From an uncultured Gammaproteobacteria bacterium (GTDB taxonomy: Bacteria > Pseudomonadota > Gammaproteobacteria > Nitrosococcales > Methylophagaceae), in assembly GCA_905479985.1 (NCBI GenBank), contig CAJQOM010000028.1:1-49690 (forward strand): a DNA stretch of 49,690 bases, written 5' to 3'. The position numbers and the translations under genes are program-made. The notes beneath the pieces were generated by a model. The model made no database searches, was not told where the DNA came from, and saw only the letters and a list, made by a program, of their open reading frames with translations. Shown piece after piece: positions 1 to 49,690 of the stretch (position 1 is its first letter; each line of letters starts with the position of its first letter).

Positions 1-127
1 CTTGTCCAGCCACTCACAAACAAAGTTAAATGCAGTCGCACGACGTCTGAATGAACGCCCTAGAAAGACACTAAACTTTGAAACACCAGCAGAACGATTT
101 AATATATGCGTTGCGTCGACCGGTTGA
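1..127 (+). CDS. IS30 family transposase, C-terminal fragment (cut by window edge)
   Basis: The frame starting at base 2 encodes the C-terminal 41 residues of an IS30-type DDE transposase. The tail carries the family-typical stretch [19 protein letters not shown] followed by a Cys-Val-Ala-Ser-Thr-Gly ending. The enzyme cuts and joins the ends of its own element. The catalytic core and N-terminus lie outside the window. The other copy, at the right edge, supplies only the first 22 residues, so neither copy can be judged intact or broken from here. Confidence 0.85.
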
Positions 128-134
128 ACTCACA
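1..134 (+). mobile_element. IS30-family element, 3' end with terminal inverted repeat
   Basis: This is the last part of an IS30-family insertion sequence. Its 25-base end at 110-134 is the exact reverse complement of 49564-49588, where a second copy begins. The transposase reading frame runs into the repeat, with its stop at 125-127, as is usual for compact IS elements. Because both copies point the same way and the window breaks inside each, the window is probably an assembly contig ending in a multicopy IS. I could not determine a target duplication. Confidence 0.85.
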
Positions 135-142
135 GTCGAAAA

Positions 143-196
143 CCGACCTTTGAATTAATTGTCGCTAACGTGCGAAAAGCAGTCGTTCATGCAACT
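143..196 (+). repeat. Dispersed intergenic repeat, copy 1 (diverged)
   Basis: Just outside the IS30 end, this stretch closely resembles 45230-45284. Shared blocks include GACCTTTGAA, TTGTCGCTAA, a TGCnAAAAGCnGTC core and a TTC/AAC tail. A third relative lies at 46911-46950. By eye roughly three quarters of the positions match copy 2. All copies are non-coding and sit beside mobile or accessory DNA. This looks like a dispersed genomic repeat; its nature is unknown. Confidence 0.55.
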
Positions 197-383
197 ATAT
201 CAGCGTAGATTTAAGCAATCTAAAACCAGATGCTATGAATGCAAAGATTACCGTCGCAGCAAAATACAAAATTGCTCTATTTCGCAACTGTTCCCTACTA
301 AATAGCGTCTTGAAATAAGGGGCAGGGTTTACAGACAAAGACCCCAAGATATCCCGGTAGAAGTCTCTATTCATTAGAGTCAT
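195..383 (-). CDS. Possible small membrane protein (hypothetical)
   Basis: A 62-residue frame from its first ATG has a hydrophobic helix near its C-terminus (about residues 39-58). The frame stays open upstream to base 470, directly after an in-frame TAA at 471-473, and the extension encodes a second hydrophobic stretch. The apparent two-helix protein of up to about 91 residues has no ATG, GTG or TTG at its head that I could find, so it may be a truncated relic or start internally at 383. No ribosome-binding site is obvious. I do not recognise the family. The rest of 128-661 holds the repeat at 143-196 and nothing else I can identify. Confidence 0.3.
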   Translation of the reverse strand: MTLMNRDFYRDILGSLSVNPAPYFKTLFSREQLRNRAILYFAATVIFAFIASGFRLLKSTLI

Positions 384-661
384 ATATCGAAAGCATAAGA
401 CTAGTGAGTATATGGCAGCAAAAGCCGAGGCAAAGTGAAGAATAGTTAAAAGGGTTTCTATCGTCTCAATTTAGCTGAAGTTATAGTTAAACTTATCTTC
501 CCAACTTTTTATAAATTAATCAATGTTCGCTTTGGGGCGGTTTCTGCCATTAGAAACTTGGCTAAATCACGCCATTATTGCTGCAATACCAAAAATTGGC
601 TTTACAATAAAAAGATGGCTTCGAAAGGAGAATCAGTGTCCCGAGTTATTAGGTTTTATTT

Positions 662-1117
662 TTAACTATGTACACTCTGCTTCGCCAAGGGTTTAGCGGG
701 CTTCTGTGTGCTCTCAGGCGATGAAATGAATTCTAGGGCTCTGAGGATATGCTGTCGGGTGATAGTGCCGACAAGGCGATTGTCTTTGACGACAGGATAG
801 CGTTTGAACGATCCTTTGAGGAACATCTCGGCGACTTCAATGATCGGGGTGTCGACTTCAATGGTATCGATACCATCGGTCATAAACTCTGATACTCGGC
901 CTGCTGCGCCATCTTGTAAATAGGCGGCATCTAGGGCAACTTGCATGCAGTCTTTTTCTGATAAGAAGCCGATCAGGTTACCGCGTTGGTCAATGACGGG
1001 CGCACCTGAGATGCGTGCTTCTAACATTTTGTGGATAGCACGTAGGATGTCCATATCGGGTGTGAAAGTGATTTTGGTCACCGACATATAATCTTTAACT
1101 TTGAGTGATGCGAGCAT
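662..1117 (-). CDS. CBS-domain pair protein at end of nqr operon
   Basis: The 151-residue protein consists of two CBS motifs (about residues 8-65 and 75-132) and a short Lys-rich tail. CBS pairs usually bind adenine nucleotides such as AMP, ATP or SAM and act as regulatory modules; no catalytic domain is attached. The gene follows nqrM by 9 bases on the same strand and is probably the last gene of the nqr transcript. In many gammaproteobacteria apbE (flavin transferase) lies near this position, and none is seen here. A role in sensing energy state for the sodium pump is inference from position only. Its C-terminal region differs from the other CBS protein at 48083-48532, so they are not recent duplicates. 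Confidence 0.85.
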   Translation of the reverse strand: MLASLKVKDYMSVTKITFTPDMDILRAIHKMLEARISGAPVIDQRGNLIGFLSEKDCMQVALDAAYLQDGAAGRVSEFMTDGIDTIEVDTPIIEVAEMFLKGSFKRYPVVKDNRLVGTITRQHILRALEFISSPESTQKPAKPLAKQSVHS

Positions 1118-1126
1118 GGTTCCTCC

Positions 1127-1336
1127 TTATTGTTCTACGCTATCGGACTGTGCTTGACGTTTCGCACACACTTTTTGTTTTGTTGCCGAACATGTACCAC
1201 CACAACTGCCTGATAGGCCGACTTGGTTTAAGCCACCGCAACTGCCTTTGATAGCAGGTCTGCCAAGCAAAACGCCGGCTGCCATGCCGATGATGGCAAT
1301 CGCGATGATAATAAAGCTAGCGATAAATGTTGTCAT
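1127..1336 (-). CDS. nqrM: Na+-NQR maturation protein NqrM
   Basis: This small 69-residue protein has one N-terminal membrane helix (about residues 4-26) and a Cys-rich tail with a CGG..CGGTC pattern and a further Cys. This is the layout of NqrM (formerly DUF539), known to be needed for assembly of the sodium-translocating NADH:quinone reductase, probably by delivering iron to the NqrD/NqrE site. It overlaps the stop of nqrF by one base, which indicates translational coupling. Position directly after nqrF is the usual one. Recognition rests on size, the Cys pattern and context. Confidence 0.9.
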   Translation of the reverse strand: MTTFIASFIIIAIAIIGMAAGVLLGRPAIKGSCGGLNQVGLSGSCGGTCSATKQKVCAKRQAQSDSVEQ

Positions 1337-2556
1337 TAGCCACCAAAGTCATCAAGGAAGATATTATCACGCTCAACACCCAACTCTTCTAGCATATTAA
1401 TAACGGCAGCGTTCATCATGGGTGGACCACACATATAGTATTCGCAGTCTTCTGGTGCAGGATGATCTTTAAGATAATTGTCATGGAGGACATGATGGAT
1501 AAAACCAGAATAACCTTCCCATTCATCTTCTTCTAATGGATCAGAGAGGGCGATATGCCAATCGAAATTGTCATTTTCTGCTTGTAGGGTATCGAAATCA
1601 TCGATATAGAATATTTCACGTTTACTTCTACCGCCATACCAAAATGACATTTTGCGATTGGTCTTGAGTCGGCGCAGTTGATCAAAAATATGCGACCGCA
1701 TTGGCGCCATGCCTGCACCACCACCGATAAAGACCATTTCCTTGTCATTGTCGGTGGCGAAGAAGTCACCAAATGGCCCTGAGATAGTGACATTGTCGCC
1801 AGGTTTTAGGTTGAAGATGAACGATGACATTTGACCGGGTGACACTTCTTCTGGTGCACCGGGCGGCGGGGAAGCGATACGGACGTTGAGCATAATGAGG
1901 CCGCGTTCTTCTGGATAGTTTGCCATTGAATAGGCACGCATGACGTCTTGCTCTACTTCTGACTTGTAGCGCCACATATCGAAGCGATCCCAGTCTTCAC
2001 GGTATTCTGGTGCGATATCGAAGGTTTTATATTCGCTGATATGCGGTGGGCATTCAATTTGGATGAAACCGCCGGCTTTGAAGTCGACATGCTCACCGGT
2101 GGGAAGCTCTAAGACGAGTTCTTTGATGAAGGTGGCGACATTGTTGTTTGAGCGGACAGTGCATTGCCATTTTTTGACACCAAACACTTCGTCTGGGACT
2201 TGGATTGACATGTTTTGTTTAACGGCGACTTGGCAGGCAAGACGGGCGTGATCCTGTGCTTCACGTTTGGTGATATGCGATTGTTCTGTTGCTAGTATCG
2301 AACCGCCGCCTTCAAAGATTTTCACTTTGCACTGACCACAAGTACCACAGCCGCCACAGGCTGAGGAGACAAAGAGTTCTGCATCGGCTAAGGCACCTAA
2401 TAATTTACCGCCGGCAGGGGCTGTGATGGTTTTTTCATCATTGATGACAATACTGACGTCACCGGTCGAGACCAGTTTAGATCGGGCACTTAAGATCAAA
2501 GTGACTAATGCCATGATGATCAGGGTGAACAGTAGGATGCCCAGTATGATTTCCAT
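1336..2556 (-). CDS. nqrF: Na+-NQR subunit F, NADH-oxidising flavoprotein
   Basis: NqrF takes electrons from NADH and passes them through FAD and a [2Fe-2S] centre into the sodium pump. The 406-residue protein begins with one membrane helix (residues 3-23), then a plant-type ferredoxin domain with Cys67, Cys73, Cys76 and Cys108 (C-x5-C-x2-C plus a distant Cys). The FAD-binding motif [11 protein letters not shown] lies near residue 208, followed by the nucleotide-binding [10 protein letters not shown] and CGPPMM motifs. Length matches the family (about 407). It overlaps nqrE and nqrM by one base each. All expected cofactor ligands are present, so it should be functional. Confidence 0.97.
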
Positions 2557-3164
2557 TAGATTTGGATTCCTGAGAAGGCCATAAACCCAAGCGCCATTAA
2601 ACCAGCCGTTATAAAGGTAATGCCCAGTCCTTGTAATCCATCAGGGACGTCAGAGTATTTTAATTTTTCTCGAATACCGGCGATGGCAGTAATGGCCAAT
2701 GCCCACCCGAAACCACTGCCAATGCCATACACAGCACTTTCTGCAAGATTGTAATCGCGTTCAACCATGAATAAGGTGCCACCTAAAATGGCACAGTTCA
2801 CGGTAATTAAGGGCAAGAAGATACCGAGGGCGTTGTAGAGGGCGGGGGTATATTTATCCATTGCCATTTCTAGGATTTGCACCATGGCGGCGATAACACC
2901 GATGTAACTAATCAGGCCTAAGAAGCTTAAATCAACCTCGGGGAAGCCTGCCCAAGCGAGTGCGCCATCTTTTAATAGATATTGGTAAATCAGGTTATTG
3001 GCTGGCACGGTGATGGCTTGCACGAGGATAACGGCGATGCCTAAGCCTAATGCGGTTTCGATCTTTTTAGAGACGGCAAGGAAGGTACACATGCCCAAGA
3101 AGAAGGATAAGGCAAGGTTCTCTATAAAGACAGCGCGAACAAATAGGCTGAGATAATGCTCCAT
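2556..3164 (-). CDS. nqrE: Na+-NQR subunit E
   Basis: NqrE is one of two homologous six-helix membrane subunits that together bind an iron centre at the core of the sodium pump. The 202-residue protein is almost entirely hydrophobic and starts [20 protein letters not shown], typical of the family. A conserved Cys lies in the first helix ([14 protein letters not shown]) and another in the NCAILGG segment. These are the paired Cys positions thought to ligate iron with NqrD. The stop touches the start of nqrF, and the gene lies directly after nqrD. Confidence 0.96.
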
Positions 3165-3827
3165 CTACAAGACCTCCGTCCGATGGACTTGATGGATTTG
3201 GTAGTCTGGCGATTCAATTTGTTCTTTTTTCCAGCTGCGGATTGCCCAGATTAATAGGCCAATCACAAAGAAGGCACTCGGCGGTAGTAGCATGAGGCCA
3301 TTGGGTATATACCAACCGCCTTCGCTGGCAACTGCAACGATTTGATGGCCAAATAGTTTGCCTGTGCCAAGCAGCTCACGGAAAAAGGCGACACTCAGTA
3401 AGATGAGGCTATAACCTAAGCCATTGCCGATACCATCGAAGAAGCTCATGACCGGTGGATTTTTCATGGCGAACGCTTCAGCACGGCCTAACACGATACA
3501 GTTGGTGATAATCAGACCGACGAAGACAGACAGTTGTTTGCTGGCTTCATAGGCATAGGCTTTTAAGAGTTGATCAACAATGATGACCAGTGAGGCGATA
3601 ATGGTCATTTGAACGATGATACGAATGCTGGCTGGAATATGGTTACGAATCGAACTAATGGCGGCACTGGCAAAGGCACAGACCGTGGTGAGCGCGATAC
3701 TCATAATGAATGCGGCCATCATATTAGTGGTGACGGCTAAGGCGGAACAGACACCTAAGACTTGCAAGGTAATCGGATTATTATCAATGAGTGGATCGGT
3801 GACGGTCTTTTTGATTTGATTCGCCAT
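3165..3827 (-). CDS. nqrD: Na+-NQR subunit D
   Basis: NqrD is the membrane partner of NqrE in the sodium pump. I place the start at the ATG on 3825-3827 ([13 protein letters not shown]), which gives 220 residues and a 3-base overlap-like junction with the stop of nqrC (ATGATTA region). A longer upstream frame adds 22 unrelated residues that are really nqrC sequence. Conserved Cys residues appear in [11 protein letters not shown] and [12 protein letters not shown], matching the iron-ligand positions of the family. Six membrane helices are apparent. All neighbouring nqr genes are in order, so it is probably expressed as part of one polycistronic message. Confidence 0.95.
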
Positions 3828-3829
3828 GA

Positions 3830-4654
3830 TTATTGTCCTGTTCCGGAACGCATTTTTGTGAGATAGGGGCCAAAGCCGTGGTCGCCCAACCAATAGTTAA
3901 CGAGGTTTGAGACGCCATTGCCGGTGAGTGTGGCGCCAGATAGGCCATCTATTTGATGTTCTGCCCCTGCTTGGGTGTAATCCACCTTGCCTCGTATCAA
4001 TTTGATTTTGACATTGCCTTGGTCGTCGAAGGCTTTTTTACCTTTCCATTGGTCTCGCCAGCTTGGGTTATCGACTTCGCCACCTAAACCCGGTGTTTCA
4101 GCATGGGCATAAAACTGCAGCCCGCCGATGGTATTGAGATCAGATTCGAGAGAAATAAAACCATAGAGGGTCGACCATAACCCGTAGCCATGGACAGGTA
4201 GGACAACTTGTTTGACGACGTCGTTTTCTTTTAATAAATAGACGGTGGCGAGTTTGGCGCGTTTACGGATATTAGCGCGATCTTGTTCAGCCGTTAGGAT
4301 GACATTACGAGCGGGATCTTTGGCGGCTTTATATTGGTCGTAGGTATTGGGTTCGATATCTGAATATTTGCCGGTTGCCAAGTCAACGATTTTGACTTCA
4401 AAGCGTTTAAACGCTTTATTAACGTCGGTGTCGTCGGCTAATAGTCCGGTGACGGCAAGGATATTTTTCTTGATGTCGGCTTCTTTATTAGCCAGCTGTT
4501 GCGGTTTGAGTGCGACGGCTGAAATGGCCACGAGAATAGAACAAACGAGGCATAACATGATGGCAACAAAGAGTGTTTTCTTTGGACTATCATTGGGCAA
4601 GTCGAGCAGCTCAGTGAAGGGGTTTGATTTTTTTGTTTGCTGTTCCATAGCCAT
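3830..4654 (-). CDS. nqrC: Na+-NQR subunit C, covalent FMN carrier
   Basis: NqrC carries a covalently attached FMN on the periplasmic side of the sodium pump. The 274-residue protein has a single N-terminal membrane helix (about residues 28-49) and an exported FMN-binding domain. The flavinylation motif DGLSGAT at residues 236-242 is intact, with Thr242 the expected attachment site for the ApbE flavin transferase. Its start overlaps the stop of nqrB by one base. No apbE gene lies in this window, so the transferase must be encoded elsewhere. Confidence 0.96.
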
Positions 4655-5862
4655 TAACTTCGCTGTAGTCGACGTTTAACGTTAGCGCGAACGACAAAAT
4701 AATCGATCAATGGCGCAAAGATATTCGAGAATAAAATTGCCAGCATAATGCCTTCCGGAAAAGCAGGGTTGGCAACACGAATAATGACAGTCATAAACCC
4801 AATGAGGATGCCGTAGATCCAACGGCCTTTATCGGTCATGGCAGCAGAAACTGGGTCGGTTGCCATAAAGATCATGCCAAAGGCAAAACCACCCAGTGAT
4901 AAGTGCCAATACCAAGGCATGGCGAACATCGGGTTGGTACCGCTGCCGATCACGTTAAATAATAAGCTGGTGACGACCATACCGGTGAAAACACCAAAGA
5001 TGATGCGATAAGAGGCAACGCGGGTATAGAGTAAAAAGGCCATGCCGAGTAAACAGGCAAGCGTGGAGGTTTCACCGAGAGATCCTTGCATGCTACCCAG
5101 GAAGGTTTGTGTCCAAGTGTAGCCGGCTTGTGTCACGGCTTCGATACCGCCTGATGCGGCAATAGCGAGTGGTGTTGCGCCAGTATAGCCATCAATGGCG
5201 GTCCAAACAGCATCGCCTGACATTTGAGCTGGGTAAGCGAAGTATAAAAAGGCACGGCCTGTTAAGGCGGGGTTTAAGAAGTTTTTACCTGTTCCGCCGA
5301 AGACTTCTTTACCTAAAACAACGCCGAAGATGATACCTAAAGCAACCTGCCAAAGTGGCGTCGATGGCGGCATAATCAAGGTATAGAGCATGGAAGTGAC
5401 GAGGAAGCCCTCGTTTACTTCGTGATTTCGTACGGCGGCGAAAAGTACTTCAAACGCACCGCCGGCCAATAAAGTGGTGAGGTAAATAGGTAGAAAATAG
5501 AGTAAGCCATGAAACATATTGGCAAAGATGCTATTCGGATCAAAACCGATACCGAGTTTATGTAGCAGTATGCCGCGCCAGCCTTCTAGCTCTGTCATGC
5601 CAAGGTGTGTCATGGCGAGATTGGCTTGATGACCTGTATTCCACAGCATCATTAAGATGACGGGGAAAGTGGAGATTACGACATACGTCATGAGGCGTTT
5701 TAAATCGATGCCATCTCGTACATGCGGTGAGCCACGTGTGGTGTCTGATGGCGTGTACAGGAAGGTGTCGATCATTTCGAAAACGGCGAAATACTTGTGG
5801 TATGGCCCACCTTTCTGGAAGTTGGGTTCTACGCGATCAAGATAACGGCGTAATCGACTCAT
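4654..5862 (-). CDS. nqrB: Na+-NQR subunit B, covalent FMN and riboflavin-binding subunit
   Basis: NqrB is the large multi-helix membrane subunit that holds a covalent FMN and is central to sodium movement and quinone reduction. The 402-residue protein shows about ten hydrophobic segments and the flavinylation motif DGYTGAT with Thr230 as the expected attachment residue. A cytoplasmic N-terminal stretch of about 55 residues (FQKGGPYHKYFAVFEMIDTF) is typical of the family. The stop overlaps nqrC by one base, and the gene starts 2 bases after the stop of nqrA. Length agrees with the family (about 410). Confidence 0.96.
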   Translation of the reverse strand: MSRLRRYLDRVEPNFQKGGPYHKYFAVFEMIDTFLYTPSDTTRGSPHVRDGIDLKRLMTYVVISTFPVILMMLWNTGHQANLAMTHLGMTELEGWRGILLHKLGIGFDPNSIFANMFHGLLYFLPIYLTTLLAGGAFEVLFAAVRNHEVNEGFLVTSMLYTLIMPPSTPLWQVALGIIFGVVLGKEVFGGTGKNFLNPALTGRAFLYFAYPAQMSGDAVWTAIDGYTGATPLAIAASGGIEAVTQAGYTWTQTFLGSMQGSLGETSTLACLLGMAFLLYTRVASYRIIFGVFTGMVVTSLLFNVIGSGTNPMFAMPWYWHLSLGGFAFGMIFMATDPVSAAMTDKGRWIYGILIGFMTVIIRVANPAFPEGIMLAILFSNIFAPLIDYFVVRANVKRRLQRS

Positions 5863-5864
5863 GG

Positions 5865-7211
5865 TTATCCTTCTTTCTCTATTTGGGTCAGGTTCGCCCT
5901 TAAAACTGGGCCGTAATCAAACTTGCCTGAACAGACAAAGGAGCACAGTGCGAGATCCTCTTCATCTAATTCTAAACAGCCTAGTGCTTGTGCCATATCA
6001 GTATCATTCACTAATAAGGCGCGTAATAGTTGGGTGGGTAAAATGTCGAGGGGCATCATCATTTCGAACGCACCGACAGGCACCATGGCTCTGGGGCTGC
6101 CATTCTGTGAGGTAGTGAGGTTAAAACTTTTCTTGCCCATTAATTTAGAGATAAAGACATTCAGTGCTGAAAACTTTTGGGTACCGGGCATGATCCAACC
6201 AAAAAATTCTCGTTGATTACCTTCGGCAATCACGGAGATTTGATGATGGAAGCGGCCTAAATAGGCAGCCCAGTTATTCGCTGTGTGGCCGGATAAGACT
6301 GAACCTGAAATAACGCGGGATTGTACTGGCTCTAATTCGTCTTTAATGATGTCCTCGGTGCTGGCACCAAGACGGGTGCGTAACAAACGCGGATTATTAA
6401 CGATGGGGCCTGCTAAGGAAATGACGCGTTCTACCCAGAGCCGACCGGTTGTAAACAGTTTGCCAATCGCAATGACGTCTTGGTAATTGATTTGCCAGAC
6501 GGTTTTTGAGGCATTGACGGGGTCAAGAAAATGAATATGGGTGCTGGCAAGGCCAGCGGGATGTGGCCCGGAAAAAGTATGGGTCTCAATGTTGATGCCG
6601 GTGCCGTCTTGCACGGCAGCATCAGTTGATTGGCAAACGAAGACTTTGCCTTCGGTGAGCTGACTTAAAACGGTCAAACCATGGGCATAATCAGCGGTGT
6701 GCTCATTAATAATAATGGTGGGGTCTGGTGCGAGGGGGCTGGTATCAATGGCAGTAACGAAGATGGCGCTGGGTGTTGAGTCGGGGTCGGGCGTTTTACT
6801 ATAAGGTCTGGTTCGGATGGCGGTCCAGAGACCGGCATCGAGCAAGTTTTGAGTTATTTTTTCTGGTGCTAATTGGTTTAATTCAGTTGCATCATATCGC
6901 TGGAAAGTGACTTCATCATCACCTTTAAGTTCGATAATGACGGCTTGGAGCCTTCTTTTACTACCCCGTTTTATGGCTTTGATAATGCCTGAACCAGGAG
7001 AAGTGTAGGTAACGCGAGGGTTCTTTTTATCGGTGAAGAGTGCTTGGCCAAGTTTGATGCTTTGGCCTTCTTCAACCAGCATGGTGGGTTTCATGCCGTG
7101 GTATTCATTACCGAGGAGTGCGACGGAAGTGATAGGCCTAGTCGCTTCAATAGTTTGAAGAGGCTTACCAGATAGCGGTAAGTCGAGCCCTTTCTGAATT
7201 GAAAAATGCAT
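5865..7211 (-). CDS. nqrA: Na+-NQR subunit A
   Basis: NqrA is the cytoplasmic subunit of the sodium-pumping NADH:quinone reductase and contributes to ubiquinone binding. I place the start at the ATG on 7209-7211 ([17 protein letters not shown]), because family members begin with a short lead into the KGLDLP motif. This gives 448 residues, the usual length. A longer frame to 7265 adds 18 residues without family resemblance. The gene heads the nqrABCDEF-nqrM-CBS series. The 118 bases between this start and the MFS gene stop must contain the operon promoter, but I see no strong -35/-10 pair there. Confidence 0.94.
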
Positions 7212-7329
7212 CTCTAATATTGTGCGAAGGTTGCTAATGCGATCTTGCCACTTGAGTCCTCCCATCCATGTTGGGCTCAGTATAGGCAGTGTTTTTCAAT
7301 ATGGGAAGGGGTGATTTGGTAATTTGTGA

Positions 7330-8481
7330 CTAAGGTGTCAATTTCAACCAACGAAAGGCAATGAAGGCGGCGAGAGAAGTGGCTGTTGCGGCCATTAAAA
7401 ATGTCATTGTAGGCCCCGGCGATACCCAAAAATAGCCACTGAGTAAGCTGCCTAATACACCGCCAGCACCAAACCCGATACTGCTGTAGAGTGCTTGCCC
7501 CCGAGCTTGGTTTTTGCCGGTGAAGTAATGATGCACCCATGTGATTGCTGCGGCATGGAACGAGCCGAAGCTGGCCGCATGCAGTAGCTGAGCAAAAAGT
7601 AATAAGCTCAAGGAGTCGGGGAAAAAGCCAATTAACAGCCAGCGGAGTGTTGATAATAGTAAGCTGATAATTAACACGATGCGGATGCCGTAACGCGGTA
7701 GCCAACGGTGCATTAATAGAAAAATGATAATTTCAGCAATGACACCTAAAGCCCAAAGTTGGCCGATTAAGGTTCTGTTATAGCCGTGTTGTTCTAGATA
7801 GATGGTGTAGAAGGTGTAATAGGGGCCATGGCTAAGTAGGGTTAAAAAACAAATTGCAAAAAAGGCTAAGACAGTGGGTTGTTTTAATAACTGCCTCAAT
7901 GGTTGATGATCAAGGCTTAGGTGTCGTGTCGCTGACTCGGGTACAGTTAGGCTCATTAACCACATGCCGGTCATGGTGACAATCAATGCAATGGGCATGG
8001 TTTCTACGCTGATGGTTTCAAATAATAATCCGAGTATTGAAACGGAGATAATGAAGCCGATCGAGCCCCAGAGTCGGATTTTACTGTAATGGTGGCTTTG
8101 TTCGCCGAGGTGTTGCAGCGTATTGGCTTCGAATTGTGGCAGAGTGGCATTCCAGAAAATACTAAAAAGCAGCATGACCATGGCGATCCAGAGATAGCTA
8201 TTATTGAGCAATATGGCTGAGAAAATGAGGATGCCGATAAACGATGCGGCACGGACAATTCGCATGCGTTGGCCGTGATGGTCGGCAATCCAGCCCCAAA
8301 TATTGGGCGCAACGATGCGCATGCCTAGAAAAATGGCGGTGAGTTCACCAATTTCTTGTGCCGAAAAACCTTGCCATTGTAGATACAGTCCCCAATAGGG
8401 AACCAAGACGCCTAGTGATGCAAAGTAGAAAAAGTAGAAGCCCGATAAACGCCAATAAGGCGTCGTCGTGAATGGGCTCAT
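7330..8481 (-). CDS. Major facilitator superfamily transporter (MFS_1-like / HcaT type)
   Basis: The 383-residue protein is a twelve-helix secondary transporter. The start ([26 protein letters not shown]) and the motif [10 protein letters not shown] between helices 2 and 3 are typical of the HcaT/LacY-like branch, which moves aromatic acids, sugars or nucleosides with protons. The substrate cannot be read from the sequence. Its ATG overlaps the end of aroC by 4 bases (ATGA), so the two genes are translationally coupled and co-transcribed. The pairing with chorismate synthase is probably convenience rather than function. The gene ends 118 bases before nqrA. Confidence 0.85.
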
Positions 8482-9575
8482 ACACTGGCGGGAATAATAG
8501 GCGTTCCAGTTGTGACATCCATATTTTGAGCGCGGTGGCGGAGCATATGATCCATCAGCACGAGTGCGAGCATGGCTTCAGCAATGGGTGTGGCTCTAAT
8601 GCCAACACAAGGATCATGGCGGCCATGGGTGACAACTTCGATGGGGTTACCCTCGGTGTCGACACTTTTTCCTGGAATCCGTAGGCTCGAAGTGGCTTTA
8701 AGCGCCATGCTAACGAGGATATCTTGACCACTTGATATACCGCCTAAGACACCGCCAGCATTGTTACTTAAGAAACCTTCAGGTGTTATTTCGTCGCGGT
8801 GCTCGGTGCCTTTTTGGGTCACTGAGTCAAATCCAGCGCCTAATTCAACGCCTTTAACGGCATTAATGCTCAGCATAGCGTGGGCGATGTCGGCATCAAG
8901 GCGGTCGAAGACGGGTTCGCCAAAGCCTGGTGGGACATTGCGTGCAATCACATTAATGCGTGCACCAATGGAGTTACCTTCTTTGCGTAAGGCATCCATA
9001 TACGCTTCTAATTCTGATTCTTTATCTGGATCGGGGTTGAAGAAGGCACTTTGATCCATATGAGACCAGTCACGCTTTTCAGTTTTTATTGGGCCTAACT
9101 GGGCTAAATAACCTTGAATTTCGATGCCGTAACGGTCGTGTAAATATTTTTTAGCGATACCACCTGCTGCGACGCGCATGGCCGTTTCGCGTGCCGATGA
9201 ACGGCCGCCACCTCGATAATCACGGACACCGTATTTTTGATGATAGGTGTAGTCGGCATGGGCAGGCCGAAATTGATGCATGATGTTGCCATAATCTTTT
9301 GAACGCTGATCAGTATTCTCAATGATCATACCAATAGGCGTACCCGTGGTCTTACCTTCAAAGACACCCGATAGGATTTTGACTTGGTCTAATTCACGGC
9401 GCTGTGTTTCATGACGGGTTTTTCCCGGACGACGTTTGTCTAAATCACCTTGCAGGTCAGCTTCTGTTAGTTCGAGTCCCGGAGGGCAGCCATCAACGAT
9501 GCAGCCAATAGAGGGGCCGTGGCTTTCACCAAAGCTGGTGACGGTGAATATTTTTCCGAAACTATTGCCTGACAT
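8478..9575 (-). CDS. aroC: Chorismate synthase
   Basis: AroC converts 5-enolpyruvylshikimate 3-phosphate to chorismate with reduced FMN, the last shared step of aromatic amino acid and folate synthesis. The 365-residue protein starts [20 protein letters not shown] and contains the signature patterns [17 protein letters not shown] near residue 125 and [17 protein letters not shown] near residue 320. Length is normal. It overlaps the downstream MFS gene by 4 bases. The upstream gap of 105 bases to mgtE should contain its promoter; a perfect 8-base inverted repeat lies there at 9628-9651. Confidence 0.97.
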
Positions 9576-9627
9576 AATTGGTTTCCAAGTCGATATCGTT
9601 GCTGCTAAAAAGGTTACTGGTTGGGTT

Positions 9628-9651
9628 AATCGCTTTATATAATAAGCGATT
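9628..9651. repeat. Perfect 8-bp inverted repeat between aroC and mgtE
   Basis: AATCGCTT (9628-9635) and AAGCGATT (9644-9651) are exact reverse complements around an 8-base A/T spacer. There is no T-run on either side, so a simple terminator is unlikely. It lies about 53-76 bases upstream of the aroC start, a position suited to an operator or the 3' end of the mgtE message. Confidence 0.4.
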
Positions 9652-9680
9652 TAGCTTTATTCTTAAAATATCGCTCGGTT

Positions 9681-11039
9681 TTAAACGATAAACAAGGTCG
9701 CGAAACCTAAGAATGCGACAAAGCCAACAACGTCAGTGACTGTGGTGAGTAAGACACCTGCTGATAGAGCTGGATCGGTACCAAACTTTTTCAGCATCAG
9801 GGGAATGGTCACGCCGGCGAGTGCTGCCGCGACTAGATTAATGATAATCGCCGCGCCCATCAGCAAGCCGAGAGTAAGACTGTTGAACCACAGAATAGTG
9901 ACAATGGCGACCGCTGTTGCCCAAATAAGGCCATTACTGGCACCGACTAAAATTTCTTTGCGTAGTAACCAGCGCTGATTACTATCATTTAATTGGCCTA
10001 ATGCCATAGAGCGAATTACGAGCGTCAAGGTTTGGCTACCGGCGACGCCGCCCATGCTGGCCACAATGGGCATTAAGATAGCGAGAGCGACTTGTTTTTC
10101 GATAGTGGTATCAAATAAACCAATTACCCAAGCGGCTAAAAAAGCCGTGAGTAGATTGACACCGAGCCAGAGAGAACGGCGATGGATGCTTTTTTTGACT
10201 GGGGCAAAGGTATCTTCATCTTCGCTTAGGCCGGCTAGACTTAACATAGAATGTTCAGCCTCATCACGAATAACGTCAACGACGTCATCGATGGTAATAC
10301 GGCCAATTAACTTATTATCGGGGTCGACAACCGGGGCGGAAATGAGGTTATGTTTTTCAAATCGATGCGCGACTTCATTTTCGGGTGTGCTGGCGCCAAT
10401 GGCTTCGATTTGATGTGACATGGCTTCGTTAACCGTCAATGAACGGCTGCGACTGACCAGCTTTGATAACTCAAGGGTGCCAAGATAGTGGTCTTCGTGA
10501 TTGACGACGTAGAGACTATCGGTGTTAGCTGGAATGTCGCCAAGGAGCCTGAGATAACGTAAAACAACCTCGAGTGTGGTATCTGAACGGACGGTAATGA
10601 CGTCGGTGTTCATTAAACCACCTGCCGTGTCTTCTTCATAAGCGAGCAATGTTTCTACCCGTCGTCGGTGTTGTGTATCCATGGTGCGCAAGACTTCACG
10701 CATGACATGATTCGGCAGCATCTGCAGGATATCGGCGACGTCATCAACATCGAGATCTTCGGTTGCGCTGATCAGATCAGCGGTATCCATATATTGGATG
10801 AGATCGGCTCGAACGTCTTCACCTACAAAGGATAGGACGTCACCGCGAAGGTCGGGGTTGATAATCGGCCAGCAAACTTTTCGTTCTACAGGGGGTAAGG
10901 ATTCGAGCAGATGTGCTGTTTCGGCCGGGTGTAAGCTTGCTAGCAAACGACGCATGCGCACGAAACGGCCACTTTTCAAGGCTTCTGTGAGGGCATGGAT
11001 TGGTAACGTGGTTGCTTGTTCTTGATTGAGTTCAGACAT
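9681..11039 (-). CDS. mgtE: Magnesium transporter MgtE
   Basis: MgtE is a magnesium-gated inner-membrane channel. The 452-residue protein has the expected order: an N-terminal superhelical domain (about 1-130), two CBS domains (about 135-265) that sense cytoplasmic Mg2+, a connecting helix, and five membrane helices (about 285-450). The conserved pore segment MGGVAGSQTLTLVIRSMALG is present. It sits 87 bases downstream of ptsI on the same strand, at the end of the rpoN-PTS gene series, an arrangement seen in several proteobacteria. The Mg2+ link to the PTS is not explained by the sequence. Confidence 0.95.
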   Translation of the reverse strand: MSELNQEQATTLPIHALTEALKSGRFVRMRRLLASLHPAETAHLLESLPPVERKVCWPIINPDLRGDVLSFVGEDVRADLIQYMDTADLISATEDLDVDDVADILQMLPNHVMREVLRTMDTQHRRRVETLLAYEEDTAGGLMNTDVITVRSDTTLEVVLRYLRLLGDIPANTDSLYVVNHEDHYLGTLELSKLVSRSRSLTVNEAMSHQIEAIGASTPENEVAHRFEKHNLISAPVVDPDNKLIGRITIDDVVDVIRDEAEHSMLSLAGLSEDEDTFAPVKKSIHRRSLWLGVNLLTAFLAAWVIGLFDTTIEKQVALAILMPIVASMGGVAGSQTLTLVIRSMALGQLNDSNQRWLLRKEILVGASNGLIWATAVAIVTILWFNSLTLGLLMGAAIIINLVAAALAGVTIPLMLKKFGTDPALSAGVLLTTVTDVVGFVAFLGFATLFIV

Positions 11040-11126
11040 AATCCAAGTCTCGAAACGGGGTGGCGAGAGGCGTAGTTTGCTGACTATTCTAGACGGTTGA
11101 TGTAGCAGTGAATAGGATTAATCATT

Positions 11127-12866
11127 TTAATTGTAGGCATTAATTGCTTCTAATCGTGACTCGGCGTCAAAAGGGTTGTCTATATTGAGAATATCGAGGG
11201 TATTTCGTGGTAATTGCGTTAGATCCGTTTCGTTGATGATTTGTTTGATTTCTAATATGGCATTAGGGTGCATACTGAAGTGGCTTAAGCCCATTACGAG
11301 TAGTAAGCGAGTGAGTCTAGGGTCGCCGGCCATTTCGCCGCACATTGAGACATCGATATTATGTTTCTTACCAGCCAGTAATGTCATGTGAATAAGCCGT
11401 AGGACCGCAGGATGTAAGGGGTCGTAGAGGTAGTTAACTTGATCATCTACCCGGTCGACAGCGAGGGTATATTGGATTAAATCATTGGTGCCAATCGATA
11501 AAAAGTCGACTTGTTTGGCAAACATTTCTGCACAGACGGCGCTGGCAGGGATTTCGATCATGACGCCAATCTCGATATGGTGGTCGTAGTTGATACCTTC
11601 TCGGTCGAGTTCTTGTTTGCAGTTTTCAAGTTGATTTTTTGCTTGAAGCAGTTCCTGTTGATTTGACACCATGGGAAACATGATTTTGACTTTACCAAAA
11701 GCAGAAGCACGCAATATGGCGCGGAGCTGTGTTCGAAACATGGCCGGTTGGCTAAGACAAAGCCGGATTGCTCTGAGGCCTAGGGCAGGGTTATTGACAG
11801 TCGGGCCGTGGTGGCGACCACCATCAACGGTTTTATCAGCGCCTAAATCAAATGTTCTGATTGTCACGGGGTTATCCATGCTTTCGACCACATCGCGATA
11901 GGCGGCGAGTTGTTCTTCTTCTTCGGGTGGTGCCGCTCGGTTCATATAGAGGAATTCGGTTCGGTATAGGCCGATACCTTCAGCGCCGGCATTGCTGATG
12001 AGACTGATATCTTCAGGTAGATCGGCGTTGGCCAATAATTTAATGGCTTTGTTATCTTTGGTTTTGGTTGCCTGTGTTTTGTAGCGACTCAGGGAAGCAA
12101 TATGGGCTCTGAAGGCGGTTAACTTCTCTTGGTATTCGGCGGTAATGCTCTCATCAGCTCCGGCTATCAAGGTGCCTAATTCACCATCGAGAATAAGCGG
12201 TTCATTATCTTGGATATAACGGCGGACAGATTCGATCCCGACGATGGCGGGAATGCCTAGACTGCGGGCTAGAATGGTGGTGTGAGAGGTTGCACCACCG
12301 TGTTCTGTGACAAAGCCGGCAATACCTTGGTGTTGCATTAGGACGGTATCGGCGGGGGTTAAGTCTTCGGCGATGATGATGTGGCCTTTTAAGCGGCCAT
12401 CTGGAATCTCATGCTCTGCGACTTGCTCGTCGGCGAGAATACGGTGAATACGAGTCACCACGTGATCAATGTCATCTTGGCGTGTGCGGAGGTAAGGATC
12501 ATCCATTTCGTTAAAGACGTTAATGAGCGCATCGCGCTGAAGTTGAAGTGCCCATTCGGCATTACAACGGCGTGAACGGATCATTTCAATGGGGACAGAG
12601 GTCAATGAGGAGTCATTAAGCATCAATAAATGAGTGTCGATAAAGGACGAAATATCCGTTGGTGCATTGGTTGGAATTTGGTCAAGAATGGCAAGGAGTT
12701 GTTGGCGTGCTTGTTCTGTGGCGCTGTTTAGCCGATCGACTTCTTGCTCGATACCGAAAGCCGGAATGAGGTACTCTCGTACATCGGGCTGGTTATGGAA
12801 TAAGATATGGGCACGGCCGATGGCGATGCCGCGTGATACACCGATGCCTTGTAATTCGAGCGTCAC
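11127..12866 (-). CDS. ptsI: Phosphoenolpyruvate-protein phosphotransferase (Enzyme I)
   Basis: Enzyme I takes phosphate from phosphoenolpyruvate and passes it to HPr. The 579-residue protein has the N-terminal HPr-binding and swivelling domains with active-site His195 in GGATSHTTILARS, and the C-terminal PEP-binding barrel (FPMVSNQQEL, VEIGVMIEIPASA, GTNDLIQYTLAVDR and a catalytic Cys in SMCGEMAGD). It lacks the GAF domain that marks the nitrogen-type PtsP. Its ATG overlaps the ptsH stop by 4 bases. No EIIB or EIIC gene is nearby, so the phosphate chain probably ends in regulation. Confidence 0.95.
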   Translation of the reverse strand: MTLELQGIGVSRGIAIGRAHILFHNQPDVREYLIPAFGIEQEVDRLNSATEQARQQLLAILDQIPTNAPTDISSFIDTHLLMLNDSSLTSVPIEMIRSRRCNAEWALQLQRDALINVFNEMDDPYLRTRQDDIDHVVTRIHRILADEQVAEHEIPDGRLKGHIIIAEDLTPADTVLMQHQGIAGFVTEHGGATSHTTILARSLGIPAIVGIESVRRYIQDNEPLILDGELGTLIAGADESITAEYQEKLTAFRAHIASLSRYKTQATKTKDNKAIKLLANADLPEDISLISNAGAEGIGLYRTEFLYMNRAAPPEEEEQLAAYRDVVESMDNPVTIRTFDLGADKTVDGGRHHGPTVNNPALGLRAIRLCLSQPAMFRTQLRAILRASAFGKVKIMFPMVSNQQELLQAKNQLENCKQELDREGINYDHHIEIGVMIEIPASAVCAEMFAKQVDFLSIGTNDLIQYTLAVDRVDDQVNYLYDPLHPAVLRLIHMTLLAGKKHNIDVSMCGEMAGDPRLTRLLLVMGLSHFSMHPNAILEIKQIINETDLTQLPRNTLDILNIDNPFDAESRLEAINAYN

Positions 12867-13132
12867 TCACCTTCTCCAAAAAAATTTTCGATGAGCGCTT
12901 TGAGAGTATCGAATGCATCTTGTTCGTCTTCACCAGAGATATGAATCATGATGTCAGTGCCTTTGGCTGCAGCGAGCATCATCAGGCCCATAATACTTTT
13001 GCCATTGACGATGCGGCCATTACGGGCTACTTGAATGTCAGAGGTGAATTCTGATGAGGTGGTGACAAATTTGGCTGCTGCACGGGCATGTAGGCCAAGT
13101 TTATTTACGATAGTGATAGATTGTTCGATCAT
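12863..13132 (-). CDS. ptsH: Phosphocarrier protein HPr
   Basis: HPr carries phosphate from Enzyme I to EIIA proteins. I place the start at 13132 (MIEQSITIVNKLGLHARAA), where ATGA overlaps the stop of the EIIA gene; a longer frame adds 8 residues of EIIA sequence. The 89-residue protein has the catalytic His15 (GLHARAA) and Ser46 in NGKSIMGLMMLAA, the site that HPr kinase modifies. Both residues are intact, consistent with the hprK gene in the same cluster. The acidic tail FFGEGE is as expected for proteobacterial HPr. Confidence 0.96.
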   Translation of the reverse strand: MIEQSITIVNKLGLHARAAAKFVTTSSEFTSDIQVARNGRIVNGKSIMGLMMLAAAKGTDIMIHISGEDEQDAFDTLKALIENFFGEGE

Positions 13133-13533
13133 GATGTACATCCTGTATGGTGACAACGGGCTACGCCATCTTGGCCGCCAGTAATGGCTTTTTGTTCTAG
13201 TTCGTCGAGGGTTAAGTTTGGGTAGTTTAATACGCGAATCAGCATCGGTAAGTTTAGGCCTGAAACAATACGAATATCGTGCCGTTCTGAGGTATCACAA
13301 GCAATATTACTGGGTGTTGAACCAAACATATCGGTTAGGATCAACGTACCGTGACCTTGATCAATTTCTTCTAAGGTGCGTTTCAGTTTGAGCCTGATTT
13401 CATCGGTATTATCATTGATGCCAATCGAAATCATTTTGGTCGGTAATGAGTAACAGGAGAGCATTTGTCTGGCGGTGTTGATGAGCTCTGCGCCAACCTG
13501 ATTATGGGATATAAGTACGATGCCTACAGTCAT
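13129..13533 (-). CDS. PTS EIIA component, mannose/fructose (ManX) type
   Basis: The 134-residue protein is a single EIIA domain of the mannose family. The start MTVGIVLISHNQVGAELI carries the phosphorylated His10, and LILTDMFGSTPSNIA is the family core. It lacks any fused EIIB domain. In several proteobacteria a lone EIIA-Man of this kind works with HPr, PtsN and HprK as a regulatory chain and not in sugar uptake. It lies between hprK (59-base gap) and ptsH (4-base overlap). The target of its phosphorylation here is unknown. Confidence 0.92.
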   Translation of the reverse strand: MTVGIVLISHNQVGAELINTARQMLSCYSLPTKMISIGINDNTDEIRLKLKRTLEEIDQGHGTLILTDMFGSTPSNIACDTSERHDIRIVSGLNLPMLIRVLNYPNLTLDELEQKAITGGQDGVARCHHTGCTS

Positions 13534-13592
13534 GGAAATCTCTTTTTATTACACCACGTGTGTTGTTAATAAGCCGCTTGTCATCATGTGAA

Positions 13593-14117
13593 TTATTGTG
13601 CAGCCATAGTCTGTTGCTGTTTGCGTTTAAATTGTGTCTCAGTTTGATGTGCCGTCGCCTGTAATGTTACCCATGTTTGAATGCGATGTGCCAGTGATGC
13701 TGGATTGTGCGTTGATAATGTCAAAGTGGGTACGGCTTGTTGGCAAATACGGGTAGTGCTTAAACGCGGGCTAAGTCCATTGGATTCCATCGGCGAGTCG
13801 TTTTGGAGTTGGATGACCATGCCTAATTGGCTCTGGGCTTGCCATGCTTGTTGGCCAAAATGTGTTGTGACTGAGATAAGGCCAAGTTCTCGGGTATGCA
13901 GTAAATTGCTGAGTAGTGTGGGACAGCGACCGATGATCTGTTGGCCGATGATTGTAAATTCGGCAATGTCGTCAGCGATAAGTTGGTGACCTTGATACAG
14001 ACATTCTAGTGCTAAGCTACTTTTGCCAATGCCCGGTTCACCCATAATAAAAATACCTTGGCCTGAGATATTGAGCAGGACGCCATGATGTGTTTCAGCT
14101 AAAGCATTTGCGGTCAT
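13593..14117 (-). CDS. hprK: HPr kinase/phosphorylase, short form
   Basis: HprK phosphorylates HPr on Ser46 and can remove the phosphate again. The 174-residue protein has only the C-terminal kinase domain: P-loop GEPGIGKSS at about residues 27-35, the acidic pair in LIADDIAEF, and GRCPTLLSNLLHTRELGLISV, which corresponds to the conserved GR-P...RGLG region. The N-terminal domain of Gram-positive HprK is absent, as in many proteobacterial forms. It sits 6 bases after ptsN, in the slot where rapZ occurs in enteric bacteria. The last 35 residues (Gln- and Thr-rich) are not conserved. Confidence 0.85.
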   Translation of the reverse strand: MTANALAETHHGVLLNISGQGIFIMGEPGIGKSSLALECLYQGHQLIADDIAEFTIIGQQIIGRCPTLLSNLLHTRELGLISVTTHFGQQAWQAQSQLGMVIQLQNDSPMESNGLSPRLSTTRICQQAVPTLTLSTHNPASLAHRIQTWVTLQATAHQTETQFKRKQQQTMAAQ

Positions 14118-14123
14118 TTAGGG

Positions 14124-14588
14124 TTAATCGTCGTCAATAGCCAGTAGTAAGTTAAACAATTTTTCAGGCTCTTGGGTGGCGCGAATGTTATCGCAGGTGG
14201 TTTGATCACGTAATATGGTCGCGAGGCGGGCTAAATGCTCTAAATGATATTGATCGCCACCTTCTGGCACCAATAAGCCGAAGACGATATCGACGGGTAG
14301 GTTATCGGCGGCATCATAATTGATTGGGCTAGCCAAGGTCATCATCACGGCGATGGTGTCGGTGATGCCGGGGACTCTCGCATGGGGAATTGCAACACCT
14401 CTACCCAGGCCCGTGCTGCCGAGCCGTTCACGCTCTATTAAAGCTTGAAAGATACGGTTGGCAGGTAAGGTCTGGGTATTGGTTGCAAGATATTGGCTTA
14501 GACTTTCTATGAGTCGCTTCTTACTTGAGATCGTATTCTCATTACAGTGAATATTGTCAGCATTGACCAGTAAAGAAGCGATGAGCAT
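14124..14588 (-). CDS. ptsN: Nitrogen-regulatory EIIA (EIIA-Ntr)
   Basis: PtsN is a regulatory EIIA of the fructose family that links carbon and nitrogen state, for example to potassium transport and sigma-54 gene expression. The 154-residue protein has the active-site His69 in RGVAIPHARVPG and the typical HLEHLARLATILRD helix. It lies between hpf and hprK, in the conserved rpoN-hpf-ptsN order. Gaps of 6 and 15 bases suggest a single message. Its phosphate donor would be HPr from the same cluster. Confidence 0.95.
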   Translation of the reverse strand: MLIASLLVNADNIHCNENTISSKKRLIESLSQYLATNTQTLPANRIFQALIERERLGSTGLGRGVAIPHARVPGITDTIAVMMTLASPINYDAADNLPVDIVFGLLVPEGGDQYHLEHLARLATILRDQTTCDNIRATQEPEKLFNLLLAIDDD

Positions 14589-14603
14589 AGTAAATCTGTC
14601 CTA

Positions 14604-14930
14604 TTAGCCTGCGTTGTGTTTCATTTGTGCACCATCGGCTTGATGGTGATTTTTAACTTTGTCTTTATGTTTGATGATTTGGCGATCTAGTTTCGAAACG
14701 AGGTGCTCAATCGCGGTATACATATTTTCATTCTCATCGGAGGCGAAGAGATCAGCGCCGCTGACGTGCACTGTGGCTTCGGCTTTTTGACGTTGTTTTT
14801 CGACCGAGAGAATAACGTGAACATTGGTCATATGGTCAAAGTGTCGTGTTAGTTTTTCGAATTTGCTGTTTACATGATCACGAAGACTGTCTGTAATCTC
14901 AATATGTTGTCCACTTAGGTTTAACTGCAT
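14604..14930 (-). CDS. hpf: Ribosome hibernation promoting factor, short form
   Basis: HPF binds the 30S subunit in resting cells and helps convert 70S ribosomes to inactive 100S dimers. The 108-residue protein is a single HPF/RaiA fold (MQLNLSGQHIEITDSLRDHVNSKF..., with HVILSVEKQRQKAEATVHVSG). It lacks the C-terminal dimerisation domain of long HPF, as expected for gammaproteobacteria. The gene is between rpoN (41-base gap) and ptsN (15-base gap). A second, distinct HPF-domain protein fused to a cold-shock domain is encoded at 48580-49149. Confidence 0.94.
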   Translation of the reverse strand: MQLNLSGQHIEITDSLRDHVNSKFEKLTRHFDHMTNVHVILSVEKQRQKAEATVHVSGADLFASDENENMYTAIEHLVSKLDRQIIKHKDKVKNHHQADGAQMKHNAG

Positions 14931-14971
14931 AGTAGTCTACTCCTGTTGGTCTCATTGAAGATTGATGTACA

Positions 14972-16432
14972 TTACACCAACCGTTTACGCTCATTCGATG
15001 GCGAAATTGCCAGCGTTTCGCGGTATTTTGCTATTGTCCTCCTCGCGACATTGACGCCTTGTTCTCCTAGAATATCAGCAATTTTACTATCACTGAGTGG
15101 TTTTCTTGGATTTTCTGCCGCCACCAGTTTTTTGATGATAGCGCGAATGGCTGTCGCTGAACATTCCCCGCCAGAGTCAGTACTAACATGACTAGAGAAA
15201 AAGTATTTAAGTTCATAAATGCCGCGGGGGGTATGCAGGTATTTTCGCGTTGTGACGCGGGAAATTGTTGATTCATGCATCTCGACTTCTTCGGCAATAT
15301 TGTGCAGAACAAGGGGTCTCATGGCTTCGTCGCCGTGTTCTAAAAAGTCTTTTTGGCGATTAACAATCGCATCGGTGACTTTTAATAAAGTGTCATTTCG
15401 GCTTTGTAGACTTTTAAGAAACCAGCGTGCTTCTTGTAAATTATTTTTTAAATAAACATTGTCGGCACTGTTATCGGCGCGTTTAATCAGTTGTGCGTAA
15501 TGATCGGCCACTTGTAAGTTAGGGGAGTTGTCGGGATTAAGCGATAACTGCCAGCGGTTATTGACTTTGCGAACATAAACATCAGGCACGATGTATTCGG
15601 TTTTATCGACTTGAACTTGGCTACCGGGGCGCGGGTTGAGCAGTTGAATGAGTTTGACTAAGTCGGTGAGTTGTTCGTCATCGATTTTAAGCGCCCGTTT
15701 GATTTGTTGATAATCGCGTTTGGCAAGGGTATCAAGGTGCTGGTCAATCAATGTAGTGAGTAAGTCGATTTGATCTGTGCTGTTTTCAAATTGTTTAAGC
15801 TGAATAAGTAGGCATTCTCGAAGATCACGAGCACCGACGCCAACGGGATCAAAGTGTTGAAGACGGTGTAGGACGGCCTCAATTTCATCGAGGTCTGCGT
15901 CGTATTCTTGTCCAAGGCTTTGCTGAAGTTCTTCTACTGAGCTTTTAAGGTAACCGTCTTCTTCGATGGCATCAATGATGAGGGTGGCAATGGCTTGCTC
16001 AAGCTCGGTAAAGGGTGTGAGGCGCATCTGCCAAAGTAGATGTTCTTGTAGGCTTTGGCTACTTTCATCTTCGTTGTCACGTTGAATGTCGCTACTAATC
16101 GCCTGTCCTTGCGCCGCTGGCCCGACATGCTGGTGGTCGAAGGTATCTTCCCATTCGCTATCGGTGGGTAACTCTTCTGGAATGTCATTATGTTCGAGTT
16201 GGGTGCTATCGGCGACGGTTGCATCTTGGCTACCATCACCTTCTTCTTGATCTTTGTCAGGCGTATTAAAGTCGACGTTCTCTTCGACTTCTAAGAGGGG
16301 GTTAGTTTCCAGTGCTTCTTGTATTTCTGTTTGGAGTTCGATGGAGGAAAGTTGTAATAATCGGATGGCCTGCTGCAATTGCGGCGTCATCGATAAACTT
16401 TGCCCTACACGTAGCTGTAACGATGGTTTCAC
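14972..16432 (-). CDS. rpoN: RNA polymerase sigma-54 factor
   Basis: RpoN directs RNA polymerase to -24/-12 promoters that need AAA+ activators. The 486-residue protein has the Gln/Leu-rich activator-response region at the N-terminus (MTPQLQQAIRLLQLS...), an acidic middle region (about 55-115), the core-binding domain, the HTH, and the RpoN box ARRTIAKYRE near residue 465. Length is normal. In most gammaproteobacteria lptA-lptB lie directly upstream; here the upstream neighbour is the 3' end of a tungstate ABC cluster, so the usual lpt link is broken. Confidence 0.96.
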   Translation of the reverse strand: MKPSLQLRVGQSLSMTPQLQQAIRLLQLSSIELQTEIQEALETNPLLEVEENVDFNTPDKDQEEGDGSQDATVADSTQLEHNDIPEELPTDSEWEDTFDHQHVGPAAQGQAISSDIQRDNEDESSQSLQEHLLWQMRLTPFTELEQAIATLIIDAIEEDGYLKSSVEELQQSLGQEYDADLDEIEAVLHRLQHFDPVGVGARDLRECLLIQLKQFENSTDQIDLLTTLIDQHLDTLAKRDYQQIKRALKIDDEQLTDLVKLIQLLNPRPGSQVQVDKTEYIVPDVYVRKVNNRWQLSLNPDNSPNLQVADHYAQLIKRADNSADNVYLKNNLQEARWFLKSLQSRNDTLLKVTDAIVNRQKDFLEHGDEAMRPLVLHNIAEEVEMHESTISRVTTRKYLHTPRGIYELKYFFSSHVSTDSGGECSATAIRAIIKKLVAAENPRKPLSDSKIADILGEQGVNVARRTIAKYRETLAISPSNERKRLV

Positions 16433-16526
16433 GGGCGATCTTCAAACATAATTATCATGCTAATCATGTTACCGCAAATATTGTGCCATTGCCTACAGCT
16501 ATTTTTTCGTAAAATGTTAACTGGGT

Positions 16527-17513
16527 CTAAAAAATGCTAACTGCAGTCGACTTAAAGCTAAGACAGATGGGTTTACCAATTGATAAACCAAGATCTTCCA
16601 ATGCATCTGGACTGATAATGGCAAAAAAACGTTCACCACAATCGATGGTGAGGTGGATGGTACCGGCTTCTTCTGCGATAGCGATTAATCGGCCGGTGAA
16701 GTGATTACGCATGCTGGATGCAAGCACATCATTGGAAATAATGATTTCGTGAGGATCAATCGCGATATGGCTGGCGCGTTGTTGGCTGGTGGTATGGATT
16801 TTGATATTGCCAGTGTCGAATAAGTGTTGGTCTAAGTGGCCATGGAAGACGTTGAGAAGCGGGCTTTTGGTGACTTTACCTTTGATTAGATTAATGGTGG
16901 TGTCGGCTAAAGCAGCACCCTGTAGGCGATCATGGGTAGAGAAAATGATGGTCTTATCTTTCTGAGCCGCTAATTGTTCAATAATGGTTTCGAGTTGTCG
17001 AATGTGGCTCTGGTCAAGGTGTGAGAAAGGTTCGTCGAGTAATAAAATGGCCGGGTCATGTGCGATTGCTCTGGCAATGGCAGCGCGTTTTAGCTCTCCA
17101 CCGGAGAGCGTGGTGGCGGTTTGTTTGGCGAGATGGCTTAAGTTGACGCGATCTAGGGCATCGGCAATACGCTGTGGTCTTTCTGCTGTCGGCACGCCCT
17201 GTAATTTAAGGGCGAGGTCGATATTATCGGACACGGTGCCGGTTAATAGGAAAGGTTGTTGATTAACGTAACCAATGGTGCGGCGTTGTTGTCGTGATAA
17301 GTCAGACTTGATGGTTTGGCCAGAAAGTTGAATTTGACCTTGGCTTGGCCGGTTTAAAAAAGCCAGCAGGTTCAAGAGCGTCGATTTGCCTGCGCCATTA
17401 TCACCGAGCAGGGCAATGCATTGCTGGTGGGGGATGGTAAGTTGCGGCAGATCTAATGAACAGGTCTGTTGATAGAAGACTTTGATATTGTCGAGTTGGT
17501 AAGCACTGCTCAT
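16527..17513 (-). CDS. tupC: ABC transporter ATPase, tungstate (Tup/Wtp) type
   Basis: This is the ATP-hydrolysing subunit of an oxyanion importer. I place the start at 17513 (MSSAYQLDNIKVFY), where ATGA overlaps the stop of the permease gene. Walker A GDNGAGKST, signature LSGGELKRAAIARAI and Walker B ILLLDEPFSHLD are intact. The C-terminal third (about residues 230-328) is a TOBE-like domain containing HEIIISND and GERFFAIISPDAL, the type that binds tungstate or molybdate. The tungstate assignment comes mainly from the permease. No periplasmic binding protein (TupA) is adjacent. Confidence 0.8.
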   Translation of the reverse strand: MSSAYQLDNIKVFYQQTCSLDLPQLTIPHQQCIALLGDNGAGKSTLLNLLAFLNRPSQGQIQLSGQTIKSDLSRQQRRTIGYVNQQPFLLTGTVSDNIDLALKLQGVPTAERPQRIADALDRVNLSHLAKQTATTLSGGELKRAAIARAIAHDPAILLLDEPFSHLDQSHIRQLETIIEQLAAQKDKTIIFSTHDRLQGAALADTTINLIKGKVTKSPLLNVFHGHLDQHLFDTGNIKIHTTSQQRASHIAIDPHEIIISNDVLASSMRNHFTGRLIAIAEEAGTIHLTIDCGERFFAIISPDALEDLGLSIGKPICLSFKSTAVSIF

Positions 17514-18202
17514 GTTTTTGCTCGCTGTAGGCAAGACAAAATAAAGTTAACGAGAAAAGCGATGAGCAAGAGTAATAGACCTAAGGCGAGGCCAACCTCG
17601 AACTCACCTTTGCTGGTTTCAAGTGCGATGGCTGTTGTCATGGTGCGAGTGTAGCCTTCGATATTACCACCGACCATCATGGCGGCACCGACTTCGCCAA
17701 TGGCGCGGCCAAACCCAGTAATGATTGCCGCAAGCATAATAAAACGGGTTTGTTTGGCGACTTGAATAGTGAGCGTGGTTGATTTTGCGCCAAGGCTTTT
17801 TAAAGTGGGGACAAGTCGCGGATCGGCAGCGGTGACGGCGGCAATGGCTAAGTTCATCATAATGGGAAAGATTAAAATGGCTTCGGCCATGATGATGGCG
17901 GTGGGAGTATAGAGCAACTCTAGGTGGCCCAATGGCCCGAGACGGCTTAATAAACCGTAAAGCAACAGACCAATTAATACTGTCGGCATTGCCATTAAGG
18001 TATTGAGAATATGCTGGATGAGTTGTTTACCAACAAATTGATTTAGCGCCATGATAATGCCAGCCGGAATGGCTAAAACGCCGGCAATGACGGCGGCAAT
18101 GAGCGAAATAGAGATTGAATTAAAGACGACTTCGTATAAGGCTTGATCAAAAGAGGCGATCAAGTCGATAGCAGCAGACAAGGAATCAGCGAAATAACTC
18201 AT
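17510..18202 (-). CDS. tupB: ABC transporter permease, tungstate (TupB) type
   Basis: The 230-residue membrane protein has about six helices and the coupling-loop motif RAIGEVGAAMMVGGNIEG, which is characteristic of the TupB/WtpB/ModB branch. Tungsten or molybdenum is needed for formate dehydrogenases, a plausible need in a methylotroph. It starts 13 bases after the stop of metF on the same strand, so it may be read from the metK riboswitch operon unless the hairpin at 19091-19120 ends that message. Substrate choice between tungstate and molybdate cannot be settled by eye. Confidence 0.82.
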   Translation of the reverse strand: MSYFADSLSAAIDLIASFDQALYEVVFNSISISLIAAVIAGVLAIPAGIIMALNQFVGKQLIQHILNTLMAMPTVLIGLLLYGLLSRLGPLGHLELLYTPTAIIMAEAILIFPIMMNLAIAAVTAADPRLVPTLKSLGAKSTTLTIQVAKQTRFIMLAAIITGFGRAIGEVGAAMMVGGNIEGYTRTMTTAIALETSKGEFEVGLALGLLLLLIAFLVNFILSCLQRAKT

Positions 18203-18214
18203 CGGGGGATTATC

Positions 18215-19072
18215 TTATTTTTTGACGCTTAAGCCTAATCGTTGGCAGACGGTTAGAATAGGATCTGTCTTATTCATGGTGTAGAAGTGGAGGCCCGGGA
18301 CATCAAGTTCAACGAGTTTTTGAGTGAAATCAGTCAGAAAGTCTAGGGTGAAGGCTCGTAGTGATTTGGTATCGTCATGGAATTCTTCTAAGCGTTTTCT
18401 CAGCCAACGCGGAATCTCTGCACCACAGCCATCGGAGAAACGCGCAAGTTGAATGAAATTATTGATTGGCATGATGCCGGGTGTGATTGGGATAGTGATA
18501 TTGTTTTGCTGGCAGCGCTCAAGAAAGTAGCTGTATGCATCAATATTATAAAAATATTGGGTGATTGCGCTATTAGCACCGGCGTCGACTTTACGTTTAA
18601 AATTGTCTAAGTCTACTTGTGCTGAGTTGGCCTGCGGGTGCTGTTCTGGGTAAGCAGCGACTTCAATCGTAAAATGATCACCTGTGGTTTGACGGATAAA
18701 TTCGACCAGCTCGTTGGCATAGCGAAAATCACCAGCCGTTTGCATGCCAGAGGGTTGATCGCCTCGGAGTGCGACAAGACGTGTAATGCCCAATGCTTGA
18801 TAAGTAGAAATTAAATCGTGAATATTTTGTTTTGTGGTGCCGACACAGGAAATGTGCGGGGCAGCTTCTATGCCGGTTTGGGGACTTTCTGCTTGAATAT
18901 TTTTAATGGCTTCTAGCGTGTAATCTTGTGTTGCTCCCCCGGCGCCAAAGGTGACGGAATAATAACTGGGATTTATGGCGCGAAGCTGTTGCCGAACCGC
19001 AGTTAAGTTGGCAAACCCCTTGTCGGTTTTTGGCGGAAAGAATTCGCAGCTAATCTTGAGCTTATGTGACAT
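18215..19072 (-). CDS. metF: 5,10-methylenetetrahydrofolate reductase
   Basis: MetF reduces methylene-THF to methyl-THF with FAD, feeding methyl groups to methionine synthesis. The 285-residue protein starts MSHKLKISCEFFPPKTDKG, carrying the conserved Glu of the family, and shows VTFGAGGATQDYTL, PHISCVGTTK, LVALRGDQPSG and GVEAAAYPEQHP-like segments around residues 20-150. It is the third gene of metK-ahcY-metF. A strong hairpin sits 19 bases upstream of its start, and no good ribosome-binding site is seen. Confidence 0.95.
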   Translation of the reverse strand: MSHKLKISCEFFPPKTDKGFANLTAVRQQLRAINPSYYSVTFGAGGATQDYTLEAIKNIQAESPQTGIEAAPHISCVGTTKQNIHDLISTYQALGITRLVALRGDQPSGMQTAGDFRYANELVEFIRQTTGDHFTIEVAAYPEQHPQANSAQVDLDNFKRKVDAGANSAITQYFYNIDAYSYFLERCQQNNITIPITPGIMPINNFIQLARFSDGCGAEIPRWLRKRLEEFHDDTKSLRAFTLDFLTDFTQKLVELDVPGLHFYTMNKTDPILTVCQRLGLSVKK

Positions 19073-19090
19073 GTTGTTGCCAAAATTAAT

Positions 19091-19120
19091 GAAAGGGCTA
19101 ATCGCATCATTAGCCCTTTC
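19091..19120 (-). terminator. 12-bp hairpin between ahcY and metF
   Basis: GAAAGGGCTAAT and ATTAGCCCTTTC form a perfect 12-base stem around a 6-base loop. On the minus strand the stem is followed by ATTAATTTT, a short U-rich tail. It may act as a partial terminator, lowering metF and tup expression, or as an RNA-processing or stability element. It is not a SAH or SAM aptamer. Confidence 0.6.
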
Positions 19121-19128
19121 TGGTTAGG

Positions 19129-20439
19129 TTAGTAGCGGTAAAGTTCAGGTTTGAACGGCCCGTCTTTGCTGAGTCGCAAGTAGTCTGCTTGCTCTGTCGT
19201 CAGCTCCGTTAACTGGGCACCAATTCGACCGAGGTGTAAGCGCGCGACTTTTTCATCTAATGTTTTAGGTAAAACATAGACTTCATTTTTGTAATTATCG
19301 CTGTTATGCCACAGTTCAATTTGTGCCATCACTTGGTTGGTGAATGAGGCAGACATAACGAAGCTTGGATGACCTGTTGCACAACCAAGATTGACTAAGC
19401 GACCTTCGGCCAACAATGTGATGCGCTTGGCATCAGGGAATATGATCTGATCAACTTGTGGTTTGATATTGACCCACTCATATTGACGTAATGACGCAAC
19501 ATCAATTTCTGAATCGAAGTGACCGATATTACATACAATGGCTTCGTTTTGCATTGAGACCATATGCTCATGGTTGATGACGTTCACGTTACCCGTTGTG
19601 GTAACAAAGATATCACCCATTGAAGCCACTTCATTCATATTCACAACACGGTAGCCTTCCATAGAGGCTTGTAGTGCACAAATTGGATCAATTTCAGTGA
19701 CCATGACGGTGGCGCCCATGCCTTTAAATGCTTGAGCACAGCCTTTACCGACATCGCCATATCCTAAAACGACACAAATCTTACCAGCGATCATCACGTC
19801 AGTAGCGCGTTTGATGCCGTCGAGTAATGATTCACGACAGCCGTATAGGTTATCGAATTTAGATTTGGTTACCGAGTCATTGACGTTGATAGCCGGTACT
19901 TTAAGGCTACCGTCTTTCATCATTTCGTATAAGCGGTGAACACCTGTTGTCGTTTCTTCCGACAGACCTTTAACGTCTGTTAATAGCTCTGGGTATTCAT
20001 CATGCATGATCTGGGTTAAATCACCGCCATCATCCAAGATTAAGTTAGGACGCCAGTTGTCTGGGCCAGAGATAGTTTGTTTAATACACCAAATGGCTTC
20101 TTCATCTGTTTCGCCTTTCCAAGCAAAAACCGGAATGTCTTGTACTGCGATGGCCGCAGCCGCTTGGTCTTGTGTTGAGAAAATATTACATGAAGACCAG
20201 CGTACTTCGGCGCCAAGGTCGATTAATGTTTCAATCAAAACAGCGGTTTGAATGGTCATGTGTAAACAACCCGCGATGCGGGCACCGGCTAATGGGTTTT
20301 TGCCAGCATACTCTTCACGAATAGCCATTAAGCCGGGCATTTCAGTTTCAGCAATTTTGATTTCTTTAGCGCCCCATTCAGCAAGGCTGATGTCAGCGAC
20401 TTTGTAGTCTGGGGTGAGGTTTTCGATTGGTGATGTCAT
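19129..20439 (-). CDS. ahcY: Adenosylhomocysteinase
   Basis: AhcY splits S-adenosylhomocysteine into adenosine and homocysteine, removing the inhibitor made by every SAM-dependent methylation. The 436-residue protein has the NAD-binding motif [15 protein letters not shown], the conserved [13 protein letters not shown] segment with the catalytic Lys, and the C-terminal KPELYRY ending that reaches into the partner subunit. It starts 28 bases after metK. The organism therefore uses the one-step route to homocysteine; no Pfs or LuxS gene is seen here. Regulation is probably by the SAH riboswitch upstream of metK. Confidence 0.97.
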
Positions 20440-20467
20440 TTAAATTGTTCCTTGGTATGTCGAGAGA

Positions 20468-21634
20468 TTAGATGCCAGCAGCATCACGTAAGGCGTCGGC
20501 TTTGTCAGTGCGTTCCCAAGTAAAATTAGGTTCTTCACGGCCAAAATGGCCATAAGCCGCTGTTGCTTGGTAGATAGGGCGGATCAGGTCAAGCATTTTG
20601 ACCAAACCAACGGGTCTGAGGTCGAAATGTGCTCTGACCAATGTTTCTATTTTGTCATTGGAGACTTTGCCAGTGCCGAAAGTTTCAATGCTAATGGAGG
20701 TGGGTTCTGCAACACCAATGGCATAAGACACTTGGATTTCGCAGCGATCAGCAAGACCAGCAGCAACAACATTCTTAGCCACATAGCGACCGGCATAAGC
20801 GGCACTACGATCGACTTTTGATGGGTCTTTGCCTGAGAATGCGCCACCGCCATGTCGTGCCATACCGCCATAAGTATCGACGATAATTTTACGGCCTGTT
20901 AAGCCTGCATCACCGACTGGGCCACCAATAATAAATTGGCCTGTTGGGTTAATGTGGAATTGCGTGCTAGGTTTTAACCATTCAGCCGGCAGTGTCGGTT
21001 TAATGATTTCTTCCATCACCGCTTCGTGAAGGTCAGTTTGCGAGATGTCAGGGTTATGCTGCGTCGATAACACGATGGCATCAATCGCGACGGGTTTGTC
21101 ATCTTCATAAATGAATGTGACTTGGCTTTTTGCATCGGGGCGTAACCACGGCAATGTACCATCTTTACGGACTTCGGCTTGGCGTTTCACCAAACGATGG
21201 GCATAGGTGATTGGCGCAGGCATTAACACATCAGTTTCATTACTGGCATAACCAAACATTAAGCCTTGGTCACCGGCGCCTTGTTGTTCTGGTGTCGTTC
21301 TGTCGACACCCATGGCGATATCAGCGGATTGTTTGCCGATAAGCGACATAACAGCACAAGTTTGACCATCAAAGCCGACATCTGAATGGTTATAACCAAT
21401 ATCGGTGATGGTTTTACGTACGATATCTTCTAAATCAACCCAAGCTGACGTAGTGATTTCCCCGGCGACAATGGCTGCACCCGTTTTAATGAGGGTTTCA
21501 CACGCGACCCGTGCATTGGGATCTTGACGTAAAATTTCATCAAGCACCGCATCAGAAATCTGATCAGCGACTTTATCGGGATGACCTTCTGAAACGGATT
21601 CAGACGTAAAAATAAAATTGTTACCCACAGTCAA
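20468..21634 (-). CDS. metK: S-adenosylmethionine synthetase
   Basis: MetK makes S-adenosylmethionine from methionine and ATP. The 388-residue protein begins [20 protein letters not shown] after a short leader, and has [12 protein letters not shown] and the glycine-rich [19 protein letters not shown] loop. Length is typical. It is the first gene of metK-ahcY-metF, with an 84-base leader remnant between its ATG and the SAH riboswitch at 21721-21788. A ribosome-binding site (GAAAGAGGAAA) lies just before the ATG. Confidence 0.97.
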
Positions 21635-21720
21635 TTTCCTCTTTCAAAATGTGACTACGGTAAAGATAGATGGGGAGGTCATCGATGACGGTCCATTACT
21701 ATCAGTTACCTGTTAATAAT

Positions 21721-21788
21721 GAACGCGGTTGAAATTATCTCGCGAATAAGCCTAGCAGGTGTGTACCTGTTGCAGCGTTCCTTATTCG
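21721..21788 (-). ncRNA. SAH riboswitch upstream of metK
   Basis: On the minus strand this reads as a canonical SAH aptamer. CGAATAAG and CTTATTCG pair as P1. Inside are the conserved GAACGCTGCAAC and AGG-C core bases with a short AGGT/ACCT hairpin. The downstream GCGTTC (ending at 21721) pairs exactly with GAACGC to make the pseudoknot. SAH riboswitches usually turn expression on when SAH accumulates. Here the element heads metK-ahcY-metF, so SAH would raise the whole methyl cycle. The assignment rests on the conserved core plus two perfect helices. Confidence 0.9.
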
Positions 21789-21797
21789 AGGGCGTAT

Positions 21798-21825
21798 TTT
21801 ATACGTTATATGCCTAAAGAAACAA
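21798..21825 (-). promoter_or_regulatory. Candidate promoter for the SAH riboswitch-metK transcript
   Basis: On the minus strand TTGTTT (21820-21825) and TATAAA (21798-21803) are 16 bases apart and sit just upstream of the riboswitch P1 stem. Transcription would begin close to the aptamer 5' end. The -35 is imperfect. Confidence 0.45.
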
Positions 21826-21835
21826 GTTTAACGAT

Positions 21836-22125
21836 TTGATTTGGTTTTATTTGTATTCGCTACGCGAGGGCTGGTTGATTTGATACCACTGCCGTGGGGG
21901 CGTTCATTTATTTTGCGTGGCCATAAATTCGTCTGGAACGAATTTAGACGCCGAAGGCGCCCGAAGGGTGAGCTACATGGATGTAGCGAATCAAATTAAA
22001 CAGAACCAAACAAAAGGCCAGCCCATGCGAGCCCTGCGGGTTCCCTCGTTTCGAAAACGTATTTGGGCGTGATAGAAACTCGCTACGCTCAAACAACTAT
22101 CACACTAATCCAAATAAATTTTCTA
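21836..22125. repeat. Structured non-coding element with nested inverted repeats
   Basis: The gene-free stretch between the metK promoter and the CPA2 antiporter is packed with inverted repeats. These are TTTGGTT (21840) with AACCAAA (22004-22010), each next to an ATTCGCTA/TAGCGAAT block; AAATTCGT (21925-21932) with ACGAATTT (21938-21945); GCTACAT (21972-21978) with ATGTAGC (21981-21987); and GTGATAG (22069-22075) with CTATCAC (22097-22103). No reading frame spans it. It looks like a dispersed palindromic repeat or structured RNA. Bases 22126-22214 show nothing further. Confidence 0.55.
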
Positions 22126-22214
22126 CTCTCGAGGCTTTACGATAAGTCAACAGTGCTGACTTAATAGGCACTATTGATTGCCTAACGTCCACAAAGACGA
22201 CATCTCAATTCCTT

Positions 22215-23795
22215 TTAGGAACTGGCTTTTATTTCTAGCTGTTGGCGAGCATGTTCGGCGAAACCGGCACCCGCTTCAGCATAGAAATTAAAGCTTTGAT
22301 CTACTCCGGCGGCCTTTAAAGTTGCACAGTCATCATCATATTTCGCGACGGCGGCAATCGTTCCTTTGTAGTCTGATTCGTTCAGGAATTTAACGGCTTG
22401 CTGCATATCACTTAGGCTGGGCATTGCTAGCATAATTAAACGTAATTTATTGACATCCACATCGTGCCAGAAATCGATATCTTCCGCGTCACCTAGGATG
22501 ACATGACGTCCTGCCAATTGGTGGTTATTGACCTGTTCAATATCCGCATCAATGCCGCAGACTTTGTCAGCATAGGTTTCTTGCATCGCTAAATAAGCAC
22601 CACTGCCCACGCGGCCCATGCCAACGACTAAAATTTCTGCATCACCAAGGTTTGGTTTGACATAATTTGCTTGTCGTTGCTCGGTTTCAAAAGTGTGTAG
22701 ATAATGCTCAAAAGTGGCATATAGGTCATGTGCATGGGCATTGATAACCGAACCAAGGACAAAACTGAAAGACAGGGCAATGGCGATAATCATTAACCAT
22801 TGCTGATCAATCCAGCCTGCATTGACGCCAACTGCGGCGACAATCAAGCCAAACTCGCTGTAATTTGCCAAGCTGGCGGTGCTGAGGTAAGCCGTACGCG
22901 CTCGCAAACGGAACCGAGCAATGATGCCAAAAAACAGTACGGCCTTAATGGGTAAGATTAATAAGACCAATCCTACGGCAATCAGTATATCGGTCATTGT
23001 CGGTAGTGCATTGATGCCGATAGAGAGGAAAAAACCAACTAAAAATAAGTCTTTGAAATTTAATAAACTGCTTGATAATTCATCTGACTTACGTTGTCCG
23101 CTGAGCATGATGCCGATAATTAGAGCACCCAAATCGGCTTTCATACCAACGAGTTCAAACAACTCGCCACCACCGACGGCCATGAATAGTCCGAATAAGA
23201 TTAATATTTCACCATGGCCACTGCGTTCCATAAAGTGGTTAAATAACGGTCGGAAAAAAGGCAAACTCAATAATGCTAACGCCCAGATTGTAGGAGACTT
23301 ATCGGTTGCGAATGTTAGAAAGAGGACTGCGATAATATCTTGGATGATAAGGATACCAATCGCTAATTGACCATGACGAGACCGCATCTCACCGCGACCT
23401 TCCAATGTTTTTACCGCGAAGACGGTACTACTAAAGCTTAATGCGAAAGCAATGACCGCTGCGGCTTGCCAATCCAAGGCACCGAGCCAAGAAAGGCCCA
23501 TTAGGCCGGGTATCAATAACAAGCTGACAATAATGACAATAAGCAAGGCCATGTGTGCAGATGCCGTGCCCCAAACTTCTGGTGCCAATAAGCTACGTAA
23601 ACGTAATTTTAGGCCAATGGTAAACAACAACAAGGTAACGCCCAAATCAGCAAATTTTTCGAGTGCTGGGCCGCCTTCTACGCCTAAGGCGTGTAAAGCA
23701 AAGCCTGCACCTAAAAAGCCGACTAAAGGGGGGAGCTTAATTTGTTGTGCTGTAAAGCCAAGTACGAGGGCTACTAATAACCAAAGAGGATCCAT
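22215..23795 (-). CDS. CPA2 cation:proton antiporter with Rossmann (TrkA-N-like) domain
   Basis: The 526-residue protein has about twelve membrane helices (1-375) of the Kef/YbaL type, with the start MDPLWLLVALVLGFTAQQIKLPPLVGFLGAG and FADLGVTLLLFTIGLKL in helix 3. The C-terminal cytoplasmic domain (about 385-500) has the nucleotide-binding motif ILVVGMGRVGSGAY and a conserved GDAEDIDFW. Such proteins exchange K+ or Na+ for protons under control of NAD(H) or glutathione adducts. The gene is monocistronic. Whether it moves potassium or sodium cannot be told; YbaL is the nearest family I recognise. Confidence 0.85.
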   Translation of the reverse strand: MDPLWLLVALVLGFTAQQIKLPPLVGFLGAGFALHALGVEGGPALEKFADLGVTLLLFTIGLKLRLRSLLAPEVWGTASAHMALLIVIIVSLLLIPGLMGLSWLGALDWQAAAVIAFALSFSSTVFAVKTLEGRGEMRSRHGQLAIGILIIQDIIAVLFLTFATDKSPTIWALALLSLPFFRPLFNHFMERSGHGEILILFGLFMAVGGGELFELVGMKADLGALIIGIMLSGQRKSDELSSSLLNFKDLFLVGFFLSIGINALPTMTDILIAVGLVLLILPIKAVLFFGIIARFRLRARTAYLSTASLANYSEFGLIVAAVGVNAGWIDQQWLMIIAIALSFSFVLGSVINAHAHDLYATFEHYLHTFETEQRQANYVKPNLGDAEILVVGMGRVGSGAYLAMQETYADKVCGIDADIEQVNNHQLAGRHVILGDAEDIDFWHDVDVNKLRLIMLAMPSLSDMQQAVKFLNESDYKGTIAAVAKYDDDCATLKAAGVDQSFNFYAEAGAGFAEHARQQLEIKASS

Positions 23796-23957
23796 GTCAC
23801 ATGCCTTATTTAAAGTATTACAGTAAAAACGAGAATCTGGCGTAATGTTTTATTATAAGTTACGCCTAACTGGTTGATATATTACTGATAACCCCACCTT
23901 AAAAATCAGTGATCGCTCTCAATTAAAAGGAATTTCATACAATATAAGGCTTTAATT

Positions 23958-24845
23958 TTATGATCGGCTGATCGCGTGCTCTTCTAATGCCGCTATTCTT
24001 GCTTCTATTGGCGGGTGTGATGAGAACAAGGCCATAAAGCCACCTTTGTCATTAATGCCAAAAGCAGCCATTTGTTCTGGCAATGGGGCAGGCGCAACTT
24101 GCCCTAGGCGTTTAAGGGCATTGATCATATTTTGATGGCCAGCCAAATCAGCACCGCCGGTGTCGGCAATAAACTCACGCTTTCTTGAAAAATACATCAC
24201 GATGGTCGATGCCAATATCGATAAAACAACCTGGGCGATCATGACAGTGACAAAATAACCGATACCGTGGCCTTGGTTATTTTTCAAGATCACACGATCA
24301 ACAACATGGCCGACAACGCGTGATAAAAAGACGACAAAGGTATTAACCACGCCTTGGATCAGCGCCAGCGTGACCATATCGCCATTCGCAATATGGCTCA
24401 TCTCGTGACCGACGACGGCTTCAGCTTCGCCTTGTGACATGTTATCTAATAAACCTTGTGACACAGCCATAAGTGATTTGTTTTTGCTAGCGCCCGTTGC
24501 AAAAGCATTCATATCTGGTGATGGGAAAATGGCCACTTCTGGCATTTTGATACCGACAATTTTTGCCTGATTTTCGACTGTCGTCATAAGCCATTTTTCA
24601 ATATTCGATGATGGATTGGTAATAACGACGGCTCCAGTCATGCGTTTAGCCATCCATTTCGACATCAATAATGAAATAAGCGAGCCGCCAAAACCGATAA
24701 CGCCAGACAGTATGACCAAGGCCTGAATGTTAAGATCAGAGCCATTTTCAGCTAAGATACTGTCAACACCCAGCAACCTTAAGGTAATGCTTAGCACCGC
24801 CATAATGGCGATATTGGTCATAATAAATAACATGATTCGTTTCAT
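23958..24845 (-). CDS. htpX: Membrane zinc metalloprotease HtpX
   Basis: HtpX is an inner-membrane M48 protease that degrades misfolded membrane proteins alongside FtsH. The 295-residue protein starts MKRIMLFIMTNIAIMAVLSI with two N-terminal helices, has the zinc motif GHEMSHIANGD (HExxH) near residue 148, the third ligand Glu in KREFIADTGGADL, and two more helices between them. Length is normal (about 290). It stands alone, with a 150-base upstream region. No clear heat-shock promoter was identified by eye. Confidence 0.96.
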   Translation of the reverse strand: MKRIMLFIMTNIAIMAVLSITLRLLGVDSILAENGSDLNIQALVILSGVIGFGGSLISLLMSKWMAKRMTGAVVITNPSSNIEKWLMTTVENQAKIVGIKMPEVAIFPSPDMNAFATGASKNKSLMAVSQGLLDNMSQGEAEAVVGHEMSHIANGDMVTLALIQGVVNTFVVFLSRVVGHVVDRVILKNNQGHGIGYFVTVMIAQVVLSILASTIVMYFSRKREFIADTGGADLAGHQNMINALKRLGQVAPAPLPEQMAAFGINDKGGFMALFSSHPPIEARIAALEEHAISRS

Positions 24846-24995
24846 TGTTTTCTCTCATTCCATCTTAAATGTTTAATAACTACTAACCTTGCTACTTTGT
24901 TCATAGGTTAATCATAAAAACAATTTTACTATAGTGTGGTGTTTTTCATTCGAGCGTATCGTCACAGTTATCGACATGACGTTATCAATGTTGAA

Positions 24996-25697
24996 TTATA
25001 GCTGCAACATTGCACCATATTGCTTTAACCAAGCTTGGTCTTGTTGATAGTGCGGATGATGCTGTGCAACGAGCTGCCAGAATGCGCGACTATGGTTGTG
25101 ATGGGCTAGATGACAGAGCTCATGGATGATCAGGTAGTCAATCACCGAAGGAAGGGCTTGGATGATTTGCCAGTTGTATTGAATGTTACCTTTGATATTG
25201 CAGCTGCCCCAGCGTGCCTTATAGGTCTTTACTGTGATGGATGTCGGTGTCAGGCCCGTTTGTTCGCTTAATTCAGCCGTACGTTTATTTAGGTAAATTG
25301 TCGCTTGGTCTTTATACCAGTTGATGACTGTTTGTCTGCGTGTTTTAAGCCCGATGCGGTGGAGTCTGCCAGAAAGGATAATGTCGCTATCCGTCAGCCT
25401 GACCGAGGGTGCGTCGCCTTTTTGTGTTAATTGTAATGTGAAGGCTTGGCCGAACAGGTAAAGCATTTCATCTTGTTGCCACTGACGGGTTGGCGCTGGT
25501 TGAGGTTGTTTGGCGAGTTGTTGGCTTATCCAATCTGATTTTTCTGAAATGAGGTCATGGACAATGTGCATTGGCAGTTGTGTTGGGATATAAAGAAAAA
25601 CGCCTTTGTCGCTGACTTTTAACGTCGCCCTGACACGTCTTGGGTGTCGGACGAGGGTGATATCAAAGTCTTTGGTTTGAATAACAGCGGGTGGCAT
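24996..25697 (-). CDS. YgjP-like metal-dependent hydrolase (M48-related, DUF45)
   Basis: The 233-residue protein belongs to the YgjP/WSS1-related family of small predicted zinc peptidases. The active-site motif HELCHLAHHNHSRAFW lies near residue 193, and the preceding TYKARWGSCNIKGNIQYNW segment is the family hallmark. The function of the family is not established. It is divergent from dusA, with about 90 bases between their starts. No signal peptide or membrane helix is present, so it is likely cytoplasmic. Confidence 0.88.
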   Translation of the reverse strand: MPPAVIQTKDFDITLVRHPRRVRATLKVSDKGVFLYIPTQLPMHIVHDLISEKSDWISQQLAKQPQPAPTRQWQQDEMLYLFGQAFTLQLTQKGDAPSVRLTDSDIILSGRLHRIGLKTRRQTVINWYKDQATIYLNKRTAELSEQTGLTPTSITVKTYKARWGSCNIKGNIQYNWQIIQALPSVIDYLIIHELCHLAHHNHSRAFWQLVAQHHPHYQQDQAWLKQYGAMLQL

Positions 25698-25792
25698 AAG
25701 CGGCCTTGTAAAGTGCCAAATAAAAACAATGGCTATTGTACGTGAGGATTTGAGACAATAGCAGGCTAATTATCAATGATTTTTTGTTAAAA

Positions 25793-26794
25793 ATGACGCA
25801 ATTTGATCTTTCTCATGCCCATCGTTTATCGGTTGCGCCGATGCTTGATTGGACGACCCGTGATTATCGCTATTTTATTCGGTTGATTACCAAGCAGTGT
25901 TTGCTCTATACCGACATGATAACAACGGGTGCTTTAATGCATGGCGATGCTGCGCGGTTCTTAGCGCATGATGAGATCGAAGGGCCGTTGGCTTTACAGT
26001 TAGGCGGGTCTGATCCTGCGACCATGGCGCAATGTGCGGTGATGGCAGAAGATTGGGGCTATGACGAGGTTAATATTAATGTTGGCTGCCCGAGTGATCG
26101 GGTGCAGTCAGGTCTTTTTGGTGCCTGTTTGATGGCTGAACCCAATCTCGTGGCAGAGTGTGTCGCAGAGATGCAAGCTCGCGTCACTATTCCGGTGACA
26201 GTTAAAACGCGTTTGGGCATTGATGAGCAAGACAGTTATGAATTTTTAAGTCAGTTTGTCGAAACGGTTTCGTCTGCGGGGTGTAAAACGTTTATTTTGC
26301 ATGCCCGTAAGGCGTGGCTATCAGGTCTAAGCCCGAAAGAAAATCGCGATGTGCCGCCACTTAATTATGAACGGGTATATCAGATTAAGCATGATTATCC
26401 TGATTTGCAGATTGCCATTAACGGTGGTGTTCAGACGCTTGAAGAAGTGCAAACGCATTTGCATCAAGTGGATGGCACGATGATAGGCCGTGTGGCGTAT
26501 CACGACCCTTATCGTTTAGCGACGGCGGATAGTGTGGTTTTTGGCAAAGCTGATCAGGGGCTGTCGCGTCATGAAGTAATAGAAGCGATGCTCCCTTATA
26601 TTAGCCAACGCATGGCAGTAGGGCGGTCGCTGAAATCAATCACACGGCATTTATTAGGCTTGTTTCAAGGCCAGCCCGGTGCCAAAGCATGGCGGCGTTA
26701 TTTAAGTGAAAATGCACATTTGAAAGGGGCGAGGATTGAAGTGCTTGAAGCCGCTTTAAAACTAGTGCCTGATGCCAGTGCCTTTGTTGAGTAG
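25793..26794 (+). CDS. dusA: tRNA-dihydrouridine(20/20a) synthase
   Basis: DusA reduces uridines in the tRNA D-loop with FMN and NADPH. I place the start at the ATG on 25793 (MTQFDLSHAHRLSVAPMLDWTTRDYRYF); a TTG nine bases earlier adds three residues. The protein has NVGCPSDRVQSGLFGACLM with the catalytic Cys, VKTRLGID, FILHARKAWLSGLSPKENR and INGGVQTLEEV. The 3' end overlaps the convergent ABC permease gene by 33 bases. The long Arg/His-specific HARKAWL segment supports DusA over DusB or DusC. Confidence 0.94.
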   Translation: MTQFDLSHAHRLSVAPMLDWTTRDYRYFIRLITKQCLLYTDMITTGALMHGDAARFLAHDEIEGPLALQLGGSDPATMAQCAVMAEDWGYDEVNINVGCPSDRVQSGLFGACLMAEPNLVAECVAEMQARVTIPVTVKTRLGIDEQDSYEFLSQFVETVSSAGCKTFILHARKAWLSGLSPKENRDVPPLNYERVYQIKHDYPDLQIAINGGVQTLEEVQTHLHQVDGTMIGRVAYHDPYRLATADSVVFGKADQGLSRHEVIEAMLPYISQRMAVGRSLKSITRHLLGLFQGQPGAKAWRRYLSENAHLKGARIEVLEAALKLVPDASAFVE

Positions 26795-27544
26795 ATAAAG
26801 CGCGAATGCAGTTAGCCCAGCAATACATAACATGATGATGCTAAAGGCAAAGCCAACGGGAATGTCTGAGACGCCTAAAAAGCCGTAACGGAAAGCATTA
26901 ACCATATATAAAATGGGGTTGAATAAAGAAGCCTGTTGCCAAAACTCGGGCAATAAATCGATAGAATAAAAGATACCGCCAAGGTAGGTGAGTGGCGTCA
27001 AAATAAAGGTCGGAATAATGGCGATTTCATCGAAGCTTTTGGCGTAGATGGCGTTAATAAAACCGCCCAGTGCAAACATGATGGCACTGAGGATGACCAT
27101 GCTGAGTGTCATTAAAAGATGTTGCACCGGCAATGTTGTAAAAAATAATGAGACCATAGTCACGATGAGGCCGACTAATAACCCCCTTGCTGCACCACCA
27201 GCGACATAACCCGCTAGGATTAAATAATTGGGAATAGGTGCAATCAGTAATTCTTCAATGTGGTTTTGAAATTTAGCGCTGAAAAATGATGAGGCAACAT
27301 TGGCGTAGGCATTGTTTATGACGGCCATCATGATGATGCCGGGGGCAATGTAATCAATATAATCGAATCCACTCATTTGACCAATACGGCTGCCGATGAG
27401 GTTGCCGAAAATGACAAAGTACAAGGTCATCGTGATGGCTGGTGGTAAGAGGGTTTGAGGCCAGATGCGAATAAAGCGTCGGATTTCTCTGGTGAGTAAG
27501 GTACTAAAAGCAACCCAGTGACGTTGGCGTTGTGTTGGCATCAT
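26762..27544 (-). CDS. ABC-2 type exporter permease (YadH-like)
   Basis: The 260-residue protein has six membrane helices and an amphipathic N-terminal stretch, with the ABC-2 signature around NPILYMVNAFRYGFLGVSD and the PLTYLGGIFYSIDLLP loop. It matches the YadH/NodJ branch of ABC-2 permeases, for which substrates are mostly unknown. It overlaps the end of its ATPase gene by 4 bases (ATGA). The last 33 bases also lie within the 3' end of dusA on the other strand. The usual partner, a YadG-type ATPase, is directly upstream. Confidence 0.88.
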   Translation of the reverse strand: MMPTQRQRHWVAFSTLLTREIRRFIRIWPQTLLPPAITMTLYFVIFGNLIGSRIGQMSGFDYIDYIAPGIIMMAVINNAYANVASSFFSAKFQNHIEELLIAPIPNYLILAGYVAGGAARGLLVGLIVTMVSLFFTTLPVQHLLMTLSMVILSAIMFALGGFINAIYAKSFDEIAIIPTFILTPLTYLGGIFYSIDLLPEFWQQASLFNPILYMVNAFRYGFLGVSDIPVGFAFSIIMLCIAGLTAFALYLLNKGTGIRH

Positions 27545-28461
27545 TTATCCACCGTTTTTTCGACCAGTGACAGAAACAGTTCTTCGAGTCGGTTGGCTTT
27601 GTTTTTCATACTGGTGACGGTGATACCTTGCTCTGTTAGCGTGATAAATAAATCATTGATCGCATCTTCTTTTTTGATCTCAACTTCTAAGGTAGTGGGT
27701 CCAATTTGAGTGATATCAATGTTATCGAGTTTGAGTTCTTCGGTTAAGGGGGCTTTGAGATCGAGAATAAAGGTTTCTTTATCAAGCCGATTCAACAATG
27801 ATTTCATATTGGTATTTTCGACAATATTACCTTGGTCGATGATGGCGATATTGCGGCAAAGGTTCTCGGCTTCTTCAAGATAATGGGTGGTGAGAATAAT
27901 AGTGGTGCCTTGGGCGTTGATTTGTTCTAAGAAGTGCCACATGGAACGACGTAATTCAATGTCGACGCCGGCGGTGGGTTCGTCAAGTATCAGCAGTTTG
28001 GGTTCGTGAATTAATGCTCTGGCAATCATTAAACGGCGTTTCATCCCGCCGGATAACGCCCGTGATGGGGTTGATCTTTTTTCCCATAGACCCAGTTGTT
28101 TTAGTAATTTGTCTGCCCGTGGTTCAGCTTCATGTGCTGGCATGCCGTAATAGCCAGCTTGCGTAATGAGAATGTGTTTGACTTGTTCAAAGCCATTGAA
28201 GTTGAATTCTTGCGGGACAAGCCCTAAATAGGTTTTCGCTTGTTCTGGATTGGTGGCAAGGTCGATACCAAAAACGGTCACATTACCGTCTGTTTTGGTG
28301 ACAAGAGAGGTAATAATGCCGATAGTCGTTGATTTACCGGCGCCATTTGGCCCCAATAAGGCAAAGAAATCACCTTGTTCGACATCTAAATTGATGCCAT
28401 CAAGTGCTTTAAAGCCATTGTCATAGACTTTGGTTAAATTTTGGATTGAGAGTGCTTTCAA
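27541..28461 (-). CDS. ABC-2 type exporter ATPase (YadG-like)
   Basis: This ATPase powers the adjacent ABC-2 permease. I place the start at a TTG near 28461 (reading KALSIQNLTKVYDNGFKALDG), because the frame continued to 28560 would run through the divergent mutH start and has no family resemblance there. Walker A GPNGAGKST, signature LSGGMKRRLMIARAL and Walker B LLILDEPTAGVD are intact. The C-terminal extension (about 80 residues) is typical of YadG. The non-ATG start should be treated as provisional. Confidence 0.85.
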   Translation of the reverse strand: MKALSIQNLTKVYDNGFKALDGINLDVEQGDFFALLGPNGAGKSTTIGIITSLVTKTDGNVTVFGIDLATNPEQAKTYLGLVPQEFNFNGFEQVKHILITQAGYYGMPAHEAEPRADKLLKQLGLWEKRSTPSRALSGGMKRRLMIARALIHEPKLLILDEPTAGVDIELRRSMWHFLEQINAQGTTIILTTHYLEEAENLCRNIAIIDQGNIVENTNMKSLLNRLDKETFILDLKAPLTEELKLDNIDITQIGPTTLEVEIKKEDAINDLFITLTEQGITVTSMKNKANRLEELFLSLVEKTVDK

Positions 28462-28511
28462 AATGTGGGTAATCGTAGGCAGGACAGAGGGTGTTAGGGT
28501 ATCATGCTTAT

Positions 28512-29207
28512 ATGGATATTGATAAGTCGCCCTTTGTTTGTGGGCGCAAAAATGACCCACCAGAGTCGGTTAATGAGTTGATGTTACGTTGTGGCGCTTT
28601 GGTTGGACAAACATTAGGTCAGCTTGCTGCAGAAATGGGTGTCGCGGTGCCAGCCGATCTACAACGCCATAAAGGCTGGGTTGGGGCTTTACTGGAAGCT
28701 GTATTAGGTGCTGATGCCGGGAATAAGGCTGAGCCGGATTTTGTGCAGTTGGGCGTTGAATTGAAAACATTGCCGCTAAATAAGCGCGGGCAGCCGAAAG
28801 AGTCCACCTATGTGTGCACGGTTTCGATGCAACAGACGGGTGAGTTGACCTGGCACCAAAGCTGGTTAAGACGAAAGTTATCTCATGTTTTGTGGTTACC
28901 CGTTGAAGCGGAGTCTGACATTCCACTGGCTGAGCGATATATAGGCCAGGCTTGGTTGTGGCAGCCTTCGTTTGAGCAAGAAGCAGTGTTGCGACGAGAC
29001 TGGGAAGAGTTAATGGATCGGGTTGTCTTGGGTGGGCAATCTGACATTTCTGCACGTGAAGGTGAGTATCTACAAATGAGGCCGAAAGCCGCGCATAGCC
29101 GTGTGTTAGCGGTTGGGGTATCATCTGAGGGACTGAAAGAAAAGATTAACCCAAAAGGCTTCTATTTAAGGACTGCTTTTACGCGACAATTACTTGAACA
29201 AGGATAG
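28512..29207 (+). CDS. mutH: DNA mismatch repair endonuclease MutH
   Basis: MutH nicks the unmethylated strand at hemimethylated GATC sites after activation by MutS and MutL. The protein carries the catalytic pattern KGWVGALLEAVLGA...DFVQLGVELKTL (Glu, Asp and the E-x-K pair) and RHKLKRVLW-like WLRRKLSHVLWLPV, and ends GFYLRTAFTRQLL. I use the ATG at 28512 (MDIDKSPFVCGRKND); a GTG at 28491 with a nearby AGGA is an alternative and adds seven residues. MutH is found almost only in gammaproteobacteria with Dam methylation, which therefore probably exists here. Confidence 0.95.
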   Translation: MDIDKSPFVCGRKNDPPESVNELMLRCGALVGQTLGQLAAEMGVAVPADLQRHKGWVGALLEAVLGADAGNKAEPDFVQLGVELKTLPLNKRGQPKESTYVCTVSMQQTGELTWHQSWLRRKLSHVLWLPVEAESDIPLAERYIGQAWLWQPSFEQEAVLRRDWEELMDRVVLGGQSDISAREGEYLQMRPKAAHSRVLAVGVSSEGLKEKINPKGFYLRTAFTRQLLEQG

Positions 29208-29213
29208 AGAGTG

Positions 29214-29264
29214 ATGAAGATTATTAAAGATAAAAGAACCGTAGGGCCAGAGGTAGATGTTTGA
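29214..29264 (+). CDS. Possible 16-residue coupled peptide
   Basis: Between mutH and the GGDEF gene a very short frame (MKIIKDKRTVGPEVDV) runs from ATG to TGA. Its stop overlaps the next ATG as TGATG, a typical coupling junction, and GAGAG precedes its start. It may be a leader peptide or a remnant of a longer gene. Nothing else supports translation. Confidence 0.25.
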   Translation: MKIIKDKRTVGPEVDV

Positions 29265-30577
29265 TGCGTAAATTAACCGCTTTGGTCATTGATGGTGAGA
29301 CATTATCGCGACTTGTCGTTCAAAAACTATTAGAGAAGGCTGGGTTTACTGTTGTCACGACAAGTTTAGGCCATGAAGGACTGGCTTTAGCGAAACAAAG
29401 CCGTTTTAACCTGGTTTGTTGTGGCGATATTCAAGCTGATATTTCGGGCAGTGAATTTTGTAGTAAAGTGCGCTCGTTCCCCGGTTATGACTTTGTTTCT
29501 GTCATTGTGTTGGCGGCAGAAGATAATCCTCGAACATTAAAACAGGCCTTATTGGCTGGCGCGACGGATATTTTCAGTAAGCGTGATCTGACTGAACTAG
29601 AAATTTATATACAACGCTTAGTTGAGCGTGAAGTACGTCAATTGACAGGCCGTGTTTTGTTTATTGAAGACTCACAAGTACTACAAGAGATTATCATTGA
29701 TCTGTTAACGGATATGGGCTTGGATGTCGACTCGTATACGCATGCCGAAGGTGCTTGGGAAGCATTTCGTACTGGGCAGTATGACCTGATCATTACCGAT
29801 ATCATGCTGGAAGGGGCGATGAGCGGGATTACGCTGGTTCGTAAAATTAGTCGCTTGCAGGGTGAGCATGGTTCGATTCCAATTATTGCAACGTCTGGCT
29901 TTGATAATGCATCACGTAAGATTGAACTGTTCCATTTGGGTGTGAATGATTATGTGGCGAAGCCGATCGTCCGTGAGGAATTCCGCCAGCGGGTATTTAA
30001 CCATGTCGTCAGTTATCAGCGTATGTTGGAATTGCGTTCGCAACAAGCCTCTCTTTATAGTTTGGCGATGCTGGATGAGTTGACACAATTATTTAATCGT
30101 CATGCTTTGCGTGAATTTGCCGGCAAATACTTTAGTGAGGCACACCGTTTCAATCGGCCGTTGTCGATGGCAGTGATGGATATTGATCATTTTAAAACGA
30201 TCAATGAGACGCAAGGTTATTCGACGGGCGATAAAGTGTTGTCTGAGTTTGGTGTTTGGTTGAAACGTTTTGTGCGGGATGAAGATATGATCGCGCGTTG
30301 GGCAAGTGAGGAATTTGTATTCCTATTATCAAATTGTGAGGCTTCAACGGCGTTGACTTTAATGGAGCGCATTCAAAAGCGGCTTGAGCAGTTTAGCCCT
30401 GCTAATGTATCGATTACCGTGAGTATTGGTATTGCGACGGTCAATGACAACAATAAACACAGTTTAAATAGTTTGTTTGAATTAGCCGATAGTGCGATGT
30501 ATCGGGCTAAAATGTCAGGGCGAAATTGTATTCGCATTTATGATGCTGGGAAAGAGGTAGAAGAGCCTGAAGCTTAG
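29264..30577 (+). CDS. Double-receiver GGDEF response regulator with altered active site
   Basis: The 437-residue protein has two receiver domains (about 4-120 and 126-245) and a C-terminal GGDEF domain (about 268-425). Receiver 2 looks intact: FIEDS, LIITDIML and YVAKPI give the acidic pair, the phosphorylated Asp and the Lys. Receiver 1 (VCCGDIQ, FSKRD) is diverged but keeps an Asp and a Lys. The GGDEF signature is replaced by ASEEF in ARWASEEFVFLL, so diguanylate cyclase activity is doubtful and it may instead bind GTP or c-di-GMP as a sensor. It lies after mutH and ends at the terminator at 30601. Confidence 0.9.
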   Translation: MRKLTALVIDGETLSRLVVQKLLEKAGFTVVTTSLGHEGLALAKQSRFNLVCCGDIQADISGSEFCSKVRSFPGYDFVSVIVLAAEDNPRTLKQALLAGATDIFSKRDLTELEIYIQRLVEREVRQLTGRVLFIEDSQVLQEIIIDLLTDMGLDVDSYTHAEGAWEAFRTGQYDLIITDIMLEGAMSGITLVRKISRLQGEHGSIPIIATSGFDNASRKIELFHLGVNDYVAKPIVREEFRQRVFNHVVSYQRMLELRSQQASLYSLAMLDELTQLFNRHALREFAGKYFSEAHRFNRPLSMAVMDIDHFKTINETQGYSTGDKVLSEFGVWLKRFVRDEDMIARWASEEFVFLLSNCEASTALTLMERIQKRLEQFSPANVSITVSIGIATVNDNNKHSLNSLFELADSAMYRAKMSGRNCIRIYDAGKEVEEPEA

Positions 30578-30600
30578 CTTGTGACTTCGAGATTAATAAT

Positions 30601-30628
30601 AAAAAGCCAGCTAACAAGCTGGCTTTTT
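30601..30628. terminator. Bidirectional Rho-independent terminator between GGDEF gene and leuC
   Basis: AAAAAGCCAGCT and AGCTGGCTTTTT form a perfect 12-base stem with a 4-base loop, with T-runs on both strands. It lies between two converging genes and can serve both. Confidence 0.88.
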
Positions 30629-30648
30629 ATTATTGGTTGGGCTATCCG

Positions 30649-32046
30649 TTAGCTGATATTAACGAAGTGACCCGCAACGGCTGCAGCGGCTGCCATGGCA
30701 GGGCTGACTAAATGAGTACGACCACCTAAGCCCTGTCGGCCTTCAAAGTTACGGTTTGAGGTCGAGGCGCAGTGCTCCCCTGACTCTAAGCGATCGGCAT
30801 TCATGGCTAAACACATTGAGCAACCTGGGTCGCGCCATTCGAATCCGGCATCAATAAATATTTTATCAAGACCTTCTTGTTCGGCTTGTTGTTTGACTAA
30901 ACCTGAGCCAGGCACGACAAGGGCTTGTTTTAAGGTGCTTGCGACTTTACCGCCTTTAATCGCTGCTGCTGCTTGACGCAAGTCCTCAATACGAGAGTTG
31001 GTGCAAGAGCCGATAAAAACGCGGTCAAGTTGAATATCAGTGATAGCTTGATCTGCTTTTAAGCCCATATATTGTAGGGCTTGCTCCATGCCTTTGCGTT
31101 TGACGGCATCGGCTTCATTAGCAGGGTTTGGGACTTTATCGTCTACTGAGACAACCATTTCTGGTGAGGTTCCCCATGTGACTTGGGGTTTGATTTTCGA
31201 CGCATCTAAAATGATGGTTTTATCAAAGACAGCCTCTGGATCACTTTGTAGGTCTGACCAAGCAGTGACAGCCTTGTCCCAGTTTTCGCCTTGTGGGGCA
31301 AAAGGGCGGCCTTTTAAGTAGCTGATAGTGGTGTCATCAACGCCAATTAAGCCGACACGTGCACCGGCCTCGATTGTCATATTGCAGATGGTCATACGGC
31401 CTTCCATGGAAAGGGCTTGTATTGCCTCTCCAGCGAATTCAATCGTATATCCGGTGCCGCCGGCAGTACCGAGTTCACCGATGATGGCTAATACAATGTC
31501 TTTGGCGCCGACGCCGGGTTGACATTGGCCATCAACACGAACAAGCATATTTTTGGCTTTTTTCTGAATTAAACATTGTGTTGCTAAGACGTGTTCGACT
31601 TCTGAGGTACCAATACCAAAAGCGATAGCACCAAATGCGCCATGGGTTGAGGTGTGTGAGTCGCCACAGACGACCGTCATGCCGGGTAAGGTTGCACCTT
31701 GTTCTGGACCAACAACATGCACGATACCTTGGCGGATATCGCTGAGATCAAATTCGGTGACGCCGAACTCTTTACAGTTATCACCTAAGGTTTCGACTTG
31801 TAGACGAGAAATGGGATCGCTGATGCCTTGGTCCCGGTTGTTGGTTGGGACATTGTGATCTGGCGTTGCTAAGATCGAGTCCAAGCGGTGCGGCTTTCTA
31901 TTGGCCAAGCGCAAGCCTTCGAAAGCTTGGGGTGAGGTGACTTCATGGACAAGTTGGCGATCAATATATATTAATGCGGTGCCGCCCTCATCGCTACGAA
32001 TAAGGTGCTGCTGCCATAATTTGTCGTAAAGTGTTTGGGCTGTCAT
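30649..32046 (-). CDS. leuC: 3-isopropylmalate dehydratase, large subunit
   Basis: LeuC with LeuD isomerises 2-isopropylmalate in leucine synthesis. I start at 32046 ([22 protein letters not shown]), the normal LeuC N-terminus; a longer frame adds 27 unrelated residues. The 465-residue protein has [27 protein letters not shown] and [11 protein letters not shown], which provide the three Cys ligands for the [4Fe-4S] cluster. leuD and leuB normally follow, but here a terminator closes the gene 21 bases downstream, so leuC is alone. The small subunit must be elsewhere. Confidence 0.95.
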
Positions 32047-32130
32047 AGAAAACTTAAGTTGGGTATAAAAAGAATTATTATACCGCGTCGTGGGGCTTTG
32101 CTCTATGGCTTGGTTTTTTATAGGCAAAAA

Positions 32131-32157
32131 AAACGGGTAGTCTAAGACTACCCGTTT
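32131..32157 (-). terminator. Terminator of the hps-phi transcript
   Basis: AAACGGGTAGTC and GACTACCCGTTT form a 12-base stem with a 3-base loop. On the minus strand it is followed by a run of T residues. It lies 26 bases past the stop of the hexuloisomerase gene. Confidence 0.9.
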
Positions 32158-32182
32158 CTTTTTATTGCTTTTAGGAAAGTGG

Positions 32183-32716
32183 TTATTCCATATTAGCGTG
32201 GCGGTGTTTCATATCAGCTTCTTCGATACCTTTCTCATGGATTAAATAAGAAATAGTTGCTTCTAAGAAGATTAATGTTGATAACTCAAACATGGTTCCC
32301 ATTGGCATACCTTTGGTAGTCGCAAAACTACTATCAGTACCAACTTGAATAGTTTGGTCAGCAATACCACCAATCGTCGAGCTAGATTTTGAACAAATCA
32401 AAATCACTTTAGCGCCTTCAGATTTTGCTTTATTAGCAAATGATACAAGTTGGGTTGTTTCACCAGAACCCGAGATGACGATTAATAAATCACCTTCACG
32501 GATACTCGGTGTTGCAACTTCACCTTGCACATAAGTTTCATAACCACTATGCATCAATCTCATCCCTAGAAAGTTACCTACTAGTTTTGAGCGACCTGCA
32601 CCTGTAATAAAGATGCGTTTAGCATCATCACACATTGAAACTATTTTAGCTTCGTATGAATCATCGGTAGCGCTTACGATATCAGTGATTTTATTTAAGA
32701 GTAGATCACGATGCAT
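32183..32716 (-). CDS. hxlB: 6-phospho-3-hexuloisomerase
   Basis: This SIS-domain isomerase turns hexulose 6-phosphate into fructose 6-phosphate, the second step of the RuMP cycle. The 177-residue protein has the SIS fold signatures [20 protein letters not shown] and [18 protein letters not shown], a family-conserved Ser/Glu pair. It begins 12 bases after hps and ends at a strong terminator, making a two-gene operon. Length matches characterised Phi proteins (about 177-185). It is the only copy in the window, while hps is present twice. Confidence 0.95.
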
Positions 32717-32727
32717 TTTATTATTCC

Positions 32728-33363
32728 TTATGCTGCGTCAACTAAAGCACGTAATTCTTTAGCTGATTCTGCTGGAGAAGGTGCGCCGTAGATAGCCGCG
32801 CCAACAACAACAATTGCTGCACCAGCTTGAACTGTGCTTTGGATTGTGTCTTTGTTGATACCACCGGCAACAGAGATTTTTACATCCATGCCAAGACCAG
32901 CGATCATGTTTAAATCAGCAAAAGGTGTTTGACCTGCTGCTTGTGCGTCAAGACCAGTGTGAACACCGATGATTTGAGCGCCGTTTGCTGCTGCTGCTTT
33001 TGCAACTGCTGCTTTATCTTCAACACCGATTAAATCAACTTGAGCTTCTGCACCGTTTGCATTAGCTGCTTTGATAACACCACCGATTGTAGCCATGTCT
33101 GCAGCACCAAGTACTGTACAGATTGTGCCACCAGCTTCATAGAAAGGTGTTGCTTCGTATTCGCCAGCATCCATTGTTTTAAGGTCAACAAGGATTTTTT
33201 TGTCTGGGTGAGCCGCTTTCAAAGCTGTAACAAGTTTAAGACCGTTGTATTTAATACAAGGTGTGCCGATTTCTAAGATATCAACATAAGGTGCAACCTG
33301 TTCTGCTAAAGCCATAGTTGCGTCGAAGTCTAGAGAATCTAGAGCCATTTGAATTTCTGCCAT
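32728..33363 (-). CDS. hxlA: 3-hexulose-6-phosphate synthase, copy 1
   Basis: Hps joins formaldehyde to ribulose 5-phosphate, the entry reaction of the RuMP cycle. I choose the ATG at 33363 (MAEIQMALDSLDF) since AGGAG lies 8 bases upstream of it; an ATG two codons earlier would be too close. The 211-residue barrel has ILVDLKTMDAGEYEATPFYEAGG with the catalytic Asp and Lys, and QIIGVHTGLDAQAAGQTP with the catalytic His. It is roughly 85% identical by eye to copy 2 at 35348. Its promoter, at 33420-33449, has a near-consensus sequence. Confidence 0.96.
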   Translation of the reverse strand: MAEIQMALDSLDFDATMALAEQVAPYVDILEIGTPCIKYNGLKLVTALKAAHPDKKILVDLKTMDAGEYEATPFYEAGGTICTVLGAADMATIGGVIKAANANGAEAQVDLIGVEDKAAVAKAAAANGAQIIGVHTGLDAQAAGQTPFADLNMIAGLGMDVKISVAGGINKDTIQSTVQAGAAIVVVGAAIYGAPSPAESAKELRALVDAA

Positions 33364-33419
33364 TTTCATATCTCCTAAAGTAGTATTTTTTGTCTGATCA
33401 CGTCGAAGCGCGACTCAGG

Positions 33420-33449
33420 ACTATAATTCAGATCCCAGTTCAATGTCAA
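33420..33449 (-). promoter_or_regulatory. Promoter of hps copy 1
   Basis: On the minus strand TTGACA (33444-33449, perfect -35) and TATAGT (33420-33425) are separated by 18 bases. The same boxes and spacing occur before hps copy 2. Confidence 0.8.
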
Positions 33450-33463
33450 TTTAGATTGGGATC
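33431..33463. promoter_or_regulatory. Inverted repeat centred on the -35 box of hps copy 1
   Basis: GATCCCA (33431-33437) and TGGGATC (33457-33463) are exact reverse complements whose centre falls on the -35 hexamer. This is a likely operator, with the protein unknown. The hps copy 2 promoter lacks it. Confidence 0.5.
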
Positions 33464-33471
33464 GAAAAGCT

Positions 33472-33502
33472 AGCCCAAGCAATACAAATGATTGCCTGGG
33501 CT
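33472..33502 (-). terminator. Terminator after transaldolase gene
   Basis: AGCCCAAGCAAT and ATTGCCTGGGCT pair with one internal mismatch around ACAAATG. It lies 28 bases past the transaldolase stop; on the minus strand it is followed by a short AGCTTTT tail. Confidence 0.6.
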
Positions 33503-33529
33503 GAGCTGTTTTTTGCAGTTTAAAAGCGA

Positions 33530-34513
33530 TTAAGCTTCTAATTCTGCTAAGCGATTTGCGAGTACTTCTTCTAAAGCAACTAATGCTTTTGAAAAGCCGT
33601 CGATGCCTTCTGCCAATTTCTCTGTCGCCATACGATCTTCTTTATGCATAGCGTCAAAAGTCGCTTTATCCATATTGATTTTAACCATATCAGACGCCAT
33701 TGCTTGATCAGCAGAAAGTTTGCGTGGAAGCTCACCTTCAGTTGATTGCAATTGGTCAAGTAAGCCAGGTGAAATAGTTAATAAATCAACACCAGCTAAC
33801 TCAGTGATTTCACCTAAGTTACGGAAACTTGCGCCCATCACTTCAGTTTTATAACCGAATTTTTTGAAGTAGTTGTAGATTGCCGTTACTGAAACGACAC
33901 CTGGATCTTCGTGCGCTGCGTATGATTCAGTACCTGTGTCTTTTTTGTACCAATCAAGGATACGACCGACGAAAGGTGAAATCAGTTGGATGCCATTTTC
34001 AGCACAACCAATAGCTTGGTGAAGACCGAATACTAACGTTAGGTTAGTGTGGATGCCTTCTTCTTCAAGTACTTTTGCAGCTTGGATACCTTCCCATGTT
34101 GCAGCAATTTTAATTAAGATGCGTTCACGTGATACGCCAGCAGCTTCATATTGTGCGATAAGGTCACGGCCTTTAGCGATGGTTGCATCTGTATCGTATG
34201 ACAAGCGAGCATCTACTTCTGTAGAAACACGTTGTGGCACGATATCAAGGATTTTTAAACCAAAAGAAACGGCTAGGCGGTCAAAAGCTAATGTGACAAC
34301 TTCTGATGCTGATGCGTTAGCGCCAGCCGTGTCGCGAGCACCTTTTAATGTGTCATCAACAATGCCTTGATATTGTGGCATTTGTGCCGCTGCAGTGATA
34401 AGTGATGGGTTCGTTGTTGCATCACGTGGTGTGAATTGCTCAATTGCTGCGATATCACCTGTGTCTGCAACAACAACGGTCATTCCTTTTAGCTGATCTA
34501 GTAGATTTGCCAT
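33530..34513 (-). CDS. tal: Transaldolase
   Basis: Transaldolase exchanges a three-carbon unit between sugar phosphates and regenerates ribulose 5-phosphate in the RuMP cycle. The 327-residue protein starts [39 protein letters not shown], has [14 protein letters not shown] with the Schiff-base Lys, and [16 protein letters not shown] and [14 protein letters not shown]. Length fits the TalB branch (about 317-330). It is monocistronic with its own terminator and lies between the two hps loci, as expected in a RuMP cluster. Confidence 0.95.
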
Positions 34514-34613
34514 ATGAAAAACACCTTTTAAATTTAGTGGTTAAAAAAAGCTGACGGGTCACACTGTATAGAGCGTGAAGTCAGAGAACGAATGGTTTAC
34601 TTTTGCCAATAGG

Positions 34614-34631
34614 CGGCTATTTGGTTAGCCG
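34614..34631 (-). repeat. Short hairpin after the repeat-protein gene
   Basis: CGGCTA and TAGCCG form a perfect 6-base stem just beyond the stop of the gene at 34634. No T-run follows on the minus strand, so its terminator role is uncertain. Confidence 0.35.
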
Positions 34632-34633
34632 TC

Positions 34634-35128
34634 TTAACTATTGTTTTTAATGTAACGCGCCACGCCGGTTAATGCGCCAGCTAACTTGGCCGTATTCTGA
34701 ATATATTGCTCAACACCGGTCATTGGTTTTGCTTGATTTTTAATGTAGCGTTCAACGCTTGTCATTGTGACGGGTGAAGATGTAGTCGCGTTATTTTGGA
34801 TATAACGTTCGACACCGGTCATTTGGAGACTCGTTGACATTTTGTTTTGAATATAACGCGCTACACTGGTCATTGTGTGTGTAGAAATCATTTTGTTCTG
34901 GATGTAACGTTCGACACTGGTAACGGTTGTTGCCGTATTTTCGAGATTGGCAATATATTGTGCAACACCTGTTATGGCTGTTGGTGTTACAAGCTCCTCT
35001 ACTACTGTGGCGACCGTTTCAGTTGCTGTCTGAACAGGTTGTGGCGTGGGCGCTTGCTGTTGAGAGCCTGAAGAGAAAATGCCTTTAAATAAGCCACAAA
35101 TTGAAGAGAAGAAACCTTTTTCACTCAT
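34634..35128 (-). CDS. Sevenfold TGVxRYIxN repeat protein in the RuMP cluster (unknown)
   Basis: I do not recognise this 164-residue protein as a named family. Residues 1-20 form an amphipathic or weakly hydrophobic lead with one Cys (GFFSSICGLFKGIFSS), followed by a Gln/Pro/Thr-rich linker to about 50. Then a motif T-[GS]-V-[AE]-[RQ]-Y-I-x-N occurs seven times at residues 52, 69, 86, 103, 122, 136 and 153, mostly 17 apart. The linkers are variable and Ser/Thr-rich. There is no signal sequence of classical kind, and no catalytic motif. The gene sits alone between transaldolase and hps copy 2, all on the same strand. A repeated short binding motif suggests a scaffold for several partners or a membrane-tethered linker; this is inference from layout only. 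Confidence 0.85.
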   Translation of the reverse strand: MSEKGFFSSICGLFKGIFSSGSQQQAPTPQPVQTATETVATVVEELVTPTAITGVAQYIANLENTATTVTSVERYIQNKMISTHTMTSVARYIQNKMSTSLQMTGVERYIQNNATTSSPVTMTSVERYIKNQAKPMTGVEQYIQNTAKLAGALTGVARYIKNNS

Positions 35129-35289
35129 TAGAGTTACCTTTGTTATAAGTCGTTTTATTCATAAGAGTTTGAATAAAAACCAGTATTTTACTATGTTTTA
35201 TAGTGTAGTGGAATGCTAGCAGTCGATAATGCCGAATTGAGGCGGGTTTAGGTCGCTGTTATTCGGTTTATAGGAGGGTATTAAAAGAA

Positions 35290-35318
35290 AAAGGCGGGTG
35301 ACTTTCATCACCCGCCTT
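35290..35318 (-). terminator. Terminator after hps copy 2
   Basis: AAGGCGGGTGA and TCACCCGCCTT form a strong stem around a short CTTTCA-type loop, followed on the minus strand by TTTCTTTTAA. It lies about 30 bases past the stop of hps copy 2. Confidence 0.85.
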
Positions 35319-35347
35319 CATTCTTACTTACAGTTGAATGCTATAAA

Positions 35348-35989
35348 TTATGCAGCATCAACTAAAGCGCGTAATTCTTTTGCAGAGTCTGCAGGTGAAT
35401 CAGCACCGTAGATTGCAGCACCAACAACAACGATTGTTGCGCCAGCTTGGACTGTTTGTTGGATAGTATCTTTGTTGATACCACCAGCAACTGAGATGCG
35501 AACACCTAAGTTAAGACCAGCAATTAAGCTTAAGTCAGCAAAAGGTGTTTGACCTGCTGCTTGTGCGTCAAGACCAGTGTGAACACCGATGATTTGCGCG
35601 CCGTTTGCTGCAGCTTCAGTCGCTGTAGCGGCTTTATCTTTAACACTGATTAAATCAATTTGAGCTTCAGCATTGTTTGCGTTTGCTGCTTTGATAACGC
35701 CGCCCATTGTTGCTTTATCAGAAACACCAAGAACAGTACAGATGTCGCCACCTGCTTCATAAAAAGGTGTTGATTCATATTCACCAGCATCCATTGTTTT
35801 AAGGTCAACAAGGATTAATTTTTCTGGGAATTTTGCTTTCAAAGCTGTAACGAGTTCTAGACCGTTGTATTTGATGCAAGGTGTGCCGATTTCTAAGATG
35901 TCAACATAAGGTGCTACTTGCTCTGCAAGTGCAATTGTTGCATCAAAATCTAGTGAATCTAACGCCATTTGGATAAGTGCTTTTGCCAT
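35348..35989 (-). CDS. hxlA: 3-hexulose-6-phosphate synthase, copy 2
   Basis: A second formaldehyde-fixing Hps, 213 residues, starting MAKALIQMALDSLDFDATIALAEQ. All catalytic segments are identical to copy 1, including LVDLKTMDAGEYESTPFYEAGG and IIGVHTGLDAQAAGQTP. Differences (about 33 positions by eye) lie mainly on the surface, such as residues 52-57, 85-92 and 116-122. It is monocistronic with its own promoter (36050-36079) and terminator, and not followed by phi. Two copies suggest high demand for formaldehyde capture or separate regulation. Relation to copy 1 looks like an old duplication. Confidence 0.96.
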   Translation of the reverse strand: MAKALIQMALDSLDFDATIALAEQVAPYVDILEIGTPCIKYNGLELVTALKAKFPEKLILVDLKTMDAGEYESTPFYEAGGDICTVLGVSDKATMGGVIKAANANNAEAQIDLISVKDKAATATEAAANGAQIIGVHTGLDAQAAGQTPFADLSLIAGLNLGVRISVAGGINKDTIQQTVQAGATIVVVGAAIYGADSPADSAKELRALVDAA

Positions 35990-36049
35990 GTTGACATGCT
36001 CCTAATTAAGTAATATTTAAGTTAAGTTACGCTGAAAATACGCCGGGAG

Positions 36050-36079
36050 ACTATATAGGAATAGGGTGCCTAATGTCAA
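36050..36079 (-). promoter_or_regulatory. Promoter of hps copy 2
   Basis: On the minus strand TTGACA (36074-36079) and TATAGT (36050-36055) lie 18 bases apart, the same boxes and spacing as in hps copy 1. The palindrome of copy 1 is missing. Confidence 0.8.
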
Positions 36080-36158
36080 TTTTATCCTGTGGTTTATACG
36101 TGGGTCGGTGTGTGGTGGCTAGACAGTGTGATTTGGTTTATGCCAAGCTGTGGTTCAT

Positions 36159-36177
36159 TTTTGCGTCAGGCGCAAAA
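36159..36177. repeat. Perfect 7-bp inverted repeat before the HAD gene
   Basis: TTTTGCG and CGCAAAA flank TCAGG, 22 bases upstream of the HAD-phosphatase ATG. It could be an operator or a short attenuator hairpin; no T-run is adjacent. Confidence 0.4.
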
Positions 36178-36198
36178 CTTTCTTTTGGATGTGGATAA

Positions 36199-37059
36199 AT
36201 GGCACAAATTGATAACGTAAAAGGTTTGATTATCGACATGGATGGTGTGCTTTGGCACGGCAATATCCCGATCACAGGGTTGGTTGCGTTCTTTGCGATA
36301 TTAAGAAAAATTGATTTGCCTTTTGTTTTGGCGACCAATAATGCGAGTTTAACCCAGCAGCAATATATCGATAAGTTAGCGAAAATGGGCGTCACGGTAG
36401 TCGCTGATGAAGTGCTAACGTCGAGTATGGCGACGGCCAGTTATTTGGCTAAGCAACAATCGCAAGACAAAAAGCGGGTCTTTGTCATTGGTGAGCAAGG
36501 CCTAAGAGAACCGCTGGAAAGTCATGGCTTCACATTGACTGATTTATATGAGGTTGATGGCAACGATGACATGCGAGGCGCTGATTTGGTAGTGTCGGGC
36601 TTAGATCGAATGTTAACGTGGGATAAATTAGCGACAGCGACATTGAATATTAAGAAAGGTGCGGCGTTCTATGCGACCAATGTGGATACGACGCTACCCA
36701 CTGAGCTGGGCGATGTGATGGGCAATGGCGGTACGATTGCGGCACTTGAAGCGTCGACAGGTGTTAAGGCCATTAGTATTGGCAAGCCGGCGCCTATTTT
36801 ATATCAACAAGCGTTGCAGTCTTTAGGGACAACACAGGCAGAAACAGTTGCAATTGGTGATCGATTGAATACCGATATTTTGGGTGCTGTGAATGCGGGT
36901 ATTCGCAGTATTTTGGTATTAACGGGTATTTCTGATCGGCAGGAATTATCGCAAGTGGATTACCAGCCAACTTGGGTGATGGATGATCTTGCCGCGATTA
37001 CTGATGTGTTGCGAGATACTTTTTTGAATGATGCAGTAGAGAAGAAGGAGAATAAATAG
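36199..37059 (+). CDS. HAD-superfamily sugar phosphatase (NagD-like)
   Basis: The 286-residue protein is a class IIA HAD hydrolase. Motif I IIDMDGVLWHGNIPI carries the nucleophilic Asp and the general acid Asp, motif II is LATNNAS, and motif IV is AIGDRLNTDILGAV, with a Lys in GKPAPILY. Relatives dephosphorylate nucleotides, glycerol phosphate or sugar phosphates. The stop directly abuts the ATG of dhaK with no gap, so both are translated together. This pairing suggests a substrate related to dihydroxyacetone or its phosphate, which is inference from coupling. Confidence 0.88.
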   Translation: MAQIDNVKGLIIDMDGVLWHGNIPITGLVAFFAILRKIDLPFVLATNNASLTQQQYIDKLAKMGVTVVADEVLTSSMATASYLAKQQSQDKKRVFVIGEQGLREPLESHGFTLTDLYEVDGNDDMRGADLVVSGLDRMLTWDKLATATLNIKKGAAFYATNVDTTLPTELGDVMGNGGTIAALEASTGVKAISIGKPAPILYQQALQSLGTTQAETVAIGDRLNTDILGAVNAGIRSILVLTGISDRQELSQVDYQPTWVMDDLAAITDVLRDTFLNDAVEKKENK

Positions 37060-38043
37060 ATGAAGAAGTTGATCAATAATGTGGATGATTTGTTGACGGA
37101 TAGTCTGAAAGGGTTTGCGCGAGCCCATCAGGATATTGTGCGCTTTAATGCGCAGCCGGCTTTTATCTCTCGCGCCCCGTCTACTGTACAAACAAAAGTC
37201 GCCTTGATATCTGGTGGTGGTGCTGGGCACGAGCCTTTGCATGCTGGGCTCGTGGGAACAGGGATGCTCGATGCCGCTTGTCCGGGCCAAATATTTACTT
37301 CCCCCTCACCTGATCAAATGATGGCGGCGGTGGAAGCGGTTGATAATGGTGCGGGCGTGTTATTCATTGTTAAAAATTATGCCGGCGATGTAATGAATTT
37401 TGAAATTGCTGCTGAGATGATTGAAGGGGAACATGCCACGGTATTGGTGTGTGATGATGTGTCATTACCGGCTGATCATAGCACTGGACGTCGGGGTGTG
37501 GCGGGAACTTTAATTGTTGAAAAGATGGTTGGCGCGGCGGCTGAAGCGGGTGCAGATTTGAATGCGTGCCAAGCATTAGGTGAGCGGGTTAATAAGGCGA
37601 CGGCATCCATTGGTGTTGCGTTGACGAGTTGTACGGTGCCGGCATTAGGTAAGCCTACGTTTGAGCTTGCAGAAGATGAAATGGAGTTTGGTGTTGGTAT
37701 TCATGGTGAGCGGGGACGTGAGACGTTGCCATTGAAACCAGCTGGCGAGATTGTGGCTGATTTAGCAGCCGTGATTGAAGCGGAATTGAATATAAAATCA
37801 GGTCAACAAGTTTTATTGCATATTAATGGCTTTGGCGGCACACCGTTGATTGAGCTGTATGCGGTTTATGATTTGGCGGCCCAGTATTGGCAAGCACGGG
37901 GTGTTGAGGTAGTGCGATCTTTAGTCGGGAACTACACAACGTCACTTGATATGGCGGGTTGTTCTATCACCGTCACGCTATTGGATAATACGTTAATCGA
38001 ACTTTGGGATGCGCCGGTGCATACCGCCAATTTGCGTTGGTAA
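37060..38043 (+). CDS. dhaK: Dihydroxyacetone kinase subunit DhaK
   Basis: DhaK binds dihydroxyacetone covalently through a His and presents it to the phosphate donor subunit DhaL. The 327-residue protein has ISGGGAGHEPLHAGLVG near residue 46 and the active-site His in MEFGVGIHGERG near residue 218. It lacks an ATP-binding DhaL domain, so it needs a partner. dhaL exists only 5 bases away but on the other strand. dhaM is not seen; an ATP-dependent or PTS route cannot be distinguished from this. The gene is translationally linked to the HAD phosphatase. Confidence 0.94.
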   Translation: MKKLINNVDDLLTDSLKGFARAHQDIVRFNAQPAFISRAPSTVQTKVALISGGGAGHEPLHAGLVGTGMLDAACPGQIFTSPSPDQMMAAVEAVDNGAGVLFIVKNYAGDVMNFEIAAEMIEGEHATVLVCDDVSLPADHSTGRRGVAGTLIVEKMVGAAAEAGADLNACQALGERVNKATASIGVALTSCTVPALGKPTFELAEDEMEFGVGIHGERGRETLPLKPAGEIVADLAAVIEAELNIKSGQQVLLHINGFGGTPLIELYAVYDLAAQYWQARGVEVVRSLVGNYTTSLDMAGCSITVTLLDNTLIELWDAPVHTANLRW

Positions 38044-38048
38044 ATTAC

Positions 38049-38678
38049 TTAATTCTGTTGTGCTAGTAAGTCGGTGATGGTGCAAATCATCAGTTGACTG
38101 GTTCTGGCGCCGGCATCGATATGGCCAATTGCGCGTTTCCCGAGGAAAGAGGCACGGCCTTTGGTAGCAATCATGTCTTTGGTTGAGGCCATGCCGGCAA
38201 TGGCTTGCTCAGATAAATTATTGAGTAGTTGATGGTATTCAGTACCTTTGGCGCTGTCTTCTTGTAAGCGATTGGCGACAGGAATGAGCGTATCGAGCAT
38301 GGTTTTTTCACCCAAGTCTGCTTTACCGCGTTGTTTAACGGCTTCGACGCCTTGATGAAAAATATCTGCGAAGGTCTCGGTCGTTAGTGTTTGGCCTTTA
38401 GCAGCCTTTGACATACTGATGAACAATGTGCCAAAGAGCGACCCTGATGCGCCGCCCATGGTCGACATTAAGGTCATGCCGACCTTCATCAGTGCGGGTG
38501 GCCAGTCTAACGCGTTTAATTCGGCTTCAATGGCTTGCAGTGCGGCGAGACCACGTTGCAAGTTGATGACGTGATCACCATCTCCAATCGCCCGATCGAG
38601 TTCGGCGACTTCATCAGCATTATTTTCAATGGTGGTACTGATGGCTTGGATTAATTGTGGGAGTAATGAATTAGACAT
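38049..38678 (-). CDS. dhaL: Dihydroxyacetone kinase subunit DhaL
   Basis: DhaL carries the nucleotide (ADP/ATP) and transfers phosphate to dihydroxyacetone in DhaK. I start at 38678 (MSNSLLPQLIQAIS) with GAAGG upstream; a TTG start adds six residues. The Asp triad in ELDRAIGDGDHVINLQRG is present, as are the MGGASGSLFG and DAGARTS loops. The Gly that usually follows DGDH is Val here. The gene converges on dhaK with 5 bases between their stops, unlike the usual same-strand dhaKL order. Confidence 0.93.
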   Translation of the reverse strand: MSNSLLPQLIQAISTTIENNADEVAELDRAIGDGDHVINLQRGLAALQAIEAELNALDWPPALMKVGMTLMSTMGGASGSLFGTLFISMSKAAKGQTLTTETFADIFHQGVEAVKQRGKADLGEKTMLDTLIPVANRLQEDSAKGTEYHQLLNNLSEQAIAGMASTKDMIATKGRASFLGKRAIGHIDAGARTSQLMICTITDLLAQQN

Positions 38679-38736
38679 AACGGATGCTACCTTCAAATAG
38701 GATTTAGCTATTATTCATGATTTTGGGGTAATAAAA

Positions 38737-38763
38737 AAGCCCAGCAATGCTTGAGTTGGGCTT
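38737..38763 (-). terminator. Terminator upstream of dhaL (minus strand)
   Basis: AAGCCCA and TGGGCTT form a stem with a long loop; on the minus strand it is followed by a run of T residues (TTTTTTATTACC). It could stop transcripts from the HD-GYP gene before dhaL. Confidence 0.65.
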
Positions 38764-38919
38764 CAATTTTTAATGAAAGTTTAGCCTGGACTTAAAGAGT
38801 TGACCTGCTGAATTTTATGGGCTAAGTTAACAAAGAACCGCTGATTTAATTAACAACTTGCGAGCGGTATAAAAGTGCAGCTAAAGCGACGTTGGTATTA
38901 TCCCCTCCATCGTGCTTAA

Positions 38920-38925
38920 TATAAT
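38920..38925 (+). promoter_or_regulatory. Candidate -10 box for the small gene at 38951
   Basis: A perfect TATAAT lies 25 bases before the ATG of the small gene. The -35 is poor. GGAG at 38939-38942 lies 8 bases before the ATG and is a good ribosome-binding site. Confidence 0.4.
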
Positions 38926-38950
38926 CACATGGGGATGTGGAGATAGACTA

Positions 38951-39136
38951 ATGAATACAAAACTATCAATTTGCGGCCCAATTACCAAAGGCCAAGCGAC
39001 ACAAACATCGGATAGGCTTTCTAGGTTTTATTCTGAGCAAGCAAAAACCAGTTCGTCATGCTCACCAACACCAAGCTGGCGTAAACCTGATCCGAGCCAA
39101 TGGTGGTATGGACCTAGTCAAGAAAAAGGGCATTAG
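38951..39136 (+). CDS. Small 61-residue protein, unknown
   Basis: I do not recognise this protein. It starts MNTKLSICGPITKGQATQTSD and ends SWRKPDPSQWWYGPSQEKGH, with two Cys residues, a Ser/Thr-rich middle and a Trp/Tyr-rich tail. The start is supported by GGAG 8 bases upstream and a TATAAT about 25 bases upstream. A perfect 10-base inverted repeat followed by T residues lies over the 3' end (39112-39168), as expected for a real transcription unit. There is no membrane helix or signal peptide. It stands alone between dhaL and the HD-GYP gene, pointing towards the latter. Confidence 0.55.
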   Translation: MNTKLSICGPITKGQATQTSDRLSRFYSEQAKTSSSCSPTPSWRKPDPSQWWYGPSQEKGH

Positions 39137-39168
39137 CTCATTGATTTCCTGCTATTGTTTGACTAGGT
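39112..39168 (+). terminator. Long-loop terminator of the small gene
   Basis: ACCTAGTCAA (39112-39121) and TTGACTAGGT (39159-39168) are exact reverse complements, followed by GTTTTTT. The loop is about 37 bases. The left arm overlaps the end of the reading frame. Confidence 0.65.
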
Positions 39169-39187
39169 GTTTTTTCTAGAGAGCATT

Positions 39188-40477
39188 TTATTCTGTTTTG
39201 ATGTTTGAAAACTGAATAACAACATTAAGCCATGGCCCAATCTGGGTGTCTTGTTGCGTTCGTTGAAAGAGTTTGCGGCGGTTGAGTTCTGCTAGCAGGT
39301 TTTTTAATTGCCAAGCATATTCTTTCATATGAAAATGGAAAAATATACTCATTGTCCGGTCTTCTTCTATCACTGAAGCCAGATAGTTAGAATCATTAAT
39401 ATTCATTCCTGATTCTAGGAGATTGCTATGGATAGCCTCTATATAGCTGTCGATAAACTCTATCAGATTTGAACTGGGGAGGCGCTGAACTATGGATAAC
39501 CATTCTTTGAGGATTTTATTTAGTTGGAGTGATTGTGCAATGAGTTCGCTGTCACTATAGTTTTCGGTTGTTTTACTGTCTGGCTCTTCATTGTTAAATA
39601 GCCGCTGCCAGTGTTGATAAAACTCGGAGGCGAGTTTTTTATTGTTCAGAGTGAGTAACATTGAAAGCTCTTTAACGTCTGCGCATTCAGCTTCATTATT
39701 AAACCTACTGGCCATCACTTCTGTGATGGCCAGAATTTGTCCAGGGACACTTATTTGGCCTGAAGATTTTCCTGTGGGGTAACCAGAACCATCTAACCTT
39801 TCATGGTGCTCAATAACGGCATTGCTAACACCCGATTGATAATCCGGGTGATTAGTGAGTAATAGATCAGAAATAATGACATGAACATGTAGAAATTTAA
39901 TTTCGTCAGGAGTCAGCGCCTTATTTTCTTCAAACAGAGCCGGGTCGAGATGTAGTAAACCTAAATCATGAAAGAGAGCTGCTAAGAGGACCATCGTTAT
40001 GGTTTCTTGATTCTGGCCTGATTTAGTTGCTAGGAAATATGAAAGGTATAAGACTGTCAGTGAATGATTATATAAGTTTTTTCTCTCGGATTTTACAGCG
40101 GTTAGTTTAAGGGCAATATTCTCAGGGAAGGTGTGGGTTGAAAGTAAGTCTCCTATTGAAACAGCCTCAGTCATATCATTTGTAAGTTTTGATAGCGTTT
40201 GGCTAGAAGAAACTAGCGTAGCGATATCCGATATAACGATTGAGATAGTGATTGGGTCATCAATTGTAATATTTTCATCAAAATCCTTCTGAAGCTTATG
40301 TTTGACGAGATTCGCATAGACTTTGCTATCTATTTTCACGCCTTTAGCTACCAGCTTGACTCCTTTGTCAGAATAGATGTCCTCTGAACAGGTGATGGTC
40401 TGTTTGTTACCTAAGGAAGTGACGGCTTCTTTATAGTGTCTGTCCGTACCGACTACATCGCTTAAACTCGCTGACAT
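39188..40477 (-). CDS. HD-GYP domain protein, probable c-di-GMP phosphodiesterase
   Basis: HD-GYP proteins break down cyclic di-GMP. The 429-residue protein has an N-terminal region (1-120) without a recognisable sensor, then the HD-GYP domain (about 125-275): HNHSLTV metal-binding start (YNHSLTVLYLSYFLA), LLAALFHDLGLLHLDPALF with the HD pair, and VIEHHERLDGSGYPTGKSS with the GYP motif intact. The C-terminal 150 residues are helical and unassigned. It probably counteracts the GGDEF-type signalling seen at 29264. No membrane segment is present, so it is cytoplasmic. Confidence 0.9.
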   Translation of the reverse strand: MSASLSDVVGTDRHYKEAVTSLGNKQTITCSEDIYSDKGVKLVAKGVKIDSKVYANLVKHKLQKDFDENITIDDPITISIVISDIATLVSSSQTLSKLTNDMTEAVSIGDLLSTHTFPENIALKLTAVKSERKNLYNHSLTVLYLSYFLATKSGQNQETITMVLLAALFHDLGLLHLDPALFEENKALTPDEIKFLHVHVIISDLLLTNHPDYQSGVSNAVIEHHERLDGSGYPTGKSSGQISVPGQILAITEVMASRFNNEAECADVKELSMLLTLNNKKLASEFYQHWQRLFNNEEPDSKTTENYSDSELIAQSLQLNKILKEWLSIVQRLPSSNLIEFIDSYIEAIHSNLLESGMNINDSNYLASVIEEDRTMSIFFHFHMKEYAWQLKNLLAELNRRKLFQRTQQDTQIGPWLNVVIQFSNIKTE

Positions 40478-40610
40478 TCTTCTTCCTAGATCAAGATCTT
40501 AAGACTAATTTATACCTAGCTTACTTTCATAAAGCGAGGATACTTGTCACATTTGTGAGGATGAGGTGCGTAGTGAATATGATTGAGTGCTACTAGCGAT
40601 TAGACATCAC

Positions 40611-40646
40611 AAAAAAAAGCCCTAGCAGCGTGAACTGTCAGGGCTT
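40611..40646 (-). terminator. Terminator following the tRNA-Phe 3' half
   Basis: AAGCCCT and AGGGCTT form a stem separated by 16 bases; on the minus strand it is followed by eight T residues. It is the natural terminator of the disrupted tRNA gene. Confidence 0.8.
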
Positions 40647-40655
40647 GAATTTTAA

Positions 40656-40700
40656 TGGTGGCTCGACCTGGAATCGAACCAGGGACACAGGGATTTTCAA
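40656..40700 (-). pseudogene. tRNA-Phe (GAA), 3' half only
   Basis: On the minus strand this gives TTGAAAA (anticodon loop, GAA at 40696-40698), the TCCCT stem strand, a GTGTC variable region, CCTGG-TTCGATT-CCAGG (T arm), TCGAGCC and ACCA. The 5' half (acceptor, D arm and the other anticodon strand) is missing: the next bases, TTGAA, cannot pair. The break lies at the anticodon loop, a usual crossover point for tRNA-targeting integrases. The real tRNA is probably restored at the other end of an element or elsewhere. Confidence 0.85.
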
Positions 40701-40863
40701 TTCAAAAGACTATGGCTTTTCTAGCTTCCCGTAAATAGGCGAAAACTACCCTTTAGAGCTATACGTGTCAGCACTTGTGAATAGTTATCTTTACCTCCTC
40801 AGATAACTGGAATATACTCTTAATCACTAATAAACCTTACCCCTGCCTTACCCCGGAAATGAT

Positions 40864-42057
40864 ATGGCTAAAAAAGTGCTTCACTTTACACAGGCAAGAA
40901 TTAAAGCATTAGCGGTTCCTGATGCGGGCAGAGTTGAATATTACGATGACGAAGAAAAGCGGCTGATGTGCCGAGTTAGCAGCACTGGCAACAAAACTTA
41001 TAACGTCGTGAAGTGGGCTGGCGGTAAAGTCCAACGGGTTACTATTGGCAATGTTGATGATGTGACAACGACCGAAGCAAGAAAGAAAGCTAAAACCATA
41101 TTATCTGAAATTAACTCAGGCATTAATCCGACAGCAGCAAAACGCAAACATGAAGCAGAAAAAACAAAACTTGTTGATGTGCTTGAGCTTTATCTGGCAG
41201 GTCGTGATTTAAAACCATACACAATTAAAGATTATCGGTACAAGTTGGAACTTGGCTTTGAGGATTGGCTAAAAAAACCAGTTAGTAGCATTACTGAAAG
41301 CATGGTTATAAACCGTCAAAAACGAATAAGTCAGAAACAAGGCAAGACTACTGCAAATACGACAATGCGAGTATTACGCTTAACTTTGAATTATGCTCAG
41401 GCAGTTGGGATGATAGGCAGTAATCCCACCAGCATATTGAGTAAGGCGCGCTTATGGCACAAAAACAATCGTAAAGATCGCGTAATCCCGAGCAATCAAT
41501 TAAAGACATGGCATGAGGCTGTTGAGGCATTGTCCAATCAACGGGCAAAAGTGTATTTATTAATGGCTTTGTATATGGGTTTCCGGAGTTCTGAACTATT
41601 AACGCTTGAATGGTCACATATCGATATGAGATCTAAAACTATCACGTTATATGACACTAAGAACGGGACGAATCACACCTTACCTATACCTAGAGTGTTA
41701 ATCCCTTATATCAAAGCCTTAAAGGAGCATACGGGCAAATATAAATGGGTTTTTGCAGGGGATAAACCTGATAGGCCGATGGCAGTACCCGCTAAACCAA
41801 TAAAACTTGTTACAAAGGCTTCAGGTGTAGATTTTAGCCCCCATGATTGTAGGCGTACCTTTGCCACTATTGCTGAAGCTGTGAGCCTTCCTATGAGTAT
41901 GATTAAACGGTTAATGAATCATGTTACGACTAATGATGTGACAGGGGGGTATATCGTCACAGAGGAAGAGACTTTACGCCAAGCGATTAATAAAGTGGCT
42001 GACTACATTCAAGCGAGAGTGAGACAAAAAGATAATGTGATTAAATTACATAGATAA
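40864..42057 (+). CDS. int: Tyrosine site-specific integrase
   Basis: This 397-residue recombinase would insert and excise the island. It has an N-terminal arm-binding region (1-90), a SAM-like core-binding domain (about 100-195), and a catalytic domain with Arg241 (GFRSSELL), His327-x-x-Arg330 (PHDCRRTF), His353 (LMNHVT) and the nucleophile Tyr363 (GGYIVT). All catalytic residues are intact. It begins 164 bases from the tRNA-Phe fragment, as expected for a tRNA-specific element. Resemblance is to P4-type prophage integrases. Confidence 0.95.
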   Translation: MAKKVLHFTQARIKALAVPDAGRVEYYDDEEKRLMCRVSSTGNKTYNVVKWAGGKVQRVTIGNVDDVTTTEARKKAKTILSEINSGINPTAAKRKHEAEKTKLVDVLELYLAGRDLKPYTIKDYRYKLELGFEDWLKKPVSSITESMVINRQKRISQKQGKTTANTTMRVLRLTLNYAQAVGMIGSNPTSILSKARLWHKNNRKDRVIPSNQLKTWHEAVEALSNQRAKVYLLMALYMGFRSSELLTLEWSHIDMRSKTITLYDTKNGTNHTLPIPRVLIPYIKALKEHTGKYKWVFAGDKPDRPMAVPAKPIKLVTKASGVDFSPHDCRRTFATIAEAVSLPMSMIKRLMNHVTTNDVTGGYIVTEEETLRQAINKVADYIQARVRQKDNVIKLHR

Positions 42058-42064
42058 TCAGTTA

Positions 42065-42120
42065 AACCAAGCCTAGCTCGACGGAGCGAAAGCAGGTTAC
42101 GTTCACCTGTTGGCTTGGTT
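42065..42120 (+). ncRNA. Three-way-junction RNA element or terminator after int
   Basis: AACCAAGCC (42065-42073) and GGCTTGGTT (42112-42120) close an outer stem. Inside, GCTC-GACG-GAGC and CAGGT-TACGTTC-ACCTG form two further hairpins, and TTTT follows the stem. It can act as the int terminator, but the multi-branch fold is unusual. The following gene has a good ribosome-binding site (AAGGAG) soon after. Confidence 0.55.
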
Positions 42121-42150
42121 TTTTATTGAACGGTGCGAAGGAGCGAACGC

Positions 42151-42882
42151 ATGAAAAAAACCACTATAGTTGAGCAAAGACTACTTAAAAGCAAGACAGG
42201 GAAAGATCGTAAAGGAATGTTTAAATTTAGGAAGGAACGCGTCGATTTCTCCACGGGAAAAGAAGAAAATCCTCAAGCTATAATGGATATGTTTGATTAT
42301 CTTTCTAAAAATAATAAATCCCATAAAGATATGATTATGGCTCATATAAACAATCAAGAAGAGCTGGCCAGAAGAGTAATAAGAAAATTAGGCGTAGATC
42401 CCGATGATAAGAAGACTTTTTTTACTCTTGGCGATGGCAGTCGAGGTAATTGTGACTCAGTTATAGCTAAAAAAAAGGAAGAAAGAGAACCCGAAGGGTA
42501 TGCTGGGGATATATTGTTCTATGCTAGACAGCTTAGACTTGAAATTGAGAATGACGACCTTTTTAAGGCCTTACATGCTGGTCTAAAAATGGAGGAAGCA
42601 TACGGAAACTTTAATCTTGCTCAGCATGAACTTGAAATACTAATTGGTTCTGAAGTAATTGCTAAAGGCTCAAAGTCTGCGAAGTTTTCAGCAGAAGCAA
42701 AGAGAGGCTGGCTGGTACAAGCTAAACAATTATGGGAGGCAAGCCCAAGTGAGTACCTTAAAGCAAATGGCGAGAAAAATTATAGACAAACAGCGGTGCG
42801 AATCATTGTAGACAATAAAATGGAAAGTAAAACAGTACAAACAGTCGAGAAGCACTTAGCCAATAACGATGAAAAAATGTAA
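42151..42882 (+). CDS. Island protein of unknown function
   Basis: I do not recognise this 243-residue protein. The start at 42151 (MKKTTIVEQRLLKSKTG) has AGGAG 8 bases upstream; a GTG further upstream is less likely. It is highly charged, predominantly helical and without Cys clusters or membrane segments. The middle has YAGDILFYARQLRLEIENDDLFKALHAGLKMEEAYGNF, and the C-terminus (about 185-240) has KRGWLVQAKQLWEASPSEYLK..., resembling proteins coded in island lysogeny modules. Position between int and the AlpA gene suggests a regulatory or accessory role; nothing more can be claimed. Confidence 0.8.
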   Translation: MKKTTIVEQRLLKSKTGKDRKGMFKFRKERVDFSTGKEENPQAIMDMFDYLSKNNKSHKDMIMAHINNQEELARRVIRKLGVDPDDKKTFFTLGDGSRGNCDSVIAKKKEEREPEGYAGDILFYARQLRLEIENDDLFKALHAGLKMEEAYGNFNLAQHELEILIGSEVIAKGSKSAKFSAEAKRGWLVQAKQLWEASPSEYLKANGEKNYRQTAVRIIVDNKMESKTVQTVEKHLANNDEKM

Positions 42883-42961
42883 GGGTATCGTTTACATTTG
42901 AGCTACACAGAATAATAACCTCAAAACAAAGCAAATAACTGTTTTGTAATTGAGGTGAATT

Positions 42962-43159
42962 ATGACGAACAAACAAAACTTAATATCAGCAGAACAAGCA
43001 GCTGATTATCTCGATGTAACTACTCGCACACTTGCAAACTGGAGATCACGCGGTTTTCCTAACGTGCCTTGGTCAAAAATTGGCCGGTGTGTGCGATACC
43101 GCATATCAGATTTAGACACTTACATTGCTAAACACTCACATAATAATGTGAAGGGTTAA
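42962..43159 (+). CDS. AlpA/excisionase-type helix-turn-helix regulator
   Basis: This 65-residue protein is a MerR-like winged helix (HTH_17) found in excisionases and AlpA-type activators: LISAEQAADYLDVTTRTLANWRSRGFPNVPWSKIGRCVRYRISDLDTYI covers the whole fold. In P4-like elements and phage-inducible islands it controls int or replication genes. It starts at an ATG with GAGGTGAAT just upstream, 79 bases after the unknown gene, and 3 bases before the next gene. The role as island switch is inference from homology and position. Confidence 0.9.
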   Translation: MTNKQNLISAEQAADYLDVTTRTLANWRSRGFPNVPWSKIGRCVRYRISDLDTYIAKHSHNNVKG

Positions 43160-43162
43160 GTA

Positions 43163-43555
43163 ATGACTAATAAAATTATTCACGAATCAAAAGCAGATAG
43201 AGTGCTGGCGGCTTTAATGTCAGGCCGTACCTTTAATCGTTTTGAAGCTGAACGACAACTGAGCGATCATTGTTTGCATAGTACCGTCGCACAGTTACAG
43301 CGAGTTAAGCAGCTAAGGATTGAACGCAAGTATGAAACAGTGCCAGGTTTTCAGGGCAATCCCACAAGTGTTTGCCGGTACTGGATAAAACCAGAAGAAC
43401 GAAAACGAATAATGATCCGACGGAGGTTATACCTTCCAAACAAAGAAGCCTCAGACCCTACCGACCAAGATAAAGAAAGAGGCTTAAATTTAAACAGTTC
43501 TGATGATACTGCCAGCGTAAATAAACCGCAAATTGAACTGAATAATGGGGCATAA
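43163..43555 (+). CDS. Predicted DNA-binding HTH protein in the replication module
   Basis: The 130-residue protein has an N-terminal winged-helix-like region: ADRVLAALMSGRTFNRFEAERQLSDHCLHSTVAQLQRVKQLRIERKYETVPG, with a basic RIMIRRR stretch and a low-complexity polar tail. Similar short HTH proteins precede replication initiators in integrative elements. It starts 3 bases after the AlpA gene and ends 3 bases before rep, so the three are one operon. The family is not one I can name confidently. Confidence 0.75.
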   Translation: MTNKIIHESKADRVLAALMSGRTFNRFEAERQLSDHCLHSTVAQLQRVKQLRIERKYETVPGFQGNPTSVCRYWIKPEERKRIMIRRRLYLPNKEASDPTDQDKERGLNLNSSDDTASVNKPQIELNNGA

Positions 43556-43558
43556 ATT

Positions 43559-44356
43559 ATGCGAGAAATTGCCCCAAATATCACGGGCGGTTTGTGCTTA
43601 GCGGTGAATGCTTACGAAAAGAGAGGTGAGGCCCTAGCTGTTGGGGCTTCACTTATTTCCGAAACGGCCATAATTCCGCGGTTATTAATAATATCTAATA
43701 ACGAAATTAATAAACCATTACCTGTAATAGATAAACAAATAGTAAACGCGTCGAAGGTTATTAAACGCACAATCAACAGGAAACAAATAACACGCGGCGA
43801 TACTTTTACTCATGGCGATGTTACATACCGAATCAACAACGGCAAAGGGAAAGTAAAACTAGGGCTTTATGTTGAAACGTTAAGAAGCATTGCCGAACAA
43901 TTTCAGATAGCACTAGAAAGCTGGCGGCGGGTTTTTGTCTTACGTGTTGAGCTTCATCAATCTTACAAGTCAGATAACAGTGAGGCGGTGGCAAAATTTA
44001 TAAAGGGATTAGGTCAAAAGCTAAAACGCGAATATGGCTTTAAACAAATTGGGTATTGTTGGGCGCGTGAATATCACGGCAAAGGCAAAGGTCAACATTA
44101 TCATTTTGCATTGTTTCTTGATGGCAATCGAATACGCCATTCTTCACGAATCAACGAGATTATACGAAAAGCATGGCAGCGGCCTACAGGCGGTTACACC
44201 ATTGGAAAAATAAAGCGACCGTATTACATGGTTGATGATAAAAAAATGGAACAGGAGGCCATGTATCGGCTCACATACCTAGCCAAGGTGAGGGGCAAAG
44301 GTCATAGGCCGCCACAGGCTAAAGATTTTCAATGTTCACGCATGAAAGCCATTTAG
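43559..44356 (+). CDS. rep: Replication initiator, inovirus Gp2 / YagK-YfjJ type (HUH)
   Basis: The 265-residue protein is the likely replication initiator of the island. The HUH metal-binding motif appears as QHYHFALFLDG with His180 and His182. Basic blocks follow (RIRHSSRINEIIRKAW), and candidate catalytic Tyr residues are Tyr236 and Tyr240 in MYRLTYLAKVRGKG. This is the YagK/YfjJ C-terminal family known from P4-like prophages and filamentous phage-like elements. It is the last gene of the alpA-HTH-rep operon. Rolling-circle type initiation is inferred from the HUH core. Confidence 0.85.
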   Translation: MREIAPNITGGLCLAVNAYEKRGEALAVGASLISETAIIPRLLIISNNEINKPLPVIDKQIVNASKVIKRTINRKQITRGDTFTHGDVTYRINNGKGKVKLGLYVETLRSIAEQFQIALESWRRVFVLRVELHQSYKSDNSEAVAKFIKGLGQKLKREYGFKQIGYCWAREYHGKGKGQHYHFALFLDGNRIRHSSRINEIIRKAWQRPTGGYTIGKIKRPYYMVDDKKMEQEAMYRLTYLAKVRGKGHRPPQAKDFQCSRMKAI

Positions 44357-44736
44357 TTTCTTCAGTCCCTAAAGGGAATAGTTTCACGTGCTTATAAAAA
44401 AGGGTTTTCGGAGCAGTACGCGAAAGGTGGTCTACATTGAAAAAGTCAAGATATGGTCAAGGGTAAAACTGAACGCTAACCGAACAAGTAAAGCATTAAC
44501 TATCAATGATATACATTAATTAGTGAACAAGAAGTGAACGCTAAAATGAGCGCTAGGTAGTCTATAAACTGCTATGTTAATCAATAGGTTAATGGGTTTG
44601 TTGAGCAAGGATTGAGCGCGTTAGGGGTAGGGGGGAGTTGATACCTACAACGCACTACAGAATGACCGATGCCCAAGCTAAACATTCACATCTCCAAAAT
44701 AAACATTTTGATTTGTAATTAACTGGAGCATTAAAA
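44357..44736 (+). other. Non-coding region of the island with TGARCGCTA repeats
   Basis: This 380-base stretch between rep and terS contains no gene I can support. It carries TGAACGCTA at 44470-44478 and 44535-44543, TGAGCGCTA at 44547-44555 and a weaker TGAGCGCG at 44613-44620. Such short direct repeats next to a replication initiator suggest an origin (iterons) or a packaging recognition site next to terS. Neither function is demonstrated. Confidence 0.5.
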
Positions 44737-45141
44737 ATGACGAAAGGACGAAAACCAATACCAACGGCTTTAAAGCTGATCCAAGGCACATTGCGAAAAG
44801 AGAGAATAAATAAACACGAGCCGGACATCAAAACGAAGATGCCAGCGTGTCCGGCTTGGTTAAACGTGGAAGCTAAAAAAGAATGGAAGCGTTTAATAAA
44901 AGAGTTGAATAAGTACGGTATAGCGACAGGCTTTGATTTTATCGCCTTGGCTACCTTGTGCCAGATGTGGGGAGAATACATTGAGGGGGCAAAGGTTGGT
45001 GAGCCGGTTGGCGCGGCTCATGTAACACAAATGCGTTTATTGCTGGTTGAGTTCGGTATGACACCATCAAGTAGATCCAAGGTGGAGGCTGTTGAAGTTC
45101 TTGAGCCAGATGCCTACGATCCGTGGAATGAATTTGATTGA
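44737..45141 (+). CDS. terS: Phage terminase small subunit, P27 family
   Basis: TerS recognises phage DNA at the packaging site and recruits the large terminase. The 134-residue protein starts MTKGRKPIPTALKLIQGTLRKER, then MPACPAWLNVEAKKEWKRLIKEL and ATGFDFIALATLCQMWGEYIE, the P27-type layout, and ends with VLEPDAYDPWNEFD. There is no large terminase or capsid gene nearby, which is exactly the pattern of satellites that borrow a helper phage. Its ribosome-binding site is GGAG 10 bases upstream. It is the final gene of the island. Confidence 0.88.
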   Translation: MTKGRKPIPTALKLIQGTLRKERINKHEPDIKTKMPACPAWLNVEAKKEWKRLIKELNKYGIATGFDFIALATLCQMWGEYIEGAKVGEPVGAAHVTQMRLLLVEFGMTPSSRSKVEAVEVLEPDAYDPWNEFD

Positions 45142-45229
45142 AGAATCAAAAATATGTGAGCTAACCATATATTTTATAGAATGTTATCCATCATAAAAAA
45201 TGTGCCTGCTGACTGCTTTGGCTTGAATA

Positions 45230-45332
45230 GTGACCTTTGAAACTGTTGTCGCTAAAGTGCCAAAAGCGGTCATTCGTTTAACGTCTGCGCTCAGCCATCA
45301 CTGTACGCTGTCGGTTGGAAAGCTTGTTAGGT
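45230..45332 (+). repeat. Dispersed repeat, copy 2, with attC-like core
   Basis: Copy 2 shares about 50 bases with copy 1 (143-196) and about 35 with copy 3 (46911). It ends in GTTTAAC (45276-45282) and, 43 bases on, GTTAGGT (45326-45332). These fit the R'' (RYYYAAC) and R' (GTTRRRY) boxes of integron attC sites. The inner arms are weakly complementary, so an attC identity is tentative. Confidence 0.45.
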
Positions 45333-45382
45333 GTACTCTATCTATAATTACTAACTTCATCAAAAATTGTAGAATGCATAAG

Positions 45383-45450
45383 TGTTTTGGTTTAGACACA
45401 AGATACTCGGCTTCACGGCCGTGCTAGTTCGATTCCTGCCCTAGGTACCA
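45383..45450 (+). pseudogene. tRNA-Leu remnant lacking the anticodon arm
   Basis: GGTTTAGACACAAGA (D arm), a Leu-type long variable arm (CTCGGCTTCACGGCCGTG), TTCGATTC (T loop) and CCTAGGTACCA (3' acceptor and CCA) follow each other as in tRNA-Leu. The anticodon stem-loop is deleted between ACACAAG and the variable arm, the T stem is mismatched, and no paired 5' acceptor is present. It cannot be functional. A terminator follows, showing it was once a tRNA gene. Confidence 0.75.
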
Positions 45451-45460
45451 ACAAATATCG

Positions 45461-45495
45461 AAGCCTCAATAGTTTATTCTGCTGGGGCTTTTTTA
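45461..45495 (+). terminator. Terminator after the tRNA-Leu remnant
   Basis: AAGCCTC and GGGGCTT pair (one G-T), followed by TTTTTT. It is the likely original terminator of the tRNA gene. Confidence 0.7.
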
Positions 45496-45634
45496 TTGTA
45501 TTCGTTTTGGGAATGATTTAAATCTGGCACTTTTTCAATTGTTAAATACTCCCCCCTCACCGGTGACAAAATACATCGCGAGTTCCTATTATGCCTATAC
45601 GCTTCAGTAAACCTGATAGTGTCAGTATTTCCGA

Positions 45635-45648
45635 TTGATCCAGGTCAT
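45635..45648. promoter_or_regulatory. Possible FNR/Anr-type box upstream of DUF211
   Basis: TTGATCCAGGTCAT has a perfect left half and a two-mismatch right half compared with TTGAT-N4-ATCAA. It lies about 250 bases upstream of the DUF211 start. A similar but better site occurs before hsp20. The rest of 45500-45900 shows no supported gene. Confidence 0.35.
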
Positions 45649-45900
45649 AAAGACGGAATTTGAAGGAAGAGCTGCCTGAATTAATGACAAGTATACATAT
45701 TGAGTTAACCGACTGGTTGCAGCAGGTCCTGATTATGTAAATAGAAGCAGTCCGAAGATGAGAACTGGTCAGGCCTGTATATCAGGAAGGTGAGCGTATA
45801 TACTTTAAGCAAGCAGCAAAGTGGTTTTTGAAGAGAAAATCATTAACGTATTTTAGTAGCTGCGTTTGCAAAGAATTAATAACTAATGAGGCTAAATGTT

Positions 45901-46170
45901 ATGGTTTCCATCAGGAGAATAGTCCTAGATGTGCTCAAACCCCATCAGCCGAACGCGTTGGATTTTTCCCGGGCCATTGCCGAAGCTGGCACAGATTACC
46001 ATGTGCGTTTGACTGTACTCGAAGTGGATGAAAGCACCGAAACGCTTCAGATTGTACTCGAAGCCAAAAGCATTGATTTTGAGGCTGTCCAGTCCGCCAT
46101 CAGTGATATGGGTGGCTCACTCCACAGTATCGACGAAGTCGAAGTTCAAAATGACGCGGGTGTCAATTAA
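45901..46170 (+). CDS. DUF211 family protein
   Basis: The start at 45901 (MVSIRRIVLDVLKPHQPNALDFSRAIAEAG) has GAGG 9 bases upstream. The 89-residue protein matches the DUF211 layout (small ferredoxin-like fold; VLEAKSIDFEAVQSAISDMGGSLHSIDEVEV at the C-terminus). The family is best known from archaea and has no established function. It is followed after 6 bases by the VIT-like gene, so the two are co-transcribed. Bacterial occurrences suggest transfer, which I cannot test here. Confidence 0.85.
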   Translation: MVSIRRIVLDVLKPHQPNALDFSRAIAEAGTDYHVRLTVLEVDESTETLQIVLEAKSIDFEAVQSAISDMGGSLHSIDEVEVQNDAGVN

Positions 46171-46176
46171 GTTTTC

Positions 46177-46761
46177 ATGAAACTATTTGAGCAGGCAGAA
46201 TTTTTACTGCACATTACCCGTACGCGAGATATTGTACGGCGCTATTTTGTAGTCAATGGCTTTGATGGCGCGCTCACAATGCTTGGGCTCATTATAGGAT
46301 TTCTCGTCAGTGCACCCGCAGATTTATCTGTAATTATTAATGCCTGCCTAGGTGCTGCCATTGCACTGGGTATGAGTGGCTTCAGCAGCGCCTATGTCAG
46401 TGAATCGGCGGAACGACAGCGTGCACTGGGCAAATTAGAGGAAGCAATGATTAGTGATCTGCAGGACAGTGCGCATGGCGAGGCGGCACGTAGTGTGCCG
46501 TTGCTGATTGCGCTGATCAATGGCCTAGCGCCGCTGGTGATTTCTTTGCTGATTTTGATGCCCTTATTACTGTCTGATGCAGGATTCTCAATGCCAGTAC
46601 CGCCACTGTATGCTGCAATTTTTGTTGCGTTGGTACTGGTGTTTCTACTGGGTGTATTTCTTAGCCGCATCGCAGGAATTTCATGGTTGCGCAGTGGCAT
46701 CCAGACTTTGCTGATTGCGGTGGTGACCATAGTGCTGATTTATCTGTTTGCTGGGCAATAA
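46177..46761 (+). CDS. VIT/CCC1-like membrane protein (TIGR00267 type)
   Basis: The 194-residue protein has about five membrane helices (about 30-48, 52-75, 106-128, 138-161, 168-190). RYFVVNGFDGALTMLGLIIGFLVS and MSGFSSAYVSESAERQRALGKLEEA are the usual VIT-family segments. VIT relatives move iron or manganese ions. It follows the DUF211 gene by 6 bases and precedes a broken P-type ATPase gene by 1 base, which suggests a former metal-handling set. Ion and direction of movement are unknown. Confidence 0.8.
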   Translation: MKLFEQAEFLLHITRTRDIVRRYFVVNGFDGALTMLGLIIGFLVSAPADLSVIINACLGAAIALGMSGFSSAYVSESAERQRALGKLEEAMISDLQDSAHGEAARSVPLLIALINGLAPLVISLLILMPLLLSDAGFSMPVPPLYAAIFVALVLVFLLGVFLSRIAGISWLRSGIQTLLIAVVTIVLIYLFAGQ

Positions 46762-46762
46762 T

Positions 46763-46896
46763 ATGTCACAGTCTGTCTGGTACAGCATGAAAGTCGATGA
46801 AGTACGCAACAGTTGGCGTCTTCAGCATCTGGGCTGAGTCATGCAGAGGCGTAAAAACGTCTGGCCGAACATAGTCGAATACTGCCGTTTGAAAAT
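46763..46896 (+). pseudogene. P-type cation ATPase, N-terminal remnant
   Basis: From ATG at 46763 the frame encodes MSQSVWYSMKVDEVRNSWRL and stops after 24 residues. With one base inserted near 46834 and the TAA near 46853 read as Gln, it continues as SHAEA(Q)KRLAEHSRILPFEN, the start of the cation-transporting ATPase N-terminal domain. The rest of the gene (over 800 residues) is gone. Frameshift, stop and truncation make it a clear pseudogene. It begins one base after the VIT-like gene, so all three were once an operon. Confidence 0.8.
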
Positions 46897-46910
46897 TAGG
46901 CTAACTTAAT

Positions 46911-47044
46911 CAGTCGCTCACATGCCACAAGCGGTCTTTCGTTTAACGTCGGTGGTAAGCGGCAGATCACAGCGATGAGAGGCTTGTGCTATTCAGCACA
47001 AACGAGCACCGCGAAGGGTTGTCCGCTTACCACCTTTGTTATGT
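46911..47044 (+). repeat. Dispersed repeat, copy 3, with nested hairpins
   Basis: After the shared core (46911-46950), GGTGGTAAGCGG (46951-46962) and CCGCTTACCACC (47023-47034) form a perfect 12-base outer stem, with TTGTGCT and AGCACAA (46984-47001) paired within. GTTTAAC and GTTATGT lie at its edges, as in an attC-like element. It directly follows the ATPase remnant and precedes the cold-shock gene. Confidence 0.55.
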
Positions 47045-47079
47045 CCTTATGCTTTCGAAAACCAGTTTAATTACTAGGG

Positions 47080-47286
47080 TTAGACGGGCACCACCTTATT
47101 AGCGCATGGCCCTTTTTGACCTTCCCCAACTTCATACTCCACTTTCTGACCATCACTCAGGGTTGCATAGCCACCGCCAGCTTGGATTTCAGAATGATGA
47201 ACAAACAGATCCTTGCCACCATCATCTGGAGTAATGAAGCCAAAACCTTTATCCGCGTTGAACCACTTTACTGTACCTGTACTCAT
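47080..47286 (-). CDS. Cold-shock-like RNA chaperone (CspA family)
   Basis: The 68-residue protein is a single cold-shock domain with RNP1-like KGFGFIT and RNP2-like DLFVHHSEI motifs ([32 protein letters not shown]). It binds single-stranded RNA or DNA and relaxes RNA structure. The Lys/Gly-rich tail [10 protein letters not shown] is usual. A purine-rich stretch lies before the ATG. The gene is monocistronic and lies downstream of hsp20 by about 195 bases on the same strand. Whether it is cold-induced cannot be told. Confidence 0.93.
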
Positions 47287-47451
47287 GCCGTATTTTCCTT
47301 TGTGTATTTATTATTCATTGACTTCGATTATTTTTCTATGTGTCGCCGGTTGTTACCGCTTTATCGTCGTTTCCTGATATAGGTTGAACGTCCTGTGACT
47401 CACTATCGTCTACCTCTGACTGTTTCAGTGTTAACAATAAATAATATGTAA

Positions 47452-47467
47452 CCCGGCTTTTACCGGG
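47452..47467 (-). terminator. Short hairpin downstream of hsp20
   Basis: CCCGG and CCGGG (47452-47456, 47463-47467) form a five-base stem, 15 bases past the hsp20 stop. The U-tail is weak, so termination may be partial. Confidence 0.4.
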
Positions 47468-47481
47468 CTATATTTAGCGTA

Positions 47482-47982
47482 TTAGTCTACCTTGACGGTA
47501 TGACGCTTGGATTTTTTAAGCTTCGGTAAAGTCAACTCAAGAATGCCATCCTTGAATTTGGCCTTGGTTTTATCTTCATCGACATCGGCGGGTAATGAAA
47601 GCGTACGTGAGTAGCTACCCCGTGATATTTCACAACGGTAGTAGTCACCTTTTTCTTCTTTCTCTTCATGACTAGTACTGCCTTTGATAGTTACCGTATT
47701 TGAGGTAACGGAGATATCGAGATCTTTTTTGTCGACACCGGGAAGTTCGGCCTTGACCATAATCTCATTATCACGCTCAATGACGTCAACACTTGGCGTC
47801 TTGCCTTCAAATGGTGCTGATGCTTTAGGTAATGATGGCCACTCCATATGAAAAGGGCGTGGCCAACCACGTGAAAAGTACCGGTCAAACATCCGTTCCA
47901 TTTCGTGAAATGGACTCATGATATGTGCAGGCTCAACTTTTTGCACTTCCTGTCTGGATTCTTTTTTGTCTTCTTTAGTCAT
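47482..47982 (-). CDS. Small heat-shock protein Hsp20
   Basis: Hsp20 proteins hold unfolding proteins for refolding by other chaperones. I start at 47982 (MTKEDKKESRQEVQKVEP) with AAGGAG 8 bases upstream; a longer frame adds 20 unrelated residues. The 166-residue protein has an N-terminal Pro/Phe/His-rich arm (MERMFDRYFSRGWPRPFHMEWPSLP) and an alpha-crystallin domain (about 60-155) ending GILELTLPKLKKS. An FNR/Anr-type box lies about 65 bases before the ATG. It belongs to the same cluster as the CBS and HPF-cold-shock genes. Confidence 0.93.
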   Translation of the reverse strand: MTKEDKKESRQEVQKVEPAHIMSPFHEMERMFDRYFSRGWPRPFHMEWPSLPKASAPFEGKTPSVDVIERDNEIMVKAELPGVDKKDLDISVTSNTVTIKGSTSHEEKEEKGDYYRCEISRGSYSRTLSLPADVDEDKTKAKFKDGILELTLPKLKKSKRHTVKVD

Positions 47983-48040
47983 AATAAACACTCCTTCGCT
48001 CATATATAAAAAAATAATAGGTTTTAAATCAAAAAGTGAC

Positions 48041-48055
48041 AATGATCTAAATCAA
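48041..48055 (-). promoter_or_regulatory. FNR/Anr-type binding site upstream of hsp20
   Basis: On the minus strand TTGATTTAGATCATT matches TTGAT-N4-ATCAA except for the last base. It lies 59-73 bases upstream of the hsp20 ATG, a position suited to activation under low oxygen or nitrosative stress. Confidence 0.6.
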
Positions 48056-48082
48056 TCCATTCGTACTAATAGCTTTTTATAG

Positions 48083-48532
48083 CTAAACTGTTTTTTCTTG
48101 TTCAAGAATTTGCTCTTTTGAAATCAGTTTTGCCAGATCTATCATTTGTTCAGCGAGTAAATCAAGCAAATCGTCTACAGAAATGATTCCTACTAGGGCT
48201 CCTCCATCATTCACAATAGGAGTTCGCCTTACCCCTTTGCTGCGCATCCTTTTAATGGCATCCATTAAATCTATCGACTCAGGGAGTACCAGCAAATCAA
48301 AACTCATTACATCGCTGATATTGACAGATTGAAGGTCAATATTTTCGGCTAGAACTTCGACAACAATATCGCGATCAGTCAACATACCTACGGGAATGAT
48401 GGCATCATTGATTTGATCAACGACCACAACAGCTCCTACATGTTCTGAACGCATCAGGCTAATTGCTTCTTGGACAGATTCAGTCTTATTAACAATAACA
48501 ACATCACGATTGCAATATTCACCAATAGACAT
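48083..48532 (-). CDS. CBS-domain protein (stress cluster)
   Basis: The 149-residue protein is a CBS pair (about residues 8-65 and 72-130): VVIVNKTESVQEAISLMRSEHVGAVVVVD and MDAIKRMRSKGVRRTPIVNDGGALVGIISVDDLLDLL. It likely binds adenine nucleotides, no catalytic domain is present, and a short C-terminal helix follows (EQILEQEKTV). It lies 47 bases from the HPF-fusion gene and about 100 from hsp20, all same strand. The function in the cluster is unknown; nucleotide sensing is inferred from the domain. Confidence 0.9.
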   Translation of the reverse strand: MSIGEYCNRDVVIVNKTESVQEAISLMRSEHVGAVVVVDQINDAIIPVGMLTDRDIVVEVLAENIDLQSVNISDVMSFDLLVLPESIDLMDAIKRMRSKGVRRTPIVNDGGALVGIISVDDLLDLLAEQMIDLAKLISKEQILEQEKTV

Positions 48533-48579
48533 ATCAATACTCCTTAATTACATACTGATTCAGGCAAGAAAATATGTGA

Positions 48580-49149
48580 TTATTTGAAACCTGAATGATG
48601 TTTACTTTCTATGTGTACAGTGCTTGCCTGAGGACCTTGTTCACCCGCTTCTTCAGAGAAGTGAGCTCTATCACCAATTTTAAGGTTATCAAAATCAAAG
48701 CCAAGTAAGCTGTTACGGTGAAAATAAATTTCCCTACCATCCGTGGTTTCAATAACACCATAATTATTTTCTGGAAAAAGTGCTTTAATCGTACCATGCG
48801 GTGAGACCTCATGAATTTTTACATCGCCGCGCTGTTTTCGGACAAAATCTTCAATCTGGCGGCGAACAGCGTCGAAAGCATCCCGAATAACGACATAGGC
48901 ATCTTCATGTGAGTGATCTTGCCCTGACTGCTTGCTAGCAACAACTTCATGGCCTGGGAGGGTGACATCTATTTTTACACTAAATAGATTGCCCTGATGA
49001 TGGTGACGATGTGGTTCTTCAACTACGACTCTGCAACTCATTATATGCTTAGAAAAATGATCAAGCTTTTGGGCTCTCTCTTTTATCTTTGCTTCAACAG
49101 CATCCGAGTGTTCCATGTTCTTAAACGTGATTTGTAATGGTATTGGCAT
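48580..49149 (-). CDS. HPF/RaiA-like domain fused to a cold-shock domain
   Basis: The 189-residue protein has a ribosome-hibernation (RaiA/HPF) fold in residues 1-105 (MPIPLQITFKNMEHSDAVEAKIKERAQKL...) with a His-rich loop (PHRHHHQG), and a cold-shock-like domain in 112-189 (HGTIKALFPENNYGVIETTDGREIYFHRNSLLG). It differs from the short HPF at 14604 and lacks the dimerisation domain of long HPF. It probably binds the ribosome and RNA together during stress. It heads the minus-strand group HPF-CSD, CBS, hsp20. Confidence 0.88.
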   Translation of the reverse strand: MPIPLQITFKNMEHSDAVEAKIKERAQKLDHFSKHIMSCRVVVEEPHRHHHQGNLFSVKIDVTLPGHEVVASKQSGQDHSHEDAYVVIRDAFDAVRRQIEDFVRKQRGDVKIHEVSPHGTIKALFPENNYGVIETTDGREIYFHRNSLLGFDFDNLKIGDRAHFSEEAGEQGPQASTVHIESKHHSGFK

Positions 49150-49563
49150 GTTATGTCCTTATTCATAAAACAACACTAACATCACGACGTGGCATACTGC
49201 GATGCATCATAATCAACTTCGCCAGCATTCACAGTCCAATTATTTCCTATTACCGACTATAAAAGCAAGCTGTATTTGGGGAATAGAACGATTTGACATA
49301 AGTGGTAGCAAACAATGGCATAAGCAAACGTTTAGTCATGCAAAGATACAGGCACAAATTCCGAGGAATGGATTTTCTGATAGGCATGTTCAAAGGCTAT
49401 TGTATGAAGTCTAACTGTCAGGTGCATATGAATTCAGCATCAATGGCTATGCACATAGACTCTAGGTAATTAGCTAAGTCTTTGACCTGAATTTCTATGG
49501 CCTTTCTGCTATATAGTATTTAGCCTAAGCCCAATAGATTGGGATCGACTGTCTGCTTTGGGT
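49150..49563. other. Gene-poor stretch before the IS30 copy
   Basis: A 70-residue frame at 49202-49414 on the plus strand has no ribosome-binding site or recognisable motif and is not called. No repeats or strong hairpins were noticed. The last 60 bases lie next to the IS30 end and could include its insertion site. Confidence 0.5.
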
Positions 49564-49690
49564 TGTGAGTTCAACCGGTCGACGCAACACTATAAGATTT
49601 ACGTAAGTAAAAGGAGTGTTGCAAATGAAACAAAGACCTCGGATTTATTACACGGAAACTCAGAAAGCCCTGATGTGGGATCGATGGCAG
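49564..49690 (+). mobile_element. IS30-family element, 5' end with terminal inverted repeat
   Basis: The terminal repeat at 49564-49588 (25 bases) is the exact reverse complement of that at 110-134. The element then runs into the transposase leader, and the window stops inside it. From the repeat edge to the window end is exactly 127 bases. Confidence 0.88.
49625..49690 (+). CDS. IS30 family transposase, N-terminal fragment (cut by window edge)
   Basis: The frame starts at ATG 49625 with AAGGAG 9 bases upstream and encodes MKQRPRIYYTETQKALMWDR followed by two residues before the window ends. This is the beginning of an IS30-type transposase with its N-terminal helix-turn-helix domain still to come. 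The C-terminal fragment at the left edge belongs to another copy in the same direction. Confidence 0.88.
   Translation, partial: MKQRPRIYYTETQKALMWDRWQ

Follow-up and report, generated by a model that had tools for sequence, protein, structure and literature searches.

The window, by which we mean the whole 49,690-nucleotide stretch of DNA analysed, comes from a marine methanol-eating bacterium, Methylophaga. Towards its right-hand side lies the assembled part of a putative integrated element, with the following features.

40651..40701, reverse strand: 3' half of tRNA-Phe, an att repeat (one of a pair) whose 51 bp match contig C9 exactly, there from position 1983 onwards
40835..40854, forward: doubled CCTTACCCC motif, possibly integrase-arm-like
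40864..42057, forward: int, tyrosine integrase, 397 residues
42066..42133, forward: int-alpA RNA (RF02996), full-length match, 58.5 bits against a gathering score of 35.8
42151..42882, forward: slot gene, 243 residues (249 if started at the GTG at 42133), with no family match that passes its cut-off
42962..43159, forward: alpA, 65 residues
43163..43555, forward: gene for a 130-residue protein
43559..44356, forward: rep (PF11726), HUH-type replication initiator, 265 residues, with HYH at 180-182, Y236, Y240 and K243
44357..44736, no strand assigned: noncoding stretch between rep and terS with weak repeats, a possible origin
44737..45141, forward: terS, P27 family, 134 residues
45424..45499, forward: tRNA-3'-end-like sequence plus terminator, sharing ~75% identity with the tRNA-Phe end on C9 when that end is reverse-complemented
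45886..49149, no strand assigned: accessory stress genes (DUF211, VIT1, CspA, Hsp20, CBS and HPF-like)

The six genes of the element run in the order int, slot gene, alpA, 130-residue gene, rep and terS, all on the forward strand and all open in the ORF list, and the original prediction had called and placed each of them well. Profile searches of the six proteins confirmed families for Int, AlpA, Rep and TerS. Int matched Phage_integrase (9.3e-18) and Arm-DNA-bind_3 (7.8e-14) and has the catalytic set that had been claimed for it (R in GFRSSE, HxxR in HDCR, H in NHVT and Y in GGYIV). AlpA matched the helix-turn-helix family HTH_17 (1.3e-9) and the excisionase family phrog_66 (3.5e-8), and TerS was placed in the P27 family by PF05119 (3.9e-13, 50.1 bits against a cut-off of 24.7), TIGR01558 (1.2e-13, 51.1 bits against 45.6) and phrog_83 (6.9e-27). 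The gene families thus support the predicted PICI-like set with a TerS of its own. The 130-residue protein had no Pfam or NCBIfam match and a sole phrog match at 0.037 (phrog_4973), so its earlier label as a second helix-turn-helix protein lacks family support; its relatives are found between alpA and rep in three genomes (G001, G008 and G010) and beside alpA in a fourth (G003). None of the six proteins matched a primase family among the Pfam, NCBIfam and phrog profiles.

The predicted HUH-type Rep was supported by matches to PF11726 (1.2e-13) and REP_ORF2-G2P (8.3e-8). HYH, Y240 and K243 were invariant in all 13 Reps aligned, and we take the first to be the HUH motif and the other two to be the YxxK tyrosine motif. 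Foldseek returned no PDB structure for Rep at E <= 0.001; the best VIA Z score was 8.6 (SIRV1 ORF119), with HUH and unrelated proteins mixed in the lower rows, and the PDB fold evidence is at best supportive of an HUH assignment for the modelled protein. Viral predicted structures gave 145 matches at E <= 0.001, and a predicted structure that resembles Rep carries the name Inovirus Gp2. A Rep profile found no credible match among PDB sequences, and no Rep relative was found in IMG/VR. TerS matched 234 phage records, with 24 of the 25 listed annotated as terminase small subunit, and had 359 relatives in IMG/VR, the 80 kept ones at 36-41% identity; the IMG/VR matches show only that TerS belongs to a phage family. 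No TerS relative was detected in the 58 other genomes searched; this and the lack of Rep relatives in IMG/VR weigh against a satellite. Blastn of 40600-45600 against phage records gave no match.

The element lies in tRNA-Phe. The 51-bp att-type repeat occurs in two copies on two contigs, one on the contig of the window (C28) and the other within an intact tRNA-Phe on the separate contig C9, and the doubled CCTTACCCC motif recurs on C9, immediately within the tRNA-Phe end, as well as at both ends of the related element in genome G017. Because both the repeat and the doubled arm-like site reappear on C9 next to its intact tRNA-Phe, position 45450 is not a proven end. The interval originally given, 40656-45450, contained its six genes correctly, but its left end is the tRNA-Phe 3' half at 40651-40701, and at 45450 no right end could be located. 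The small size that had been held to set the element apart is likewise unproven: the right end that matches is on C9, and the relative in G010 has ~8 kb, with genes that look by eye restriction-type, between its Rep region and tRNA-Phe. Of 30 direct-repeat families within 40.4-46.2 kb, the 20 largest contained no att pair joining both element ends, and the end of C28 did not overlap C9:1-12000. The sequence at 45424..45499 is a possible other boundary. It was not recognised as a tRNA by ARAGORN or Rfam; a by-eye reading of a tRNA-Leu scar at 45.4 kb gained no support from either program, and no second tRNA-Leu-like pattern occurs in the genome, so we limit the claim to a tRNA-3'-end-like sequence. 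The same island may carry the region from 45.5 to 49.7 kb, and a portion of C9, as cargo.

The int-alpA RNA lies behind int and was absent from the original prediction. Its loop CGUUCA (42100-42105) is complementary to its tail UGAACG (42127-42132), and this pairing covaries; the loop-to-tail pairing is absent from the cmscan output for RF02996, which prints no pseudoknots. An ORF followed the RNA at all 21 loci examined, and the 21 products had no detectable similarity to one another. A publication that names RF02996 gives no function for the family; most probably the RNA folds into a terminator or leader that acts on the slot gene. At the ribosome site, a candidate second partner for the loop was not significant, with 2,273 and 1,372 of 20,000 permutations as extreme by two measures (2,461 and 939 of 10,000 in an earlier version). 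The slot protein matched only BREX_BrxC_wHTH, and that below threshold (3.4e-4; 21 bits, cut-off 27 bits), no defence family was found in it, and its structure model was unusable (mean pLDDT 38); a suspected C-terminal helix-turn-helix common to slot proteins could not be established. Variable genes are common in related elements between int and alpA, and likewise behind the int-alpA RNA, so the 243-residue gene is not the distinguishing oddity it had been taken for.

Rep is carried by 7 of the 58 other genomes, or 8 of 59 with the host of the window. The gene directly after Rep is TerS or TerS-like in four of the eight: in one of the other genomes it belongs to a different, curated TerS family, and in two its product weakly resembles TerS. 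In G010, one of the eight, it is a helix-turn-helix protein not named TerS, and in three no TerS-like gene follows, both of which count against a satellite. The compact gene order recurs in several genomes, at differing tRNA genes, and the G017 relative is a complete 4.2-kb element in tRNA-Thr with intact 46-bp att repeats. Judging from these sequences, related bacteria appear to carry the same gene set with different packaging genes.

Profile scans of the window proteins found no virion or structural genes, so the claimed absence of virion and large-terminase genes holds for the assembled part; the gap between C28 and C9 remains, and late genes may sit there, which counts against a satellite. 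With no virus shell of its own, and able to integrate and probably to copy itself, the element most likely rides inside phages, and we consider it likely that it is an integrated PICI-like phage satellite. An infecting tailed phage would switch on alpA, and the element would be excised by AlpA and Int, possibly joined by the slot protein. Rep would then nick the origin and drive rolling-circle replication into head-to-tail multimers, to which the element's TerS would recruit the helper's large terminase for packing into helper particles. Once the element integrated in a new cell, tRNA-Phe would be whole again. Such diversion of a helper phage is an inference. Profile searches of the host genome found no second PF05119 TerS and no large terminase of the one family covered (TerL_ATPase, PF03354), which favours a satellite. 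By these two families, the suggested helper with a matching large terminase was not found in the same genome.

An island that is immobile or moves in another way, for example by conjugation with a helper ICE, acting mainly as a cargo carrier with TerS as an anti-phage decoy or regulator, seems unlikely. HUH proteins include relaxases, and the restriction-type genes in G010, the stress genes next in the window and the three Rep relatives lacking a TerS-like gene all fit such an island; against it, no relaxase or conjugation family scored above cut-off among the window proteins scanned, Rep matches replication families and viral Reps, and a TerS or TerS-like gene directly follows Rep in half of the Rep-bearing genomes. 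Less probable still is a decayed prophage that kept the integration, replication and TerS genes of a tailed phage after late-gene loss: the phage family of TerS, the unlocated right end and the interruption of int in the G003 relative, which occupies the same site, would suit it, but the compact order recurs at different tRNA genes, the six ORFs are open, the G017 element is complete and a search of 50,697 phage records gave a single, weak match to Rep.

Within the satellite reading we tentatively propose, as an idea that could well prove wrong, both that a family of HUH-replicated satellites keeps int, alpA and Rep while swapping the TerS gene behind Rep, changing helper by one gene, and that the int-alpA RNA across Gammaproteobacteria is a pseudoknotted leader controlling the ever-changing slot gene behind int. 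If the satellite reading is right, minimal AlpA-type satellites would also occur in methylotrophs, there with another replication engine and a packaging adaptor of their own, and the relatives would form a natural series of the same element with different packaging genes for testing how satellites choose a helper. For the RF02996 family, the RNA result supplies a specific pairing that can be tested, together with a gene that is its likely target.

Like the window element, VEIMEs and tycheposons are marine and integrase-bearing and sit at tRNA sites, and some have packaging genes. Gram-negative PICIs such as EcCICFT073 have int, alpA and a replication module all in one direction, and some add terS; many lie at tRNA genes, and HE-PICIs have a doubled att motif (PMC6092414, PMC10111431). 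The window element likewise has int, alpA and rep in one direction, a specific site with att repeats and a doubled motif, though of another sequence, and it differs in having an HUH-type Rep instead of a primase (pri/pri-rep) with an origin downstream. PICMIs are minimal AlpA-driven satellites of very few genes, with int, a variable gene before alpA, rolling-circle-like replication and no capsid genes, all of which the assembled part of the window element resembles, its rolling-circle replication being predicted; however, they need prim, integrate at fis and have no recognisable terS (PMC10803314), whereas our element lacks a primase, lies at tRNA-Phe and has a TerS. With no primase and a site other than fis, it is not a PICMI. 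The jumbo-phage-packaged islands I23, I44 and I55 carry int, alpA and an inovirus-Gp2-like protein, span ~20 to >70 kb and contain YqaJ and RadC (PMC12595487). As minimal AlpA satellites and phage-packaged islands of this kind are in print, the word 'undescribed' in the original prediction was too strong. The likeness to these islands is in int, alpA and a possibly Gp2-like Rep and is one of description rather than direct sequence comparison; the window element differs from them in gene order and in site, with int at tRNA-Phe rather than, as in the I55 type, downstream of tmRNA, and an int adjoining tmRNA is instead a feature of three of its Rep relatives (G018, G033 and Shewanella).

The six ORFs of the original prediction (int, a 243-residue gene in the variable slot between int and alpA, alpA, a 130-residue gene, rep and terS) were borne out as described by ORF and profile searches of the window, which represents contig C28 completely in a genome of 2.2 Mb and 46 contigs. 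The element is real and integrated, and its layout is PICI-like. It is most likely a phage satellite and is probably PICI-like in function as well; that it is mobilised we infer. The proposed ends, and what lies between them, are described by the following features of C28 and of C9, another contig of the same assembly.

40651-40701, minus strand: tRNA-Phe 3' half, 51 bp identical to C9 from position 1983
45886-49149: stress-type cluster (DUF211, VIT1, CspA, Hsp20, CBS and an HPF-like protein with a cold-shock part)
Within C9:1-1983: small CsrA-like ORF (by eye)
L007 (a stretch of C9) 498-1811: 437-residue gene next to the tRNA-Phe end, on the element side

At that match C9 carries an intact tRNA-Phe adjoining a mutL-like gene (mutL by eye); in C28 the identity breaks off in the anticodon region and gives way to element sequence. 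A doubled motif, CCTTACCCC-nn-CCTTACCCC, is found immediately inside each end, on C28 and on C9. The original prediction had proposed to look in relatives for gene order and att repeats, and the Methylophaga genome G017 holds a complete element of 4.2 kb built in the same way: repeats of 46 bp from tRNA-Thr (6198 and 10357 of stretch L099), each with doubled motifs on its inner side, enclose in this order int, alpA, one small gene, rep and a gene with weak likeness to TerS. According to the accessible text of PMC10111431, tRNA genes are attachment sites of many PICIs, and HE-PICI attP sites contain a doubled motif differing in sequence from that of the window. By the logic of the G017 design and the HE-PICI parallel, the window element would start at 40651 and end on C9 at ~1983.

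Between these proposed ends lie C28 from 45.5 to 49.7 kb, an assembly gap and C9:1-1983, and the genes at 45.5-49.7 kb, with part of C9, are possible cargo. Counted for this reading were the occurrence of DUF211 in 4 of 29 genus genomes and that of the HPF-like protein at full length in 2 (any match, 18 of 29, the others by the cold-shock part only), and the ~8 kb separating the Rep region of genome G010 from an intact tRNA-Phe at C52:12642. Restriction-type genes (by eye) in those 8 kb (L102 5235-11999 and L143 1-479) are possible defence cargo. Counted against it were the terminal ORF of C28, which by eye resembles the start of an IS30-type transposase, the lack of overlap between the contig ends of C28 and C9, and, at 45424-45499, a stretch resembling the 3' end of a tRNA (75% over 77 bp when set against the reverse-complemented C9 tRNA-Phe end), which could be an alternative boundary of the element. 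The 437-residue protein had no match within the limits used (Pfam curated cut-offs, PHROGs and PADLOC). A terminator-like sequence at 45452-45494 shares 88% identity over 43 bp with one in genome G009 (L111 3148-3106).

A full-length int-alpA RNA (RF02996, 42066-42133), the sole copy found in the genome, lies between int and the 243-residue gene; the family occurred at 52 places in 40 of 369 class genomes. The window RNA has a closing stem and two hairpins, then a U run, and the loop of hairpin 2 could pair, by complementarity, with the tail after the U run, here CGUUCA (42100-42105) with UGAACG (42127-42132). Compensating changes were seen in this pairing (loci L178, L182, L186, L191-L199, L200-L219 and L100). 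The pairing was tested on 33 sequences, L100 and those of 32 of the 52 places, with L194 left out as a near copy of L193: on each of the two measures, 0 of 20,000 permutations were as good as own-loop/own-tail pairing, shared ancestry remaining in the statistic; a first version of the test gave 0 of 10,000 (27 of 34 sequences). At least five pairs are possible in 25 of the 33 and at least six in 19, across many different sequences, with L198 and L218 (among the 25) outside the usual register; the other eight allow four pairs only, no better than shuffles. Since cmscan prints no pseudoknots, the pairing may already be recorded in Rfam. In the accessible literature int-alpA is named in one paper, which lists it in a table and comments that it was left without further study. 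Elsewhere in the window, an SAH riboswitch (RF01057) lies at 21714-21789 on the minus strand (46.8 versus 37 bits).

Longer flanks were taken around 20 of the 52 places and examined together with the window's own locus. In 21 of 21 loci the RNA was followed by an ORF of 80 residues or more, starting 67-157 nt from the RNA's first base, a count partly by design because a start 60-200 nt from that base was required. None of the 210 pairs among these slot proteins was detectably similar (phmmer, E ≤ 1e-3); at the 12 loci where an upstream ORF reached 150 residues, 29 of 66 upstream pairs were similar compared with 0 of 66 slot pairs. G001 and G008 (both Methylophaga) have related slot proteins, showing that the slot is variable, not random. 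According to the accessible text of PMC10803314, a gene of this kind also separates int from alpA in PICMIs; it comes in 13 families, and the model PICMI cannot excise without it. Candidates scanned from 5 of the 20 loci included three TerS:

L200: phrog_83, 6e-8
L205: PF05119, 5.8e-17
L207: PF20901, 1.8e-9

Some other RF02996 loci carry apparent phage tail genes (by eye), suggesting that the RNA extends beyond satellites.

All 13 of the 13 Rep proteins aligned have HYH (180-182), Y240 and K243, and Y236 is almost as constant; these are the HUH and YxxxYxxK motifs. The predicted structure was good from approximately residue 74 (mean pLDDT 71 overall). Foldseek against the PDB returned nothing at E ≤ 0.001. 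The best VIA-align row was SIRV1 ORF119 (Z 8.6, rmsd 3.3, 112 aligned); in lower rows the HUH proteins AAV Rep, parvovirus NS1 and geminivirus Rep were mixed with unrelated GGDEF domains of equal Z, so the modelled fold supports an HUH assignment without deciding it. Against viral predicted structures there were 145 matches at E ≤ 0.001, including microvirus replication initiators and Inovirus Gp2 (TM 0.46 by query to a protein of that name).

Counting the window's own genome each time, a search of 59 genomes gave Rep in 8 and the class sample of 369 gave matches in 12, approximately half of these 12 being weak and partial. The 14 loci in named genomes included five of Methylophaga (four being the same-genus genomes G001, G008, G017 and G028, from which the host of the window is taken to be Methylophaga) and others of Cycloclasticus, Vibrio (2), Mariprofundus, Thalassotalea, Shewanella and Photobacterium. 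The Mariprofundus sp. KV contig (L153, 7187 bp) has a coverage of 283.75 in its title and ends without overlap; it may be an amplified or free form. The G003 locus has the same tRNA-Phe fragment as the window, a flanking HD gene 82-83% identical, an int 80% identical yet interrupted, alpA, the 130-residue protein and, further on, an RND pump gene, without such a Rep. In three relatives (G018, G033 and Shewanella; L097, L101 and L156) int lies directly downstream of tmRNA.

The gene behind Rep was as follows in the eight genomes.

Own genome: P27 TerS (PF05119)
G028: Terminase_2 TerS (PF03592, 3.5e-12, above cut-off)
G008 and G017: same kind of 134-residue protein, weak TerS matches (phrog_2606, 7.4e-4 and 5e-4)
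G010: 206-residue HTH protein, family not named TerS (best, phrog_867 'DNA binding domain', 1.7e-8)
G001: repeats, and no 60-residue ORF, from Rep to tRNA-Met
G033: DNA methyltransferase
G018: no gene seen towards the contig end

A curated TerS was thus present in 2/8, a weak TerS match in 2/8, another HTH protein in 1/8 and none in 3/8. Among phage records the G017 protein had no match and the G010 protein one, unannotated, from a Pseudomonas phage. The G001 direct repeats (L100 3699-3985; ~63-66 nt, spacing 76 and 130) are a possible origin or packaging site. Beyond genus and family, the scan (which left out L152, L155, L156, L225, L226 and L232) gave a TerS match after Rep in L222 of G114 (phrog_1206, 2.8e-6) and none in the genes scanned in L150, L153, L154, L157, L221, L223 and L224. 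The window TerS had no relative across 58 other genomes. Because of these counts, TerS exchange behind Rep is a reading of few cases.

The combination of satellite, HUH, rolling circle and TerS was undescribed in the titles and abstracts of the papers listed, from a literature that largely excluded subscription papers, and the word Methylophaga was absent from the papers listed on Methylophaga and satellites; coverage being partial, we take novelty no further than this. The accessible text of PMC12595487 describes islands packaged by a jumbo phage (I23, I44 and I55) with a tmRNA site, alpA and an inovirus-Gp2-like protein; their likeness to our tmRNA-site Rep relatives lies in that site, the proteins being linked by family name and fold match rather than direct comparison. 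The window element itself is not a PICMI, and its HUH Rep sets it apart from the PICIs compared.
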